The position numbers and the translations under genes were made by a program. This document shows, piece after piece, positions 1-64,000 of a DNA stretch of 64,000 bases. Origin of the DNA: Manganibacter manganicus (GTDB lineage: Bacteria > Pseudomonadota > Alphaproteobacteria > Rhizobiales > Rhizobiaceae); assembly GCF_002075885.1 (NCBI RefSeq), contig NZ_MDET01000060.1:1-64000 (forward strand), read 5' to 3'. Each line of letters opens with the position of its first letter. The stretch's first letter is position 1. The notes below the pieces were generated by a model. That model had not been told where the DNA came from. It saw nothing but the letters and a program-made list of their open reading frames with translations, and did not search any database.

Positions 1-294
1 GATCGTGTAGCCGCCGGTGAACCCGCATTCGTCACGAAGCCGGTCGAACACACGCTTGGCCGTGTGCCGCTGCTTGCGCGGAACCTTCACGTCCTCATCC
101 AGCCATCGATCGATGGTCGCAACGAACGCGTCCAGCTTCGGCCTCCGGATCGGTGATCGGCGCCGATAGCCCGGCGGCGTCGAATACGACAGCATCTTGG
201 CCACGCTGTCGCGCGATATGTTGAAATGCTTCGCAGCCTGACGCCGGCTCATTCCTTCCGAGCAAGCCAGACGAACCTTCAGATACAATTCCAC
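1..294 (-). CDS. istA: IS21-family transposase IstA, N-terminal part (partial)
   Basis: The first 98 codons of an IS21-type IstA transposase are present and the rest lies beyond the window. The opening VELYLKVRLA, the helix-turn-helix stretch SRRQAAKHFNISRDSVAKML at residues 17-36 and the later RKQRHTAKRVFDRL are typical of IstA. IstA binds the element ends through this N-terminal domain and uses a downstream DDE domain, not visible here, for strand transfer. No ATG is available: a TAG stop lies five codons upstream in frame, so the GTG at 292-294 is the best start, with an ATC three codons upstream as a weaker alternative. No frameshift is seen. Whether the element is intact cannot be judged. 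Confidence 0.8.
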   Translation of the reverse strand, partial: MELYLKVRLACSEGMSRRQAAKHFNISRDSVAKMLSYSTPPGYRRRSPIRRPKLDAFVATIDRWLDEDVKVPRKQRHTAKRVFDRLRDECGFTGGYTI

Positions 295-341
295 GGTGTA
301 GATCCCCTAACCCTCCTGCGCTCGTTGCAGAAGGAAAATAG

Positions 342-403
342 GTGGCCGGGTTTTACGCCGCCCGCAGCGGGATTATCCCGCCGCTACCGTGGACGAATTT
401 TGC
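342..403 (-). repeat. two short terminal repeats of the IS21 element, flanking a small palindrome
   Basis: On the plus strand GTGGCCGGGTTTTAC (342-356) and GTGGACGAATTTTGC (389-403) share the pattern GTGG-M-CG-RR-TTTT-R-C. Between them, CGGGATTATCCCG (368-380) is a perfect 6-base-arm palindrome around one T. IS21-family ends usually carry several such direct repeats that IstA binds. The spacing here is 47 bases from repeat to repeat. Confidence 0.6.
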
Positions 404-547
404 ACCGCCGCTCTCACCGCATTTTCTTCAGAACCTTTGAAATTTAAGAACTTGCCCAATTCGTGAGCACGCTACAGGACCGAAACCGCATAGTCTGTTA
501 ATGACGCATCCGATAACGCGCGATGAGGTGCGGTGCTAATCTCGATA

Positions 548-1357
548 TTAGAAAGGGATTTCGATCACCATTCCGTCATAAGCCGGCTCGACACAAGCTG
601 GCGTTTCGGCCATCACCGTCGCATAGTCCAGCGGCACATGCATGTGTGTCAGGATCGCTTTTCCCGGCGCGAGACGTTCGACCCAATCGAGCGACTCGGC
701 AAGAGAAAAATGGCTCGGATGCGTCCGATGTTGCAGGGCGTCGATCACCAGAACCTTCAGGCTGGCAAGGCGCTTCACCGTCGCTTGCGGGAAATCGCTG
801 ACGTCTGGGCAATAGGCCAGATCGCCGACGCGAAAACCCAGCGAGACGATATCGCCATGCACTTGCGGCAGCGGTTCCAAGGTGAGGGATCCGCCCTCTC
901 CTTTTATGGTCACCGGTCGATCATGCTCGATGATATGAGCCTTCAGTATGGGCGGGTAGGAACTGCCAGGCGGGGTTTCGAAACAGTAGCCGAACGCCTC
1001 GTGCAACCGCGCCAGGGTAAATCTGTCGGCATGAATGTCGAGGAGGCGGCGCCGGTCCAGCACAAAGCTGCGCAAATCGTCTATGCCGTGGATATGGTCG
1101 GCATGCGGATGCGTATAGAGCGCGGCATCGATATGCCGGACGGAAGCAAGCAGCATCTGGGCGCGGAAATCCGGCCCGGTATCGATCACGACCGTGGTCC
1201 TGCCGCCGCTTTCTGAAATCCGTTCCGCAAGTGCCGCGCAGCGCATACGCCGGTTCTTCGGATTCGACGGATCGCAATTGCCCCAGTCGCCAGTCGGACG
1301 CGGCACGCCGGGGGAGGAGCCGCAGCCCAGAATGGTGAAGCGCAGCCGATCTCCCAT
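548..1357 (-). CDS. MBL-fold metallohydrolase, PhnP-like phosphodiesterase family
   Basis: This 269-aa protein has the metallo-beta-lactamase metal site H83-P-H85-A-D87-H88 in THPHADHIHGIDDLR, plus a second conserved histidine at 167 (PQVHGD) and an aspartate near 185. Sequence layout fits the PhnP/cyclic-phosphate phosphodiesterase branch of the MBL hydrolases, likely a cytoplasmic two-metal phosphodiesterase; the true substrate is unknown. It starts three bases after the tatD stop and is the last gene of the run rlpA-dac-tmk-holB-metG-tatD-MBL. In other rhizobia an MBL protein also follows tatD. No signal peptide. Family call is firm, substrate is inference. Confidence 0.85.
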   Translation of the reverse strand: MGDRLRFTILGCGSSPGVPRPTGDWGNCDPSNPKNRRMRCAALAERISESGGRTTVVIDTGPDFRAQMLLASVRHIDAALYTHPHADHIHGIDDLRSFVLDRRRLLDIHADRFTLARLHEAFGYCFETPPGSSYPPILKAHIIEHDRPVTIKGEGGSLTLEPLPQVHGDIVSLGFRVGDLAYCPDVSDFPQATVKRLASLKVLVIDALQHRTHPSHFSLAESLDWVERLAPGKAILTHMHVPLDYATVMAETPACVEPAYDGMVIEIPF

Positions 1358-1360
1358 TGC

Positions 1361-2158
1361 TCAGGCACCCTGCCCGATTGGCCGCGGCATCTTCTTGAAC
1401 AGGCGAAAGAAGTTGTCCGTCGTGATTTTGGCGATCTCCTCGGCACTCACGCCAAGGGTTTGTGCCAGGACCGCCGCCGTATGCGTCACGAATGCCGGTT
1501 CATTGCGCTTGCCGCGATGCGGCACCGGTGCGAGATAAGGCGCGTCCGTCTCCACCAGAAGGCGCTCATGCGGCACATCAGCCGCAATTGAACGCAGGTC
1601 CGCAGAATTCTTGAAGGTCAGAATGCCGGAAAACGAAACATAGCCTCCCAGTTCGATCCCAACTTCGGCCAGCCTGCGCCCGGAAGAAAAACAGTGCAGT
1701 ATGAAGGGGAAGGCACCCTTGCCCGTCTCCTTGACAAGAATGGCTTCCATGTCCTCGTCAGCGCTGCGCGCGTGAATGACCAGCGGCAGGCCGGTCTCCC
1801 GCGCCGCGGCGATGTGGGCGCGAAAACCCTGAGCCTGAGCATCGCGCGGGCCGTAATCGTAATGGTAGTCAAGCCCGGCCTCGCCGATGGCGACAACCTT
1901 GGGATGCCCGGCAAGGCGCACGAGATCCTCGGCGCCTATATCCAATTCCTCGGCTGCATTGTGCGGATGGGTTCCAACCGAACAATAAACGTCCGGAAAA
2001 ACATCCACGATTTCAAGAATTTGCTGGAAACATTTCACACGCGTCGAGATCGTCACCATGCGACTGATACCAGCCTCGCGGGCGCGGGCAACGATCGCTG
2101 CCCGCTCTTCCGCGAAATCGGGGAAATCAAGATGGCAATGGCTGTCGACAAGCATCAC
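1361..2158 (-). CDS. tatD: TatD family metal-dependent hydrolase
   Basis: At 265 aa this matches the usual TatD length. The N-terminal HxH is H7-C-H9 in VDSHCHLD. Further metal ligands are E93 (IGEAGLDY), H129 (VIHARS), H155 (ILHCFS) and D205 (VETDAPYL), so the TIM-barrel amidohydrolase site is complete. TatD proteins are cytoplasmic 3'-5' exonucleases or DNases implicated in DNA repair; YcfH-like members often sit next to metG and holB, as here. The start overlaps the metG stop by four bases (ATGA), indicating translational coupling. Whether it acts on DNA or another phosphoester in this organism is not shown. Confidence 0.9.
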
Positions 2159-3720
2159 GCGCCCTCGCCCGCCGCCTCGACATAGCGCGGGAAGACAGGC
2201 TGTGGCGCGGGCAGATCAGTGCCCGGCTCCAGCGCATATGCATCGGCAACGTGCTCGAACTGCCGGCGGCCCTCGCCGACGGCCAGGATATCGAGCAGCT
2301 TTGCCGCCGAACCGGGAATGAAGGGCTGGCACATGATCGCCACACGCCGGACAACCTCCGCAGTCGTCCACAGCACGCTTTCCATTCGCGTCGGGTCGGC
2401 TTTCTTCAGCGCCCATGGCTCCTGCGCGGCGAAATAGCGATTGGCATCGGCAACGACACCGAAGATCGCCGCCAGCGCCAGATGGATGCCCTGCTCGGCC
2501 ATCGCCTTGCGCGCCGTCGCCAGCGCCGCATCGCACCCGTCGAGTATCGCCTTGTCCTCGTCTGCTAGTTCGCCGCGTTGCGGCACCACGCCGCCGCAAT
2601 TCTTGGCGATCATCGACAGCGAACGCTGCGCGAGATTGCCGAGGTCGTTGGCGAGGTCGGCATTGGTGCGGTTGACGATCGCCTCATGGCTGTAGCTGCC
2701 GTCCTGTCCGAACGGCACCTCACGCAGGAAGAAATAACGCACCTGGTCCAGCCCGTAATGCTCGACCATGGTGAACGGGTCGATGACGTTACCGACCGAT
2801 TTCGACATTTTCTCGCCGCGGTTGAACAGGAAGCCGTGGCCGAAGACACGCTTCGGCAGCTCGATCCCCGCCGACATCAGGAAGGCTGGCCAGTAAATCG
2901 CATGGAAGCGGACAATATCCTTGCCGATGACGTGAACATCCGCAGGCCAGTAGTGCCATTTCTCTGATTTTTCATCTGGATAGCCGACACCGGTAATGTA
3001 GTTTGTCAACGCATCGACCCACACATACATCACATGTTTTTCGTCACCGGGCACAGGCACGCCCCAGTCGAAGGTGGTGCGCGAGATCGACAGGTCCTTC
3101 AACCCGGACTTGACGAAACTCACCACTTCGTTGCGACGCTCAGTCGGTCCGATGAAATCGGGCTGGCTTTCATAGAGCGCCAGAAGTTTGTCCTGATAGG
3201 CGGAGAGGCGGAAGAAGTAGCTTTCCTCTTCCACCCATTCGACCGGGGTGCCCTGCGGCCCATAGCGAACGTCATCTGCCCTGACGTCAGTTTCTTCCTC
3301 GCCGTAATAGGCTTCATCGCGCACCGAATACCAGCCGGCATAACCTCCCTTATAAATATCTCCCCTGGCGGCCATGGCCTTCCAGATCGCCTGCGAGGCA
3401 GCGTAATGACGCTCTTCCGTGGTGCGGATGAAGTCGTCGTTGGACGCGTTCAACACCTCGGCCATGCGCTTGAATTCGGCCGCGTTGCGGTCGGCCAGTT
3501 CGCGCGCGCTAATGCCTTCCTTCCGGGCCGTTTGCAGCATCTTGATGCCGTGCTCGTCGGTGCCGGTCAGGAAGTAGACATCCTTGCCGTCGAGGCGCTG
3601 GAAGCGGGCGAGCGCATCGGTCGCCAGCAATTCATAGGCATGGCCAATATGCGGCTTGCCGTTCGGGTAGGAAATGGCAGTGGTGATATAGAATTTTTCG
3701 CGTGACATCGGAGCCGTCAT
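2155..3720 (-). CDS. metG: methionyl-tRNA synthetase
   Basis: This 521-aa class I synthetase charges tRNA-Met with methionine. It has the HIGH motif at residues 24-27 (KPHIGHAYE) and KMSKS at 304-308. The connective-peptide region (about 120-165) has no CxxC knuckles, so it belongs to the short MetG type without the bound zinc of the E. coli enzyme, and it has no C-terminal tRNA-binding appendix. Both traits are usual in alphaproteobacteria. The first ATG gives [20 protein letters not shown]; the fifth residue is also Met and could be the start. It lies 73 bases downstream of holB and overlaps tatD by four bases. Confidence 0.96.
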
Positions 3721-3793
3721 GAAATCTGCAAGGAAGAACGTCGCGGTGGATATCGTATTGAGACAGCGAGCGCCATCCCATAGCGACTGTGCG

Positions 3794-4849
3794 TCACATT
3801 CGCAGGGCAGAATTCAGGCGGTCGATCATCGTCAGTGCGTGCTGCTTTTTGTCGAGGTTATAGATTTCCATCTCGGATACGGCATTCCGTGCCTCCTGCC
3901 AAGTGCCGGCGAGATGATTGGCGCGGGCGAGATCGCCGCTCGCCGCCGCCTCACGCGCACTGTCCGAAAGAAGATCGAGCACCCGGCGATTGAAGATATC
4001 GAACGGAATGGCTTGCCCACGCCCAGTAACGGCATCGGCCAACCGGTGTGCGCCGACAACATCGCCCGCCCCTGCTTTGCGCACCAGCCCATCGAGGGCA
4101 TCGGCGATTTCCAGCCCACCATATTGCGTAAGCAATATGGCAGCGCGCGCACTGCCCCCCGCCCGCTTCAGCAAGGCGGTGCGGGAGGCAGGGTCTTGCG
4201 GCAATGCCATCACGCCTTCCAATGCGACAAGAAGAGCGTCGTCATCCAAGGGATCCACACGAACGATCTGGCAACGGGAACGAATGGTCGGCAACAGGCG
4301 GCCGGGCGCATGCACGATCAAAACGAACAGGGTACGCGGTGGCGGTTCTTCGAGATTCTTGAGCAACGCATTGGCGGCATTGGTGTTCATGTCGTCAGCG
4401 GGATCGACAACGACGATTCGATAGCCGCCATCATGCGAGGTCATAGACAGGAACTGGCCGACCTTGCGAATTTCATCGACGGACACAACCGTCTTGAAGC
4501 GCTTGCTCTTGTCGTCGACCGGTCGCGTGAGGTGCAGCACGGAAGGATGCGCGGCCATCGCCATCTGCCGAAAGAGCGGCGTGGCGGGATCCGGGGTCGC
4601 GAGGTGGGCCGGCGCTGTCTCGGACCTTGGATATTTCAGCAGATGATGCGCCAGATGAAAGGCAAGGGTTGCCTTGCCTATGCCGACCGGCCCGGCAAGG
4701 ATCAGCGCATGTGGCAATTTTCCCGCGGCATAGGCACTCGCCAGCAGCCCAGTTACATTTGAATGGCCGACAAGGCGTGGGTTCTCCGACGGTTCAGCTA
4801 TGCCGTCAAGCGTGTCGTGCTGTTCGGGTGCTATGCGTTCAAACATCAT
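3794..4849 (-). CDS. holB: DNA polymerase III subunit delta'
   Basis: This 351-aa AAA+ clamp-loader subunit has a P-loop GPVGIGKAT at residues 53-61. The region PSVLHLTRP and the later [20 protein letters not shown] (sensor and interface region of delta') place it in the HolB branch rather than DnaX. Delta' is the stator of the clamp loader that opens and places the beta clamp. It overlaps the tmk stop by four bases (ATGA), and an adjacent tmk-holB pair is conserved across many bacteria. Two consecutive ATG codons open the gene; the outer one is used here. Confidence 0.93.
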
Positions 4850-5520
4850 GCCTGTGCCGTCTGTCTGGATCGGGGCGGCATGCGAACCTCCAAGGCGCTG
4901 AAGACGGCGGCGGTGACGGCATTTTCCACGTCGTCAGGTTCCACTGATGCGTCGATGACGACGCAGCGTTCGGGCTCGGCCTTGGCGATCGCAAGAAAGG
5001 TATCCCGTCGCCTGGCATGAATTTCGAGTGTTTCCTTTTCAAAGCGATCCGCCTGAGTGCCCGGATTGCGTCGTGCCGCGGCCCGCTTCAATCCCTCGGT
5101 CGGGTCGATGTCGAAGATCAGTGTGAGGTCCGGAACCATGCCGTTGACGGTGACGCGCTCCAGTTGATCCATAAAGGCGGGCGCAAGCGCTCCGCTGCCA
5201 CCCTGATAGACGCGCGAGGAATCCATGAAGCGGTCGCAGAGCACAATGGTGCCGCGCATCACCGCCGGCCGGATCACCTGCTCGACATGGTCGGAACGTG
5301 CCGCCGCGAACAAAAGCGCCTCCATTTTCGGGCCGAACGCCTCGGCCGCGCCTGAAAGCAACACATGACGCACCGCCTCTGCGCCCGGCGAGCCGCCCGG
5401 TTCGCGCGTGACGAGAATATCGTATTTCTTGGCACGCAATTTGTCGGCCAATCGCGCGATCTGCGTCGATTTGCCGGCACCCTCACCGCCCTCGAAAGTG
5501 ATGAAAAAACCGTCCGCCAC
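4846..5520 (-). CDS. tmk: thymidylate kinase (dTMP kinase)
   Basis: Phosphorylates dTMP to dTDP in the cytoplasm, feeding dTTP synthesis. The 224-aa protein has the P-loop GGEGAGKS at residues 11-18, the TREPGG dTMP-binding motif near 38-43, the DR pair in LCDRFMDSS and an Arg-rich lid (RAAARRNPG). Length is normal. It lies 120 bases downstream of the D,D-carboxypeptidase homologue and is coupled to holB by overlapping stop and start codons. Confidence 0.96.
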
Positions 5521-5640
5521 AGGGTCCAGCCTTCAATGATCTGTATCAGCGTCATAGCCTGGAAGCTTCGTAAAAATCCACGACGGATATGAGGCGCTAT
5601 CTGTCCGTTACGAACAATCCAGATCCATAATGCCATCTTA

Positions 5641-6909
5641 TCAGTGTGTTGTAACACTTTTCTCAGGCAGGATATCGGTCAATTTCCTACCGCGCAGCCA
5701 ACCGGTCGCCAATTCCTCGGCGGCATCGGCGGCGCGTTGGGGAAGAGAACCCATCCCCACGCTCTCTGCCGCATGAAGCGGTGTCTTCTGGCTTAGCGTG
5801 TCTCCGATCCGAACCTGCAAGTCACCAACTGGCTGCCCTTCCGCTACGGGCGCGATCAGCGGACCTCGATAAACGATATGCGCCGTCACCCGGTCGCGAT
5901 TGATGATCGGCAGAAGGATTTCGACAGGACCATTCGCGCTCAAAGCCACGTTCGACTTCACACCGCCATAGACTTCGGCATAGCCGGCGACGGCCTTGTC
6001 AGAGAAGATTTTCTTTTTCTCGAAGGCACGCAGGCCCCATTCGATCAGCTTACGCGCTTCCTCCGCCCGCTCCTGATCGGAAGACAAGCCGCTCATGGCA
6101 ATGAATACGCGCCTGCCGTCACGTGCGGCCGAGCCGACAATACCCAATCCCGATTGCTCGCCGGCACCGACCGACAGGCCATCGGCGCCGATGTCCATTT
6201 TCAGCAGCGGATTGCGGTTGCGCTGAATGATCTTGTTCCAGGTGAATGCCGGTTCGCCGAAATAGTGATAAAACGCCGGGTAATCGCGCCACAGATGCAG
6301 CGCCAGCATGGCCAGATCCCGTACCGTGGTCTTTTCGCCCGGGGCCGGCAGGCCCGTCGAATTGACAAAGGTGGAATTGGTCAGACCGACCTGCTTGGCG
6401 CGATTATTCAACTGCCGGGCGAAATTTTCTTCCGATCCGGCGAAACCCTCGGCAAAGATGATACATCCGTCATTGGCCGACTGAACCGCGATGCCACGAA
6501 TGATATCCTCCATCCGAATCGACGATTTGAGCGCCGCGAACATTGTGGATGTGCCGGACGGCGCGCCGCCTGTGCGCCAGGCATTCTCGCTCACCGCGAA
6601 GGTGTCATCGAGCGTGAGGCGCTCAGTCTTGATAGCATCGAAAGCCAGTTCAAGGGTCATCAGTTTGGCTAGAGAGCCTGGCTGGATGACGGCATCCGCA
6701 TTCTTTGAAAACAACACCGTGCCGGTTTCGGCATCGATCATATAGGCGCGTTCTGCCTTGGTTTCGAAAAGCTGCGCATTTGCCTGATCACACATCGCAG
6801 CAAACAGCGTAAGACATAAAACCAGCCGGCCCGCAAAGCCGGCCACACCGGTTCCGCCCGTCGTCAACCGCAGTCTAATTGCGAACGGCAAGGGCGTCGC
6901 CGGCTCCAT
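5641..6909 (-). CDS. D-alanyl-D-alanine carboxypeptidase homologue (PBP5/DacA family) with altered KTG box
   Basis: From the ATG at 6909 the protein has 422 aa, with a cleavable-looking signal segment (about residues 22-46, hydrophobic core VLCLTLFAA). The serine-peptidase S11 motifs are S79-L-A-K82 and S144-A-N146, both intact, but the third active-site box, K-T/S-G, is replaced by S246-V-G248. A C-terminal PBP5_C-like beta domain follows at about 295-390. PBP5-type enzymes trim the terminal D-Ala of peptidoglycan stem peptides in the periplasm. The lost KTG lysine makes normal activity doubtful. The gene starts 35 bases inside the rlpA 3' end, so both envelope genes are probably co-transcribed. 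A longer reading to 7185 would run deep into rlpA and is rejected. Confidence 0.85.
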   Translation of the reverse strand: MEPATPLPFAIRLRLTTGGTGVAGFAGRLVLCLTLFAAMCDQANAQLFETKAERAYMIDAETGTVLFSKNADAVIQPGSLAKLMTLELAFDAIKTERLTLDDTFAVSENAWRTGGAPSGTSTMFAALKSSIRMEDIIRGIAVQSANDGCIIFAEGFAGSEENFARQLNNRAKQVGLTNSTFVNSTGLPAPGEKTTVRDLAMLALHLWRDYPAFYHYFGEPAFTWNKIIQRNRNPLLKMDIGADGLSVGAGEQSGLGIVGSAARDGRRVFIAMSGLSSDQERAEEARKLIEWGLRAFEKKKIFSDKAVAGYAEVYGGVKSNVALSANGPVEILLPIINRDRVTAHIVYRGPLIAPVAEGQPVGDLQVRIGDTLSQKTPLHAAESVGMGSLPQRAADAAEELATGWLRGRKLTDILPEKSVTTH

Positions 6910-8095
6910 GATTCCACGCCGCCCGAAGCATATCGTCAAGATTGTTGCGCCCGTCGCCATAGAGATTGACCGAATAACATAGGGAACTGTTCTGTTCGGT
7001 CGTTTCAATCTCGACCTTGCCAAAAGCGGAAAGCTGGCTGGCCATACGGCGCGCCTCGGCTTCATCCTGCCATGTGCCAGCCGCCACATAATCGCCAAGC
7101 TGTGCCCGCGCCGCAATGCGGCTACTGCGCTTCCAAGACGCGACGATATCGGACGGGGCCATTGCCGAATGGTCGAATGCCGCAAACGCCTCGCTTGCGC
7201 GCCCTACCCGCTCATCCGCATAAGATAATGTGGCCACCGCAACGGATTGATCGGCCGGAATATTTATGTCGGGACGTTGGGGAACGAGAGGGCCGAAATC
7301 CGGCAAGGCAAAATCGGTGATCGAGACGGCTGCCTGAACCGGGCTAGCCACGGTGTTCAACTGGCCGGGGAACGGCACCACGCTTTGCCCAATCGATGCG
7401 TCCGGAGTCGGTCCGTTCATGGCCACCATGACACCGGTGGGCAGGCCAACCGATGGATCGGGAGCAAGATTGCCCGGCTGATAGGACGCCATCAGATAGG
7501 GTTCGTCATCGCCTTCGAGCGGCGCCCGGCCGATATAGTCTACCTTGACCTCGGCCGTACCGAGTTGCGCATAGCCCAGCATTTCGGCAGCCCGTTTCGA
7601 CAGATCGATGATACGGCCATCGTGATATGGCCCGCGATCGTTCACGCGCACGATCACCGAACTGCCGTTCGCCTCATTGGTTACGCGAGCATAACTTGGC
7701 AGCGGCATGGTCGGATGGGCAGCAGTCAGATGCGCGGTGTCATAAATCTCGCCATTGGCCGTCAGGCGACCGTGAAAGGCATCGCCATACCAAGAGGCGG
7801 CGCCCACCTTGGAGTAGTGCTTGTATTCCTTGGGGTAGTACCATTTGCCGCGCACCTTGTACGGCTTGCCGACCTGATCGCGCCCGCCGCCACGCTTGAC
7901 GTTGTGTCGGCGGGTGGTGACACGCGGGCTTGCCTTCACACCATACTCGGATTCGGCGAAATACTCCTTGGAGTGGGTCTTGCTCGTCATCGACTTAGTT
8001 TGAGGTGATGCGCAGGCGGTCAAAAGGGCTGCGACCGCCACGCATGACGCAAATGCATATGCGCGACGAAATCGCGGACGCGCCGAAACCTGCAT
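6875..8095 (-). CDS. rlpA: RlpA family septal lytic transglycosylase-like lipoprotein with SPOR domain
   Basis: The 406-aa protein begins with a lipoprotein signal whose lipobox is LTAC, so C28 would be lipidated. A double-psi beta-barrel domain spans about residues 97-190 (VGAASWYGDAFHG to YIG), with E116, H127 and D153 at the positions of the catalytic acid, histidine and aspartate of Pseudomonas RlpA. The last 80 residues (from about RIAARAQLGDYVAAG) form a SPOR domain, which binds denuded glycan strands at the septum. The family cleaves peptidoglycan lacking stem peptides during division. Whether this member is an active transglycosylase is inferred from the conserved residues only. Confidence 0.9.
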   Translation of the reverse strand: MQVSARPRFRRAYAFASCVAVAALLTACASPQTKSMTSKTHSKEYFAESEYGVKASPRVTTRRHNVKRGGGRDQVGKPYKVRGKWYYPKEYKHYSKVGAASWYGDAFHGRLTANGEIYDTAHLTAAHPTMPLPSYARVTNEANGSSVIVRVNDRGPYHDGRIIDLSKRAAEMLGYAQLGTAEVKVDYIGRAPLEGDDEPYLMASYQPGNLAPDPSVGLPTGVMVAMNGPTPDASIGQSVVPFPGQLNTVASPVQAAVSITDFALPDFGPLVPQRPDINIPADQSVAVATLSYADERVGRASEAFAAFDHSAMAPSDIVASWKRSSRIAARAQLGDYVAAGTWQDEAEARRMASQLSAFGKVEIETTEQNSSLCYSVNLYGDGRNNLDDMLRAAWNHGAGDALAVRN

Positions 8096-8387
8096 GAACG
8101 ATTATCCCCAACAGTCGAAATCGTCAGAGCTACTGGAATCGCCGTAGCCCAAATACCTGTCAACACGCCCAATAGCCTGATCCGCAACCCCTTTTGCACA
8201 CCAATTGCTTATGAACGTGTTAACCCAATTATGTCGGGAAAAGGGCGAGAATATGGTGCGAGCGACACAGTTTCATGTGGCATCGGTTGCCCCCCTGAGC
8301 AGCAGTTATGCGGCACGTGTTGACGAACCAATCACGCGAACGCTAAAGGCCAATAGCTTCAGATGTTCTTCACCTGGGCAACGAGTT

Positions 8388-8477
8388 GGAGGGATGGCCG
8401 AGCGGTTTAAGGCACCGGTCTTGAAAACCGGCGTGGCAGTGATGTCACCGTGGGTTCGAATCCCACTCCCTCCGCCA
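8388..8477 (+). tRNA. tRNA-Ser (anticodon TGA)
   Basis: A 90-base gene folds as a class II tRNA: acceptor strands GGAGGGA and TCCCTCC, discriminator G and encoded CCA, a seven-base anticodon loop CTTGAAA with anticodon TGA, a long variable arm (GTGGCAGTGATGTCAC) and T-loop GTTCGAATC. It reads UCN serine codons. It lies between rlpA and lexA. Confidence 0.97.
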
Positions 8478-8600
8478 GATATTTTTTAAACATTCTGACT
8501 TAACGTCATTTTTAATAGCAAAAAGTGTATCCATGGACCCGTTGACGTGGTTCGGATCCTTACAACCATCCGCCAATTCACCAAACGTTAAACGGTTGCG

Positions 8601-8622
8601 GAACACAACTGGAACATATAGT
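8601..8622 (+). promoter_or_regulatory. LexA operator and overlapping lexA promoter
   Basis: GAAC-ACAACTG-GAAC at 8601-8615 is an exact match to the alphaproteobacterial SOS box GAAC-N7-GAAC (complement of GTTC-N7-GTTC). A -10-like TATAGT follows at 8617-8622. The site lies 61 bases upstream of the lexA start, so it would give autorepression. Confidence 0.8.
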
Positions 8623-8676
8623 GTTTGTTCCGGGTTTGTTTTCTGATTCCCGCCCGATTTTCCGCTGGGGGCCGCC

Positions 8677-9396
8677 ATGCTGACACGTAAGCAACACGAA
8701 CTTCTGCTTTTCATCCACGAGCGCCTGAAAGAAAGTGGCATTCCCCCCTCTTTCGACGAAATGAAGGAAGCGCTCGATCTGGCGTCGAAATCAGGCATAC
8801 ACAGGCTGATCACTGCGCTGGAGGAGCGTGGCTTCATCCGCCGCTTGCCTAATCGCGCGCGGGCACTGGAAGTTTTGCGGCTGCCTGATTCCATTGCGCC
8901 CGGCCTCAATGCGGCACGCAGATTTTCACCGAGCGTCATTCAGGGCAGCCTGGGCCGGCCGGCGCAGGAGCCACCTGCCCGTCTGCAGGCGGCAAGCAAT
9001 GACGATTCGCCGGCTTCCGTCTCCATTCCTGTGATGGGACGTATCGCCGCCGGTGTGCCGATCGATGCGATCCAGCACAAGACCCATTCAATCTCGGTGC
9101 CACCGGACATGATCGGCAATGGTGAGCACTACGCCCTGGAGGTCAAGGGTGATTCAATGATTGAAGCCGGCATTTTCGATGGCGATACGGTCGTCATCCG
9201 CAACGCGAACACCGCGACGCCGGGTGAAATTATCGTGGCACTCGTCGATGAAGAGGAAGCTACGTTGAAGCGCTTTCGCCGCAAGGGCGCGTCCATTGCT
9301 CTGGAAGCGGCCAATCCCGCCTATGAAACGCGCATCTTCGGGCCGGACAGGGTCAAGGTGCAGGGCAAACTGGTGGGGCTTATACGCCGTTACTAG
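8677..9396 (+). CDS. lexA: LexA repressor
   Basis: LexA represses SOS genes until RecA filaments stimulate its self-cleavage. The 239-aa protein has an N-terminal winged helix ([20 protein letters not shown] and the SFDEMKEAL recognition part), a linker that is longer than in E. coli (about residues 70-115), then the S24 peptidase domain. The cleavage bond A125-G126 lies in GRIAAGVP. The catalytic dyad is S160 (KGDSMIEAG) and K198 (ATLKRF). It is regulated by the operator just upstream and converges on comEC. Confidence 0.97.
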
Positions 9397-9422
9397 CGCG
9401 TCACGCGTCACGATCAGCGCTG

Positions 9423-11879
9423 TCAGTCCTTCTTCTGCTGCTTAGTGTGAGTTCGGCGATAAGGCGCCAGCCCCCTCGCCTCGCGTGAGAATTGTCGGTG
9501 CTCATGCCACGGCCGATAGCGGGTTTCGACGGCGTAGCGGATTGTCGGTCGTTCGTCGGCTGCGAACCGGTCAAAGTACACCGCGGCACTGCCGAAGCGT
9601 GCAAGTTGTCGGGCCGTGATGACCATAACCAGCTTGTCGCGACATGGATCTTGGGCTGTCGCGTCTTCGATGACGATGATGCTGGCATAGGCACAAGCGG
9701 GTTTTGCATCTTTTGCATTTGCGGCCCAGGCGACGATTGCACCCGATGGATGGCGTGCAACACATAATCCGTTGAAATCATTGGCGCATAGGAACGATGT
9801 TCCCGGTAACAGCGATGCGGCAACACCCACATCGAGTCTCACCCCCAGAAGGTGTGCAGCTTCCGGTTTTATCACCGTCTCCGCATTGAACGCCCTACGC
9901 CAATTATCCAAGGTAAAGCCATTCGGGCGCGGCCTGTTGACGGAAAGTTCGCCGCCTCCAATGGGCATGGCGAGCAGTTTGCCGTTTTCCGACACCAGAA
10001 GATCCGGCGTACGCACCCAAAAGACAGTCAGCAGGGCAGCAGCGGCAAAAGGCAGCATCGCCCAGCGCAGCCGCGTCGTCGCCATGGTGACGATCACGAG
10101 CGCGATGGTCGCCAGCAAAACCGATTGCGGGGAAACAAGCCCGATCGTATCGATGGGCGAATGTTTTGAAAGCCACGCGGCAATCGCGATCATCGCCGAA
10201 AGGCCCTTGCCCATCACATAGAGGAAAGGCCCGTCGGCACCGAACGGCATGGCGATGGCGCTCAACACGGCGAACGGCATGACAACGACCGACACGACCG
10301 GCATCACCGCCAGATTGGCGATCAGGCTGAGCGGCGAAACACGCTGGAAATGCCAAGCGGCGTAAAGCGTCGTCGCGCTGCCGGCGATCAGCGTGGTGGC
10401 ACAGGTGCCGGCCAGAACCACCAGCATCCAGCGAGGCGCGGCAAACAAAAGCGGGCGTCCTGCATGCCTGCCCTCTCCAGTTTTACCGGCGCGATAATCC
10501 GCCCATGTGGCATAACCTCCGACGAGCGCCGCGGTCGCCGCGAACGACATCTGGAAACTGGGACCCGCCACCTCATGCGGCGACCAAAGCATGACGATCA
10601 AGGCCGAAATGGAAAGATTGCGCACCGTCAAGGCGGCGCGGTCGAACAGTATCGCGACGAGCATGACCGCCAGCATGATGAAACTGCGCTCAGCGGCCAC
10701 GACCATGCCGGAGATGATGAGATATGCGCCGGTCGTCGCGAGAGCGGCAAACGCGGCATATTTCTTGACCGGATACCGGGAGACAAAATCGGGGAAAAGC
10801 GCAAAGGCACCGCGCAGCAGAAGCATGATCGTGCCGGCTACCAGCGCCATATGCAGTCCCGAGATCGAGATGATGTGATAGATGCCGGTGCGCCGCATCG
10901 CCTCGTTGATCTCTTCGGGTATGCCGGCGCGCACGCCCACGATCAGCGCCGCCGCGATTTCGCCCTCGGGCCCGCCAATGCTGCGCCGGATCCGTGCGGC
11001 AATGGCATTGCGCGCGTTTTCGATTGCCGCCGACATCTGCGCCGTGATCGGCATGTGCGCGGTTGCAACCGGCTTGGGATCGGTCATGAAGAAGCCGCTG
11101 CCGCCAATACCGTCAAAATAGCTTTGAAACGAATAATCGTAACCGCCAGGCCGCACGGGGCCGGTCGGTGGCAGAAGCCGGGCATAGCCGCTGACCAGCG
11201 AGCCGGCCCCGATCTCCGAAGATATCCTTCGTGCGGAAAGCCGCACCCTTTCGGGCTGATAGTACAGCCTGGGGCGTGCCGTGCCGGTCACGTCGAGCGT
11301 CAGGCGGACGCGTCCGCTCGCCATGTGGTCGAGCGCGACCACACGACCTGTGACATGCGTGGAGATGCCCGAGCCAACCATAAGGGTCTCAACCCGCCAG
11401 GTCTCGAATTTTGCCGCCAGCACACCGAAGGCGCATAGCAAGGCGGCTATCAGTGCCAATTTGAGGCGCGGTCGCCCCCGTGCCGCAATCACGGCAAGGC
11501 CAAGTGCCAGCACGCATGCCGTTGGCTGCAGGAATCCCGGTTCTTCGGTCAACGAGAAATACCAGACAATGCCTGCACCGATGAAAACCGGCATAAGCAG
11601 GAAGGCCACGCCCCTGTCGAGTTCGAGCCGCGCAGCTTGCGCTATGCTGTTGAGCGCGCTTCGGGTTGAAAAATTTAGCCGCCACTGTTTCGAGGTAGCG
11701 GATGGTTCGCTGTATGCCAGCCTGGAATCGTTCGATCGCTCGTCTTCGACAGGATGAATCTTCAGGTCCGGCAGGAATCCAGCCGGCGACAATCGCCTGG
11801 CGGGAGAAAAACGATCCCGCTCATTGGTATCAGGCAGCGCGTTCGTCGTCTTGTCCGCGCTGCGGCTCTCTCCCGCCAC
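9423..11879 (-). CDS. comEC: ComEC/Rec2 family competence protein with degenerate C-terminal domain
   Basis: The 818-aa inner-membrane protein belongs to the channel family that moves single-stranded DNA into the cytoplasm in transformable bacteria. In order it has early transmembrane segments (about 90-165), a DUF4131/OB-like periplasmic domain (about 165-290) and the Competence domain with many helices (about 295-640; ISISGLHMALVAG is the family signature). The C-terminal part (about 640-800) aligns by position with the metallo-beta-lactamase-like nuclease domain but has no HxHxDH motif. It is divergent from gltX and converges on lexA. Whether this organism is transformable is not known; dprA also occurs in this window. 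Confidence 0.85.
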   Translation of the reverse strand: MAGESRSADKTTNALPDTNERDRFSPARRLSPAGFLPDLKIHPVEDERSNDSRLAYSEPSATSKQWRLNFSTRSALNSIAQAARLELDRGVAFLLMPVFIGAGIVWYFSLTEEPGFLQPTACVLALGLAVIAARGRPRLKLALIAALLCAFGVLAAKFETWRVETLMVGSGISTHVTGRVVALDHMASGRVRLTLDVTGTARPRLYYQPERVRLSARRISSEIGAGSLVSGYARLLPPTGPVRPGGYDYSFQSYFDGIGGSGFFMTDPKPVATAHMPITAQMSAAIENARNAIAARIRRSIGGPEGEIAAALIVGVRAGIPEEINEAMRRTGIYHIISISGLHMALVAGTIMLLLRGAFALFPDFVSRYPVKKYAAFAALATTGAYLIISGMVVAAERSFIMLAVMLVAILFDRAALTVRNLSISALIVMLWSPHEVAGPSFQMSFAATAALVGGYATWADYRAGKTGEGRHAGRPLLFAAPRWMLVVLAGTCATTLIAGSATTLYAAWHFQRVSPLSLIANLAVMPVVSVVVMPFAVLSAIAMPFGADGPFLYVMGKGLSAMIAIAAWLSKHSPIDTIGLVSPQSVLLATIALVIVTMATTRLRWAMLPFAAAALLTVFWVRTPDLLVSENGKLLAMPIGGGELSVNRPRPNGFTLDNWRRAFNAETVIKPEAAHLLGVRLDVGVAASLLPGTSFLCANDFNGLCVARHPSGAIVAWAANAKDAKPACAYASIIVIEDATAQDPCRDKLVMVITARQLARFGSAAVYFDRFAADERPTIRYAVETRYRPWHEHRQFSREARGLAPYRRTHTKQQKKD

Positions 11880-11973
11880 GGCTCTGCCCCTTGCGCCCTC
11901 GACCTCCTATGCTACATGAACGCGCAAACTACGAAAGACCGTGAACGCGGTTCCTCCATGCTTCGAGAAATCC

Positions 11974-13395
11974 ATGCCAGACAAGGTTGTCGCCCGCTTT
12001 GCCCCTTCGCCTACCGGATTCCTGCACATAGGAGGCGCCAGAACGGCGCTCTTCAATTGGCTTTATGCGCGCCACACCGGCGGCGAGATGCTGTTGCGCA
12101 TCGAGGATACGGATCGCGAGCGCTCGACGGAGGCGGCGACCGCGGCCATCCTCGACGGGCTTTCGTGGCTCGGCCTGACCTGGCAGGGCGAACCGATCTC
12201 CCAATTCGAGCGTGCGCAGCGGCATCGCGATGTGGCGGAGGAGTTGGTGCGGCTCGGCAAGGCCTATTATTGCTATGCTACGCCGGCCGAACTGGAGGAA
12301 ATGCGCGAGAAGGCACGCGCCGAGGGTCGCCCGCCCCGTTATGACGGGCGCTGGCGTGACCGTAGCCCATCCGAAGCGCCGGAAGATGCACAGGGCGCTA
12401 TCCGCATCAAGGCGCCGGCACAGGGCGAGACGATCGTCCACGATCTTGTGCAGGGCGAGGTGAGTTTTCCCAACAAGGACCTCGATGATTTTATCATCCT
12501 GCGTTCCGATGGTAATCCGACCTACATGCACGCCGTCGTCGTCGACGATCATGACATGGGCGTAACCCATATCATTCGCGGCGACGACCATCTTACCAAC
12601 GCCGCGCGCCAGACAGTGATTTACAACGCCATGGGTTGGGCCGTGCCGAAGATGGCGCATATCCCGCTGATCCACGGGGCCGACGGCGCCAAATTGTCGA
12701 AGCGGCATGGCGCGCTGGGCGTCGAGGCCTACCGGGCCATGGGCTATCTGCCGGAAGCATTGCTGAATTATCTGGCGCGACTCGGCTGGAGCCATGGCGA
12801 TGATGAAGTGATGTCGATTCCTGAGATGATCGAATGGTTCGACATTGCCGATGTCAACAAGGGTGCCGCCCGCTTCGATTTTGCCAAGCTCGAGGCGCTG
12901 AACGGCGTCTACATGCGCGCCATGGACGATCGGGCGCTGTTCGACAGACTGATGGAGACCCTGCCGCACCTGCCTGCCGGCGAGGTATTTCTTGCCAGGC
13001 TCGATACAACGGCGAAGGCAAGATTGCAGCAGGCCATGCCGGGCCTGAAGGAGCGCGCGAAGACTTTGGTCGAACTTGCGGACGGTGCCTATTTCATCGT
13101 AGCGGATCGGCCGCTGCAACTCGATGAGAAGGCAAAGACGATCCTCGACTCTGACGCACGTAATGTCTTGAAGGCCGCATTGGCGAAGTTCCGGGCACTC
13201 GGTGACTGGAACGCGGAAACTGTTGAGGTCGCGGTGCGTTCATTGGCGGAAGATTCGGGCCTCAAGCTCGGAAAGATCGCCCAGCCCTTGCGCGCCGCGC
13301 TGACCGGCCGCAGCACCTCGCCGGGTGTCTTCGATGTGCTGGCCGTGCTGGGTCGCGAGGAGAGCCTCGCACGCATCGCGGATCAAATCGATTAG
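11974..13395 (+). CDS. gltX: glutamyl-tRNA synthetase
   Basis: A 473-aa class I synthetase, reading [20 protein letters not shown] from the ATG at 11974. The HIGH-type motif is HIGG at 18-21 and the KMSKS-type motif is K240-LSKRHG. Length and motifs fit bacterial GluRS. An in-frame GTG at 11941 would add 11 residues without family support. Because gatC and gatA are also present, this GluRS may be non-discriminating and also load Glu onto tRNA-Gln for later amidation; no glutaminyl-tRNA synthetase is visible here. That is an inference from pathway knowledge. Confidence 0.95.
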
Positions 13396-13575
13396 GAAGG
13401 CTGGCCTAACAAGATTGGCATTGAAAGGCGCATTTTTGCAGTGCAACATTAGCAATTGAACCAACCTGCCATGCGGCCGCAATAGCTGCATTTCCTGGCT
13501 TCATGATGTTTTGCCTATCTGACAATGCGGAATGAATTTGGCTGCGCGGGCCTTGAGAGAATGAAGGAGTTTCCG

Positions 13576-14865
13576 ATGACCGGATCGACTGCGAAACTGG
13601 AACTGGCTGGCAAAACCCACGACCTGAAGGTTCGAAGCGGTTCTATCGGTCCGGACGTCATCGACATCGGCGCGCTCTACAGGGACACCGGGGCTTTCAC
13701 CTTCGATCCCGGCTTCACCTCGACGGCAAGCTGCGAATCGGCAATCACCTTTATCGACGGCGACGCCGGCATCCTGCTGCATCGCGGTTATCCGATCGAC
13801 CAACTTGCCGAGCATGGCGACTTCCTCGAAGTCTGCTATCTGCTGCTTTACGGCGAACTGCCCACCAAGGCCCAGAAGGACGATTTCGACCGTCGCATCA
13901 CGCATCACACGATGGTGCATGAGCAGATGTCGAAATTCTTCACCGGCTTCCGCCGCGACGCCCACCCGATGGCGGTGATGTGCGGCGTGGTCGGCGCTCT
14001 GTCGGCCTTCTATCACGACTCCACCGACATCTCCGATCCCTACCAGCGCATGATCGCCTCGATGCGGTTGATCGCCAAAATGCCGACCATCGCGGCCATG
14101 GCCTACAAATACTACAAAGGTCAGCCGTTCATGTATCCCAAGAACGACCTGAACTTTGCCGCCAACTTCCTGCATATGTGTTTTGCGGTGCCTTGCGAGG
14201 AATACAAGGTCAACCCGGTTCTGGCCCGCGCCATGGAGCGCATCTTCATCCTCCATGCCGACCATGAGCAGAACGCCTCGACATCGACCGTACGCCTAGC
14301 CGGCTCGTCTGGCGCCAATCCGTTCGCCTGTATCGCGGCCGGCATCGCCTGCCTGTGGGGCCCGGCGCATGGCGGCGCCAATGAAGCCGCACTCACCATG
14401 CTGGCGGAGATCGGTCACGTCGATCACATTCCCGAATATATCGAACGTGCCAAGGACAAGAACGACCCGTTCAGGCTGATGGGTTTTGGTCACCGGGTTT
14501 ACAAGAACTACGACCCGCGCGCCAAGATCATGCAGATGACGGCGCATGAGGTGCTGGGCGAACTCGGGATCAAGGACGATCCGCTGCTCGACATTGCAAT
14601 GGAGATGGAAAAGATCGCTCTGACCGATGAGTATTTCATCGAAAAGAAGCTCTACCCGAATGTCGATTTCTATTCCGGCATCACGCTGAAGGCGCTTGGC
14701 TTCCCCACCACCATGTTCACCGTGCTGTTCGCGGTGGCGCGCACCGTCGGCTGGATCGCGCAGTGGAAGGAGATGATCGAGGACCCGCACCAGAAGATCG
14801 GCCGTCCGCGTCAGCTTTATACCGGCTCGCCGGAGCGCGACTACGTGCCGATCGCGAAAAGGTAA
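13576..14865 (+). CDS. gltA: citrate synthase
   Basis: Condenses acetyl-CoA and oxaloacetate to citrate, the entry step of the TCA cycle. The 429-aa protein is the hexameric type II form of Gram-negative bacteria. Active-site histidines are in [17 protein letters not shown] and [14 protein letters not shown], and the CoA-site region [10 protein letters not shown] is present. I chose the ATG at 13576 because GAAGGAG sits six bases before it; ATGs at 13525 and 13561 lie in frame upstream without comparable sites. It is transcribed alone, 180 bases after gltX, and ends 21 bases before the convergent lpxB. Confidence 0.96.
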
Positions 14866-14886
14866 GAGGCAGGTCGGCGATCGGTC

Positions 14887-16077
14887 CTACTGCCGATTGC
14901 CGGTTGCCGGCCGCCGCATGGTTGCCAACACAGCCTGTGCAGCTATTTCCCCGGCCGGTTGAGCGGTTTCCATGCGCCGTGCAACCTCGGCGAACCCGTT
15001 CTTTTGCCAGTGTCTCATATGAGTATCGGCCCATAACGCCTCGATATGGCGGGCAAGGGTGACGGCACGCACCCCTTGATTATAGGCTTCCGTGACCACC
15101 GGCCGGTCGGCGATCAAATTGGGCAATGATGCAGACCATGCCGTGATGAGGCGCGGCGCCACCGTATTGACCAGCGGATCGAGCTTGTAGCAGGACAGCA
15201 TCGGCACCCTTGCCAGGGCCAGTTCAAGCGAAACCGTACCCGATGCGATCAGGGCGGCATCAGCCTTGCCGAAGGCGCGCCACTTTCCTTCCGGCTCGGT
15301 GATGATCTGTGGCTTTTCATCCCAGTTGACGATCGCTTCACGCACCATGTCGGCGACATGCGGCACTGTCGGCAAAAGCAGCCGCATGCGGTGCCCGCGC
15401 GCGCGAAGCACCGAAACCGTCTCGCCGAAGGGGCCGAGCAGCCTCTTGACTTCGCCGCGGCGTGAGCCGGGTAGGACAAGCAGCGTCTTTTCCCGCTCCT
15501 CGGAGAGATCGCGCGGGGCGGCCTGCGCCGCCGCCGCGGCCAGCACGCCAGGATCGTGGGTCAGGCGGTGGCCGACATAGGTGCCGGGCGGCCCGCCCAG
15601 GCGCGCCAGTTCCTTGACCTCGAACGGCAGGATGCACAGGATGCGATCAACGTAGGGACGCATGGCCGGCGCCCTGCCCGGCCGCCATGCCCACACGCTC
15701 GGGCACACATAATGCACGATGGGGATCGCCGCATTGGCCGCGCGCACCTTTCTGGCGACGCGCAGGGCAAAGTCCGGACTGTCGATGGTGACGAGACAAT
15801 CCGGCTTCTCGGCAGCGATTGCGGCCGCCGTCTGGCCGATGCGCCTCATCAAGCGCGGCAGGTCACGCAACACGGCACTGATGCCCGTCAACGCGATTTC
15901 GCTGGCGTCGAAGAGCGAATTGAGGCCAAGCGCCTCAAGATGGCGGCCACCCAGTCCGACAAGCCGGATTTCGCGGCCGGTGGCGCTTTGCAGGGAAGAG
16001 ACGAGGTCCGCGCCGAGCAGATCGCCCGATTCCTCCCCCGCCACGATCGCGATGGTGAGCGGCTTGCTACTGGCCAT
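14887..16077 (-). CDS. lpxB: lipid-A-disaccharide synthase
   Basis: Joins UDP-2,3-diacylglucosamine and lipid X to give the lipid A disaccharide at the inner face of the inner membrane. The 396-aa GT19 protein opens with MASSKPLTIAIVAGEESGDL, the typical start with GE-SGD. Later blocks include VCPSVWAWRPGRAP and LPGSRRGEVKRL. The ATG at 16077 lies within the last 11 bases of lpxI. A start at 16137 would add 20 residues inside lpxI and is not needed. It is the last gene of the bamA-lpx run. Confidence 0.95.
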   Translation of the reverse strand: MASSKPLTIAIVAGEESGDLLGADLVSSLQSATGREIRLVGLGGRHLEALGLNSLFDASEIALTGISAVLRDLPRLMRRIGQTAAAIAAEKPDCLVTIDSPDFALRVARKVRAANAAIPIVHYVCPSVWAWRPGRAPAMRPYVDRILCILPFEVKELARLGGPPGTYVGHRLTHDPGVLAAAAAQAAPRDLSEEREKTLLVLPGSRRGEVKRLLGPFGETVSVLRARGHRMRLLLPTVPHVADMVREAIVNWDEKPQIITEPEGKWRAFGKADAALIASGTVSLELALARVPMLSCYKLDPLVNTVAPRLITAWSASLPNLIADRPVVTEAYNQGVRAVTLARHIEALWADTHMRHWQKNGFAEVARRMETAQPAGEIAAQAVLATMRRPATGNRQ

Positions 16078-16960
16078 CACTTGCTCCCGCAGAGGGCAGG
16101 CCGACGATGAAAAGGCCGAGCGTGTTAGCGCGTGCAATCATTGCCGGCCCCTCCAGAACCAGCGATCGGCCGGCCTCGACCCCGATACCGGCGAGACCAG
16201 CCGCATATGCGCCGTCGACCGTCTGCGGGCCGATCGACGGCAAGTCGGCGCGCTCTTCCTGGTCAGGCTTGGCGCATTTGACCAGAACGCCGCGACGGCG
16301 CGCTGCCAGGCGGCCATGATCGCGCAGATCCTTGACCCGCTCCAGCAGGCCGTCGGTGCCTTCGATGCCTTCGAGCGCGATCACCCGGCCGCCGATGGCC
16401 ACCGCCCCCTGCCCGATGTCCAGTGCGCCGATGGCATGCGCCGCCACCAAAGCCGCGTTGAGGTCTTTCCTGTCGCTGTCGGTAGGTGCGGCGTCGGTCA
16501 TCACACCGCGCATGGCCAAAAGCTCCGGAACGATCTCGTGAGCGCCGACGACCTTGACGCCGCGCCTTTCGATATACCGGATAACGGTCTTCAGCAGGCT
16601 GTCGTCGCCACTCGCCAACCCGGCCAGGAACGCCGGCAGCATGGCAAGCAGGCCGGCATTGGGCCGCACGGCCGACCAGCGCGGCCGCCGCTTGATTTCA
16701 CCGGCCAGAACTGCATGAGTGACGCCGTTCTTCTTGAGACTGGCGACCAGGGAGCCAAAAGATTCGATCGGCAGGACCAGGTGATCGAATCCGCCAAGCG
16801 GTGAATTCGGGTCGGCCTCCCCCTCTACCAGAAGCACAAACGGGCGGTGCCCGCGCGCGGACAGGCTGTGCGCGACCTCTATCGGCAGATTGCCGCCGCC
16901 GGCGACGATGCCGACCCGCGAGCCGGGAGCTAGATGAAGCTGGTCTTCATCCCTCGTCAT
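16067..16960 (-). CDS. lpxI: UDP-2,3-diacylglucosamine pyrophosphatase LpxI
   Basis: Hydrolyses UDP-2,3-diacylglucosamine to lipid X, the step done by LpxH in enterobacteria. The 297-aa protein has the two DUF1009-type domains: an N-terminal Rossmann-like part (VGIVAGGGNLPIEVA) and a C-terminal part ending in the LPSIGPQTVDGA block, whose Asp corresponds to the catalytic Asp of Caulobacter LpxI. Located between lpxA and lpxB, as in other alphaproteobacteria that lack LpxH. The ATG at 16960 lies 14 bases inside lpxA. Confidence 0.93.
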   Translation of the reverse strand: MTRDEDQLHLAPGSRVGIVAGGGNLPIEVAHSLSARGHRPFVLLVEGEADPNSPLGGFDHLVLPIESFGSLVASLKKNGVTHAVLAGEIKRRPRWSAVRPNAGLLAMLPAFLAGLASGDDSLLKTVIRYIERRGVKVVGAHEIVPELLAMRGVMTDAAPTDSDRKDLNAALVAAHAIGALDIGQGAVAIGGRVIALEGIEGTDGLLERVKDLRDHGRLAARRRGVLVKCAKPDQEERADLPSIGPQTVDGAYAAGLAGIGVEAGRSLVLEGPAMIARANTLGLFIVGLPSAGASDGQ

Positions 16961-17780
16961 CGGACTCGTCACCGCCCCGGCGCTCCAGCCGCGGCACGGC
17001 ATATTGCCGCTTGCCGCGCTCTGAGATGAAGTCGATGATCTTCATGGCAGTCGGCGAGGCCGAAAACTCGGATCTTGCGATCTCGATATTCTCGCCAACC
17101 GTGCGGGAACGGTCAAATATCGTGTTGTAACAGCGGCGTAGCAGGTGGAGTTCCGAATGCGGCAGGCCGGCGCGCTTCAGGCCGATAATGTTAAGGCCGC
17201 GCAGGCTGGCGCGGTTGCCGACGCAAAGCGCGTAGGGAATCACATCGCCAACCACCGCCGAGCAGCCGCCCAGAAAGGCGTTGTCGCCGACGCGCACGAA
17301 CTGGTGCACGGCGGTCAGTCCGCCGATATTGACGTTATCGCCGATCTCGCAATGGCCGCCGAGCGTCGCGCCATTGGCGAAGGTGACATTCTTGCCGACG
17401 ATGCAGTCATGCGCGATGTGCGCATAGGCGAGGAAATTGCCATTGGCGCCCACGGTGGTCGCACCGCGGCTGGAATCGGTGCCGACATGCATGGTGACGC
17501 CTTCGCGGATCGTGCAGTTCTCGCCGATGGTCAGCGTCGTGCGTCCGCCCTTGTGCTTGGCGTTCTGCGGCGGGCCACCGAGAATGGCCATCGGATAGAC
17601 CTTCGAGCCTGCCCCGATGGTCGTCGCAGCAAGAACCGATACATGGCCGACAAGCTCGACGCGGTCGCCCAGCACGGCATCTGCGCTGACATGGCAGAAC
17701 GGCCCGATGCGGACACCGGCGCCAAGCTCGGCGCCCTTTTCGATTACGGCGGACGGATGGACGACTGTTTCGATTGTCAT
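16947..17780 (-). CDS. lpxA: acyl-ACP--UDP-N-acetylglucosamine O-acyltransferase
   Basis: First committed acyl transfer of lipid A synthesis, moving a hydroxyacyl chain from ACP to UDP-GlcNAc. The 277-aa protein is a left-handed beta helix of hexapeptide repeats from the N-terminus to about residue 195, then a helical tail. The catalytic histidine lies in AYAHIAHDCIVG. A GTG two codons upstream (17786) is an alternative start; the ATG is preferred, with TAAGGTG just before it. It follows fabZ by 12 bases. Confidence 0.95.
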   Translation of the reverse strand: MTIETVVHPSAVIEKGAELGAGVRIGPFCHVSADAVLGDRVELVGHVSVLAATTIGAGSKVYPMAILGGPPQNAKHKGGRTTLTIGENCTIREGVTMHVGTDSSRGATTVGANGNFLAYAHIAHDCIVGKNVTFANGATLGGHCEIGDNVNIGGLTAVHQFVRVGDNAFLGGCSAVVGDVIPYALCVGNRASLRGLNIIGLKRAGLPHSELHLLRRCYNTIFDRSRTVGENIEIARSEFSASPTAMKIIDFISERGKRQYAVPRLERRGGDESDDEG

Positions 17781-17792
17781 AAGCACCTTACG

Positions 17793-18257
17793 TCATCCAT
17801 TCTCGACCATCATCGCCGAGATTTCCGCTTCGGCCACCTTGGCGTCTTCGACAAGCGCCTCGCAGGCAAATTTCAGAAGATTGCCACGCATCTTGATTTT
17901 TCTGACATGAATCCGCAACTGGTCGCCGGGCACGACAGGCTTGCGAAACTTGGCATTGTCGATGGTCAGGAAATAGACCAGCGAGGGCTGCCCCCTGGCA
18001 ACGGAGCGAATGCAGATCGCGCCCGCCGTCTGCGCCATGGCCTCGATAAGGAGCACACCCGGCATGACCGGCTGGCCGGGGAAATGGCCCTGGAAATGCG
18101 GCTCGTTGATCGTCACATTCTTGATGCCGATCGCCGAATTGTCACCGTCGATCTCGATGATCCTGTCGATCATCAGGAACGGATAGCGATGCGGCAGGAG
18201 CTTCATCAACTCCATGATATCGACGGCTTCCAGCGTGGAGCCGATGGCGTCAGCCAT
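17793..18257 (-). CDS. fabZ: 3-hydroxyacyl-[acyl-carrier-protein] dehydratase FabZ
   Basis: Dehydrates 3-hydroxyacyl-ACP in fatty acid elongation, competing with LpxA and LpxD for the same acyl-ACP pool, which explains its place between them. The 154-aa hot-dog-fold protein has the catalytic His in [13 protein letters not shown] and the Glu in [10 protein letters not shown], preceded by [11 protein letters not shown]. The ATG at 18257 overlaps the end of lpxD by eight bases; an ORF start at 18308 would lie inside lpxD and is rejected. Confidence 0.96.
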
Positions 18258-19302
18258 TCTTGTCACCCTTGTTATGCTTGGTGAAGGCACGGATCGCCGA
18301 CAATTCACGGAAGAAATCGCGCATCGGCTGTGCCGGCAGGCCAGCCCAGCGCTCTCCCGCCGGAATGTCGTACATTAGCCCGGAGGACGCGGCAACCTGC
18401 ACCCTGTCGCCGACCGTGATGTGGTCGGCAATGCCGACACGCCCACCCAGCATGACGAAATCGCCTAATGTGACGGAACCGGACAGGCCGCAATGACCGG
18501 CAATGACGCAGCCGCGCCCGATGCGGACATTATGGGCGATCTGCACCAGATTATCGATCTTGGTGCCCTCCCCGATCACCGTATCGGCCATGGCGCCACG
18601 ATCGACCGTGGTGTTGGAGCCGATCTCGACATCGTCCTGAATGATGACGCGGCCGATCTGCGGCATGCGCTCCGGCCCTTTGGCGCCCGGCACGAAGCCG
18701 AAACCGTCCTGACCGACCCGCGCGCCACCATGAACGATGCTGCGATTGCCGATCAGCGCATACTGGATGGTCACGCCCGGTCCGATGTAACAATCGCGGC
18801 CGATCTGGCACGAGGCGCCGACAACCGCATTCGGCGCGACCACCGTGCCGCTGCCTATGGCGACATGCGGCCCGATGACGGCGCCGGCCTCGATAATGGC
18901 GCCGCCCTCGATCCTGGCGGTGGCATCGACATGGGCATGACGTGAAATGCCGGTTTCCGATGTTAGCGGACCCGGCGTCGAAGCCGTCGGGAAAAGCAGG
19001 CGGCCGACCATGGCAAAGGCCTGCTGCGCCCTTGGATTGACCAGGACGGCGACGCCAGAGGCGGCCTGATCGGCGATCTCGGCCGGGCAAAGCACCGCCG
19101 CCGCCGTGAGTTTCGGCATCAAACCAACATGGCGCTTGCCATCCACGAAGACCAGCGCGTTGCCCATGCCATCTTCGGCCGACGCGATGGTTTCGATCGG
19201 CGTTTCCGAATAGGCAGGATTGCTGAGGACCGAGCCGGTCAGATTCGCGACTTCACTTGCCGTAAACCGGCGTGAAGGCACAAAGAACACCGGTTCGGTC
19301 AT
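18250..19302 (-). CDS. lpxD: UDP-3-O-(3-hydroxyacyl)glucosamine N-acyltransferase
   Basis: Adds the second, N-linked hydroxyacyl chain during lipid A synthesis. The 350-aa protein has the N-terminal uridine-binding domain (to about residue 105), then a long left-handed beta helix from [14 protein letters not shown] onward with the catalytic His region IAHNVRIG. Length is usual. It is 73 bases downstream of bamA, across a strong hairpin. No skp/ompH gene lies between bamA and lpxD, unlike in enterobacteria. Confidence 0.95.
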
Positions 19303-19326
19303 TCCAGATTATTATCCAATTGGGTT

Positions 19327-19355
19327 GGCTCGCGCTGTCTCAGACCGCGCGAGCC
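19327..19355 (-). terminator. hairpin between bamA and lpxD (possible attenuator)
   Basis: GGCTCGCGC at 19327-19335 pairs perfectly with GCGCGAGCC at 19347-19355, nine base pairs around an 11-base loop, 21 bases after the bamA stop. On the minus strand the stem is followed by AACCCAATTGG rather than a clean U tract, so it may attenuate or protect mRNA ends rather than fully terminate. Confidence 0.5.
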
Positions 19356-19375
19356 TGCGACGGCGTTGTCCCGCC

Positions 19376-21745
19376 TTAGAAGCGGGTCGATATGCCGAAA
19401 TTGAATTCCTGCGTATCGTCGGTATCTTCCTTCTGGACCGGGACCGCGTAATCGATACGCAACGGCCCGAACGGCGAAGCCCACATCAGACCGATGCCGA
19501 CGGACGCGCGAAGCTTCATGCCGTTCGACACAACCGCTCCACCAAAATCAACATCGTTGTTGTAAAGCGTCGCCGCATCGGCAAACACCGCACCACGCAG
19601 ACCGAAGCTTTCCGGCACCAGCGGCAGCGGGAACTGTGCCTCGGCGGAGGCATTGAAATAGGTCGTGCCGCCAAGATGATCGCCAGTCACCGCATCGGCA
19701 GGGCCGATGCCATTATAGTCGAAACCACGGATTATGCGGTCATTGCTGCGGAACTGATCGAAAATGCGGATTCCTTCGTCACCGAAACCGGTCATGTAAC
19801 CGGCACCGCCCGAGAGAACACCGACAATGTCGTACTCTTCCGAAAGCGTCTGATAGAGCGACCCACGCGCGGTAAACTTGACGAATTTGGCGTCACCGCC
19901 AAGGCCAGCAACCTCAACCCCTGCATTGGCATAGATGCCGTAATGCGGGTTCTTCGGATCATCGATAGTGTTGTAGATTACGGAGCCGCTGATTGAAGAC
20001 TTGATCCAGGGACTCTGATCAATACCATTCAAGATAGCTTGTGAAATGTCACATCCACCATCCGGAATACCATCATCATTTGTATCGCAGTCTTCATTAA
20101 GCTCGTATTCTTCACGCGAGATGTTGTACGCCAACTGCGTTGAGATATTCTGCGTGATCGGCAGGCCGAAGCGCACCGTGCCGCCCAGCACCTCGCTGTC
20201 ATATTTATGGTCATACTCGCGGGTCGATTTGAAGACGTCGAAGCCCGCCGAAATACGCCGTCCGAGGAAATATGGCTCGGTGAACGAAAGGGCGAAATCG
20301 CGGGAGTGCTTGCCGCCGCCCGCCGACAGGCGGATGAACTGGCCGCGGCCAAGGAAGTTGCGCTCGGTAATCGAGCCCTGCAACGACGCGCCGGGCGTCT
20401 CGCCGCCGGTCGAATAACCGGCGCCGATCGAGAACTCGCCGGTCGATTTCTCGACCACGTCCACCACAAGCACGACCTGATCCGGCTCGGTGCCCGGAGC
20501 GGTTGAGATGTTCACGCTCTCAAAGAAATCAAGCGCTTCCAGCCGCTTTTTGGCGCGTTGCACCAGAACCTGATTGAAGGCATCGCCTTCGCTGAGATCG
20601 AACTCGCGGCGAATGACGTAATCGCGCGTGCGGGTGTTGCCACGGATCTCGATGCGCTGGATATAGGCCTTGGCGCCCTGATCGATCGTATAGACGACAT
20701 CGATGGTATGAGCTTCGAAATTGCGGTCGCCACGCGGCGTGACCTGCGCGAAGGCATAGCCGGAACCGGCAACCTTCTCGGTGAGTGCGATGATCGAATC
20801 CTCGACGTCCTTGGCGCTATAGACATCGCCCTGGTGCGTATCCACCACCGACATCAGGGCCGCGCCGTCGACCTCGGGAATGGTGCTGTCAACGCTGATA
20901 TTGCCGAACGTGTAACGCTGGCCCTCATTCACCGTGATCGTCACGGTATAGGTGTTAGACGCCTCATCCAGTTCGCCATAGGCGGAAACGAGCTGGAAGT
21001 CTGCATAGCCATGATTGAAGTAGAAGCGGCGCAGCAGTTCCTCGTCGGCCTTCAGCTTGTTCTCGTCGAACACGTCGTCGCGCAGCAGGAAGGACAGCGG
21101 ATTGGACCGCTTGGTGTTGATGATGTCGGCAAGCCGGCGGCTTGAAAAAGCTTCGTTGCCGACAAAATTCACCGCCTTGATCTTGGTGCGGTCGCCTTCA
21201 TTGACATGGAAGACGACATTCACGCGGTTTTCGCCGAGATCCATGATCTGCGTCGTTACCGTGGCGTCGTCACGGCCGATGCGGCTGTAGGCAGCCTTGA
21301 CCGCCTCGGTATCGGCATCGAGCGCGGATTGCGAGAACGAACTGCGCGGCTTCAACCGGATAGCGGCGGCAAGCTGCGCGTCCTTGATCTTCTTGTTGCC
21401 CTGGAACAGGACCTGGTTCACCACCTGATATTCGGAAACCGTGATCACCAGCGACGAGCCGACCTGGTTGATCTTCACGTCCGAGAACAAGCCGGTGCCG
21501 AACAGCGACTTGATCGCCTCGTCGATCTGGCCGCTGGAAAACGACTTGCCCGGCTTGATCGCGACATAGTTGCGAATGGTGTCGGCATCGACACGCTGAT
21601 TGCCACGCACTTCGATCCGGCTGACGACCGCGGCCTCGGCGGAAGAAGTGGCGACAAGCTGCACAGTGAGCGTGGCCGGTACAATCAAAGCGGCGGATAA
21701 AGCCGCCGCCGACGCGGCGCTCAAGAACCTGGATGCTGCCTTCAT
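19376..21745 (-). CDS. bamA: outer membrane protein assembly factor BamA
   Basis: BamA inserts beta-barrel proteins into the outer membrane. The 789-aa precursor has a signal peptide (to about residue 38, ...SSAEA), five POTRA domains (about 40-370; first motif VVSRIEVRGNQRVDADTIR) and a C-terminal 16-strand barrel ending in Phe (GISTRF), the usual barrel terminus. The barrel contains an unusual loop at residues 553-565 with C553 and C565 flanking DTNDDGIPD. It has its own promoter at 21817-21844 and sits 219 bases downstream of rseP. Confidence 0.96.
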   Translation of the reverse strand: MKAASRFLSAASAAALSAALIVPATLTVQLVATSSAEAAVVSRIEVRGNQRVDADTIRNYVAIKPGKSFSSGQIDEAIKSLFGTGLFSDVKINQVGSSLVITVSEYQVVNQVLFQGNKKIKDAQLAAAIRLKPRSSFSQSALDADTEAVKAAYSRIGRDDATVTTQIMDLGENRVNVVFHVNEGDRTKIKAVNFVGNEAFSSRRLADIINTKRSNPLSFLLRDDVFDENKLKADEELLRRFYFNHGYADFQLVSAYGELDEASNTYTVTITVNEGQRYTFGNISVDSTIPEVDGAALMSVVDTHQGDVYSAKDVEDSIIALTEKVAGSGYAFAQVTPRGDRNFEAHTIDVVYTIDQGAKAYIQRIEIRGNTRTRDYVIRREFDLSEGDAFNQVLVQRAKKRLEALDFFESVNISTAPGTEPDQVVLVVDVVEKSTGEFSIGAGYSTGGETPGASLQGSITERNFLGRGQFIRLSAGGGKHSRDFALSFTEPYFLGRRISAGFDVFKSTREYDHKYDSEVLGGTVRFGLPITQNISTQLAYNISREEYELNEDCDTNDDGIPDGGCDISQAILNGIDQSPWIKSSISGSVIYNTIDDPKNPHYGIYANAGVEVAGLGGDAKFVKFTARGSLYQTLSEEYDIVGVLSGGAGYMTGFGDEGIRIFDQFRSNDRIIRGFDYNGIGPADAVTGDHLGGTTYFNASAEAQFPLPLVPESFGLRGAVFADAATLYNNDVDFGGAVVSNGMKLRASVGIGLMWASPFGPLRIDYAVPVQKEDTDDTQEFNFGISTRF

Positions 21746-21816
21746 CGGGCTTTCAAACCTTTTTTCTCGTAGTCCCCACGGCGAGAAAGCCGGACGTGGC
21801 GGCTAATTCTCGTACG

Positions 21817-21844
21817 GTATTAACCGGATTTTCCCTACACGCAA
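21817..21844 (-). promoter_or_regulatory. putative sigma-70 promoter of bamA
   Basis: On the minus strand TTGCGT (21839-21844) and TAATAC (21817-21822) are separated by 16 bases, close to the housekeeping consensus. It lies 72 bases upstream of the bamA start and would let bamA and the lpx genes be transcribed independently of rseP. Confidence 0.55.
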
Positions 21845-21877
21845 GGCTTCTGGTTAATTTGTATTTACTTAACCGCA

Positions 21878-21946
21878 ATGCGTGGCATTCGCGTCACGCA
21901 TATCCCGGCGCATGGTAAACGTCCTCTCAACGGAAGGCACGCCGGG
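21878..21946. repeat. two adjacent hairpins between bamA and rseP
   Basis: ATGCGTG (21878-21884) pairs with CACGCAT (21895-21901) around 10 bases, and CCCGGCG (21904-21910) pairs with CGCCGGG (21940-21946). They follow the rseP stop on the minus strand and could terminate the upstream operon, but neither has a good U tract. Confidence 0.35.
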
Positions 21947-21964
21947 ACGAATTTCTTCATGATT

Positions 21965-23107
21965 TCAGCACCCGAACAGGTCGTTCCAGAAAACGAATCC
22001 CATAAAGCCGAGAACCAGCAGGAAACCGGCCCGATAGAACATTTCCATCACCCTTTCCGACAGCGGGCGGCGGGTGACGGCCTCGAAGACATAGAACATC
22101 AGATGGCCGCCATCGAGCGGGGGAATCGGCAAAAGATTGAGTATGCCGATGCCGACGGAAAGCAAGGCGACCAGCTGCACGAGCCACTCGAAACCGAGTT
22201 TGGCGGCCTGTTCGGCCATGCCGGCGATCTTCACCGGTCCTCCCAACTGGCATTTGTCCTCGCGTCCGACGGCGAAACGCTTGAGGAACTGGCCGGTGCG
22301 CTGGATGATGTGGCCGGTTTCCTCTACCGCCGCGACGAAGGCGCCGGCCGGCGAATAGGTGATCTGCCGCGGTTCGCCGACTTCGGCGTTTGTGACCACG
22401 CCGATGATCGCCACCTTGATCTTGTTGCCGAGCGCGTCGGTTTCCTCGGTGATCTTCGGCGTCGCAGTGACGGTCACGTCCTTGCCGTCGCGTTTCATGA
22501 CGAAGGTGAGTTTGTCGCCAGAGCGGCCGGAAACGAGGCGCTGGACATCACCGAACGATTCGACCGCCTCGCCATTGACGCTGACGAAGCGATCGCCTGG
22601 CTCGATGCCGGCCTCCGCCGCCGGGCTGCCCGGCTGGACGGCGGCAACGGTGGGTTCCAGCACATAGCGCCCGTAGAGCGAAAACAGCACGGCGAAAACC
22701 GCAACCGTCAGAAGGAAATTGAAGAACGGGCCGGCAAACACGGTAGCGGCGCGCTTCCAGATCGGCTGCGTATGGAAGGCAATCTTGCGCTCTTCCTCGC
22801 TGAGCGCCTCGATCGCCGCCGAATCGGCCGGGCTGGAGGTGGCGTTCATATCACCGACAAACTTCACATAGCCGCCAAGCGGAATGGCGCACAGTTTCCA
22901 GCGCGTGCCGTGCCGGTCGTTGAAGCCGACGAGTTCCGGCCCGAATCCAACCGAAAAGGCGCTGACACCGATGCCGCAAAGCCGCCCGACCAGATAATGC
23001 CCCATCTCGTGAACGAAGACGACCACGGTCAGCACGAACAGGAACGGGACAAGCGTGCCGATGATAACACCTTCCGTGCTGAACAGCGCGTGCAGGATAT
23101 CGTTCAA
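21965..23107 (-). CDS. rseP: RseP family site-2 zinc metalloprotease
   Basis: This 380-aa inner-membrane protease cuts transmembrane substrates, classically an anti-sigma factor. The zinc site HEMGH is at 33-37 within the first transmembrane segment, a single PDZ domain (SPAAEAGIEPGDRFVSVNGE) spans about 115-200, and the second metal motif NLLPIPPLDGGHL lies near the end. Most rhizobial RseP proteins have one PDZ, not the two of E. coli. I chose the TTG at 23107 because GGGAG lies six bases before it and it is one base after the cdsA stop; the upstream ATG at 23176 would lie inside cdsA. Confidence 0.9.
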   Translation of the reverse strand: MNDILHALFSTEGVIIGTLVPFLFVLTVVVFVHEMGHYLVGRLCGIGVSAFSVGFGPELVGFNDRHGTRWKLCAIPLGGYVKFVGDMNATSSPADSAAIEALSEEERKIAFHTQPIWKRAATVFAGPFFNFLLTVAVFAVLFSLYGRYVLEPTVAAVQPGSPAAEAGIEPGDRFVSVNGEAVESFGDVQRLVSGRSGDKLTFVMKRDGKDVTVTATPKITEETDALGNKIKVAIIGVVTNAEVGEPRQITYSPAGAFVAAVEETGHIIQRTGQFLKRFAVGREDKCQLGGPVKIAGMAEQAAKLGFEWLVQLVALLSVGIGILNLLPIPPLDGGHLMFYVFEAVTRRPLSERVMEMFYRAGFLLVLGFMGFVFWNDLFGC

Positions 23108-23108
23108 T

Positions 23109-23924
23109 TCATGCTCCCAAATGCTCGACGGTCGCCGAGGCCCATCCCATGAGGCAAAACACCAGCGCCGCCGCAACCAGGCCGTCCACCCGGTCCATCA
23201 CCCCGCCATGGCCGGGGATCAGCGCGCTGGAATCCTTGCAGCCATGGCGGCGCTTGACCCATGATTCGAAAAGATCGCCGGCCTGCGAGACAATTGAAAG
23301 CACAAGCGCCACCACCGCCATGACCGCGTAGCGGCCGCCATCAGCCGCCACCACGAGGATGAGCCCGGCAACAATGCCGCCAACAATGCCACCGACAGCG
23401 CCACTGCGCGTCTTGCCGGGCGAAATCGCGGGCGCGAGCTTCGGCCCGCCAACGGCGCGCCCGACAAAATAGGCAAAAATATCGGTGGCCCATACGACAG
23501 CAAACAAAAACAACATGGCAACGAGGCCGGAATGACCGTCACCACGCAGAAAAGCCAGTGAAAAGCCTGAAAGCACCGCATAGGCAAGCCCAGCAGCCTC
23601 CCACTGCCCTGCCCCGCGCAGCCCGGAAACGACCCCGACCAATATAACGGCTATCGCACCGGCAGCGAAAAGGACCGGTGCCGAAAAGCCGAGAATCAGC
23701 GCGAGCATGAGCACCAGCAACAGCGCTTCGGACAGGAAGCCGGCGCTTTTTCCCGCTGAAGGGCGCACCATGCGCGTCCATTCATAAAGGATCGCGCCGG
23801 CAATCAGGGCGCACAACACCCGAAACGGCATTCCGCCCAACCAAGTCAGCCAAAGTACCGCCGCCGCCAGCACCACCGACGACAACACCCGAAGCTGAAA
23901 ATTGCTCATGGCAGCGCCACTCAT
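23109..23924 (-). CDS. cdsA: phosphatidate cytidylyltransferase
   Basis: Makes CDP-diacylglycerol from phosphatidate and CTP in the inner membrane. The 271-aa protein has about seven or eight transmembrane segments and the C-terminal CDP-DAG synthase signature, with [13 protein letters not shown] followed by [18 protein letters not shown]. The ATG at 23924 overlaps the uppS stop (ATGA); the next ATG, at 23909, has a GAGTGG seven bases upstream and is an equal alternative. Confidence 0.93.
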
Positions 23925-24661
23925 AAAGCGACGTCTTCCACCGCCACTCCGCCGAAGCGGCGCTCGCGGCCGGCAAATTCGCGCAAAGCATCGGCAAGAT
24001 GCTCGCGATTGAAATCCGGCCAGTAGCACGGCAGGAACACGAGCTCGCTATAGGCCGATTGCCACAAAAGAAAGTTTGAAAGGCGCAGTTCACCGCTGGT
24101 ACGAATAACGATTTCCGGGTCGGGAATGCCGGCGGTGTCGAGCGCCCCGGCAAAGGATTCGACGGTGATCGCGCTGGCCTCGATATCGCCACGAGCCGCC
24201 GCCTGCGCCAGACGGCGCGCGGTGCGCACGATCTCGTCGCGACCACCATAGTTGAAGGCGATGACCAGCGTCAGCGCCGTGTTGTCTCTGGTCAGCGCCT
24301 CGGCTTCTTCCAGCAACTGCCTTATGTCACGCTGGAGGGTGCTCTTGTCACCGACGACGCGCACCCGCACGCCATTCTGGTGCAGTTCCGCGAGATCGCG
24401 GCGGATGAACAGCTTGAGCAGACCCATCAGGTCGCTGATCTCGGATTTCGGACGCGACCAGTTCTCGGACGAAAACGCATAGACGGTCAGATAGGAAATG
24501 CCGAGATCAGGTGCCGCCTGGACCGTCTTGCGCAACGCTTCGACCCCGGCGCGATGACCGGCAAGGCGCGGCAGCCCGCGCGCCTTGGCCCAGCGCCCGT
24601 TCCCGTCCATGATGATCGCGACATGCGCGGGGCTTGCCCCAGGTCTCACCCCAGATATCAC
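23921..24661 (-). CDS. uppS: isoprenyl transferase (undecaprenyl diphosphate synthase)
   Basis: Extends farnesyl diphosphate with isopentenyl units to the C55 lipid carrier used for peptidoglycan and O-antigen. The 246-aa cis-prenyltransferase has the catalytic D19 in [20 protein letters not shown] and the C-terminal [15 protein letters not shown] block. It is coupled to cdsA by an overlapping stop and start and lies 38 bases downstream of frr. Confidence 0.95.
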
Positions 24662-24699
24662 CGTTCCCTCGCTTTCGAGCCGCTCAGTCGTGCCAGACC

Positions 24700-25254
24700 T
24701 TATACCTGCATGATTTCAGCTTCCTTATCGGAAAGCAGGCTGTCGATCGTGCTGATGATCTCGTCCGTCAATTTCTGCACCTGGTCCGACTGCTTGCGCA
24801 GATCGTCCTCGCTTATGTCGCCATCCTTTTCCGCCTTTTTCAAGAAATCCATGCCGTCGCGCCGCACATGCCGCGCCGCGACACGGGCATTTTCCGCGTA
24901 AGTGTGAGAAATCTTGACCAATTCCTTGCGGCGCTGCTCGCTGGGCTCAGGCAGCGGGATGCGCAGGTTGACGCCATCGACGATGGGATTGAAGCCGAGA
25001 TTGGATTCGCGGATGGCGCGGTCCACCGCACTCACCATCGACTTGTCCCAGACGGAGACGGAGATCATGCGCGGCTCCGGCACCGAGACCGTCGCCACCT
25101 GGTTGATCGGCATGGCGGTGCCGTAGGCCTCAACCTGGATGGCATCGAGCAGATTGCTCGATGCGCGGCCGGTTCGCAGGGATGCCAGATCCTGCTTGAA
25201 GGCGGCAATGGCGCCATCCATGCGCCGCTTCAGATCGTCATAATCACCACTCAT
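24700..25254 (-). CDS. frr: ribosome recycling factor
   Basis: RRF splits post-termination ribosomes together with EF-G. The 184-aa protein has the usual length and motifs: [11 protein letters not shown] near the N-terminus, [18 protein letters not shown] in the middle, and a C-terminal helical arm ending in EAEIMQV. It follows pyrH by 108 bases, the pyrH-frr order shared by most bacteria. A small GCCCG/CGGGC hairpin (25268-25284) lies just upstream. Confidence 0.97.
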
Positions 25255-25362
25255 GGAAACCTCCTCGGCCCGCTGAAAACGGGCTCGTCGCTTGAAAATT
25301 TGATCCGGACCACACCATGCCCGTGCGGCGCGGCGTTGGCGACCCCACAGGCGCCGCCCGGA

Positions 25363-26085
25363 TCAGTTATCCGCGACGACCGTGCACCGGCCGCCGCCCT
25401 TCAGGATCTCGCCAAATCCACCTTTTTCGTGGATGGAATAGACGATTATCGGAATGTTGTTTTCGCGCGCAAGGGCAATCGCGGCTGTATCCATGATCGA
25501 AAGGCCGCGCCTGATGACCTCGTCATGCGTAATGCGTTCATAACGGGTCGCATTGGCGTCCTTCTTGGGGTCGGCGGAATAGACGCCATCCACCTGCGTG
25601 CCCTTGAACAGTGCGTCGGCGCCGATCTCGGCAGCCCTGAGCGCCGCCGCCGAATCGGTGGTGAAGAAGGGATTGCCGGTGCCGCCGGCAAAGATCACCA
25701 CCTTGCCCTCGTTCATATATGCCGTGGCCTGGCGCTGCGAAAAGCTTTCGCACAGTTCCGGCATGGCGATCGCCGACAGAACCACCGCATCGACGCCGAT
25801 CTTGATGAGCGAAGTCCGCAATGCCAGAGAATTGATGACGGTAGCGAGCATGCCCATATGGTCGCCAGTCACCCGATCGCCGCCCTTGGAAGCCACCGCG
25901 ACGCCGCGAAAGATATTGCCGCCGCCGATGACGACCCCGACTTCCACGCCAAGCGCCCTCGCCTCGGCAATGTCGGCGGCGATGCGATCCACCACCGACA
26001 CATCGATGCCGAAATGCTGCTCGCCCATCAGCGCTTCGCCCGACGCCTTGAGCAGGACACGCCGGTAGCGGGGATTGGCCGTCAT
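25363..26085 (-). CDS. pyrH: UMP kinase
   Basis: Phosphorylates UMP to UDP, the step after orotate decarboxylation in pyrimidine synthesis. The 240-aa amino-acid-kinase-fold protein begins MTANPRYRRVLLKASGEALM, with GGGNIFRG and TGNPFFTTDSAAALRA blocks. The ATG at 26085 is preceded by GAGGA with good spacing; a longer frame from 26151 has no support. Confidence 0.96.
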   Translation of the reverse strand: MTANPRYRRVLLKASGEALMGEQHFGIDVSVVDRIAADIAEARALGVEVGVVIGGGNIFRGVAVASKGGDRVTGDHMGMLATVINSLALRTSLIKIGVDAVVLSAIAMPELCESFSQRQATAYMNEGKVVIFAGGTGNPFFTTDSAAALRAAEIGADALFKGTQVDGVYSADPKKDANATRYERITHDEVIRRGLSIMDTAAIALARENNIPIIVYSIHEKGGFGEILKGGGRCTVVADN

Positions 26086-26194
26086 ACTGATCCTCGATTG
26101 GGTGAGTTGCGAATGTCGCGTCCCGATACACGAAGGGCGCCGCGATGTCACGCAACGCCCTCAGCTCAATATCAGGAAGCGGTTGAACCCGCCG

Positions 26195-27115
26195 CTATTT
26201 CTTGACCGCTGCCGCGACTTCCGCAGCAAAATCGCTCTCTTCCTTCTCGATGCCCTCGCCGAGCGCGAAGCGCAGATAGGCGGTGATTTTGGCCGGCGCG
26301 CCGATCTCCTTCTCCGCTTCCTTGAGCGCCTTCTCGACGGTCAGGTCGGGATTGAACACGAAAGCCTGCTTCAGGAGCACGACTTCTTCGTAGAATTTGC
26401 GCAGGCGGCCCTCGACCATCTTCTCGATGATGTTTTCCGGCTTGCCCGACGCGCGGGCCTGATCGGAAAAGATCGCCTTCTCACGCTCCACCGCTGCCGG
26501 GTCGAGCGCATCGACATCGAGCGACTGCGGGTTGGTGGCAGCGACATGCATGGCGACCTGGCGCGCAAAGGCTCCGGCCTTCTGCGCATCGCCGGCCGTC
26601 TCGATGGCCACCAGAACGCCGAGCTTGCCGAGATTGTCGGCAACCGAATTGTGGACATAGGTGGCGACCGCGCCCTGCGGCACGACCAGCTTGGTCGAAC
26701 GCCGGAAGCCCAGATTCTCGCCAATGGTGCCGACCGCATCCTTGATCGTCTCGGTCACGTTCTTGTCGGAGCCGGGGTAGTTGGCGTTCGCCACAGCTTC
26801 CGTGTCGCCGAAGGCCAGTGCCACCTTGGCGACATTGGCGACGATCTCCTGGAAGGCGGCGTTGCGGGCGACGAAGTCGGTCTCGGAATTGACCTCGACG
26901 ATGGCCGCCTCGCGCACGCCGGAATCGACGCCGATCAGGCCTTCGGCGGCGGTCCGGCCGGCCTTCTTGTCTGCCTTCGAAATGCCCTTCTTGCGCAGCC
27001 AGTCGACCGCCGCTTCCATATCGCCATTGGTTTCGGCCAGCGCCGTCTTGCAATCCATCATGCCCGCGCCGGTAAGATCGCGCAGTTCCTTGACCTGTGC
27101 TGCTGAAATGCTCAT
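26195..27115 (-). CDS. tsf: translation elongation factor Ts
   Basis: EF-Ts is the nucleotide exchange factor of EF-Tu. The 306-aa protein has the N-terminal UBA-like domain with [19 protein letters not shown], followed by [15 protein letters not shown], then the dimerisation domains. Length is usual for alphaproteobacteria. It lies 117 bases downstream of rpsB across a small hairpin. Confidence 0.97.
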
Positions 27116-27211
27116 TTTTCGCCTCTTTGTTCAAAACGGGCATGCGCACCACCGAAAAATCGGCGATGCGCGATGCCTGACGCCTAGCGCGTCACAATGT
27201 AGGAAATGCGA

Positions 27212-27226
27212 AGGCCGGAACGGCCT
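27212..27226 (-). terminator. hairpin between rpsB and tsf (probable attenuator)
   Basis: AGGCCG (27212-27217) and CGGCCT (27221-27226) form a perfect six-pair stem around GAA, seven bases past the rpsB stop. On the minus strand it is followed by TCGCATTTCC, a weak U-rich stretch. A partial terminator at this place would tune tsf below rpsB, as in other bacteria. Confidence 0.5.
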
Positions 27227-27232
27227 CGGCAA

Positions 27233-28075
27233 TCAGGCCTGCGGCGCGTCGCCCGCCGGGGCCTGGTCGGCCGTTTGTTCGCTGGCGGTCTGCTCGCCGG
27301 CTGGGGCCTCGGCAGGCGTCGGTTCCAGCGCCGGCTCCACGGGAGCCTCGGCCGATGCACCGACATCGACGCCGAGCGAACCCTGCTGACGCGCAATGCC
27401 ATCAATCGCCGCCTTGGCGATCAGGTCGCAATAAAGCTGGATGGCGCGCGCCGCGTCGTCATTACCGGGGATCGGAAAATCGATCTTGTCCGGATCGCAG
27501 TTGGAATCGACGATGGCGACAACCGGAATACCGAGGCGCTTGGCCTCGAGAATGGCGATCGCTTCCTTGTTGGTGTCGATGACGAACATCAGGTCGGGCG
27601 TCGAGCCCATGTCCTTGATACCGCCGAGCGCCTTGTCGAGTTTCTCGCGCTCACGGTCGAGGTTCAGGCGTTCCTTCTTGGTGAAGCCCTGTGCCTCGCC
27701 GCTCGAAAGAATGTCGTCCAGCTTGCGCAGGCGCTGGATCGAGTTGGAGATCGTCTTCCAGTTGGTCAGCATCCCGCCGAGCCAGCGCGAATTGACATAA
27801 TATTGCGCCGAGCGCTGTGCGGCATCGGCCACGATGTCGGACGCCTGGCGCTTGGTGCCGACGAACAGCACGCGGCCGCCGCGGGCAACGGTGTCGGAAA
27901 CCTGCTTGAGCGCCTGGTGCAGCAGCGGCACGGTCTGCGACAGGTCGATGACATGGACATTATTGCGGGCGCCGTAAATATAGGGCGCCATTTTCGGGTT
28001 CCAGCGGTGGGTCTGGTGACCGAAGTGAGCACCAGCTTCCAGTAGCTGGCGCATGCTGAAATCAGGCAGAGCCAT
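27233..28075 (-). CDS. rpsB: 30S ribosomal protein S2
   Basis: The 280-aa protein matches S2 from the N-terminus ([20 protein letters not shown]) to about residue 235 ([15 protein letters not shown]). The last 40 residues are an acidic Ala/Pro/Glu-rich tail typical of alphaproteobacterial S2. It heads the rpsB-tsf unit and has a promoter at 28201-28229 with a leader of about 120 bases, long enough for regulation by free S2. Confidence 0.97.
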
Positions 28076-28200
28076 TCCTTAGTTCCTTTCCGGTTGGCCT
28101 CCACGGACACAGGCGATCGGAACGATTTCCTTTCGCCACCGGAGGTTTCAGCCGAATTTCTCCCGGTCAGATACCAAAGTCCGTGTGTGGAATGAGCGCG

Positions 28201-28229
28201 CATATAGAGGCTTGATCCCCGAAACGCAA
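28201..28229 (-). promoter_or_regulatory. sigma-70 promoter of rpsB-tsf
   Basis: On the minus strand TTGCGT (28224-28229) and TATATG (28201-28206) are spaced by exactly 17 bases. The predicted transcript starts near 28195, giving an rpsB leader of roughly 120 bases. Confidence 0.65.
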
Positions 28230-28236
28230 CCCTGCC

Positions 28237-28515
28237 CTATCGCCTCGCCTTGCCGTTCGGCACCCTCACGCGCCTGAACACCGCGACAATCTCCTCACGG
28301 CTGCACGCAACCGCACCGAGACGCACCGCGCGGTCGCGCTCCAAGCCGGTTATATCGTAATGCGGGGCCGATGTTTTCGGCGGCCCCTGGTAGGACGAGC
28401 GCTTGATGGCGAGACGGGCCGCGAACCGATGAAGCTCATCGGTATCGTCGGCCAGGAGATGACACCAGCGATGCCCCTCCCATTTCCAGATCGCGGCGTC
28501 GACATAGACACCCAT
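28237..28515 (-). CDS. DUF4031 domain-containing protein
   Basis: A 92-aa cytoplasmic protein beginning MGVYVDAAIWKWEGHRWCHL, followed by ADDTDELHRFAARL and PHYDITGLERDRAVRLGA, which are the recognisable blocks of DUF4031. The family has no assigned function. The start lies five bases after the eipB stop, so the two are probably co-transcribed, but DUF4031 genes occur in many contexts and a functional link is not implied. Start chosen at the ATG giving the family N-terminus; an in-frame ATG at 28533 would overlap eipB. Confidence 0.85.
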   Translation of the reverse strand: MGVYVDAAIWKWEGHRWCHLLADDTDELHRFAARLAIKRSSYQGPPKTSAPHYDITGLERDRAVRLGAVACSREEIVAVFRRVRVPNGKARR

Positions 28516-28520
28516 GCGGC

Positions 28521-29354
28521 CTACTGGTTGCAACTCTTGTTAGGCGGGGAATCGAACAGCTTCAGATTGACCAGCTTGCCGGTCATGGAGAAATCGCCAT
28601 AATCCATGACAAGATCGCGCGTCAGGCCGTTCGGATGCAGCTTGAAGCTGATGCGATATTGCGGCACTTCCTCGCCGCCATCCGGCGACGAAGTGTCGAA
28701 ATAGGCGACGTCGACCGGCCAGAACTTGTCCTTGCCCAAGCGGTCGAGCGCCGGCAGTTCCGGGTCGGATTTTTCTATCTTGGCGGGTTTGCCGACTACG
28801 ACCGTGGTGCTCATCACCTTGTTGGCGTCGTCCGAACCGTCGAACAGGCTGGTCTGGTAGAAGGTTTCGCCCTTTTCCGCCTTTTCGATCATCTCGAACA
28901 AATGTTGTGTCGGGAATTGCGTTGGCGCCAGTTGAAGGGTCGTCTCCTGCGGCCTTTCAAGTTTCACCTCGATACCCTTGGCATCCTTGGTGGCGGTGCC
29001 CTTTATCTCCTTGTCAGGTGCCTGATCGACAAAAGATTTGGTGAAAAACGAGAAGGTCTTGCCGGCGGCGTCCTCATAGGTCGTCGTCTGTTGATCGGTC
29101 AGACGCGAAACGTCCGACGTGGTGATCCGCGTGACGAAGCGAAAATTAACCGTGTAACCATCACAGGGCGAGCCATTGAATTCATAAACCATGCGCCCGG
29201 TCAGCCCAGTGATTCCCGAACGATCCGACGCCTTGTCGAGCGCAAGATCATAGACGGCGCGATGCGGTTGCAGCATCGGAACCGCGAGCGCCGGTGCTGC
29301 CGAAATAAACGCGGAGAACAGGACGGCTTGGAAAACAGGGCGCGATGCGCGCAT
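28521..29354 (-). CDS. eipB: EipB family cell-envelope integrity protein (DUF1849)
   Basis: From the ATG at 29354 (GGAG seven bases upstream) the protein has 277 aa with a signal peptide ending near AAPALA (residue 24). The mature part matches periplasmic EipB of Brucella, a beta-spiral protein needed for envelope integrity: PHRAVYDLALDK near the start, GRMVYEFNG, and a last segment SFKLHPNGLTRDLVMDYG. Only two cysteines occur in the mature protein, C64 and C275, matching the conserved disulfide that joins the two ends of the spiral in Brucella EipB. Role here is inferred by homology. Confidence 0.87.
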   Translation of the reverse strand: MRASRPVFQAVLFSAFISAAPALAVPMLQPHRAVYDLALDKASDRSGITGLTGRMVYEFNGSPCDGYTVNFRFVTRITTSDVSRLTDQQTTTYEDAAGKTFSFFTKSFVDQAPDKEIKGTATKDAKGIEVKLERPQETTLQLAPTQFPTQHLFEMIEKAEKGETFYQTSLFDGSDDANKVMSTTVVVGKPAKIEKSDPELPALDRLGKDKFWPVDVAYFDTSSPDGGEEVPQYRISFKLHPNGLTRDLVMDYGDFSMTGKLVNLKLFDSPPNKSCNQ

Positions 29355-29550
29355 GAACAGGCTCCGATCGGGAGTGAGGGCAACCACCAGGAAAAGACAG
29401 CCAAGCATAGAGGAAGTCATGGCGGAAGCGAGGCAGATATGACAGCTTTCTCCATAACCGCTTTGGCTGCGAATTGTCAGTGTGGCAAAGACGCTTTGGC
29501 AACAAGCGCGATGCTACTCGCTCCACATCGTTGCAAAACAGCCGTCGGCG

Positions 29551-29568
29551 TCCCCAACCGAGTGGGGA
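29551..29568 (-). terminator. hairpin after the small membrane gene
   Basis: TCCCCA (29551-29556) pairs with TGGGGA (29563-29568) around six bases, 33 bases downstream of the stop of the gene at 29602. There is no U tract, so termination is uncertain. Confidence 0.3.
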
Positions 29569-29601
29569 ACTAACCGGCAAGTTTCGAGCAATTGTTCATT
29601 A

Positions 29602-29859
29602 TCAAGCTCGCCTTTTCCGAATCGCCAGGACCAGCCGGAATACGGCGAAGGCAGCGGAAGCGAGGTACAAAAATCCGCCGATGAACATGATGCCGTAGAC
29701 GCCGGCGAACAGTTCGCGGTCTTCCCTGAATCTGTCCGGCGGCCCGGTTACGGGATAGACATAGGCTGCGATGACCTCCCCTATTCCGTATCCGACGAAC
29801 ACGCAGACCGGCACGAGCAGGAGAAGGCTAATGACGAAAACAACGATAGGTTTCAGCAT
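29602..29859 (-). CDS. small membrane protein, unknown function (85 aa)
   Basis: Not recognised. From the ATG at 29859, preceded by a very good AGGAGG with five-base spacing, the protein has 85 aa: an N-terminal hydrophobic stretch (about 4-34), a short polar loop rich in Arg, Asp and Glu (residues 39-49), a second hydrophobic stretch (about 51-77) and a basic end (IRKRRA). Two transmembrane helices are therefore likely, with the basic end cytoplasmic and the loop periplasmic. It starts two bases after the preceding small secreted gene, so they form an operon. Confidence 0.7.
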   Translation of the reverse strand: MLKPIVVFVISLLLLVPVCVFVGYGIGEVIAAYVYPVTGPPDRFREDRELFAGVYGIMFIGGFLYLASAAFAVFRLVLAIRKRRA

Positions 29860-29861
29860 CG

Positions 29862-30200
29862 CTACCTCCTGACGTCGACCAGCTTGTCGAGCGAAAATCG
29901 TTCGGAATCGGCGTCGCATCGGTGCCAGTCCATCTCAGCATTCGCTTCATTGCGGTGGCCATAGCACCAACCCCTTTCGTTGAGGGCTGCGCCGTAAATC
30001 CTCATCGATACGCAGGCGACGACGACCCGAACGTCGTGGCTGCGGCTGTGCAGACAACTATCGCCTGCATCGTCGAAGAGCTTCCTGAGTTGGTCGTCGG
30101 TCTCGGTGGCTTTCGCAAACAGCTTTTCCGCAGCCATGGCCGGACTTGCGACCTGTAATCCGATGGCGAACAGCGAAAGGGCGAGCAACAGCCGGTTCAT
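29862..30200 (-). CDS. small secreted protein, unknown function (112 aa)
   Basis: Not recognised. The 112-aa precursor starts MNRLLLALSLFAIGLQ and has a signal peptide with likely cleavage after SPAMA. The mature part has four cysteines (in DSCLHS, VACVS, WCYGH and HRCDA), enough for two disulfides, and a C-terminal block WCYGHRNEANAEMDWHRC that looks like a compact conserved motif. The start follows the upstream gene by 13 bases and the stop is two bases before the next start. Periplasmic location is inferred. Confidence 0.7.
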   Translation of the reverse strand: MNRLLLALSLFAIGLQVASPAMAAEKLFAKATETDDQLRKLFDDAGDSCLHSRSHDVRVVVACVSMRIYGAALNERGWCYGHRNEANAEMDWHRCDADSERFSLDKLVDVRR

Positions 30201-30213
30201 TGCGTTCTCCTTG

Positions 30214-30756
30214 TCATTGGGGCGATCCGGAGGGGAGCGGTTGCAGACCGTCGTCGATGCCTTGTCCGGTCGGCTTGAAGCATTTGGCCAGCCGGGCAGC
30301 CATCGCCTCATAGGTCGTCGCTTCGCCGGCGGGATAGGTCAGGCGAAAGGCGCGCACGATGTCGACGCCATCCACCGCGTTCCGCTCCAGCAGGACTTTG
30401 GCATAGAAAACATTGCCGTTTTCGCGACCGGAGACGACGACCCAGTCTTTCGCGGCGCGGCGATAGGTGACGTCGGCGCCTTCATCGGCAAGATCGTCGA
30501 TGAGGGCATCCATGTCCTGCTCGAGAACATTGTATCCGCCCCAGACCGCCAGTTCGGCGCCCGACGTGCCGGTGAACTTGCGGCCGTCGCCATTGTCGGC
30601 TTCGGGCTGCGCGGTCAGGAGGTCGGCCGGATAGCAGATCTCATAGCCGAACCGCGCGTTGGCGTAGACATCCCATTGATGATCCGCCGCCACGGCGGGC
30701 ACGCACAGGAACGAAATGGATAAAGCTGCGGCAAAGGATCGTCTCAAAATACTCAT
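30214..30756 (-). CDS. secreted protein, unknown function (180 aa)
   Basis: From the ATG at 30756 (GGAG six bases upstream) the 180-aa precursor has a signal peptide ending near VPAVAA. The mature part opens DHQWDVYANARFGYEICYPA, a pattern seen in uncharacterised alphaproteobacterial periplasmic proteins, and holds two cysteines (in EICYPA and AKCFKP) about 120 residues apart. A C-terminal Gly/Pro/Ser tail follows. It is the first gene of a three-gene run of small envelope proteins. Frames extending to 31272 would run antiparallel-free into lysE and are rejected. Confidence 0.72.
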   Translation of the reverse strand: MSILRRSFAAALSISFLCVPAVAADHQWDVYANARFGYEICYPADLLTAQPEADNGDGRKFTGTSGAELAVWGGYNVLEQDMDALIDDLADEGADVTYRRAAKDWVVVSGRENGNVFYAKVLLERNAVDGVDIVRAFRLTYPAGEATTYEAMAARLAKCFKPTGQGIDDGLQPLPSGSPQ

Positions 30757-30800
30757 CCGTCTCTCCATTCGATAACCAGCATCGGTGGCAGGGGTTCCGA

Positions 30801-31418
30801 TCAAACGAAATGCACCATGATCGCGGCGCTGAGCCCGACAAGGATGCCGCCGCTGACCTTTGAAACCCAGCCGCCGGGGCCCGAGGAAGAAATACGCGGC
30901 GCGGCGAAGGAGGCGATGCCGACAGAGGCGAGATCGCCGAGCGAGAAGGCGCCGTTGACGATGATGCCAAGCAGCAGAAATTGAAGCCAACTCGGGACCG
31001 CCGCTTGCGGATCGACGAACTGCGGCAGGAAGGTCAGAAAAAACAGCGCGGTTTTTGGATTGAGAATTTCGACCACGATGCTGTCTCGCAGAGCACGCCT
31101 GTGGAGCGTAGGGGATTCGGTTTCTTCCTCCACGCCGGCGGGGAAGATCATCCTTCCGCCCAGCCACAGCATGTAAAGCGCGCCGGCCATCCGGGCGAGC
31201 GAATAGAGCGCAGGCGCATGGTGCAAGAGCGCAGCCAGCCCGACGGATGCTGCCGCGATATGGACGTAGCAACCGAGATGGACGCCAAGCGCGGCCATCA
31301 GGCCGGCCCTGTGTCCGTAAGCCAGGGTCTGCGCCGACATGTACAGGATGGCCGGACCCGGCATGAACGCGAAGGCCAGCGTCGCGAGGGCGAACGGAAT
31401 CCAGGTTTCGAGCGACAA
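30801..31418 (-). CDS. LysE/RhtB family amino-acid exporter
   Basis: A 205-aa inner-membrane protein with about six transmembrane segments and the family N-terminus (FMPGPAILYMSAQTLAYGHR, with PGP). LysE/RhtB proteins export amino acids such as lysine, threonine or homoserine lactone. A LysR regulator is transcribed divergently 105 bases away, an arrangement typical for exporter control. The exported substrate cannot be read from sequence. Confidence 0.88.
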   Translation of the reverse strand: MSLETWIPFALATLAFAFMPGPAILYMSAQTLAYGHRAGLMAALGVHLGCYVHIAAASVGLAALLHHAPALYSLARMAGALYMLWLGGRMIFPAGVEEETESPTLHRRALRDSIVVEILNPKTALFFLTFLPQFVDPQAAVPSWLQFLLLGIIVNGAFSLGDLASVGIASFAAPRISSSGPGGWVSKVSGGILVGLSAAIMVHFV

Positions 31419-31480
31419 TGATTGCCGACCTCCCGTTTCCCGCCAGGGTAGAGTGAAGCAGGCTTCATTGATGATCAGAA

Positions 31481-31510
31481 ACGATTTATCGTCATGCTAT
31501 TAATAACGAT
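31481..31510. promoter_or_regulatory. candidate LysR operator in the lysE-lysR divergent promoter
   Basis: ACGAT-TT-ATCGT at 31481-31492 is a perfect-arm dyad, and a third AACGAT follows at 31505-31510, just before the LysR start at 31524. LysR-type regulators commonly bind such interrupted dyads in the shared intergenic region. The assignment is by position only. Confidence 0.4.
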
Positions 31511-31523
31511 CTGAGGTGGATCG

Positions 31524-32375
31524 ATGTTCGATATCGTGCTGCTGCGAACCTTCGAGGCGGTCGCCAGCCTGTCCAGCTTTACGAAGGCCGGGCAGCAGTT
31601 GAATCTGACACAATCCGCCGTCAGCGCCCACATCCGGCGGCTTGAGGAACAGGCGGGAGCCGCCCTTTTCGAGCGCAGCACCCGCACAGTCGCGCAGACC
31701 CCGCAAGGGCAGGCGCTGCTGGGCTATGCCAAGGCGATCTTGCGCCTGAGCGAAGAAGCCCGAACCCTCATGAATGGGAGCAGCAGCGCGTTTCACCTGC
31801 GGATCGGCGCATCCGATGACCTGACCAGCACGTGGCTGCCGGCGGCGCTGAAAAAATTTCAGGACTCTCGCTCGGCCAAGACGCTTGAAATCCAGATTTC
31901 GAATACGACCGTTTTGCTGGAGTCAATGGACAGAGGCGAACTCGACCTGATCATCGGCTGTCGATGCCGGGGCGACCAATCCGGCATCCATCTCTGGAAC
32001 GAGCCGCTCAGATGGGCGTTCGGCAAGGCTCTGCTTGATGCCGACGCGCCCATCCCGCTCGCCGTTTTTCCCGAACCGTGCCCCTACCGGGACGCCGCCC
32101 TTGCCGCGCTCGCCTCGAAAAACTGCAAATGGCGGATCGCCAGCGTCAGCCCCAGTCTTGGCAGTCTGACGGCCATGGCCGCAGCTGGGCTCGCTGTCAC
32201 GCCGCTGAATTCCAGCTCGATCCCACTGAGCCTGCAATCGGCGGAGGCCAACGAGCGACTGCCACCGCTACCGCATGTAGAATTCGTCGCTCATATCCGG
32301 CCCGGCCTGTCGGAAGAAAATGCGCTGCTCACGCGCTCGGTCGTCGACTGGATTACCGTCAACAGGCCGGGCTGA
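31524..32375 (+). CDS. LysR family transcriptional regulator
   Basis: A 283-aa regulator with the N-terminal winged helix-turn-helix (LLRTFEAVASLSSFTKAGQQ, then LNLTQSAVSAHIRRLEEQ) and a C-terminal substrate-binding domain from about residue 90. It probably controls the divergent LysE-type exporter and itself. The effector domain is somewhat short but intact, and no motif reveals the ligand. Confidence 0.92.
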   Translation: MFDIVLLRTFEAVASLSSFTKAGQQLNLTQSAVSAHIRRLEEQAGAALFERSTRTVAQTPQGQALLGYAKAILRLSEEARTLMNGSSSAFHLRIGASDDLTSTWLPAALKKFQDSRSAKTLEIQISNTTVLLESMDRGELDLIIGCRCRGDQSGIHLWNEPLRWAFGKALLDADAPIPLAVFPEPCPYRDAALAALASKNCKWRIASVSPSLGSLTAMAAAGLAVTPLNSSSIPLSLQSAEANERLPPLPHVEFVAHIRPGLSEENALLTRSVVDWITVNRPG

Positions 32376-32385
32376 ACACGTAGTC

Positions 32386-32416
32386 GTAAAAACCCCAATT
32401 AGGGTTCGGCTTTTAC
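32386..32416 (+). terminator. possible terminator of lysR
   Basis: AACCC (32391-32395) pairs with GGGTT (32402-32406), and the outer GTAAAA can pair with TTTTAC (32411-32416) across a CGGC bulge. It starts 11 bases past the lysR stop and ends in a short T run. Confidence 0.45.
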
Positions 32417-32660
32417 GTCTGATTTCCGCGACATCAGACAGCAGTCCGTGCAAGAGTCCGCTTGCAGGGGCACGGCGAGCGACGTGGTGGCTGGCGTGGA
32501 TGAAAAATCACGACAATCAATCATTGGCAAAGATATTTCCCCTGCCGATCAGGTGCTTGCCCCGTTAACGGCGGTTTCTTTCTCGCCGCTTTATCCACAC
32601 CCGCCATCCTTCCCGCATAATCCCCACAGCAGCTTGCCAGCGGGAACGGGTGTGCACACT

Positions 32661-32746
32661 CGAGCATCCAGGCAAGTGTGGCGCCGGGTGCGTTATCCGT
32701 AACAGTGAACGGAACCGCCCGGCCCGAACCGGACCTGAGATGCTCG
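32661..32746. repeat. large imperfect palindrome (possible REP/RIME-like intergenic element)
   Basis: CGAGCATCCAGG (32661-32672) is matched by CCTGAGATGCTCG (32734-32746), 12 paired bases with a two-base bulge, enclosing about 61 GC-rich bases. Long palindromic mosaic elements of this size are known between genes in rhizobia. No second copy was seen in this window, so repeat status is unproven. Confidence 0.4.
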
Positions 32747-33049
32747 CGCTCGCAAATGGGCGATGGGCCGGGAAAGGCAAGGGTAGAAACGCCGGCGGCG
32801 CATGGCAGAGCGTCACTACTTAAATAACCAGGCGCAATGCCATGCGCCGTCTCCCGACCTTTCAGCCTCGAAAGGTCAGCTCGTTGAAATGGCCAGGGCC
32901 GAAAGGCAGCGTGGCAACGGTGAAGTGCGAGCGGCATTCGCGGTACGGCATGGCGGCCTTTGGATCAGGCACTCTTCCTTGTGCAGACCAGAACGCAGGT
33001 GTAACTCAGTGACAACTCCAACGACCGATACAGGAACAGGATTTTGATC

Positions 33050-33514
33050 ATGGGCGGAACAATCGAAAAGCGGCTGGGCGATCTGGGCATCACGCTTCCG
33101 GTGGCGGCGGCACCGGCAGCCAATTATGTGCCATTTGTCCGCAGCGGCAATCTGCTGTTCCCGTCCGGCCAGTTGCCCATCAAGGACGGCAAGCTGGCCT
33201 TTACCGGCCTGCTCGGTCGTGATCTCGACACCACCAAAGGCCAGGAAGCCGCCAAATGGTGCGCCGTCAACGTGCTGGCGCAGGCCAAGGCTGCGCTCGG
33301 CGATCTCGAAAAGATTCGCCGGCTGGTGAAGATCAATATCTATGTCGCCTCGACGCCGGACTTCATCGAACAGCATCTGGTCGGCAATGGCGCATCCGAC
33401 CTGTTCGCCACGGTCCTTGGCGAGCGCGGCAAGCATGCGCGCGTCGCGGTCGGCATGGCGGCCCTGCCGCTGAACTCAGCCGTCGAGGTCGAAGCCGTTC
33501 TGGAAGTCGAGTAA
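33050..33514 (+). CDS. RidA family protein
   Basis: A 154-aa YjgF/RidA-family protein. The fold blocks are VPFVRSGNLLFPSGQLP, INIYVASTPDF and the C-terminal HARVAVGMAALPLNSAVEVE, with the conserved Arg and Glu of enamine/imine deaminases. RidA removes reactive 2-aminoacrylate; this longer subgroup, often annotated only as RidA family, has less certain activity. ATG at 33050 chosen, with CAGGAACAGGA upstream. It precedes the phosphodiesterase gene by 14 bases. Confidence 0.9.
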   Translation: MGGTIEKRLGDLGITLPVAAAPAANYVPFVRSGNLLFPSGQLPIKDGKLAFTGLLGRDLDTTKGQEAAKWCAVNVLAQAKAALGDLEKIRRLVKINIYVASTPDFIEQHLVGNGASDLFATVLGERGKHARVAVGMAALPLNSAVEVEAVLEVE

Positions 33515-33528
33515 GACGGATAGCGCTC

Positions 33529-34257
33529 ATGTCAGACCTGTCCTGGCTTACCGCCCATCCCGTCGCCCATCGCGGCCTGCACGACAGCAACAAGACGCGC
33601 TGGGAAAACACGCTTTCAGCCTTCGATGCGGCCGCGAGGCGCGGCTATTCGATCGAGTGCGACGCGCACCTGTCTTCAGATGGCGTGCCGGTCGTCATTC
33701 ATGACGACAATCTCAAGCGCTTGACCGGCGAGGACGGCTTTGTCTGGCAACGCACGGCTGCGGAACTCGGCGCGCTGCGTGTCGGTGGCACGACCGATCA
33801 CGTTCCGACGCTGGCCGAGGTGCTGGCGCTTGTCGATGGTCGGGTGCCGCTCGTCATCGAGGTCAAGGGCACGCCGGGGCGCGATGAAGGGCTCGTCGCG
33901 CGCGTTGGCGAACAGCTTGCCCGCTATAAGGGCAAGGCGGCGATCATGTCCTTCGACCACTGGCTGATCCGCGATTTCGCCAAGCATGCGCCTGGCATTC
34001 CCGGCGGGTTGACCGCCTATGGCCGCGACAACAGCCTGCTGGAAGCACATTTTTCCATGCTGGCGCACGACATCGCCTTCACGTCTTATGCGGCCGGCGA
34101 CCTGCCCAACCCCTTCGTCAGCTTCGTGCGTGAAAGGCTGAACATGCCAGTCATCACCTGGACGGTGCTCGATCAGTCGGCGGTCGATCTCACCTTCAGA
34201 TATGCCGACCAGATGACGTTCGAAGGTTTCGAGCCCGACCTCGTGCGCACAGCCTGA
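33529..34257 (+). CDS. glycerophosphodiester phosphodiesterase
   Basis: The 242-aa protein has the GDPD TIM-barrel pattern: H14-R15 in VAHRGLHD, ENTLSAFDAA, then the metal pair in IECDAHLSSDGVPVVIHDD. It hydrolyses glycerophosphodiesters to glycerol-3-phosphate and an alcohol, as UgpQ does. No signal peptide, so it is cytoplasmic. The start follows the ridA stop by 14 bases; the frame open from 33256 overlaps ridA and is rejected. Confidence 0.92.
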   Translation: MSDLSWLTAHPVAHRGLHDSNKTRWENTLSAFDAAARRGYSIECDAHLSSDGVPVVIHDDNLKRLTGEDGFVWQRTAAELGALRVGGTTDHVPTLAEVLALVDGRVPLVIEVKGTPGRDEGLVARVGEQLARYKGKAAIMSFDHWLIRDFAKHAPGIPGGLTAYGRDNSLLEAHFSMLAHDIAFTSYAAGDLPNPFVSFVRERLNMPVITWTVLDQSAVDLTFRYADQMTFEGFEPDLVRTA

Positions 34258-34299
34258 GGCGAGGCTTGCATGCGCTGGAGCGACACTTAAGTAAGGCGA

Positions 34300-35538
34300 A
34301 TGGACCAAGGTGAGGAAGCGCAGGGCGAGACAAAGGCGGCATATGCCGTGCGCATCGCCACAAGCATAGGCGCTTTCACGCCCGAGGAATGGGGTCGGCT
34401 TACCGGCACAAGTAACAGTTCAACTGGCGAATATAACCCATTCCTTTCATTTGCTTTTCTATCGTCTCTTGAAGATTCCGGATGTGCCATCCAGCAGACC
34501 GGCTGGCAGGGCCATCATTTGCGTCTTGAAGACGGCAACGGCAAATTGCTGGGCGTCGTCCCCTGCTATCTGAAATCGCACAGCCAGGGCGAATATGTCT
34601 TCGACCATGGTTGGGCCGATGCCTTTGAGCGCGCCGGGGGCAACTACTATCCCAAGTTGCAATGCAGCGTACCTTTCACGCCTGCTACCGGCCCTCGCCT
34701 GCTGGTCGCGGATGACGAAGACGAAACTACCGTCAAAGCGGGCCTGTGCACGGCGCTCAAGCTGGTTACCGACAGGCTCGGCGCATCCTCCGCTCATGCG
34801 ACTTTCGCTGGCCTGTCCGATATGGAGGCGCTTGAGGCCGCCGGGTTCCTGCACCGGATCGACCAGCAGTTTCATTTCTTCAATGACGGCTTTTCCACTT
34901 ACGAGGAATTTCTGGCGACACTCGCCTCACGCAAGCGCAAGGCGCTGAAGAAGGAGCGGCGCGCGGCGCTCGGTGAAGGCGTCACCATCGAGTGGCTGAC
35001 CGGGCGCGACCTGACCGAGAGCGTGTGGGATGATTTTTTCGCCTTCTATATGGATACCGGCAGCCGCAAATGGGGTCGCCCCTATCTTAACCGAACGTTC
35101 TTCTCGCTGATCGGCGAGCGGATGGCCGACGACATCCTTCTGGTAATGGCAAAGCGCGACGGCCGCTATATCGCCGGCGCGATCAATTTCATCGGCTCGG
35201 ATACGCTCTACGGCCGCAACTGGGGCTGCATCGAGGATCACCCCTTCCTGCATTTCGAGGTCTGCTACCATCAGGCCATCGATTTCGCCATCGAGAAGAA
35301 GCTGAAAATCGTCGAGGCCGGCGCGCAGGGGGAACACAAGCTGGCGCGTGGCTATCGCCCTGTGACCACCCATTCCGCGCATTACATCGCCCATTCAGGC
35401 TTGCGCAACGCGGTCGCGGGCTATCTGCGGCGCGAGCGGCGGGAAGTCGCCAGCGTGAGCGGCTACCTCGAAGAACACACGCCGTTTCGCAAGGCGGAAG
35501 ACCAGATCAATGCACCAGCGTCTTCGAAAACAGATTGA
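34300..35538 (+). CDS. COG3146/DUF482 family acyltransferase-like protein
   Basis: A 412-aa protein of the DUF482 group (peptidogalycan-biosynthesis-like, GNAT/FemX fold). Typical blocks are EYNPFLSFAFLSSLEDSGC near the N-terminus, FDHGWADAFERAGGNYYPKL, KRKALKKERRAA and KIVEAGAQGEHKLARGY. The family resembles Fem-type peptidyltransferases but its substrate is not established. It is the last of a ridA-GDPD-DUF482 run and its last 32 bases overlap the SMR gene on the other strand. Confidence 0.88.
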   Translation: MDQGEEAQGETKAAYAVRIATSIGAFTPEEWGRLTGTSNSSTGEYNPFLSFAFLSSLEDSGCAIQQTGWQGHHLRLEDGNGKLLGVVPCYLKSHSQGEYVFDHGWADAFERAGGNYYPKLQCSVPFTPATGPRLLVADDEDETTVKAGLCTALKLVTDRLGASSAHATFAGLSDMEALEAAGFLHRIDQQFHFFNDGFSTYEEFLATLASRKRKALKKERRAALGEGVTIEWLTGRDLTESVWDDFFAFYMDTGSRKWGRPYLNRTFFSLIGERMADDILLVMAKRDGRYIAGAINFIGSDTLYGRNWGCIEDHPFLHFEVCYHQAIDFAIEKKLKIVEAGAQGEHKLARGYRPVTTHSAHYIAHSGLRNAVAGYLRRERREVASVSGYLEEHTPFRKAEDQINAPASSKTD

Positions 35539-35842
35539 TGACAATGACCCCGGCCATGATCAACGCCATGCCTGCCATCGCCGGGAAATCGAGGCCTTGC
35601 CGGAACCACAGCCAGCCAAACGCAGCGACCAGAACAATGCCGGCGCCGGACCACAACGCATAGACGATACCGACCGGCATGGTCCGCACCGTCAAGGACA
35701 GGAAATAGAAGGCGAAAGCATAACCGACGACAACGATCAGCGAAGGTATCAGACGGGTAAATCCCTGCGTTTCCTTCAAGGCGGTGGTCGCCGCGACCTC
35801 GAACAGGACCGCAATTCCCAGATAAAGATAATTCCGCAGCAT
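35507..35842 (-). CDS. SMR family multidrug efflux transporter
   Basis: A 111-aa small multidrug resistance protein with four transmembrane helices. E15 in AVLFEVAATTALK is the proton/drug-binding glutamate of EmrE, and the C-terminal SGAGIVLVAAFGWL is typical. Dimers exchange cationic compounds for protons. The ATG at 35842 is preceded by AAGAGG with six-base spacing. Transcribed toward and overlapping the DUF482 gene by 32 bases. Confidence 0.9.
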   Translation of the reverse strand: MLRNYLYLGIAVLFEVAATTALKETQGFTRLIPSLIVVVGYAFAFYFLSLTVRTMPVGIVYALWSGAGIVLVAAFGWLWFRQGLDFPAMAGMALIMAGVIVINLFSKTLVH

Positions 35843-35906
35843 GAAGGGCCTCTTGATTCGCAGCCAGGCGAAGCGATGATGTGGAAAGCAAGACGAAAGG
35901 ACAATC

Positions 35907-36329
35907 ATGGCTTACGACAATGACAACATCTTCGCCAAGATCATGCGCGACGAAATTCCGTCGCATCGCGTCTATGAAGATGATGCGGCCATTGCCTTCA
36001 TGGATGTTATGCCACAGGGAATGGGCCACACACTGGTTGTACCGAAAGTCCCTTCCCGCAATCTGCTCGACGCCGACCCTTCTATATTCGACGGCGTCAT
36101 GCGGGTCGTGCAAAAAGTGGCGAAAGCAGCCAAGGAAGCCTTCGACGCCGACGGAGTTGCCATTATGCAGTTCAACGAAGCTGCGTCAGGCCAGAGCGTC
36201 TTTCATCTCCATTTCCATGTCATTCCGAGATTCGAGGGAATCCCCCTCAAGCCTCATACCGGCGAAATGGAAAAGCCCGGCGTCCTTTCTGCAAATGCCG
36301 AGAAAATCCGCGCCGCACTGGCAAGGTGA
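35907..36329 (+). CDS. HIT family protein (histidine triad hydrolase)
   Basis: The 140-aa protein has the histidine triad H100-L-H102-F-H104 in VFHLHFHVIPRF and the N-terminal IFAKIMRDEIPSH of the HINT branch. HINT proteins hydrolyse adenosine phosphoramidates; the in-cell substrate is unclear. AAAGGA lies just upstream of the ATG. It ends before a strong terminator and converges on clpA. Confidence 0.92.
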   Translation: MAYDNDNIFAKIMRDEIPSHRVYEDDAAIAFMDVMPQGMGHTLVVPKVPSRNLLDADPSIFDGVMRVVQKVAKAAKEAFDADGVAIMQFNEAASGQSVFHLHFHVIPRFEGIPLKPHTGEMEKPGVLSANAEKIRAALAR

Positions 36330-36357
36330 GTGTTTCCGCATTCGAATAGCCCAGATT

Positions 36358-36386
36358 CAAAAAAGCCCCGCTTCCGGGGCTTTTTT
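36358..36386 (+). terminator. rho-independent terminator after the HIT gene, bidirectional with clpA
   Basis: GCCCCG and CGGGGC form a tight stem around CTTC, with an A run on the left and TTTTTT on the right, so it works in both directions. It sits between the HIT stop and the clpA stop. Confidence 0.9.
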
Positions 36387-36409
36387 ATCAATGCATTGAT
36401 CGGCAGAGG

Positions 36410-38869
36410 TCAGTTCTTCCGAGGAAGTTGCGGAACCAGGCTGCGCTTGCCGCCGCCTTCCTTGCCCTTGGGCTGCTGCTTGCTCTTGGCCGGCTTCGCT
36501 GCCGCCTTCCTGGCAGAAGCCTTGCGAGGCTTGGGCGCCTCCTCAGGTTCTTTCTTGGGCTTTACTGGCGTTTCGTCCGCCAGCGATTCCAGCTTCAGCT
36601 TGGTTTCACCGGTTTCTGCCTTCTCGACTGTGACACGAACCGTGCCACCCTTCTTGAGCTTTCCAAACAGCACCTCATCGGCCAACGGCTTCTTGATGTG
36701 CTCCTGGATGACACGACCCAATGGCCGCGCGCCCATACGCTCGTCGTAACCTCGCTCGGCGAGCCAGGCGATAGCTTCCGGCGCGAGGTCAAAGGTGACA
36801 CCACGATCGGCAAGTTGCGCCTCAAGTTGCATGACAAACTTCTGCACCACCTTATGCACCACCGGCACCGGCAGTGAGCCGAATGGAATGATGGCATCGA
36901 GGCGATTGCGGAACTCCGGCGTGAATAGGCGGTTAATCGCCTCCACGTCGTCACCTTCCCGCTTGGTCGAGCCAAACCCGATGGCCGCGCGCTGTGCATC
37001 GGATGCGCCCGCATTGGTCGTCATGATCAGGACCACGTTGCGAAAGTCGATCTGCTTGCCGTTATGGTCGGTCAACTTACCGTGATCCATTACCTGCAAC
37101 AGGATGTTGAATAGGTCGGGATGCGCCTTCTCGACCTCGTCCAGCAACAGCACGCAATGCGGGTGCTGGTCGACGCCATCTGTGAGCAGACCACCCTGAT
37201 CGAACCCGACATAGCCGGGAGGTGCCCCGATGAGCCGCGAGACGGTATGGCGCTCCATATATTCCGACATGTCGAAGCGGATCAGTTCGACGCCGAGCGA
37301 AGCGGCCAATTGCTTGGCGACCTCGGTCTTGCCAACGCCGGTCGGACCTGAGAACAGGTAGGAGCCGATCGGCTTTTCCGGTTCGCGCAGGCCAGCCCGC
37401 GCCAACTTGATCGCCGAAGTCAATGCCGTGATGGCGGTGTCCTGACCATAAACGACCCGTTTCAGTTCGACTTCGAGGCCGGACAGAACCTTCTCGTCGT
37501 CGGCCGAGACCGTTTTTGGAGGAATACGCGCCATTGTGGCAATGGTCGCCTCGATTTCCTTGATACCGATCGTCTTTTTGCGACTACCTTCGGGCAGCAA
37601 CATCTGCGAAGCCCCGCTCTCGTCGATCACGTCGATCGCCTTGTCGGGCAGTTTGCGATCGCTGATATAGCGAGCCGAAAGCTCTACCGAAGCCTTGATC
37701 GCGTCGCTGGTGTACTTGACCTTGTGAAACTCCTCGAAATACGGGCGTAGGCCTTTCATGATCTCGATGGCGTCCTCGACCGTCGGCTCATTGACGTCGA
37801 TCTTTTGGAAGCGGCGAACCAGCGCACGGTCCTTCTCGAAGAACTGGCGGAATTCCTTGTAAGTCGTTGAACCGATACAGCGGATCGCGCCCGAGGAAAG
37901 CGCCGGCTTGAGCAGGTTCGAAGCATCCATTGCTCCACCTGACGTGGCTCCGGCGCCGATCACCGTGTGAATTTCGTCGATGAACAGGACCGCTCCCGGA
38001 TAATCTTCAAGTTCCTTGACCACCTGCTTCAGCCGCTCCTCGAAATCGCCGCGGTAGCGTGTACCGGCCAGAAGCGTACCCATGTCGAGTGCAAAGATGG
38101 TCGCGTCGAGTAGCACTTCGGGCACGTCGCCCTCTACGATGCGCTTGGCAAGGCCCTCGGCGATCGCCGTTTTACCAACGCCGGGGTCACCGACATAGAG
38201 CGGATTGTTCTTCGAACGGCGGCAAAGCACCTGAATCGTACGATTGATCTCTGTCGCCCGCCCAATCAGCGGATCAATTCGCCCGGTTTTCGCCTTCTCA
38301 TTGAGGTTGACGCAATACGCCGTCAGCGCGTCCTGCTGCTTTTTTTTGGCCGTATCGTCCTGCTGATCCGATCCAGACCCGCCTTGCTCGTCTTCCGCTC
38401 CGCGCGGTGCGCGACTTTCGGAAACGCCTGGTCGTTTGGCTATACCGTGGGAGATGTAATTGACCGCGTCATATCGCGTCATCTGCTGCTCTTGCAGGAA
38501 ATAAGCAGCGTGACTCTCGCGCTCAGCGAAGATCGCAACAAGCACGTTGGCACCCGATACCTCTTCACGGCCGGACGACTGCACATGAATGACAGCACGC
38601 TGAATGACCCTCTGAAATCCCGCCGTCGGCTTGGAATCTTCATCGTAGCCGGTCACAAGATTATCGAGTTCGGTATCAATATAGTTGAGGACTGTGTGTT
38701 TCAGCTCATCAAGATCGACGTTACAGGCGCGCATAACCGCAGCCGCCTCTGCATCATCGATCAAAGCCAGTAGCAGGTGTTCGAGAGTTGCATATTCATG
38801 GTGACGCTCATTGGCGAGCGTCAGCGCTTGATGAAGCGCCTTTTCCAGGCCTTGGGAAAAAGCCGGCAT
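36410..38869 (-). CDS. clpA: ATP-dependent Clp protease ATP-binding subunit ClpA
   Basis: ClpA unfolds substrates and feeds them to ClpP. The 819-aa protein has the Clp N domain (1-150), a first AAA+ module ([13 protein letters not shown] Walker [13 protein letters not shown] Walker B), a second ([25 protein letters not shown]) and a D2 small domain. A Lys/Pro/Ala-rich tail of about 60 residues follows, a common rhizobial extension. Directly downstream of clpS, which gives it N-end-rule substrates. Confidence 0.96.
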
Positions 38870-38875
38870 GTTACC

Positions 38876-39283
38876 TCACTTCTTCTCCATCACGCATTGC
38901 AGCGGATGCTGATTTTGTCGGGCGAAATCCATGACCTGAGACACTTTGGTCTCGGCCACCTCGAAAGTATAGACCCCACACTCGCCCACGCCGTGGTTGT
39001 GGACATGAAGCATGATACGTGTGGCGGCTTCGCGATCCTTCTGAAAAAAACGCTCCAGCACATGAACCACGAATTCCATTGGGGTGTAGTCGTCGTTGAG
39101 GATCAGAACCCGGTAAAGGCTCGGCTTCTTGGTTTTGGTTTTGGTGCGCGAAATGACTGCAGTTCCGCGCCCGGCACCATTGCCGCCGCTACCTTCCTGC
39201 ATTCGCGCCACCCTTGCCGTGGCAGTCAAACTGTTCGTCACGTAATCCTGCCTCTGGAACGAATCCCCATGCGCGTTCGACAT
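38876..39283 (-). CDS. clpS: ATP-dependent Clp protease adaptor ClpS
   Basis: ClpS delivers proteins with destabilising N-terminal residues to ClpAP. The C-terminal 85 residues carry the fold: [40 protein letters not shown] and VTQ-like [18 protein letters not shown]. The 135-aa start at 39283 has AGGA eight bases upstream and lies 19 bases after a good promoter -10; the ATG at 39202 (108 aa) would match the usual length better. The first 27 residues may therefore be untranslated. Confidence 0.88.
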
Positions 39284-39301
39284 GTAGGTGTCCTGACAAG
39301 G

Positions 39302-39329
39302 ATTTTAAGCCCTTCTGATTAGGTGACAA
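39302..39329 (-). promoter_or_regulatory. sigma-70 promoter of clpS-clpA
   Basis: On the minus strand TTGTCA (39324-39329) and TAAAAT (39302-39307) are separated by 16 bases. Transcription would start near 39295, only about 12 bases upstream of the first clpS ATG. Confidence 0.6.
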
Positions 39330-39409
39330 TATGGTGAGCAACCAATCTTCAGCGATTTTCGAAATCATGAGAGCAATCGGGAAAGGGTTTCCACCTCCTA
39401 AAGCGGAAA

Positions 39410-39431
39410 ACCCGGCTATCCATGGCCGGGT
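39410..39431 (-). terminator. rho-independent terminator of the phasin gene
   Basis: ACCCGGC (39410-39416) pairs with GCCGGGT (39425-39431) around eight bases, 65 bases downstream of the phasin stop. On the minus strand it is followed by TTTTCCGCTTT. Confidence 0.65.
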
Positions 39432-39495
39432 CCTTTAAGTTGTAGCGGCGCGCGATCAGGAGGGCGCAATCTCCGGAATGATGTTCAGGGGGCGC

Positions 39496-39825
39496 TCAAC
39501 TCGCCTTGGCAACAGTCGACTCGAACGGCTTGTAGATATCCGATGCAAGTTCGGCATAAAGCTCACCGAGCTTTGTCGCCTCTGCCACAAACCCCTGATA
39601 AGACTGTCTGGCATAGTCTGCCTGAATATCTAAAGCGTTCTCGAACGACTGGGCAGAGAGCAGTTTCTCTACAACCACTGCACCAGCTTCCAGGCTCTTC
39701 TTCATATACTCACCTGCTTCGACGGCAATCGTCTGTGCGCCCGTCGACAGCGACGCAAAACTCTTCAGGCCGGTATCGGTGAACTCGCGTCCGTACTTGC
39801 CGAAATCATCAAAGCTCTGAGGCAT
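39496..39825 (-). CDS. phasin family protein
   Basis: A 109-aa amphipathic helical protein with the phasin core (GLKSFASLSTGAQTIAVEAG, then MKKSLEAGAVVVEKLL and the region YARQSYQGFVAEA). Phasins coat polyhydroxyalkanoate granules and stabilise them. AAGGAA precedes the ATG. A TGC-rich dyad upstream (39864-39879) resembles sites bound by the PHA regulator PhaR. Phasin family assignment is good; the granule link is inference. Confidence 0.9.
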   Translation of the reverse strand: MPQSFDDFGKYGREFTDTGLKSFASLSTGAQTIAVEAGEYMKKSLEAGAVVVEKLLSAQSFENALDIQADYARQSYQGFVAEATKLGELYAELASDIYKPFESTVAKAS

Positions 39826-39863
39826 CTCACATTCCTTTCATAAGATCGCTCAGTGATATTTCA

Positions 39864-39879
39864 TTGTGCAATGCAGCAA
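39864..39879. promoter_or_regulatory. TGC-rich motif upstream of phasin (possible PhaR site)
   Basis: TTGTGCAATGCAGCAA lies 39 to 54 bases upstream of the phasin start. PhaR of Paracoccus and relatives binds TGC-rich repeats in phasin promoters. The site fits that description, but one copy is weak evidence. Confidence 0.35.
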
Positions 39880-40092
39880 TCTATGTAGCGACGCACAAAA
39901 AATCAATGCGTGCCGCATCACCGACGGCCTCCTTCACCCGGTATATTCGTAAAAGGCAGCTCAATTTCCCGAAAAATAATGAACGGGATAGTTACCATAA
40001 ACGGATTGGTAACGCTGGCTCCGTAACTTCCCCGGAAAGCGAGGCAGGAACCTTTGCCGCCTCCACGCAACTATAATTCAAAGGAAGTAGCA

Positions 40093-41415
40093 GTGCGTCA
40101 GGCGTCGGCTAGAATCATTTCCGAAACCCCATCTCCGTTGAGAACTGCCAAAGCGTTGGTGGCCGCGTTGGTGCTGGTAATAGTCACCTCGACGATGACG
40201 CTGGCCGCGCCCCATTCGGCATTGGTCATCGATGCCAACACCGGCAAGACCCTCTATTCTTCAGATGCGAATAGCCGCCGCTACCCCGCCTCCCTGACCA
40301 AGATGATGACGCTCTATCTGACGTTCGAAGCTCTCGCAAAGGGCAAGATAAGCAAATCGACGCGAGTTCCCTTTTCTGCCAATGCGGCAGCGGAACCACC
40401 GACCAAACTCGGCGTCAAGAAGGGCGATTCCATTACGGTCGAAACTGCAATTCTATCGATGGTCACCAAATCGGCCAATGACGCAGCAACCGCCACAGGC
40501 GAGTTTCTCGGTGGCAGCGAGGAGAATTTCGCCCGTATGATGACTTCGAAGGCACGGGCTCTCGGCATGAAGAGCACGGTGTTTCGTAACGCGAACGGGC
40601 TGCCGAATACGGGGCAGTTCACCACGGCGCATGACATGGCGATCTTGGGCATCGCGCTCCGTGAACACTTCCCCCAGTACTACCATTATTTCTCCGTGCG
40701 TTCATTCATGTATGGCAAGCGCCGCATCAATGGTCATAATCGCTTGCTTGGCCGCATCAAAGGTGTTGACGGCATCAAGACCGGATACACGCGCGCCTCT
40801 GGGTTCAACCTGGTGACATCGGTTGCCGACAATGGGCGGCACCTGGTTGCTGTCGTCATGGGCGGCTCCTCTGGCCGTTCGCGCGATAACGAGATGGCGC
40901 ATCTGATCAAGAAATATCTGCCGAAAGCCTCGCGGCGCGGCGGTGGTGATCTGATCGCCAAAAACGACAACACCTCACCAGTTGCCGCCATCGCCAAGCT
41001 CCTACCGAAGCAGGATGCTCCGATCCCCGGTGATCGGCCCGAAACTAGGATAGCCTCGACGACGGATGACGGCCCGACACCACCCGCCGCGATCCCGGTG
41101 ACCGCAGTAGCGCAAGCCTATGCAGAGCCTGAGCAATCGATTGATCCCGTAAGAACCGCTTCAGTTCCGTCAGGTTGGGTGGTGCAGGTTGCGTCGACCC
41201 CGACCCAGGCCGGTGCCCATCATTTCCTCGAGACGACGTCACAGAAAGCCAAGGCGGTTCTCGCCGACGCGTCGGGTTTCACAATGGCTTTCCAGAAAAA
41301 CGGCACAACCTATTATCGCGCTCGATTTGGCGGTTTCGGCTCCAAGGATGATGCGTGGGATGCGTGCCGCGCATTGAAGAAGAAGAAGATCGCCTGCTAC
41401 GCGATCCAACAATAG
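40093..41415 (+). CDS. D-alanyl-D-alanine carboxypeptidase (PBP5/DacF family) with SPOR domain
   Basis: From the GTG at 40093 (AAGGAAG five bases upstream) the protein has 440 aa with a signal anchor at about 20-38. All three S11 motifs are intact: S67-L-T-K70, S127-A-N129 and K229-T-G231. A linker follows, then a SPOR domain in the last 80 residues (GWVVQVASTPTQAGAHHF), which targets septal peptidoglycan. It trims D-Ala from stem peptides in the periplasm. The TTG at 40054 would add 13 unlikely residues. Confidence 0.92.
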   Translation: MRQASARIISETPSPLRTAKALVAALVLVIVTSTMTLAAPHSALVIDANTGKTLYSSDANSRRYPASLTKMMTLYLTFEALAKGKISKSTRVPFSANAAAEPPTKLGVKKGDSITVETAILSMVTKSANDAATATGEFLGGSEENFARMMTSKARALGMKSTVFRNANGLPNTGQFTTAHDMAILGIALREHFPQYYHYFSVRSFMYGKRRINGHNRLLGRIKGVDGIKTGYTRASGFNLVTSVADNGRHLVAVVMGGSSGRSRDNEMAHLIKKYLPKASRRGGGDLIAKNDNTSPVAAIAKLLPKQDAPIPGDRPETRIASTTDDGPTPPAAIPVTAVAQAYAEPEQSIDPVRTASVPSGWVVQVASTPTQAGAHHFLETTSQKAKAVLADASGFTMAFQKNGTTYYRARFGGFGSKDDAWDACRALKKKKIACYAIQQ

Positions 41416-41459
41416 AACTGCTTGGGAAAAACTTCGGAACGTATCGCGTCGAAGGAGAG

Positions 41460-42149
41460 TCAGTCGTGATTGGAGAGCAGGATGTCCTTGGCTTTGTTGA
41501 TGCGCGCCGCCAGGAACGACGTCTGCCCGACGTCGGGATGCAGGCGTTGCATCAGGCGGCGGTGCGCCTTGCGGATATCCGCCGCAGCGGCTCCCGTTTC
41601 AAGACCAAGGACCTTGTAAGCCTCCTCCTTAGTCATGGGGCTCGGACCTGGCGAAACACGCAACCTCTGGCGACCGTGCGGATCAGCGTTTTTGCGCCAG
41701 ATGGGAAAACGGCCGTCAAGATACGTCTCCAGTAGCTGTAAGCTCTCGGGATCTGTCGCGACTTCACGGTAAAGCTGCTGCAACTCGCGAAAACTCATTG
41801 TGCTCAACATCCGCCCTTCATGGTGACCAGCCAGCACCTGCCCTTCCAATTCGCCGGTATGATAATCAAGCTCCATCTCCAATGCTGCGGTTCGCACCAT
41901 GGAACGACGGCTTTGGACAAATGCTTGCCTTTTCTGAAACGCAACGAAGCAGGCGAATGCGATTGCAAAAGCCGCCGCCGCCAGTCCGACGCGCCCAAGA
42001 ACAAGTGCGATTAACCCAATGGCTCCGAGCGTCAAAACCCCGAAGCGTTTCAACCCCGACGCCAAGGATAATGGATCGGCGCGCAGAAAAATGGTTAGCG
42101 CTGCGACCGTCAGCAACAGTAAACCTACGACCGGAACCAATACGCTCAT
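41460..42149 (-). CDS. membrane-anchored J-domain protein
   Basis: The 229-aa protein has two or three N-terminal hydrophobic segments (about 1-70) and a C-terminal J domain (about 170-229: AYKVLGLETGAAAADIRKAH with the HPD in RLHPDVG). The J domain stimulates DnaK ATPase, so it may recruit DnaK to the membrane, as in DjlA-like proteins. The region 80-160 is uncharacterised. Convergent with the D,D-carboxypeptidase gene. Confidence 0.9.
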   Translation of the reverse strand: MSVLVPVVGLLLLTVAALTIFLRADPLSLASGLKRFGVLTLGAIGLIALVLGRVGLAAAAFAIAFACFVAFQKRQAFVQSRRSMVRTAALEMELDYHTGELEGQVLAGHHEGRMLSTMSFRELQQLYREVATDPESLQLLETYLDGRFPIWRKNADPHGRQRLRVSPGPSPMTKEEAYKVLGLETGAAAADIRKAHRRLMQRLHPDVGQTSFLAARINKAKDILLSNHD

Positions 42150-42304
42150 TTCGCTTCGCCATCGTGTTTCGTGGCTTCTGTCGGGTCGCGCCTATCTGGC
42201 CATCACGCTACAGCGCGCCTGCCCGAATAATGGCTCTCGATATCGAGAATTGGCAAGATTCCGTAACGGCGCTTCTCAGCAAAAGATGCGCGTGACATGT
42301 CTCG

Positions 42305-42742
42305 TCACAAGAGACCGAGGTCGGCTAGTTCCTGTCTAAGCTTCGGGGGGATTTCGCCGACGCGGTGTTTTCCACCTCCTAGATCGGCGGGCGCGTCAGA
42401 TGTTTTCAGGTACCGCCACCCCTGAAAGGCGCGGCGCGGTTGCCACCTGGTACGGACCACCAATGGGTCAAAGACCAGATGGCAGCGCCCTATACCCTCG
42501 GCATCCCTGAACGGCCGGATATCGACAATGCGCTGCCGACATTGCACGCTGCCCTTGATGACCCAGTATAGCGACCCGCTATTGATGATCTCGGCAGCCC
42601 GCGTGGGCACCATGCGAGTGGTATGATACTGCTCGACCGGTTCGCCTTTGCGCCGGTGCTCTTCCAGTCGCTCGGCAATCCATTCTTCCAGATCCTCGAC
42701 GCTGTCAGCGCCGACACAGAGCTTTATGAGGTTAAGAGCCAT
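42305..42742 (-). CDS. DUF1489 family protein
   Basis: A 145-aa cytoplasmic protein with the DUF1489 blocks: LIKLCVGADSVEDLEEWI at the N-terminus, YHTTRMVPTRAAEI and the SLYWVIKG-QCRQRI region, ending with GEIPPKLRQELADLGLL. The family is conserved through alphaproteobacteria but has no known function. It lies 75 bases downstream of sdaA, same strand. Confidence 0.9.
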   Translation of the reverse strand: MALNLIKLCVGADSVEDLEEWIAERLEEHRRKGEPVEQYHTTRMVPTRAAEIINSGSLYWVIKGSVQCRQRIVDIRPFRDAEGIGRCHLVFDPLVVRTRWQPRRAFQGWRYLKTSDAPADLGGGKHRVGEIPPKLRQELADLGLL

Positions 42743-42817
42743 ATCGGAAACGTTAAGCTGATGCGGGCGCGGGTCAACGTGCCTGCTGACTTCTCCACAG
42801 GACCAATGGTCACGCCA

Positions 42818-44221
42818 TCAACATTCAACAACATTGACAGCCAATCCGCCAAGGCTGGTTTCCTTGTATCTCTCACTCATGTCGAGGCCGGTTTGCCGCA
42901 TTGTCTCTATGGCGGCGTCGAGCGGAACGAAATGCTTGCCGTCGCCCTTTATCGCCAGCGAAGCTGCCGTCACCGCCTTGACCGCGCCGAGAGCATTGCG
43001 CTCGATACACGGCACCTGCACAAGGCCGCCAATCGGGTCGCACGTCATGCCGAGGTGATGTTCAAGGGCGATTTCCGCGGCATTCTCCACCTGCTCCGCC
43101 GAGCCACCCATCACCGCACACAGGCCAGCGGCAGCCATGGCCGATGCCGAACCCACTTCACCTTGGCAACCAACCTCGGCCCCCGAGATCGAAGCATTGG
43201 TCTTGATGATACCGCCCACCGCCGCCGCTGTGAGCAGAAAATCGCGGAGACTTTTCTGATCGGCTTCCGGGTGGAAATGCAGCCAGTAGCGCAGCACGGC
43301 CGGTAGTGTTCCGGCAGCTCCATTTGTCGGTGCGGTGACGACGCGACCGCCAGCGGCGTTTTCTTCATTGACCGCCATGGCGTAGATCGAAAGCCAGTCG
43401 TTCGCGAGTAACGGGTTAGGCCGATTCCGCTGCCATTGTTCCTGCAATCGGTCATGCAACTGTCGCGCTCGTCTGCGCACTTTCAGTCCGCCCGGCATGA
43501 TCCCATCTTGCGACAACCCACGGTCGATGCAGGATTTCATCGCATCCCAGATGTGGTCAAGTCCTTCGTCAAGCTCGAGGCGAGACATCCGGGTTTCTTC
43601 GTTCGCACGCTTCATGTCGGCGATGGAAAGTCCGCTTTCTGCTGCCATCGCCAGCATTTCATGGGCCTTCTTGAACGGATAAGGCACCTTCCTTGTATCC
43701 GTGCGGGCAGAACCCGGCGCCTTCATGCGCTGCAGTTCCTCCTCCGAAACGACGAAGCCGCCGCCGATGGAATAATAGACCCGCTTGAGCAGAAGCTGAT
43801 CGTCGCCATCATAGGCATAGAAGATCATGCCGTTGGCATGCCCCGGCAACGCCGTCTTGCGGTCCATAACCAGATCCATCGAAGGGTCGAAGCGATAAGC
43901 AGGGTGGCCAAGGGGCGAGACCTGTTTGCGGGCACGTACCCCTGAAACGATTTCATCAGCCTCATCGGGATCGACCGTCTGCGGATTTTTGCCGGCCAGA
44001 CCAAGTATGACGGCACGGTCTGTGCCGTGCCCAATACCGGTGTAAGCGAGCGAGCCGTGCAGGCTGGCTGCGAGCCGAGCGACACTTGCCCCGGCGGGTC
44101 GTGGCCAATCGTTCCCGGACAATTCCTCCAGGAAACGCCCGGCAGCCGTCATGGGTCCCATCGTGTGTGAACTCGATGGCCCTATGCCGATCTTGAACAG
44201 GTCAAAAACCGAAAGAAACAC
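42818..44221 (-). CDS. sdaA: L-serine ammonia-lyase (iron-sulfur type)
   Basis: Deaminates L-serine to pyruvate and ammonia. The 467-aa single-chain form starts at a GTG (44219-44221) giving the family N-terminus [20 protein letters not shown]. The cysteines that hold the 4Fe-4S cluster are present in [19 protein letters not shown] and QVPCIERN. The ribosome-binding site is weak (GGAG 11 bases upstream), which suits the GTG. A longer frame to 44425 has no family support. Confidence 0.93.
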
Positions 44222-44355
44222 CTTGGGGCTGCTCCCGAGCAATAAGCTGAACCAGATATAAGAATTCTGCGCGGATGTGACGTCAAATTCTGCAACAAAG
44301 CGCCGCGCGGCCCGACCTTGCCTGCTCCAGCCGCGACATAAACAAATGGCGACGA

Positions 44356-45153
44356 TCACCTCCGAGGCGCAGGAAATGGCGAATCGATCCGGCCCGTCAG
44401 CGAATAGGCCAGAAGCCCGATCCATTCGCGCAAAGCGAGATTCGTAACCTCCAGTGCATCAATCGGATTATCCGTGAAAAAACCGATGCCTTCCCTGCCC
44501 GTTGTTCGATAATCGACCGGCCATGGAAGGACGGGAAAACCTGTCTTCTCAAACAGAGCCATCGCGCGCGGCATATGAAAGGCCGACGTAACCAAGAGCC
44601 ATGTCTCGCCGCGCTGAGGTGAGACCAAGGCCTGGGTAAAAATCGCATTTTCGTACGTGTTGCGCGACTGGTCTTCAAGTATCAACCGTTCAGGCGCCAC
44701 ACCGAGTGCCATAAGCAGACGCGGCGCCGTCGCGGCATCGGCCTCCCCGTCGAGAATCAGGGTGCCAACGCCGCCGGAGATGACTATTTTTGCCGCCGGG
44801 AAGCGCCGCGCCAAGATGGCCGTTGCGACGAAGCGGTCGCCGCCGCTGTTCAATTCATAGCCGCCACGGGCAAGATTGATCGCCCCCTCGAAGCCGCCGC
44901 CCAACACCACGATGCCGTCGATCTTGTCCGGCAAATTCGGTCGCGGAAACCGTTCTTCCAGAGGATTCAGCATCAATGAACCGAGCGATGTCCAAGCCGA
45001 TAACGTCAGCACAAGAAGCCCTGCACCACTCAGGCCCAGCGACAGACGCCGGCACCCAAACAGACCGACGATGACAGCTCCCAGAAGCAGCAGAATCGTC
45101 AAATCGATCGGTTGCACCAGAAACCAGCCGACCTTCGACAGGACAAAGAACAT
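44356..45153 (-). CDS. YdcF/DUF218 family membrane protein
   Basis: The 265-aa protein has two N-terminal transmembrane helices (about 16-60) and a DUF218 domain from about 80 onward (DGIVVLGGGFEGAINLARGG, the later ATAILARRF, SRNTYENA and LLVTSAFHMPRA). ElyC and SanA of E. coli belong to this family and act in envelope integrity; the enzymatic reaction is unknown. ATG at 45153 used; a TTG one codon upstream is possible. Confidence 0.88.
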   Translation of the reverse strand: MFFVLSKVGWFLVQPIDLTILLLLGAVIVGLFGCRRLSLGLSGAGLLVLTLSAWTSLGSLMLNPLEERFPRPNLPDKIDGIVVLGGGFEGAINLARGGYELNSGGDRFVATAILARRFPAAKIVISGGVGTLILDGEADAATAPRLLMALGVAPERLILEDQSRNTYENAIFTQALVSPQRGETWLLVTSAFHMPRAMALFEKTGFPVLPWPVDYRTTGREGIGFFTDNPIDALEVTNLALREWIGLLAYSLTGRIDSPFPAPRR

Positions 45154-45204
45154 CAACCCACTACTTGAAAGCGAACCGCGGCACGGCGGCCTGAAGTTGG
45201 CCGA

Positions 45205-46686
45205 CTACCACCATTTCGGTGGCTGGAAGGTTCCGGCCGCCTGTTCAATCACATGAGCGGTCTGGAAGAGCGTCTCCTCATCGAACGGCCGGCCAATGAG
45301 CTGGAGGCCAAGCGGCAGACCGTTTGCATCAAGCCCGCCTGGAACAGCAATGCCGGGAAGGCCGGCCATGTTGACCGTAACGGTGAAGATGTCGTTGAGG
45401 TACATTTTGACCGGATCGGCGTTCATCTCTTCGTCCGCGATGCCAAATGCGGCGGATGGCGTGGCCGGTGTCAGGATGGCATCGACGCCCGCTGCGAAAA
45501 CGTCTTCGAAATCCTTCTTGATCAGCGTGCGGACCTTCTGCGCCTGGAGATAATAGGCATCGTAATAGCCGGCAGACAGAACATAAGTGCCGATCATGAC
45601 ACGACGCTTGACCTCCCGGCCGAAGCCGGCAGCGCGCGTCTTTTCGTACATATCTACGATGTCCTTGCCCGGCACGCGCAAACCATAGCGCACGCCGTCG
45701 TAGCGCGCCAGGTTGGAAGACGCTTCGGCCGGCGCAACGATATAATAGGCTGGCAGTGCGTATTTGGTGTGTGGCAGCGAAATATCGACAATTTCGGCGC
45801 CAGCTTCGCGGAGCCAGTCGATGCCCTTGCGCCACAGATCCTCGATCTCCTGCGGCGTGCCATCGACCCGGTATTCACGCGGAATGCCGATCTTCATGCC
45901 CTTGAGCGACCGGCCGATAGCAGCTTCATAGTCAGGCACCGGGCGATCGACCGAAGTCGTATCCTTCTTATCCACCGATGCCATCGACTTCAGGAGGATC
46001 GCGGCATCGCGCACGTCACGGGCAATGGGACCAGCCTGATCGAGCGACGAAGCGAAAGCGGCAATGCCCCAGCGCGAGCAGCGGCCATAAGTCGGCTTGA
46101 TGCCGACTGTACCCGTAAATGCCGCCGGTTGGCGGATCGAACCGCCTGTATCGGTTGCAGTGGCACCGGAACATAGGAAGGCAGAAACGGCAGCCGCCGA
46201 GCCGCCGGACGAGCCACCGGGCACAAGCTGCCTGTTTGAACTTTCCGCGCGCCACGGGTTGATGACCGGCCCGTAATAAGACGTTTCATTGGATGAGCCC
46301 ATAGCGAACTCGTCCATATTCAACTTACCCAGCATGACCGCGCCGTCGGCCCACAGATTGGCACTGACGGTCGATTCATAGCGCGGCTTGAAACCGTCGA
46401 GCACATGGCTGCACGCCTGCGTGTGCACGCCTTCGGTAGCGAACAGGTCCTTGATCCCCAGCGGAATCCCCTCCAGCGCCCCGCCCTGCCCTTCGGCAAG
46501 CCTCGCGTCGGACGCCCTGGCCATGTCACGCGCCTTGTCATGCGTCACAGCGACATAGGCGTTAAGGGCCGGATTGGCAGCATCGATGGCGGCGAGATAG
46601 GAGTCGGTCAGTTCGACCGCCGTAATCTCTTTTGCCCGCAGCTTTTCACGCGCCTGCGCAATTGTCAGTCGGGTCAGGTCGGTCAT
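45205..46686 (-). CDS. gatA: Asp-tRNA(Asn)/Glu-tRNA(Gln) amidotransferase subunit A
   Basis: The amidase subunit of GatCAB, which releases ammonia from glutamine and passes it to misacylated Glu-tRNA(Gln) or Asp-tRNA(Asn). The 493-aa protein has the Ser-cisSer-Lys site: Lys in [12 protein letters not shown], Ser in [10 protein letters not shown] and the nucleophile region [12 protein letters not shown]. Follows gatC by 38 bases. gatB is not in the window. Confidence 0.96.
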
Positions 46687-46724
46687 TCGAACAGACTCTT
46701 TTTGTAAGATATTGCCACTTTTAT

Positions 46725-47012
46725 CTATTCCACGACCTTTGGCACGAGGAAGAAATTCTCCTCGGTCGCCGGCGCGTTGGCAACGATATCGGACGCCTTG
46801 GCGCCGTCCGTTACCACATCCTGACGCTTCTTCATCTCCATCAGCGTCACCGATGTCATCGGCTCGACGTCGGTGACATCCACCTCGCTCAACTGCTCGA
46901 CAAAGCCTAAAATAGCGTTCAGTTCGCCGGCCATACGCCCTGCCTCTTCCTCGCTTACCGCGATGCGGGCAAGGCGCGCGACGCGCTTGACGGTATGAAG
47001 ATCAACAGACAT
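46725..47012 (-). CDS. gatC: Asp-tRNA(Asn)/Glu-tRNA(Gln) amidotransferase subunit C
   Basis: The 95-aa bridging subunit of GatCAB. N-terminal [20 protein letters not shown], then [15 protein letters not shown] and the loop DVEPMTSV, all typical. Located directly upstream of gatA in the same operon. Confidence 0.95.
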
Positions 47013-47101
47013 GGATCAAGCCTTAGAAAAACCTGCCCGCGCTATAGCCGCGCCGGACGGCGGGCGCAACATGGCCGACCGCTCGATCGTAGGAAGACAA
47101 C

Positions 47102-47809
47102 CTAAATTTCGAGGGTTTCACCGATCTTTGGCACCGCCACCTTCACGCCTGAGCCTTCCATCCCAGCGATGAACTTGTCCGCTGACTGGTCGATGATCGG
47201 GAATGTACCGAAATGACATGGCACGACCGTCTCGAACTTAAAGAAGCGACGACAAGCGAGAGCAGCCACCGCGCCGCCCATGGTGAAACGGTCACCGATC
47301 GGCACAATGCCGATTGCCGGTTCATGCAGTTCGTTAATCAGGGCCATGTCGGAGAAAATGTCGGTATCGCCCATGTGATAGAGCGTCTTTTCATCCGGGA
47401 AGTGCAAGACAAGTCCGCCCGGATTGCCAAGATAGGTATTTCCACCATCGCGCCCCTGTGTCGAAGATGAATGCAATGCCTGCACGAATGTCGTGGTGAA
47501 ACCGCCACAATCGACGGTGCCGCCGATATTGCCGGGGTTGATCTTACCATCGCTGACGCCCTTGCCGACGAGATACATGCAGATTTCAAAATTGGCGACG
47601 AGCATCGCGCCGGTTTTTCTCAAGACCTCGAGAGCGCCACTGATATGATCGTCATGCCCGTGGGTGAGCAGCACATGGGTGGTGCCTTCGGCCGGCCCCT
47701 CCCATCCTCCGTGCCATGACGGATTTCCGACAAGATAAGGATCAATGAGAATTTTCAGCTTGTCCGTCTCGACGCCGAAAGCGGAATGGCCATACCAGGT
47801 CAGTTTCAT
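47102..47809 (-). CDS. UPF0173 family metal-dependent hydrolase
   Basis: A 235-aa MBL-fold protein with the metal site in [17 protein letters not shown] and the N-terminal [14 protein letters not shown]. The later [16 protein letters not shown] and [10 protein letters not shown] carry further ligands. UPF0173 members are cytoplasmic hydrolases of unknown substrate. It is divergent from ruvX by about 80 bases. Confidence 0.9.
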
Positions 47810-47890
47810 GGAAGACGTCTCCTCGATTTTTCCTTGCTATGAGGATAGAACGCGGCCAACGCATGTCAAAAGAAAGCCTTGAAAACGCTC

Positions 47891-48370
47891 ATGGGTATCA
47901 TTGCAGTCGAGAGCCTTCCCGCACTGCTTTCAGACGGCAAGACGCTGGCCGGCCTCGACCTCGGTGACAAGACCATCGGCCTTGCCATCTCGGATCAGCG
48001 GCATACTTTTGCGCATCCGCGCCCGGTGATTGTTCGCAAGAAATTTTCACGCGACGCGGCAATGCTCCTTGAACTCCTCACGGTGGAAAACGTCGGCGCC
48101 ATCGTTATCGGCCTGCCAATCAACATGGACGGCTCGGAAGGCCCGCGCGCACAAAAATCTCGCGCCTTCGTGCGCAATATGGCGCCTTTGACGCCTCTGC
48201 CCTTCGTCTTGTGGGACGAGCGCCTATCGACCGTGGCTGCTGAACGAACCCTTATCGAAATGGACGTCTCGCGCGCCAAGCGTGCCGGCAAGATCGATTC
48301 GGCGGCTGCCGCCTTCATCCTGCAGGGCGTTCTGGACCGCCTGCGGGGCCTTGGAGCTTCCGTCCGATGA
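47891..48370 (+). CDS. ruvX: Holliday junction resolvase RuvX (YqgF)
   Basis: The 159-aa RNase H-fold protein has the N-terminal acidic site [15 protein letters not shown] and the [18 protein letters not shown] block. YqgF also processes the 5' end of pre-16S rRNA. ATG at 47891 chosen; a TTG at 47879 is possible. Its last 147 bases overlap the DUF6105-like gene on the other strand. Confidence 0.92.
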
Positions 48371-48658
48371 GATCGGTGACAGCCCCCGCTTTCTGCGTAG
48401 CCATGCTGCGATTTCACGGCGGCGCCTGAAAGCCCAGATTGCGGCCAGCAGGAAACTGTCAAAAACGCACGCCTTGGCGACCATGCCCGGAATTATCGCC
48501 GGGTCCACACCGAGGATCTCGCCATAGAGTTGAAAGACGAGATCGTGGAGTTGCCGGCTCAGCATCACATAGCCGAAATTGATGTCGTTCAGCGACAGGA
48601 AGAACCAACTCCAGAACAGAACTAGCGGTGCCAGCCAAAGCCCAAATATATAACGCAT
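48224..48658 (-). CDS. DUF6105-like small membrane protein
   Basis: A 144-aa protein from the ATG at 48658 with GAGGAAG nine bases upstream. The first 80 residues have two hydrophobic segments ([18 protein letters not shown] and [13 protein letters not shown]) and the block [20 protein letters not shown] that I associate with DUF6105. The last 48 residues, from about residue 97, are encoded antisense to the ruvX 3' end and are polar and repetitive in Ser/Gly. The body looks real; the tail may be a read-through product. Confidence 0.75.
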
Positions 48659-48917
48659 CAGCGCTTCCTCGGGGTGAGGAAATGCCGTCCGGCATGCCGC
48701 GCGACTATTCGATAGCCGCAAAATAATGTCGAGAGCCGATCTGGCCGCATAGCGTTCCTGCTTTCATGAGGAACATTGGGCACTGCGGCGGCGACTCGCA
48801 ATGGAAACCCTTCGTTAAGGTTAATAGCGGTCCACTATGAAAAGCAATGCAACGTGGCGGCAGTCAAAGCGACCGCGAACGACGTCTCGACCTACTTTTT
48901 ACAGACAGAATTCGCGT

Positions 48918-50549
48918 TCAGGCGGCCACCGGATAGAGCGTATCGAGAATCAGTCCCGCATCGTGGCGCGAATCAAGCATGCCGTAGGTGGTGCGCCACT
49001 GTCCGGCCAGGCGCGTTTCCACGAAGGCATCGGCGATGCGCCCTGCCCCAAGCCGTCGCAGTTCGGCGGCGGCGGCGGCAAGCGCCAATTGCTCTGTAAG
49101 CAGGCGAGCGGAACCTTCATCCGTCGTCGCCACCTGCATGGCGGCCTTGAGGACGCCAACCGTGCCGCTTCCGCTCGCGCCAAGATCACGGTCAATGCCA
49201 GCCAGCACATCTTCGAAAAGGGCCGGCGCGCGCGTCAGCACCCGCAACACATCGAGCGCCATGACATTACCGGACCCCTCCCAAATGGCATTGACCGGCG
49301 CCTCGCGATAATAGCGGGCAAGCGGCATTTCCTCGACATAGCCATTGCCGCCAAGGCACTCCATCGCCTCGTAAAGCAACGACGGAGCAATCTTGCAGAC
49401 CCAATATTTGACAACCGGCGTCATCGCGCGCGCGAACGCCGCTTCACCGCGGTCGCCGGCGGCTTCATCGAATGACCGCGCGAGGCGGAAGGACAGCGCC
49501 GTCGAGGCAGCGACATCCAGCGCCATGTCGGCCAGAACGCGCTGCATCAATGGTTGATCGGCAAGATTGGCGCCGAATACCTGTCGATGACGCGTATGAT
49601 GCACGGCTTCCGCCAACCCTGCCCGCATCAGCGCCGACGACGCGACGGCGCAGTCGAGCCGTGTCAGTGTCACCATATCCATGATGGTGCGGACGCCCGA
49701 GCCCGGTTCGCCGACCATCTCACCAACGGCATTAACGAACTCGACTTCGGATGATGCGTTCGAGCGATTTCCAAGCTTGTCCTTCAGGCGCTGAAAGCGA
49801 AAACCGTTGCCCGAGCCATCGCCGAGCACGCGCGGCACGAGAAAGCACGACAGGCCCTCCGGCACCTGCGCCAACACGAGAAAAGCATCCGACATCGGCG
49901 CCGACATGAACCATTTGTGGCCGATCAACCGGTAGAAACCGGTAGAGCCGGCGCGCTCGGCCTTTGTCGTGTTCGCCCGCACATCGGTCCCACCCTGTTT
50001 CTCGGTCATACCCATGCCGAGCGTGAGGCCGGTCTTCTCGACCGGGGGCTTTTGAGATTGGTCGTATTTGCGCGTTGTCACGCGCGGCGCCCATTCGCGG
50101 AACAGCTTGGGGCTGGTCATTAACGCGGCAAGCGAAGCGCTGGTCATGGTGATCGGACACAGGTGGCCCGTTTCCAGTTCGGCAGTCAGGTAGAAGCGTG
50201 CTGCACGCACCTGATGGCGACGGCCGACCTCGGTCTCTCCATTCTCCCAGATCGAGGAATGCAAGCCATTCGCGACCGAACGGCGCATCAAGGCATGGTA
50301 GGCAGGATGAAATTCGACAAGATCGAGCCGGCGCCCCTGCCGATCATGCGTGCGCAATTTCGGCGTCTCGACATTGGCCAGCCGGGCGAGATCCTGGGCT
50401 TCCTGCGTCAACACGAAACGGCCAAGCTGATCGAGGTCCTTGCGCACCGGTTCGGAGAATTGCTCGGCAAGCTGGATCAGCAACGGGTCGCCTCGCCAAG
50501 CATTTCCCCCGGTCAGCGGCGGCGGCTGATTCGTCACGTCGTCGGTCAC
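48918..50549 (-). CDS. aidB: AidB-like acyl-CoA dehydrogenase (alkylation response protein)
   Basis: The 543-aa flavoprotein matches E. coli AidB closely in length and in blocks such as NQPPPLTGGNAW, LARLANVETPKLRTHDRQGR, GMTEKQGGTDVRANT and GHKWFMSAPMSDAFLVL. AidB binds FAD and DNA and limits alkylation damage; dehydrogenase activity is weak. No promoter feature of the Ada response was seen upstream. Divergent from pyrB by 155 bases. Confidence 0.92.
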   Translation of the reverse strand: MTDDVTNQPPPLTGGNAWRGDPLLIQLAEQFSEPVRKDLDQLGRFVLTQEAQDLARLANVETPKLRTHDRQGRRLDLVEFHPAYHALMRRSVANGLHSSIWENGETEVGRRHQVRAARFYLTAELETGHLCPITMTSASLAALMTSPKLFREWAPRVTTRKYDQSQKPPVEKTGLTLGMGMTEKQGGTDVRANTTKAERAGSTGFYRLIGHKWFMSAPMSDAFLVLAQVPEGLSCFLVPRVLGDGSGNGFRFQRLKDKLGNRSNASSEVEFVNAVGEMVGEPGSGVRTIMDMVTLTRLDCAVASSALMRAGLAEAVHHTRHRQVFGANLADQPLMQRVLADMALDVAASTALSFRLARSFDEAAGDRGEAAFARAMTPVVKYWVCKIAPSLLYEAMECLGGNGYVEEMPLARYYREAPVNAIWEGSGNVMALDVLRVLTRAPALFEDVLAGIDRDLGASGSGTVGVLKAAMQVATTDEGSARLLTEQLALAAAAAELRRLGAGRIADAFVETRLAGQWRTTYGMLDSRHDAGLILDTLYPVAA

Positions 50550-50704
50550 GGCTCGTCCTCACAGTCTGCCGGCAACGGTTCCGAATCCGCAGCCAATATT
50601 CGCGCGTTTATAGCCAAGGCCGGCTGCCAGTGCGATGAAAATACCGACCACGCAACGCTGGCGCTTGCGGCGGCCTCGTCCCCATTCTATAGCACCGGCT
50701 TGAG

Positions 50705-51670
50705 ATGACAGACACTTCGCCCCTGCCGCTTTTCCCTCACCGCCACCTGCTGGGCATACGCGACCTTTCTCCCCACGACATCGAAATTCTCTTGCAACGG
50801 GCCGATAAAGCGGTTGCGATCTCGCGCCAGTCTGAAAAAAAGACTTCGGTGCTACGCGGCCGCACCCAGATCAACCTTTTTTACGAGGCATCGACCCGCA
50901 CCCAATCGTCGTTTGAACTGGCGGGTAAAAGGCTTGGCGCCGATGTCATGAACATGTCGGTGGCCAGTTCCTCGGTGAAGAAGGGCGAAACGTTGATCGA
51001 CACCGCGATCACGCTGAACGCCATGCGGCCCGACATTCTGGTCATTCGTCACCAGTCGGCCGGCGCTGCGGCACTTCTTGCCCAGAAGGTTGGTTGTTCG
51101 GTGGTCAATGCCGGCGATGGTACGCACGAACATCCCACCCAGGCCTTACTCGATGCGCTTACCATTCGCCGCGCCAAGGGAAATGTCTCCAAACTGATTG
51201 TGACCATCTGCGGCGATATTCTTCATTCCCGCGTTGCACGCTCCAACATCATTCTTCTCAACGCGCTCGGCGCACAGGTGCGGGTTGTGGCTCCTTCAAC
51301 CCTGTTGCCTACCGGTATCGAGCAGATGGGCGTCATCGTGCACCGCTCCATGGCCGAGGGATTGAAGGACGCCGATGTCGTCATGATGCTACGTCTTCAA
51401 CGCGAGCGCATGGCCGGCGCGTTCGTGCCTTCGACACGGGAATATTTCCGCTATTTCGGGCTCGACGCAGAAAAATTGAAAGCTGCAAAACCCGATGCGC
51501 TGGTCATGCATCCTGGCCCGATGAACCGAGGCGTGGAAATTGCCTCCGAAATCGCAGACGGGCCGCAAAGCGTTATTCAGGAACAGGTCGAGATGGGTGT
51601 TGCCGTGCGCATGGCGGTGATGGAAGCGCTCCTTGATCCGCGCCGTAACCCGGAGGGGCGCGCGGCATGA
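50705..51670 (+). CDS. pyrB: aspartate carbamoyltransferase catalytic subunit
   Basis: Makes carbamoyl-aspartate in pyrimidine synthesis. The 321-aa protein has the carbamoyl-phosphate motif STRT in [20 protein letters not shown], and [14 protein letters not shown] and [12 protein letters not shown]. It overlaps the following dihydroorotase-like gene by four bases (ATGA). In bacteria with this arrangement the two proteins form a complex. No pyrI is present. Confidence 0.95.
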
Positions 51671-52953
51671 GCGTTACGGTCTTTCATAACGCCCGCATTG
51701 TCGATCCCTCGCGCGGTATCGATGAGATCGGCAGCGTCGTCGTCAACGGCAAAAGGATTGAAGCGGCCGGCTCATCCGCGCTGAACCAAGGCGTGCCTGA
51801 TGGCGCAACGATTATCGACTGCACAGGCAAGCTTATCGTTCCGGGTTTGGTCGATACGCGAGTTTTCATCGGCGAACCGGGGGGCGAACATCGGGAAACT
51901 ATCGCATCCGCGAGCATCGCGGCGGCTGCAGGCGGGGTTACCTCCATCGTCATGATGCCGGACACGGAACCGACTATCGACGACATTGCGCTCGTCGAAT
52001 TCGTCTTGCGCACGGCAAGAGAGACGGCGTGCGTCAACGTTTTTCCCGCAGCCGCCATCACCAAGGGGCTGAGCGGTCGTGAAATGACTGAATTCGGATT
52101 GTTGCACGAGGCCGGCGCAGTTGCGTTTACCGATGGGCGGCACACGATAGCCAATTCAATGGTCATGCGTCGTGCGCTGACCTATGCGCGGGATTTCGGT
52201 GCAGTCATCGCCCATGAAACGCAGGATGTCGATCTCGCATCGAGCGGCGTGATAAACGAAGGGCTCTATGCCAGTTGGCTGGGCCTGCCTGGCATTCCGC
52301 GCGAGGCGGAATTGATTCCATTGGAGCGCGACCTCGCTTTGGCGCGATTGACCGGCGGCGCCTATCATGCGGCGAAAATTTCCACTGCGATGGCCACAGA
52401 TGCCGTAAAGCGGGCAAAGAACGACAACGCGAACATCACTGCAGGTCTGGCGATCCACAATCTGGCCCTGAATGAGAACGACGTTGGCGAATATCGCACG
52501 TTTTTCCGTCTGGCACCGCCATTGCGCGCAGAAGAAGACCGCACGGCCATGATCGAAGCCCTGAAGGACGGCACGGTCGATATCGTGGTTTCGTCCCATG
52601 ATCCGCAGGACGTCGATACCAAACGTCTTCCCTTTGCCGATGCGGCAGCCGGCGCCATCGGACTGGAGACGCTGCTGTCGGCAGCCTTGCGGCTTTACCA
52701 CAATGGCGATGTTCCGCTGCTTCGGTTGATCGATGCGCTATCCACCGCGCCGGCGCGTATATTCGGCCTGCCAGGCGGCACGTTGCGGCCGGGAGCCGTT
52801 GCCGATCTCGTGCTTGTCGATCTCGATATGCCGTGGATCGTCAGCGAAGCCGAAATCCGGTCTCGTTCCAAAAACACCTGTTTTGAGGGTGCTCGCTTGC
52901 AGGGCCGGATCTTGCAAACCATGGTCGCGGGCCGCACAGTGTTTTCCGATTAG
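51667..52953 (+). CDS. pyrC: dihydroorotase-like protein PyrX, lacking metal ligands
   Basis: A 428-aa amidohydrolase-fold protein adjacent to pyrB. The metal motif HxH of active dihydroorotases is replaced: residues 63-67 read D-T-R-V-F instead of D-x-H-x-H, and the TDHAPH block near the C-terminus reads SSHDPQ. So catalysis is very unlikely. Inactive PyrC' homologues coupled to pyrB are known from Pseudomonas, where they hold aspartate carbamoyltransferase together. The active dihydroorotase must lie elsewhere. Symbol pyrC follows annotation custom; pyrX is more exact. Confidence 0.9.
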
Positions 52954-52998
52954 AGCGCAGAGAATGCGCCGTTAGCCGGGGGAACTCGAGGGGAAATC

Positions 52999-53583
52999 AT
53001 GACCTTTGGTATTGCTGCGCTGATCTTCGGCTATCTGTTGGGCTCGATTCCCTTCGGCCTTCTTATGACGCGCGCGGCCGGCCTTGGCGATGTCCGCAAG
53101 ATCGGTTCGGGTAATATCGGCGCCACCAACGTACTCAGAACCGGTAACAAGAAACTTGCCGCCATAACGCTCGTCCTTGATGCGTTGAAAGGCACGGCAG
53201 CCGTAGTGCTCGCCCGTCTCTACGGACCTGAATTGGGCCTTTGGGCAGGCTTCGGGGCCTTCTTGGGCCACCTTTTTCCGGTTTGGCTGGGCTTCAAGGG
53301 CGGCAAGGGCGTGGCAACTTATCTCGGCGTATTGATCGGGCTCATGTGGCAGGTTGCGCTGATCTTTGCTGTGGTGTGGCTGCTGGTTGCACTTGTGTTC
53401 CGTTATTCGTCACTGGCAGCACTCGCCGCCGCCATTATCGTGCCTGTTGCGCTTTGGGTTCAGGCGCCCATTCAACTGGCGGGCCTGTTCGCGACTATGA
53501 GTTTGATCCTTTTCATCAAACATCGCGCCAACATTGCGCGGCTGCTGGCAGGAGCGGAAAGTCGAATTGGAGCCAAGGGGTGA
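52999..53583 (+). CDS. plsY: glycerol-3-phosphate acyltransferase PlsY
   Basis: Transfers acyl from acyl-phosphate to glycerol-3-phosphate, the first step of phospholipid synthesis. The 194-aa membrane protein has the PlsY motifs [25 protein letters not shown] and [13 protein letters not shown]. Its TGA overlaps the dprA GTG by four bases. It lies 45 bases downstream of the dihydroorotase-like gene. Confidence 0.95.
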
Positions 53584-54710
53584 CGGCGCTGCCGGCCGGT
53601 TCATATCTGAGCGACCGGCAACGGTTGAGTTGGCTCCGCCTCATCCGCACGCCGAACGTTGGTCCCGCTTCCTTCAAGGCGCTTATCGATCGATTCGGCT
53701 CGGCTGACACGGCACTCGAGATGCTGCCTGAACTCATGATTTCGGGCGGCGCAAATCGGATCGCGCGCATCCCCTCGGTAGCCGAAGCCGAAGCCGAAAT
53801 GCAAATCGCGGCACGGTTCGGCTCACGATTCGTCTGCATCGGCGAGCCCGGCTATCCGACCTTGCTCGAATCCATGGATCATCCACCGCCACTCCTGGCC
53901 ATCAAGGGCGACAACACGATCGGCTCCGTCCCTGCCGTGTCTCTCGTAGGTGCCCGCAACGCGTCTCTTGCCGGCATCAAAATGGCTGGCATGTTGGCAC
54001 GGGAAATCGGTCAAAAGGGATACGTAGTCGTCTCCGGCCTTGCCAGAGGCATCGACACAGCGGCACATCGAGGCAGCCTGACTACAGGAACAGTCGGGGT
54101 ATTTGCCGGGGGGCTCGACAAGCCTTACCCCCCGGAAAATATAAACTTGTGCGACGAAATTGTCGAAAACGGCGGAGCGCTCATTTCCGAAATGCCATTC
54201 GGCTGGCAAGCTCGCGCACAGGATTTCCCTCGCCGCAACCGGCTTGTCGCAGGCATGGCGCTGGGTCTTGTTGTCGTCGAGGCCGCCAAGCGATCCGGTT
54301 CTCTCATCAGTGCGCGCCTTGCCGGCGAAATGGGCCGTCTGGTCTTTGCTGTTCCGGGCTCCCCCCTTGATCCACGCGCCGCGGGCGCCAACAGTCTTCT
54401 CAAGGACGGCGCCATTCTGGTGACTGAGACAGCCGATGTGATCGACGCACTCGCACCACTGACTATAACGCCGATAGATGCCTTGCCCTTGGAGGAGGAG
54501 CCAGCCGACTCGTCACCCGTGCCACCGGCCAGGGACGACGAGCGCACCCGGATCCTGCAGGCACTAGGTCCCGTTCCAATCGGCATCGATGAAATCATTC
54601 GCCACACGAATCTGCATCCCGCACAAGTGTCAATGGTCTTGCTGGAACTCGACCTCGCTGGTCGCCTTGAACGCCATACCGGTGGCTGCGTTTCGCTGAT
54701 CGTCAACTAG
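53580..54710 (+). CDS. dprA: DNA-processing protein DprA
   Basis: DprA loads RecA on incoming single-stranded DNA during transformation. The 376-aa protein starts at a GTG overlapping the plsY stop. N-terminal SAM-like domain (about 15-80), then the Rossmann-fold DprA domain ([58 protein letters not shown]) and a C-terminal winged helix (about 315-376). The plsY-dprA order is common in alphaproteobacteria. Confidence 0.93.
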
Positions 54711-54793
54711 CGATTGTGGCTCGCCTCATTCCCGCAAGCGGCGGCCACTCCAATCGCAAAAAAACTCTCAAATTGTTGACTATACTGAGGCTT

Positions 54794-54869
54794 TGGTGAG
54801 CGCACAGGGATTCGAACCCTGGACCTACTGATTAAAAGTCAGTTGCTCTACCGGCTGAGCTATGCGCTC
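54794..54869 (-). tRNA. tRNA-Lys (anticodon TTT)
   Basis: A 76-base gene including CCA: acceptor GAGCGCA with TGCGCTC, D arm AGCTCAGCCGGTAGAGCA, anticodon loop CTTTTAA with anticodon TTT, T-loop GTTCGAATC. It reads AAR lysine codons and lies downstream of dprA on the opposite strand. Confidence 0.97.
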
Positions 54870-55073
54870 CCGCAGGCACCGAAGCGCCCCGGAATTGCGG
54901 CGGAACATAGGGAGCGCGCTCGCACCGGTCAACCAGAAAGTGAGCGCATAAAGAGTGGCTGCGAAGCTCAATTTGCCGATAACCGAGAATGTCCAGTGGC
55001 AGGCTGGTTCGGCGTCCGAAAAAATGCGCAAAGACGATTTTGCCTCCCTGTGAAATACAGGAAAATCATGAGC

Positions 55074-55101
55074 TTGGAATTTGATCCGGAACAAATAAGA
55101 T
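55074..55101 (+). promoter_or_regulatory. possible promoter of the BA14K gene
   Basis: TTGGAA (55074-55079) and TAAGAT (55096-55101) are 16 bases apart, 55 bases upstream of the start. A TTGACA at 55113-55118 has no good -10 partner. Confidence 0.35.
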
Positions 55102-55155
55102 TGGAAGGTCGTTTGACATGACAGGGACGTCAACCAACCCAACGAGGAAAATGGT

Positions 55156-55629
55156 ATGAACAGGATCAAAAGGGGGCTGATGGCGACTGTGTTGTCGTTT
55201 TCATTCGCGGCAACGGCGGTTCTGCCAGCCGATGCCGCCTCGTTCTACGTGCCGCAGAATCCAACCGCTTCATCTGACATTATCAATGTGGCGGGGCGCG
55301 GTGACGGACGCGACTACTACCGAAAGCGGCATCATCACCGGCGCTCACACGTTCGGCGCCATCACAATGGTCATTATTATTGGCGCGGCCATCGCGGCTA
55401 CCGTCATTACCGTCCCGGCTATCGTCGACACGGCGACTTCTGGTTTCCGCTGGCCGCCTTCGCGGCAGGCGCCATCATCGGCGGTGCCATGAACAATGAC
55501 CGGCCTGCGGCCCGCTCAGGCAACGCCCATGTTCAATGGTGCTACGATCACTATCGCAGTTATCGCGCTTCGGACGATACCTATCAGCCCTATAACGGGC
55601 CGAGACGCCGTTGCCGCTCGCCTTATTGA
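55156..55629 (+). CDS. BA14K family protein
   Basis: The 157-aa secreted protein has a signal peptide (cleavage near ADAAS, residue 28), a strongly basic His/Arg/Tyr-rich stretch (about 55-95), a Gly/Ala hydrophobic segment (PLAAFAAGAIIGGAM) and the C-terminal BA14K signature (NAHVQWCYDHYRSYRASDDT and YNGPRRRC) with two cysteines. BA14K of Brucella is immunoreactive and lectin-like. Function here is not known. Followed by a strong hairpin. Confidence 0.9.
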   Translation: MNRIKRGLMATVLSFSFAATAVLPADAASFYVPQNPTASSDIINVAGRGDGRDYYRKRHHHRRSHVRRHHNGHYYWRGHRGYRHYRPGYRRHGDFWFPLAAFAAGAIIGGAMNNDRPAARSGNAHVQWCYDHYRSYRASDDTYQPYNGPRRRCRSPY

Positions 55630-55642
55630 TCACTGATATGTC

Positions 55643-55664
55643 ACCCGCGCCCCAGGGCGCGGGT
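55643..55664. terminator. strong hairpin between BA14K and the DeoR regulator
   Basis: ACCCGCGCC (55643-55651) pairs perfectly with GGCGCGGGT (55656-55664) around CCAG. It lies 14 bases after the BA14K stop and 5 bases past the DeoR stop on the other strand, so could end both transcripts, though neither side has a U run. Confidence 0.6.
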
Positions 55665-55669
55665 CTCGC

Positions 55670-56473
55670 CTACCCCGCATTAGCGGTGGCCTCCACAAGG
55701 TCGACCTCCGAATCCATGCAAATACGCCGTATCGAAGCGAGGTCGCAACGATCGGTGATGAACGTATCGACTTGGGAAAGATGACCAATGCGTACCGGTG
55801 CGGTGCGCTCGAACTTGGTCCGGTCAGAGACCAGAATGACCTGCCGCGCATTGGCAATGATTGCCTGTGCGACTTTAACCTCGCGAAAATCGAAATCGAG
55901 CAACGCACCGTCATGGTCGATGGCTGACGCGCCGATCACCGCATAATCGACCTTGAATTGCCTGATGAAATCGACCGCCGCCTCGCCCACCACACCGCCA
56001 TCCGATCCACGGACAACGCCGCCGGCAATCACAACTTCGATGGAAGGATACACGCGCATCCTGTTGGCGACATTGATATTATTGGTGATGACCATTAGGC
56101 CGGAATGATCCAATAATGCGTTGCTCACCGCTTCAGTAGTCGTGCCGATATTGATGAACAGAGAAGCGTTATCCGGAATGATTCTCGCTGCGGCCTTGCC
56201 GATCGCATCCTTCTCATCAGCGGCTATCTTGCGCCGCGCCTCATATTCCATGTTCTCGATGCCGGATGGGAACAGAGCCCCGCCGTGGATTCGCGAAAGC
56301 AGGCGCTGCTCGCACAGGTCGTTCAGATCCTTGCGGATCGTCTGGGGAGTGACGTTGAAATGCGCGGCCAATTCATCGACCAATACTCGACCACTATCTT
56401 TGGCAAGCTCGATTATTTCGGAGTGGCGAGGCGACAGATACATTGCAGGAACCGCTTTCGTTTCCCGATTCAT
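55670..56473 (-). CDS. DeoR/GlpR family transcriptional regulator
   Basis: A 267-aa repressor with the N-terminal DeoR helix-turn-helix (LVDELAAHFNVTPQTIRKDL, then LSRIHGGA) and the sugar-phosphate sensing domain (NASLFINIGTTTEAVSNALL, IAGGVVRGSDGGVVGE). Such proteins respond to phosphorylated sugars or polyols; GlpR binds glycerol-3-phosphate. No cognate operon is adjacent, so the regulon is unknown. Confidence 0.92.
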   Translation of the reverse strand: MNRETKAVPAMYLSPRHSEIIELAKDSGRVLVDELAAHFNVTPQTIRKDLNDLCEQRLLSRIHGGALFPSGIENMEYEARRKIAADEKDAIGKAAARIIPDNASLFINIGTTTEAVSNALLDHSGLMVITNNINVANRMRVYPSIEVVIAGGVVRGSDGGVVGEAAVDFIRQFKVDYAVIGASAIDHDGALLDFDFREVKVAQAIIANARQVILVSDRTKFERTAPVRIGHLSQVDTFITDRCDLASIRRICMDSEVDLVEATANAG

Positions 56474-56508
56474 AGATTGAAACGAAAATCAAGGAAAGGA
56501 AGGCGCGA

Positions 56509-56745
56509 TCAGAACGCGCGGAATGTCACGGTCGTAAAAGTGTCCTTGATGCCGGCAATCACCTGGACCTTCTGATTGACAAAATGGCCGATATCTTCGC
56601 CATCGTCCACATAGAATTTGGCCAAGAGGTCGTATTGCCCGGCAGTGGAATAAATTTCAGAAGCGATCTCTGCATCGGCCAGTTCGCTGGCGACCTCATA
56701 GGCCTTGCCGAGATCACACTTGATCTGCACAAAAAATGCCTTCAT
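56509..56745 (-). CDS. standalone Lrp/AsnC ligand-binding (RAM) domain protein
   Basis: A 78-aa protein made only of the RAM domain of Lrp/AsnC regulators (KAFFVQIKCDLGKAYEVAS, then YSTAGQYDLLAKFYVDDGED and VNQKVQVIAGIKDTF) without the DNA-binding half. Standalone RAM proteins can bind amino acids and form multimers; no target is known here. The ATG at 56745 gives the correct domain start; the frame open to 56802 adds poor sequence. Confidence 0.88.
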   Translation of the reverse strand: MKAFFVQIKCDLGKAYEVASELADAEIASEIYSTAGQYDLLAKFYVDDGEDIGHFVNQKVQVIAGIKDTFTTVTFRAF

Positions 56746-56811
56746 CGCCGTACTCCGTCTGGATGTTAGGTGTCTTGTCGCAAACTGCGATATTACTTTC
56801 AAGCGGTGTGC

Positions 56812-57942
56812 TTACAGCGCAGCGATGTCCCCGCGTGCCCAGTTTTCGGAGATACCGGCAGCGCGCGTGGTGAATTCGCCCTTCTCGATCGAGTCGCGAA
56901 TGTCCTGCATCAGACTTTGATAGTAGGCCAGATTATTCCAGGTCAGAAGCATGGCGCCGAGCGCTTCCTGCGAGCGCACGAGATGGTGCAGATAGGCCCT
57001 TGAATAATCTCGCGCGGCCGGGCAATCGCTCTGTTCATCAAGCGGGCGCGGATCATCGGCGTGACGGGCGTTGCGCAGATTGACCTTCCCACGCCGCGTA
57101 TAGGCGAGGCCGTGGCGGCCTGCCCTCGTCGGCATGACACAGTCGAACATGTCGATACCGCGCGCCACCGATTTCAGAATGTCATCCGGCGTGCCGACTC
57201 CCATCAGGTAGCGTGGCTTGTTTGCCGGTAATTCCGGACAGGTGATTTCCAGCATTTCGAGCATCACCGCCTGCGGCTCGCCAACGGCCAACCCGCCGAC
57301 CGCGTAGCCTTTAAGGTCCATCGCGGAAAGCGCCTGCGCGGACTTCACGCGAAGATCAGCCACATCGCCACCCTGCACGATGCCGAATATGGCCTTGCCG
57401 GGCTGCACGCCGAAGGCTGCCTTGCAGCGCTCCGCCCAACGCAGCGACAATTCCATTGCCCGCTCGACCTCTTTGTGCGGCGCAGGCAGCGCCGTGCACT
57501 CATCGAGCTGCATCTGTATATCGGAATCCAACAAGCCTTGAATTTCGATCGAACGCTCCGGTGTCATCTCATAAGCCGCACCATCGATATGCGAACGAAA
57601 AGTGACGCCATGTTCTGTAAGCTTACGCAGCTTCGACAGGGACATCACCTGGAACCCGCCGGAATCGGTCAGGATCGGATAAGGCCAGCGGGCAAACTCA
57701 TGCAGGCCGCCAAGACGCGCCATTCGCTCCGCACCGGGCCGCAGCATCAGATGGTAGGTGTTACCGAGAATAATGTCGGCTCCGAGCGCCCTGACCTGAT
57801 CGAGATACATCGCCTTGACAGTACCGCCCGTGCCAACAGGCATGAAGGCAGGCGTCCTGATCGTACCGCGCGGCATGGCAATCTCACCACGGCGGGCAAT
57901 ACCATCGGTGGCAATGAGGTGGAAAGCAAACTCGGAATTCAT
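56812..57942 (-). CDS. tgt: tRNA-guanine transglycosylase, zinc ligands largely lost
   Basis: Swaps guanine 34 for preQ1 in tRNAs with GUN anticodons. The 376-aa protein has normal catalytic blocks: [48 protein letters not shown] and the nucleophile region [13 protein letters not shown]. But in the zinc site CxCxxC...H, the residues read S305, C307, A310 and N336, so three of four ligands are gone. Overlaps queA by four bases, the order of the queuosine operon. Confidence 0.92.
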
Positions 57943-59015
57943 CGGTCTGCCCTGAACAGCAAGCTGGCATCGCCATAGGAATAAAACCGGTATCCGGTGT
58001 CGACGGCATGGGCGTAGGCGGCACGCATCGTGTCCAATCCGGAAAGAGCCGAAACCAGCATGAACAACGTCGAGCGCGGCAGATGAAAATTCGTCATCAG
58101 GGCATCCACCAGCCGGAAGCGATAGCCAGGCGTGATGAAAATATCAGTCGAGCCAGACCAGGCTGCTATGGTGCCGTCGGGTTGCACGGCGCTCTCCAGA
58201 AGCCGCAACGATGTCGTACCGACGGCAACGATGCGCCCGCCGCGCGCCTTGGCGGCGTTCAGCGCATCGGCGACGCTCTGCGGCACGAAACCCGTCTCGG
58301 CATGCATCTTGTGGTTCGCTGTATCGTCAGCCTTGACCGGCAGAAACGTACCGGCGCCGACATGCAACGTCACGAAATGCCGTTCTATGCCCTTCGCGTC
58401 GAGCGCGGCAAAAAGCTCCGGCGTAAAATGCAGACCAGCAGTGGGTGCCGCCACCGCTCCCTCCTCACGAGCATAGATGGTCTGGTAGTCAGTTCGATCG
58501 CGCTCGTCCTCGTCGCGTTTCGAAGCAATGTAGGGTGGCAAAGGAATATGGCCGACCGCATGCAGCGCCTCATCCAGAAACGGTCCGGAAAGATCAAACT
58601 CCAGCAGGACCTCGCCGCCCTCTCCTTTCTCGATCACTTTTGCATCGAGTTGACCCAAAAAGCAGGAATTCCCGTCATGGCCGAAATGGATATGGTCGCC
58701 GGCAGCGATACGCTTTCCCGGCCGCATGAACGCGTGCCAACGGTCCGGACCAACACGCATATGCAGTGTCGCCTCGACTTGCGCAGAGGCATCGCCGCGC
58801 CGCCTGGTGCCATTTAATTGAGCCGGGATGACCTTCGTGTCGTTGAAAACCAGGACGTCGCCGGCCTCAAGCAGCGAGGGGAGATCCCGGACTATGCGAT
58901 CCTCACTAGCCTTTTCCGGTCGCACGACAAGAAGCCGCGCGCTGTCGCGCGGTTCCGCCGGACGAAGGGCAATACGGTTTTCAGGTAACTCGAAATCGAA
59001 TAAATCGACACGCAT
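57939..59015 (-). CDS. queA: S-adenosylmethionine:tRNA ribosyltransferase-isomerase
   Basis: Converts preQ1 at position 34 to epoxyqueuosine using the ribosyl of SAM. The 358-aa protein has the QueA blocks [50 protein letters not shown] and the C-terminal [15 protein letters not shown]. Overlaps the DMT transporter stop by one base and tgt by four bases. Confidence 0.95.
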
Positions 59016-59470
59016 CAGAGAAAGCGGACCATGACCGCGCCGAGAATGAGAAGACAGGCGCCGACAATCCGCCCTATCGAGATTTCATGTACGGCCACAC
59101 CGAGGAAGCCGAACCGATCTATCGCGATACCCGCCAAGAGCTGACCGGTGATGAGAAACGCCATCAGCGCGGCAGCGCCCAGGCGCGGGATCAACAGAAT
59201 CGTGCTCGTCACATAGACCGCCCCCAGACAGCCGCCCACCACGAAAAGCCAGGGCTCGGGACCACGCCAGGAAATCGAGGCGCCTTGCGCGCGGGTGAAT
59301 AGAACGGTCAGCAGGGCCAGGACAACCGCGCCCGACAGGAAGGAAATTGCCGCCGCGGCGATGGTAGAGCCAAGCCCACGGGCAAGGTCAGCATTGATCG
59401 GCGCCTGAAGGGCGACGAACGCACCGGCCAGAACGCCCAGCAACGGCCAAAGCAGCCCAGCCATCGACAT
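59015..59470 (-). CDS. DMT superfamily transporter (DUF606/YdcZ type)
   Basis: A 151-aa protein with about five hydrophobic helices and the family pattern [20 protein letters not shown] with a later LTVLFTR and [22 protein letters not shown]606 proteins are half-size drug/metabolite transporters thought to act as dimers. In this operon it could serve queuosine precursor exchange, but that is only suggested by position. Confidence 0.85.
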
Positions 59471-59484
59471 CAGACCCTGGCAGC

Positions 59485-60000
59485 TTATGCGGCGACGTCG
59501 GCGGCAACCTTCACAGACACGATCTTGTCGGGATCCTGCACCGGTTCGCCGCGCTTGATCTTGTCAACGTTTTCCATGCCTTCGATGACCTGTCCCCAAA
59601 CTGTGTACTGGCGGTTCAGGAAAGCCGCATCGTCGAAGCAGATGAAGAACTGGGAATTGGCGGAATTCGGGCTTTGCGCCCGTGCCATTGAGCAGGTGCC
59701 GCGCCCATGATTGGCGTTAGAGAATTCGGCCTTCAAATCCGGCTTGTCCGAGCCGCCCATGCCAGCACGCGACGGAGCAAAGCTGGGTTTGCTCGAATTG
59801 CCGAACTTCACGTCACCGGTCTGCGCCATAAAGCCATCAATGACGCGATGGAAAACCACTCCGTCATAGGCGCCTTCGCGCGCCAGTTCCTTGATGCGGG
59901 CGACATGGCCGGGGGCCAGGTCCGGCAGCATCTCGATGACGACGTTGCCCTGCGTCGTTTCCATAATCAGCGCGTTTTCGCGATCCTTGATCTCAGCCAT
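59485..60000 (-). CDS. cytoplasmic peptidyl-prolyl isomerase (cyclophilin)
   Basis: A 171-aa cyclophilin without signal peptide. The active-site Arg is in VVFHRVIDGFMAQTGDVK, with QFFICFDDAAFLN and the GQVIEGMENVD block. It accelerates prolyl cis-trans isomerisation in protein folding. Second of two tandem cyclophilins. Confidence 0.95.
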   Translation of the reverse strand: MAEIKDRENALIMETTQGNVVIEMLPDLAPGHVARIKELAREGAYDGVVFHRVIDGFMAQTGDVKFGNSSKPSFAPSRAGMGGSDKPDLKAEFSNANHGRGTCSMARAQSPNSANSQFFICFDDAAFLNRQYTVWGQVIEGMENVDKIKRGEPVQDPDKIVSVKVAADVAA

Positions 60001-60021
60001 CTAATCGTTCCTTTCGATAGG

Positions 60022-60609
60022 TTATTTCTTATCCGCGGCAATGCGGACCTTGATCATGCGATCAGGATCGGTGACAGCGCCGTTCTGGGCCTGGTCGCCC
60101 TTCTTGATATTGTCCACCAACTCCATGCCGCCCACCACCTCGCCGATAATCGTATATTGGCCATCAAGGGGAGCGGCCGGTGCGAACATGATGAAGAACT
60201 GGGAATTGGCGGAATTCGGATCTTGCGCCCGTGCCATGCCGACAACGCCACGCACGAAGTGCTCGTTGGAAAATTCAGCAGGTAGGTCTGGCAAGTCCGA
60301 GCCACCGGTACCAACCCGATCGGCATTATAGTCTTTCTCCATATTACCGAATTTCACATCACCGGTCTGCGCCATAAAACCATCGATAACGCGGTGGAAA
60401 GCGACATTGTCGTAGGCGCCATCGCGCACGAGCTTCTTGACCTGCGCGACATTGCGAGGCGCAATATCGGGCCTCAGCGCAATGGTAACGTCACCGTCCT
60501 TCAAGGTGATAATCATGGTGTTTTCCGGGTCGGCAGCCAGTGCTGGAGCGGCCGCAAGGAAAAAGCCGGCCAGAATGGCAAAAACGGCAGCGAACGTCTT
60601 GAGCTGCAT
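60022..60609 (-). CDS. periplasmic peptidyl-prolyl isomerase (cyclophilin)
   Basis: A 195-aa cyclophilin with a signal peptide (cleavage near APALAA, residue 26). The active-site Arg is in VAFHRVIDGFMAQTGDVK, and the QFFIMFAPAAPLDGQYTIIG block follows. It shares high identity with its downstream neighbour but acts in the periplasm. 12 bases downstream of coaD. Confidence 0.94.
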   Translation of the reverse strand: MQLKTFAAVFAILAGFFLAAAPALAADPENTMIITLKDGDVTIALRPDIAPRNVAQVKKLVRDGAYDNVAFHRVIDGFMAQTGDVKFGNMEKDYNADRVGTGGSDLPDLPAEFSNEHFVRGVVGMARAQDPNSANSQFFIMFAPAAPLDGQYTIIGEVVGGMELVDNIKKGDQAQNGAVTDPDRMIKVRIAADKK

Positions 60610-60626
60610 CGCTTAATCTCCAGATC

Positions 60627-61127
60627 CTATTTGGTGAATTTGGCTTCGAGCGCAGTTGCAACAGCATCTGGCACGAAGGGACGTATATTACCACCCATGG
60701 ACGCAATCTGCCTGACCAGCGTGGCGGTAATGGTTCGAACGGATGGGCTTGCCGGCAAAAACACGGTCTGAAATTCAGGCGCCATTGTCTCGTTCATGCC
60801 GGCCATTTGCATCTCATAGTCGAGATCGGTGCCGTCGCGCAGGCCCCGGATAATGATCGATGCCCCATGATCTTTCGCGGCTCCGATCACGAGACCGTCG
60901 AACGCCACGACCTTGATGCGGCTCGATTCCGAGCCAGGCTCCTGTTTGACGGCCGCTTCGATCAGTTCAACCCGCTCTTCAAAGGCGAAAAGCGGCTTCT
61001 TGCCGGGATGCACACCAACCGCAACGTAAACCACATCGGCAACGGTCAGTGATGCCTTGAGGACATCGAGATGACCATTGGTCAACGGGTCAAAGGAGCC
61101 TGCGTAAAGCGCAACGCGTTCTGTCAT
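60627..61127 (-). CDS. coaD: phosphopantetheine adenylyltransferase
   Basis: Fourth step of coenzyme A synthesis, adding AMP to 4'-phosphopantetheine. The 166-aa nucleotidyltransferase has the T/HxGH motif in [17 protein letters not shown] and the later [18 protein letters not shown] and [13 protein letters not shown]. It heads the coaD-cyclophilin-DMT-queA-tgt operon. Confidence 0.96.
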
Positions 61128-61286
61128 GGATGCTGCTTCTATCGATGCCCAGCCTCAAACGCAAATCGGATGAATGCACAATGAACGCCGATCTCAGCGG
61201 CGGTTCAAGCGAACTCATCATGATGTGAGGTACGACGTATGAAACCAAATGCCGCCTGATCCGTTGTCACGTCAGGAGATATGCAC

Positions 61287-61436
61287 ATGATCTACATACT
61301 CGCCATTGCCATGACCGTCGCCATGCTGATCGCCACTCTGTTTGGCCTGCACCAAGAGGCCGAGCGCGTGCGCGCCAGAAACAACAGCAGGCGTTATGAT
61401 GGATTCGGCATCAACCCCTCTCGCCGCCAATTCTGA
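61287..61436 (+). CDS. small membrane protein, unknown function (49 aa)
   Basis: A 49-codon ORF too short for standard gene finders. It has CAGGAG eight bases before the ATG at 61287 (an ATG two codons upstream is too close). Residues 1-20 (MIYILAIAMTVAMLIATLFG) form one transmembrane helix, then a basic soluble part with HQEAERVRARNNSRR and the end SRRQF. Not recognised. It lies between coaD and gyrA, divergent from coaD. Confidence 0.55.
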   Translation: MIYILAIAMTVAMLIATLFGLHQEAERVRARNNSRRYDGFGINPSRRQF

Positions 61437-61460
61437 TTGTCGGACAGCTACGCGAACGAT

Positions 61461-61479
61461 GTCGGCTCCCCAAGCCGGC
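61461..61479 (-). terminator. possible terminator of gyrA
   Basis: GTCGGCT (61461-61467) pairs with AGCCGGC (61473-61479) including one wobble, around five bases. It lies between the small ORF stop and the gyrA stop; U tract is poor. Confidence 0.35.
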
Positions 61480-61495
61480 ATTTGCAAAAGCAACC

Positions 61496-64000
61496 CTATT
61501 CGCTTTCATCGCCGGCAGTGTTGCCAACGTCGCTCTCTGATACGTCTGCACTCTCACCGTTTTCCTCATCACCTTGAGGGTCCGAAATTCGTTCGACTGA
61601 AACCACCTTTTCACCGGCGGCCGTATTGAAAATGGTGACACCCTTTGTCGCCCTGCTGGCGAAACGGATCCCTTTCACAGGCACGCGGATCACCGTTCCG
61701 CCATTCGACACCAGCATGATCTGGTCGTCATTGCCGATCGGGAAAGTGGCCACCAATCGCCCGATCTCGTCAACCTTGGAAACGTCGGTGGCGCGGATGC
61801 CCTTGCCGCCGCGCCCGGTCAATCTGAAATCATAGGACGAAGAGCGTTTTCCATAGCCGAATTCAGTGACGGTCAGCACAAATTGTTCATGCGCTTTGAG
61901 CAATTCGTAGCGTTCGTCGGAAAGCTCTGCCTCCTCACCGATATCCTCATTGGTCAGCGCGATCTCCTCATCGTCACCGTTGCCCAATAACAAGCGACGC
62001 TCAGCGGCCGACCGCTTGAGATAGGAGGCGCGTTCCGCCGGCGACGCATCAACGTGGTGCAGAATGGACATTGAAATGGCACGGTCTCCTTCCCCCATCG
62101 AAATGCCGCGCACGCCGACCGAATTACGGCCGGCGAAGACCCGCACATCCGAAACCGGGAAGCGAATGCATTGTCCCGACGCAACGGTAAGAAGCACGTC
62201 ATCATTTTCCGTGCAGGTTTCAACGCCGAGGATTTCATCGCTCTCCTCCAGCTTCATGGCGATCTTGCCGTTGCGGTTGACTTGCACGAAGTCCGAAAGC
62301 TTATTGCGCCGCACGGTACCGCGCGTGGTGGCGAACATCACGTCGAGTTCGCTCCAACTCGTTTCATCCTCCGGCAGAGGCATGATGGTTGTAATCCGCT
62401 CTCCCTGTTCCAGAGGCAGCATGTTGATCAGCGCCTTGCCGCGCGATTGCGGCGACCCGACGGGCAGGCGCCACACCTTCTCCTTGTAAACAATGCCTCG
62501 CGACGAAAAGAACAGAATCGGCGTGTGCGTGTTGGCCACGAACAAGCGGGTGACAAAATCCTCGTCCTTGGTGGACATGCCGGAACGGCCTTTGCCGCCG
62601 CGACGCTGCGCCCTGTAGAGGGAAAGTGGCACACGCTTGATATAACCGGTGTGACTGACCGTAACGACCATATCCTCGCGCTGAATGAGGTCCTCGTCTT
62701 CCATATCGGCCGCGCCTTCGGCCAATTCGGTGCGCCGAGGCGTACCGAATTCGTCGCGTACGGCGGACAGTTCATCCTTGACGATCTGTTGAATACGCGC
62801 ACGAGAGGACAGAATGTCGAGATAGTCCGAAATCTCCGCGCCAATCTTATTGAGTTCGTCGGCGATCTCATCGCGGCCAAGCGCCGTAAGCCGCTGAAGG
62901 CGCAATTCAAGGATCGCACGCGCCTGCTCTTCCGAGAGATTATAGGTTCCGTCGTCATTGATCCGGTGGCGCGGATCGTCGATCAGTCGAATCAACGCCT
63001 CGACGTCCGAAGCCGGCCAACGTCGCGTCATCAACTGCTCGCGCGCGGTCTGCGGGTCCGGTGCGGTGCGAATCAGCTTGATGACCTCATCGATATTGGC
63101 CACGGCAATAGCGAGCCCAACCAGCACATGAGCGCGGTCACGTACCTTGCGCAGCAGATATTTGGTGCGGCGGCTGACGACCTCCTCACGAAAAGACACG
63201 AATGCCTTCATCATGTCGGTCAGAGTCAGCAATTCGGGCTTGCCACCGTTCAGTGCCACCATATTGGCGCCGAACGAGGTCTGTAGCGGCGTGAAACGAT
63301 AAAGCTGATTGAGGATGACTTCGGCGTTGGCGCCCTTCTTCAATTCGACGACGACCCGATAACCCTGCCGATCGCTCTCGTCGCGAATATCAGAAATTCC
63401 TTCGATGCGCTTGTCGCGCACCAGTTCGGCCATCTTCTCGATCATCGTGGCCTTGTTCACCTGATAGGGAACTTCGGTGACGACGATGGCCTCGCGGTCG
63501 CCGCGCGTCTCCTCCACATGCACCTTGCCGCGCATGATGATGGAGCCGCGCCCCGTCGAATAGGCGTTATGGATGCCGGTGCGGCCAAGCACGATGCCGC
63601 CGGTAGGAAAATCCGGCCCCGGCACGATCTCCATCAGGTCGGCAAGGTCGATCGCCGGATTATCGATGACGGCAATAGCGCCATTGCACACTTCGCCAAG
63701 ATTGTGCGGCGGGATATTTGTGGCCATGCCCACCGCGATGCCGCCCGAACCGTTGACCAGAAGATTCGGAAAGCGGGCCGGCAGCACACGAGGCTCACTA
63801 TCGGAGCCGTCGTAATTGTCCTGGAAATCGACGGTATCCTTGTCGATATCCTCCAGCAGTTCATGCGCAACCTTGATGAGCCGCGCTTCGGTGTAACGCA
63901 TCGCAGCAGGCGGGTCACCGTCGATCGACCCGTAATTACCCTGCCCGTCGATGAGCGGCACCCGCATCGACCAGTCCTGTGCCATACGCACCAGGGCATC
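61496..64000 (-). CDS. gyrA: DNA gyrase subunit A, C-terminal part (5' end beyond window)
   Basis: The last 834 residues of gyrase A, which cuts and rejoins DNA to add negative supercoils. The catalytic tyrosine is in [23 protein letters not shown] precedes it. The six-bladed C-terminal domain has the GyrA-box-like block [11 protein letters not shown] and repeats ending in [11 protein letters not shown] short acidic tail (ending TAGDESE) follows. The frame is open to base 64000, so the first roughly 80-100 residues are missing. Target of quinolones. Confidence 0.97.

Follow-up and report, generated by a model that had tools for sequence, protein, structure and literature searches.

The tRNA-guanine(34) transglycosylase (TGT) of Manganibacter manganicus encoded in the window, that is, in the whole 64,000-nucleotide stretch of DNA that was analysed, has lost three of the four residues that bind structural zinc in the Zymomonas mobilis and Escherichia coli enzymes, and the complete ligand set is likewise missing from all sampled TGTs of its order, Hyphomicrobiales. 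The protein is very probably a working, orthologous and queA-coupled TGT that uses the usual mechanism and whose C-terminal subdomain folds without structural zinc. It is predicted to put preQ1 in place of G34 in tRNAs that have a GUN anticodon, with D267 as the nucleophile and D93 as the general acid/base.

The tgt Gene and Its Surroundings

The tgt gene lies at 56812..57942 on the minus strand as an open reading frame of 376 residues, with an ATG at 57942 and a stop codon that ends at 56812. Its identification as a tRNA-guanine transglycosylase, made in the first-pass annotation, is borne out by full-length agreement with the NCBIfam equivalog model TIGR00430 (467.7 bits; curated cut-off, 306.75) and by a score of 504.9 bits against the Pfam TGT family PF01702 (cut-off, 26.3). 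A genome search found one TGT copy.

The upstream neighbor on the same strand is queA (57939..59015; PF02547, 420.8 bits), which encodes the next enzyme of the queuosine pathway and overlaps tgt by four bases, ATGA. Further upstream, beyond queA, are genes for a YdcZ-type membrane protein, two cyclophilins and a cytidylyltransferase-like protein, the last being coaD judging by its position and by Sinorhizobium meliloti annotation. Directly downstream of tgt and on the same strand, 56509-56802 encodes a stand-alone Lrp/AsnC ligand-binding domain protein in which a DNA-binding domain was not detected. QueF and QueG are also encoded in the genome, away from tgt, and the queuosine-precursor transporter family PF02592 is present. 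A convincing QueC was not found in this genome, the best match being a 563-residue frame that covers 76 of 210 positions at 24.9 bits; the contigs concerned in these precursor-supply findings are C4, C12 and C20. Of the 31 genomes of the genus that were searched, 20 have a strong QueC match (E 1.7e-38 or better). Cells of this strain may import preQ0 instead of synthesizing it.

Zinc-Ligand Positions of the Window TGT

An HMMER alignment with Z. mobilis TGT runs without gaps through the ligand stretch. The canonical ligands of the Z. mobilis and E. coli enzymes, Cys, Cys, Cys and His, fall on S305 (codon agc, 57028..57030), C307 (tgc, 57022..57024), A310 (gcg, 57013..57015) and N336 (aat, 56935..56937), all on the minus strand and in the open frame. 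The Z. mobilis ligands at these columns are Cys318, Cys320, Cys323 and His349, respectively. C307 is the sole ligand kept, and the protein stands outside the zinc-binding TGT subset that has C-x-C-x2-C and the His. The first-pass annotation had assigned the ligands to the same four residues, and the gap-free alignment with both reference enzymes upholds that assignment. Its statement that one Cys is left is correct for the window protein (C307) but fails as a rule: this Cys is gone in Bradyrhizobium, Methylocapsa and others.

Misalignment was considered and rejected: no gap interrupts the stretch against TGT of either Z. mobilis or E. coli, and graded intermediates occur among relatives. The relatives also rule out sequencing error and chance, since the full set (hereafter CCCH) is missing throughout the genome, genus, family and order (116 of 116 own-order TGTs). 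A second, zinc-bearing TGT in the same genome is also excluded, the single TGT being the one described here.

Distribution of the Loss Among Relatives

The four ligand columns were tabulated for 300 TGTs aligned with the window protein, which were drawn from genomes at four kinship distances and from 80 named genomes; all tallies are sample counts, not censuses, and L001, L002, L098, L299 and L300 were left out as duplicates. CCCH is present in 125 of the 300. Two further entries have one gapped ligand column each, L251 because a contig end truncates it and L263 because of a deletion; they belong to the 300 but not to the 173 gap-free TGTs without the site (hereafter, zinc-site-less TGTs).

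CCCH is absent from all 116 TGTs read at the level of genome, genus, family or order (window TGT included; sampled from about 270 genomes with a match, and 8 of 160 genomes in one of the searches behind this sample gave no TGT match). In the class outside this order, 63 TGTs of 80 have CCCH and 17 do not; these 80 come from 79 genomes, of 170 with a match among 190, and are mostly better-scoring, the most divergent TGTs of the class being nearly absent. All 20 TGTs from other classes of the phylum have CCCH (sampled from 119 genomes with a match). Among the best 80 of 593 named matches, CCCH occurs in 0 of 27 Hyphomicrobiales (Rhizobium, Agrobacterium, Mesorhizobium, Brucella, Aurantimonas, Xanthobacter, Methylocapsa, Bradyrhizobium and others), 0 of 5 Pelagibacterales, 6 of 8 Acetobacterales and 18 of 18 Gammaproteobacteria. 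The two Acetobacterales without it, Bombella mellum and an Acetobacteraceae bacterium, share the same loop. Single entries were CCCH for Paracoccus (Rhodobacterales) and E. coli, and SCAN for Methylobacterium.

The first-pass annotation had suspected a lineage trait of Hyphomicrobiales and had proposed mapping the losses on a TGT alignment across Alphaproteobacteria. That alignment revealed an order-wide loss (0 of 116 by kinship; 0 of 27 named, among the best 80 of 593) together with losses elsewhere; the suspicion was right but too modest, as further, independent losses lie outside Hyphomicrobiales.

In one uncultured member of Sphingomonadales (L263), the site went by deletion and not by substitution, which left a shorter zinc loop (PESPTAQWSKAY). 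Split tgt matches, each in two overlapping pieces and one with an internal stop, were seen at G057:C1:2952090-2953210 and G502:C1:689590-690662, and are possibly frameshifted genes or assembly errors.

Number and Direction of the Changes

A careful tree was built from 97 TGTs hand-picked from the 300, with odd ones deliberately included, L177 and L178 left out, and residues 297-346, which hold the trait columns, removed. On this tree the site changes between present and absent 11 times (10-11 in bootstrap trees, the bootstrap being not fully settled), and well-supported (starred) branches alone force at least 8 changes. A wider, quick tree of 216 TGTs has 8 changes, of which starred branches force 6, and a single loss accounts for most of a 129-member set. 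Independent losers in the careful tree include the Pelagibacterales, a Pirellulaceae, a Sphingomonadales with part of the loop deleted, a Geminicoccaceae plus a relative, and the Bombella type.

These counts do not separate loss from gain. Most of the changes, in Hyphomicrobiales and neighbors, in Pelagibacterales, in a Bombella lineage and in others, are read as losses because gammaproteobacterial and planctomycete relatives in the ligand table, the human and mouse proteins and archaeal TGT carry the zinc site. The base of Alphaproteobacteria is without resolution in the careful tree, where a mostly CCCH group of 40 members (94/83) sits within the likewise unresolved zinc-site-less set. One early loss followed by regain in this group is unlikely, since four ligands would need to return.

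Three CCCH proteins speak against a simple history. L107 is nested among zinc-site-less TGTs in either tree, in a starred 90-member set of the quick tree (SH-aLRT 96) and with weak support (81/79) in the careful tree; L177 and L178, which have long branches, fall in a starred 18-member set of the quick tree. Residue 277 is N in L107 and H in L177 and L178. Gene transfer, regain and tree error are the candidate explanations for these placements.

Likely Order of Ligand Loss

The pattern with all three Cys and no His occurs in none of the 300 TGTs, and His is never the sole missing ligand. By contrast, 25 of the 173 zinc-site-less TGTs still have His although one to three Cys are gone. Partial patterns with His in the 300 are CC-H (2), C--H (2), -C-H (17) and --CH (1), and four have His only, one of them the deletion protein L263. 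Most frequent as an end state is -C-- (131, including L251, whose His column is cut off). A likely path is therefore CCCH to CCSH to SCSH to SC[AS]N. In some Rhizobiaceae (L199, L203, L213 and L220-L222), His appears at 336 within groups that bear N, which suggests that this position toggles free of metal constraint.

The Cys at the 307 column is kept in 149 of the 173 zinc-site-less TGTs. Fifteen Hyphomicrobiales TGTs have W, S, N, T, E, H or V there, so the second Cys is not needed either, and residual zinc binding by the remaining Cys is rejected as a general rule. The Hyphomicrobiales-type loop is now uniform, S-x-C-P-A-[AS]-R-D-Y. When residue volumes were summed over the four ligand positions, the zinc-site-less TGTs had a median of 401 cubic angstroms (5-95% range, 375-571), compared with 479 for the ligands. 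The residues are mostly smaller, so the site has mostly shrunk and has not been filled; filling by bulky residues is not the rule, the exceptions being bulkier types such as that of Bradyrhizobium (W307, I336).

Integrity and Function of the Enzyme

The catalytic nucleophile column (D267, codon 57142..57144, minus strand) and the general acid/base column (D93, codon 57664..57666, minus strand) hold Asp in all 171 zinc-site-less TGTs and all 123 CCCH TGTs compared. D267 and D93 correspond to Z. mobilis Asp280 and Asp102. The window TGT has the catalytic Asp pair and the preQ1 pocket (D93, D147, Q190, GGLAV, M247 and D267), and D93, D147, Q190, G217, V220, M247, D267, R273 and R276 are each the same residue in 171 of 171 zinc-site-less TGTs. 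The earlier remark that the catalytic residues look intact thus holds for all columns checked. Y317 and H320, equally invariant (171 of 171), correspond to Z. mobilis Tyr330 and His333, which belong to the hot spot of the TGT dimer (PMC5395182, in part).

The gene is under strong purifying selection, with dN about a tenth of dS. In Nei-Gojobori estimates from our own script, the window tgt compared with three genes of the same genus gave dN of about 0.10 and dS of about 1.0-1.1, and two closer pairs gave dN/dS values of 0.048/0.615 and 0.031/0.331.

Published genetics supports in vivo activity of the TGT of the species S. meliloti. A tgt mutant of strain 1021 lost the que phenotype, and preQ1 rescued queC and queF mutants, whereas those in tgt or queA were not rescued (PMC3568095, in part); these tgt mutants are plasmid insertions in strain 1021, and the TGT sequence compared here is that of strain Ak57. 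Bartonella henselae TGT together with preQ1 gave partial complementation in a queDF tgt strain of E. coli (PMC11570991, in part). From its family membership, this TGT presumably lacks the zinc site; the best 80 of 593 named matches included no Bartonella. As described for Bartonella, tgt occurs without a queA match in 2 of 10 small genomes of the family that were searched (G091 and G006), and both of these TGTs read SCAN.

Proposed Folding Without Zinc

Two AlphaFold models of the window protein were made. The mean pLDDT was 93.8 with an alignment of 62 TGTs and 90.1 with 28 zinc-site-less TGTs only; block means over residues 291-350 were 92-98 across both models and 92-97 in the latter. The best PDB match of the 62-sequence model is Z. 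mobilis TGT, 1ozm (TM 0.94; rmsd 1.4; Z 55.9 over 370 residues), and the model superposed on it comprises the TIM barrel and the C-terminal subdomain. AlphaFold does not sense metals, and the confident prediction of the subdomain from zinc-site-less sequences alone is compatible with a metal-free fold without being proof of it.

We infer that the protein is without any metal. Replacement of the zinc by packing, as the first-pass annotation had proposed, is put forward here as a hypothesis, in which the S-x-C-P-A-[AS]-R-D-Y loop and helix packing would take over the job of zinc. The order-wide and repeated loss makes zinc look like a dispensable brace. It is quite possible, and is proposed tentatively, that the structural zinc is a removable brace which was lost many times (at least 8 forced changes of state, mostly losses), Cys before His, and that in Hyphomicrobiales the new, strongly conserved loop and H277 hold the subdomain and the dimer interface in a metal-free form. 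On this reading, a textbook zinc enzyme would do without metal throughout a large order of soil and host-associated bacteria.

H277 (codon 57112..57114, minus strand) adjoins Arg276 and marks Hyphomicrobiales-type TGTs: His is found there in 155 of 173 zinc-site-less TGTs vs 2 of 125 CCCH TGTs. Since it is the best single residue marker of the zinc-site-less state, C307 is retained as noted above and D312 is also enriched (129 of 173 zinc-site-less TGTs), there is room for a different metal site, in which C307, H277 and one or two other residues would hold a metal and the enzyme would still be a metalloprotein. This reading is improbable. H277 is kept in all 15 Hyphomicrobiales TGTs that have lost C307, so the two residues do not behave as partners, and position 312 varies among these proteins. 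Eighteen zinc-site-less TGTs have T or N at 277, including those of the independent losers (Pelagibacterales, Bombella, Pirellulaceae and Geminicoccaceae); because these losers do without it, H277 ranks as a clade marker. It is nearly fixed in that clade and may simply be ancestral there. After residue 277, no new Cys column is enriched by more than 0.25; the one column that is, at 235, lies outside the subdomain. Relocation of the ligands within the subdomain was rejected on these grounds, the H277 candidate being judged unlikely.

Metal-free folding of a working enzyme also has to be weighed against decay, in which the TGT is weakened or moonlighting, much of its activity is gone and the missing zinc is a sign of this. 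The lost site is one described as required (PMC9508795, in part), and the B. henselae enzyme, which would share its absence by family, complements only partially (PMC11570991, in part). However, the invariant catalytic columns (171 of 171), the strong purifying selection, the overlap of tgt with queA in a genome that also carries queF and queG, and the tgt mutant phenotype of S. meliloti (PMC3568095, in part) make decay highly improbable. A different question is why the site was lost. Pelagibacterales are ocean oligotrophs, and all five of their TGTs among the best 80 of 593 named matches have lost the site, as would be expected if selection for zinc economy, not drift after the zinc had become dispensable, lay behind the loss. 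Yet the loss is also found in soil and symbiotic lineages. A zinc-sparing paralogue pair, with a zinc-free second copy under Zur, involves two copies, and the M. manganicus genome has one TGT; nearly all own-order genomes likewise give one match each, which leaves no second, zinc-bearing copy of the kind seen in regulated zinc-sparing pairs. Zinc economy is an unlikely driver.

Relation to Known Systems

Z. mobilis TGT (PDB 1ozm, 1pud and others) has the same fold as the window TGT, about 57% identity and shared catalytic and dimer residues, but it has a zinc bound by Cys/Cys/Cys/His where the window TGT has S, C, A and N. E. coli TGT belongs to the same family (53% identity) and, unlike the window TGT, has a complete CCCH. 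Chong reportedly showed in 1995 that the E. coli enzyme is a zinc protein. Zinc is also retained in both human QTRT1 and mouse QTRT2, which belong to the same superfamily and have the same subdomain (PMC6165067, in part). The zinc residues of TGT have been called highly conserved (PMC4425180, in part), and TGT appears in a 2022 list of enzymes that "require zinc for activity" (PMC9508795, in part). The first-pass annotation had described the ligands as essential for the folding of the E. coli and Zymomonas enzymes. In the open-licence literature, no printed mention of a zinc-free or zinc-ligand-less TGT was found, an absence that is weak evidence.

Bacterial glutamyl-tRNA synthetases offer a parallel: they too are tRNA enzymes, and many lack the motif for zinc, which turned out to be dispensable (PMC4381286, in part). 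The protein and domain are unrelated to TGT, and in that case domain swaps were made and zinc content was measured (same source, in part). TGT joins glutamyl-tRNA synthetase as a case in which structural zinc is evolutionarily cheap to lose. The window TGT is a variant of a known enzyme; its interest is that natural counter-examples are set against a widely stated cofactor requirement, in a form that is directly testable. If Hyphomicrobiales TGTs are metal-free, comparisons among natural enzymes whose activity is known could put the role of zinc to the test, and the default assignment of a zinc cofactor would be an error across a large order of bacteria.

One such enzyme with published genetics is that of S. 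meliloti (SMc01206 in strain 1021). The Ak57 sequence is 77% identical to the window TGT, reads SCTN and has lost the same three ligands. Its gene lies in the same coaD-cyclophilin-cyclophilin-tgt order, and queA is not in that record's incomplete gene table. The function is known from the mutants described above; in the available part of that report (PMC3568095), the word zinc has 0 occurrences. The Ak57 record (CP090106.1; 3.7 Mb), which carries coaD and tgt, is labelled as plasmid pSymB. Because tgt of strain 1021 is on the main chromosome (PMC3568095, in part), this replicon label may be wrong. Several other records with tgt that are labelled as plasmids are chromosome-sized.
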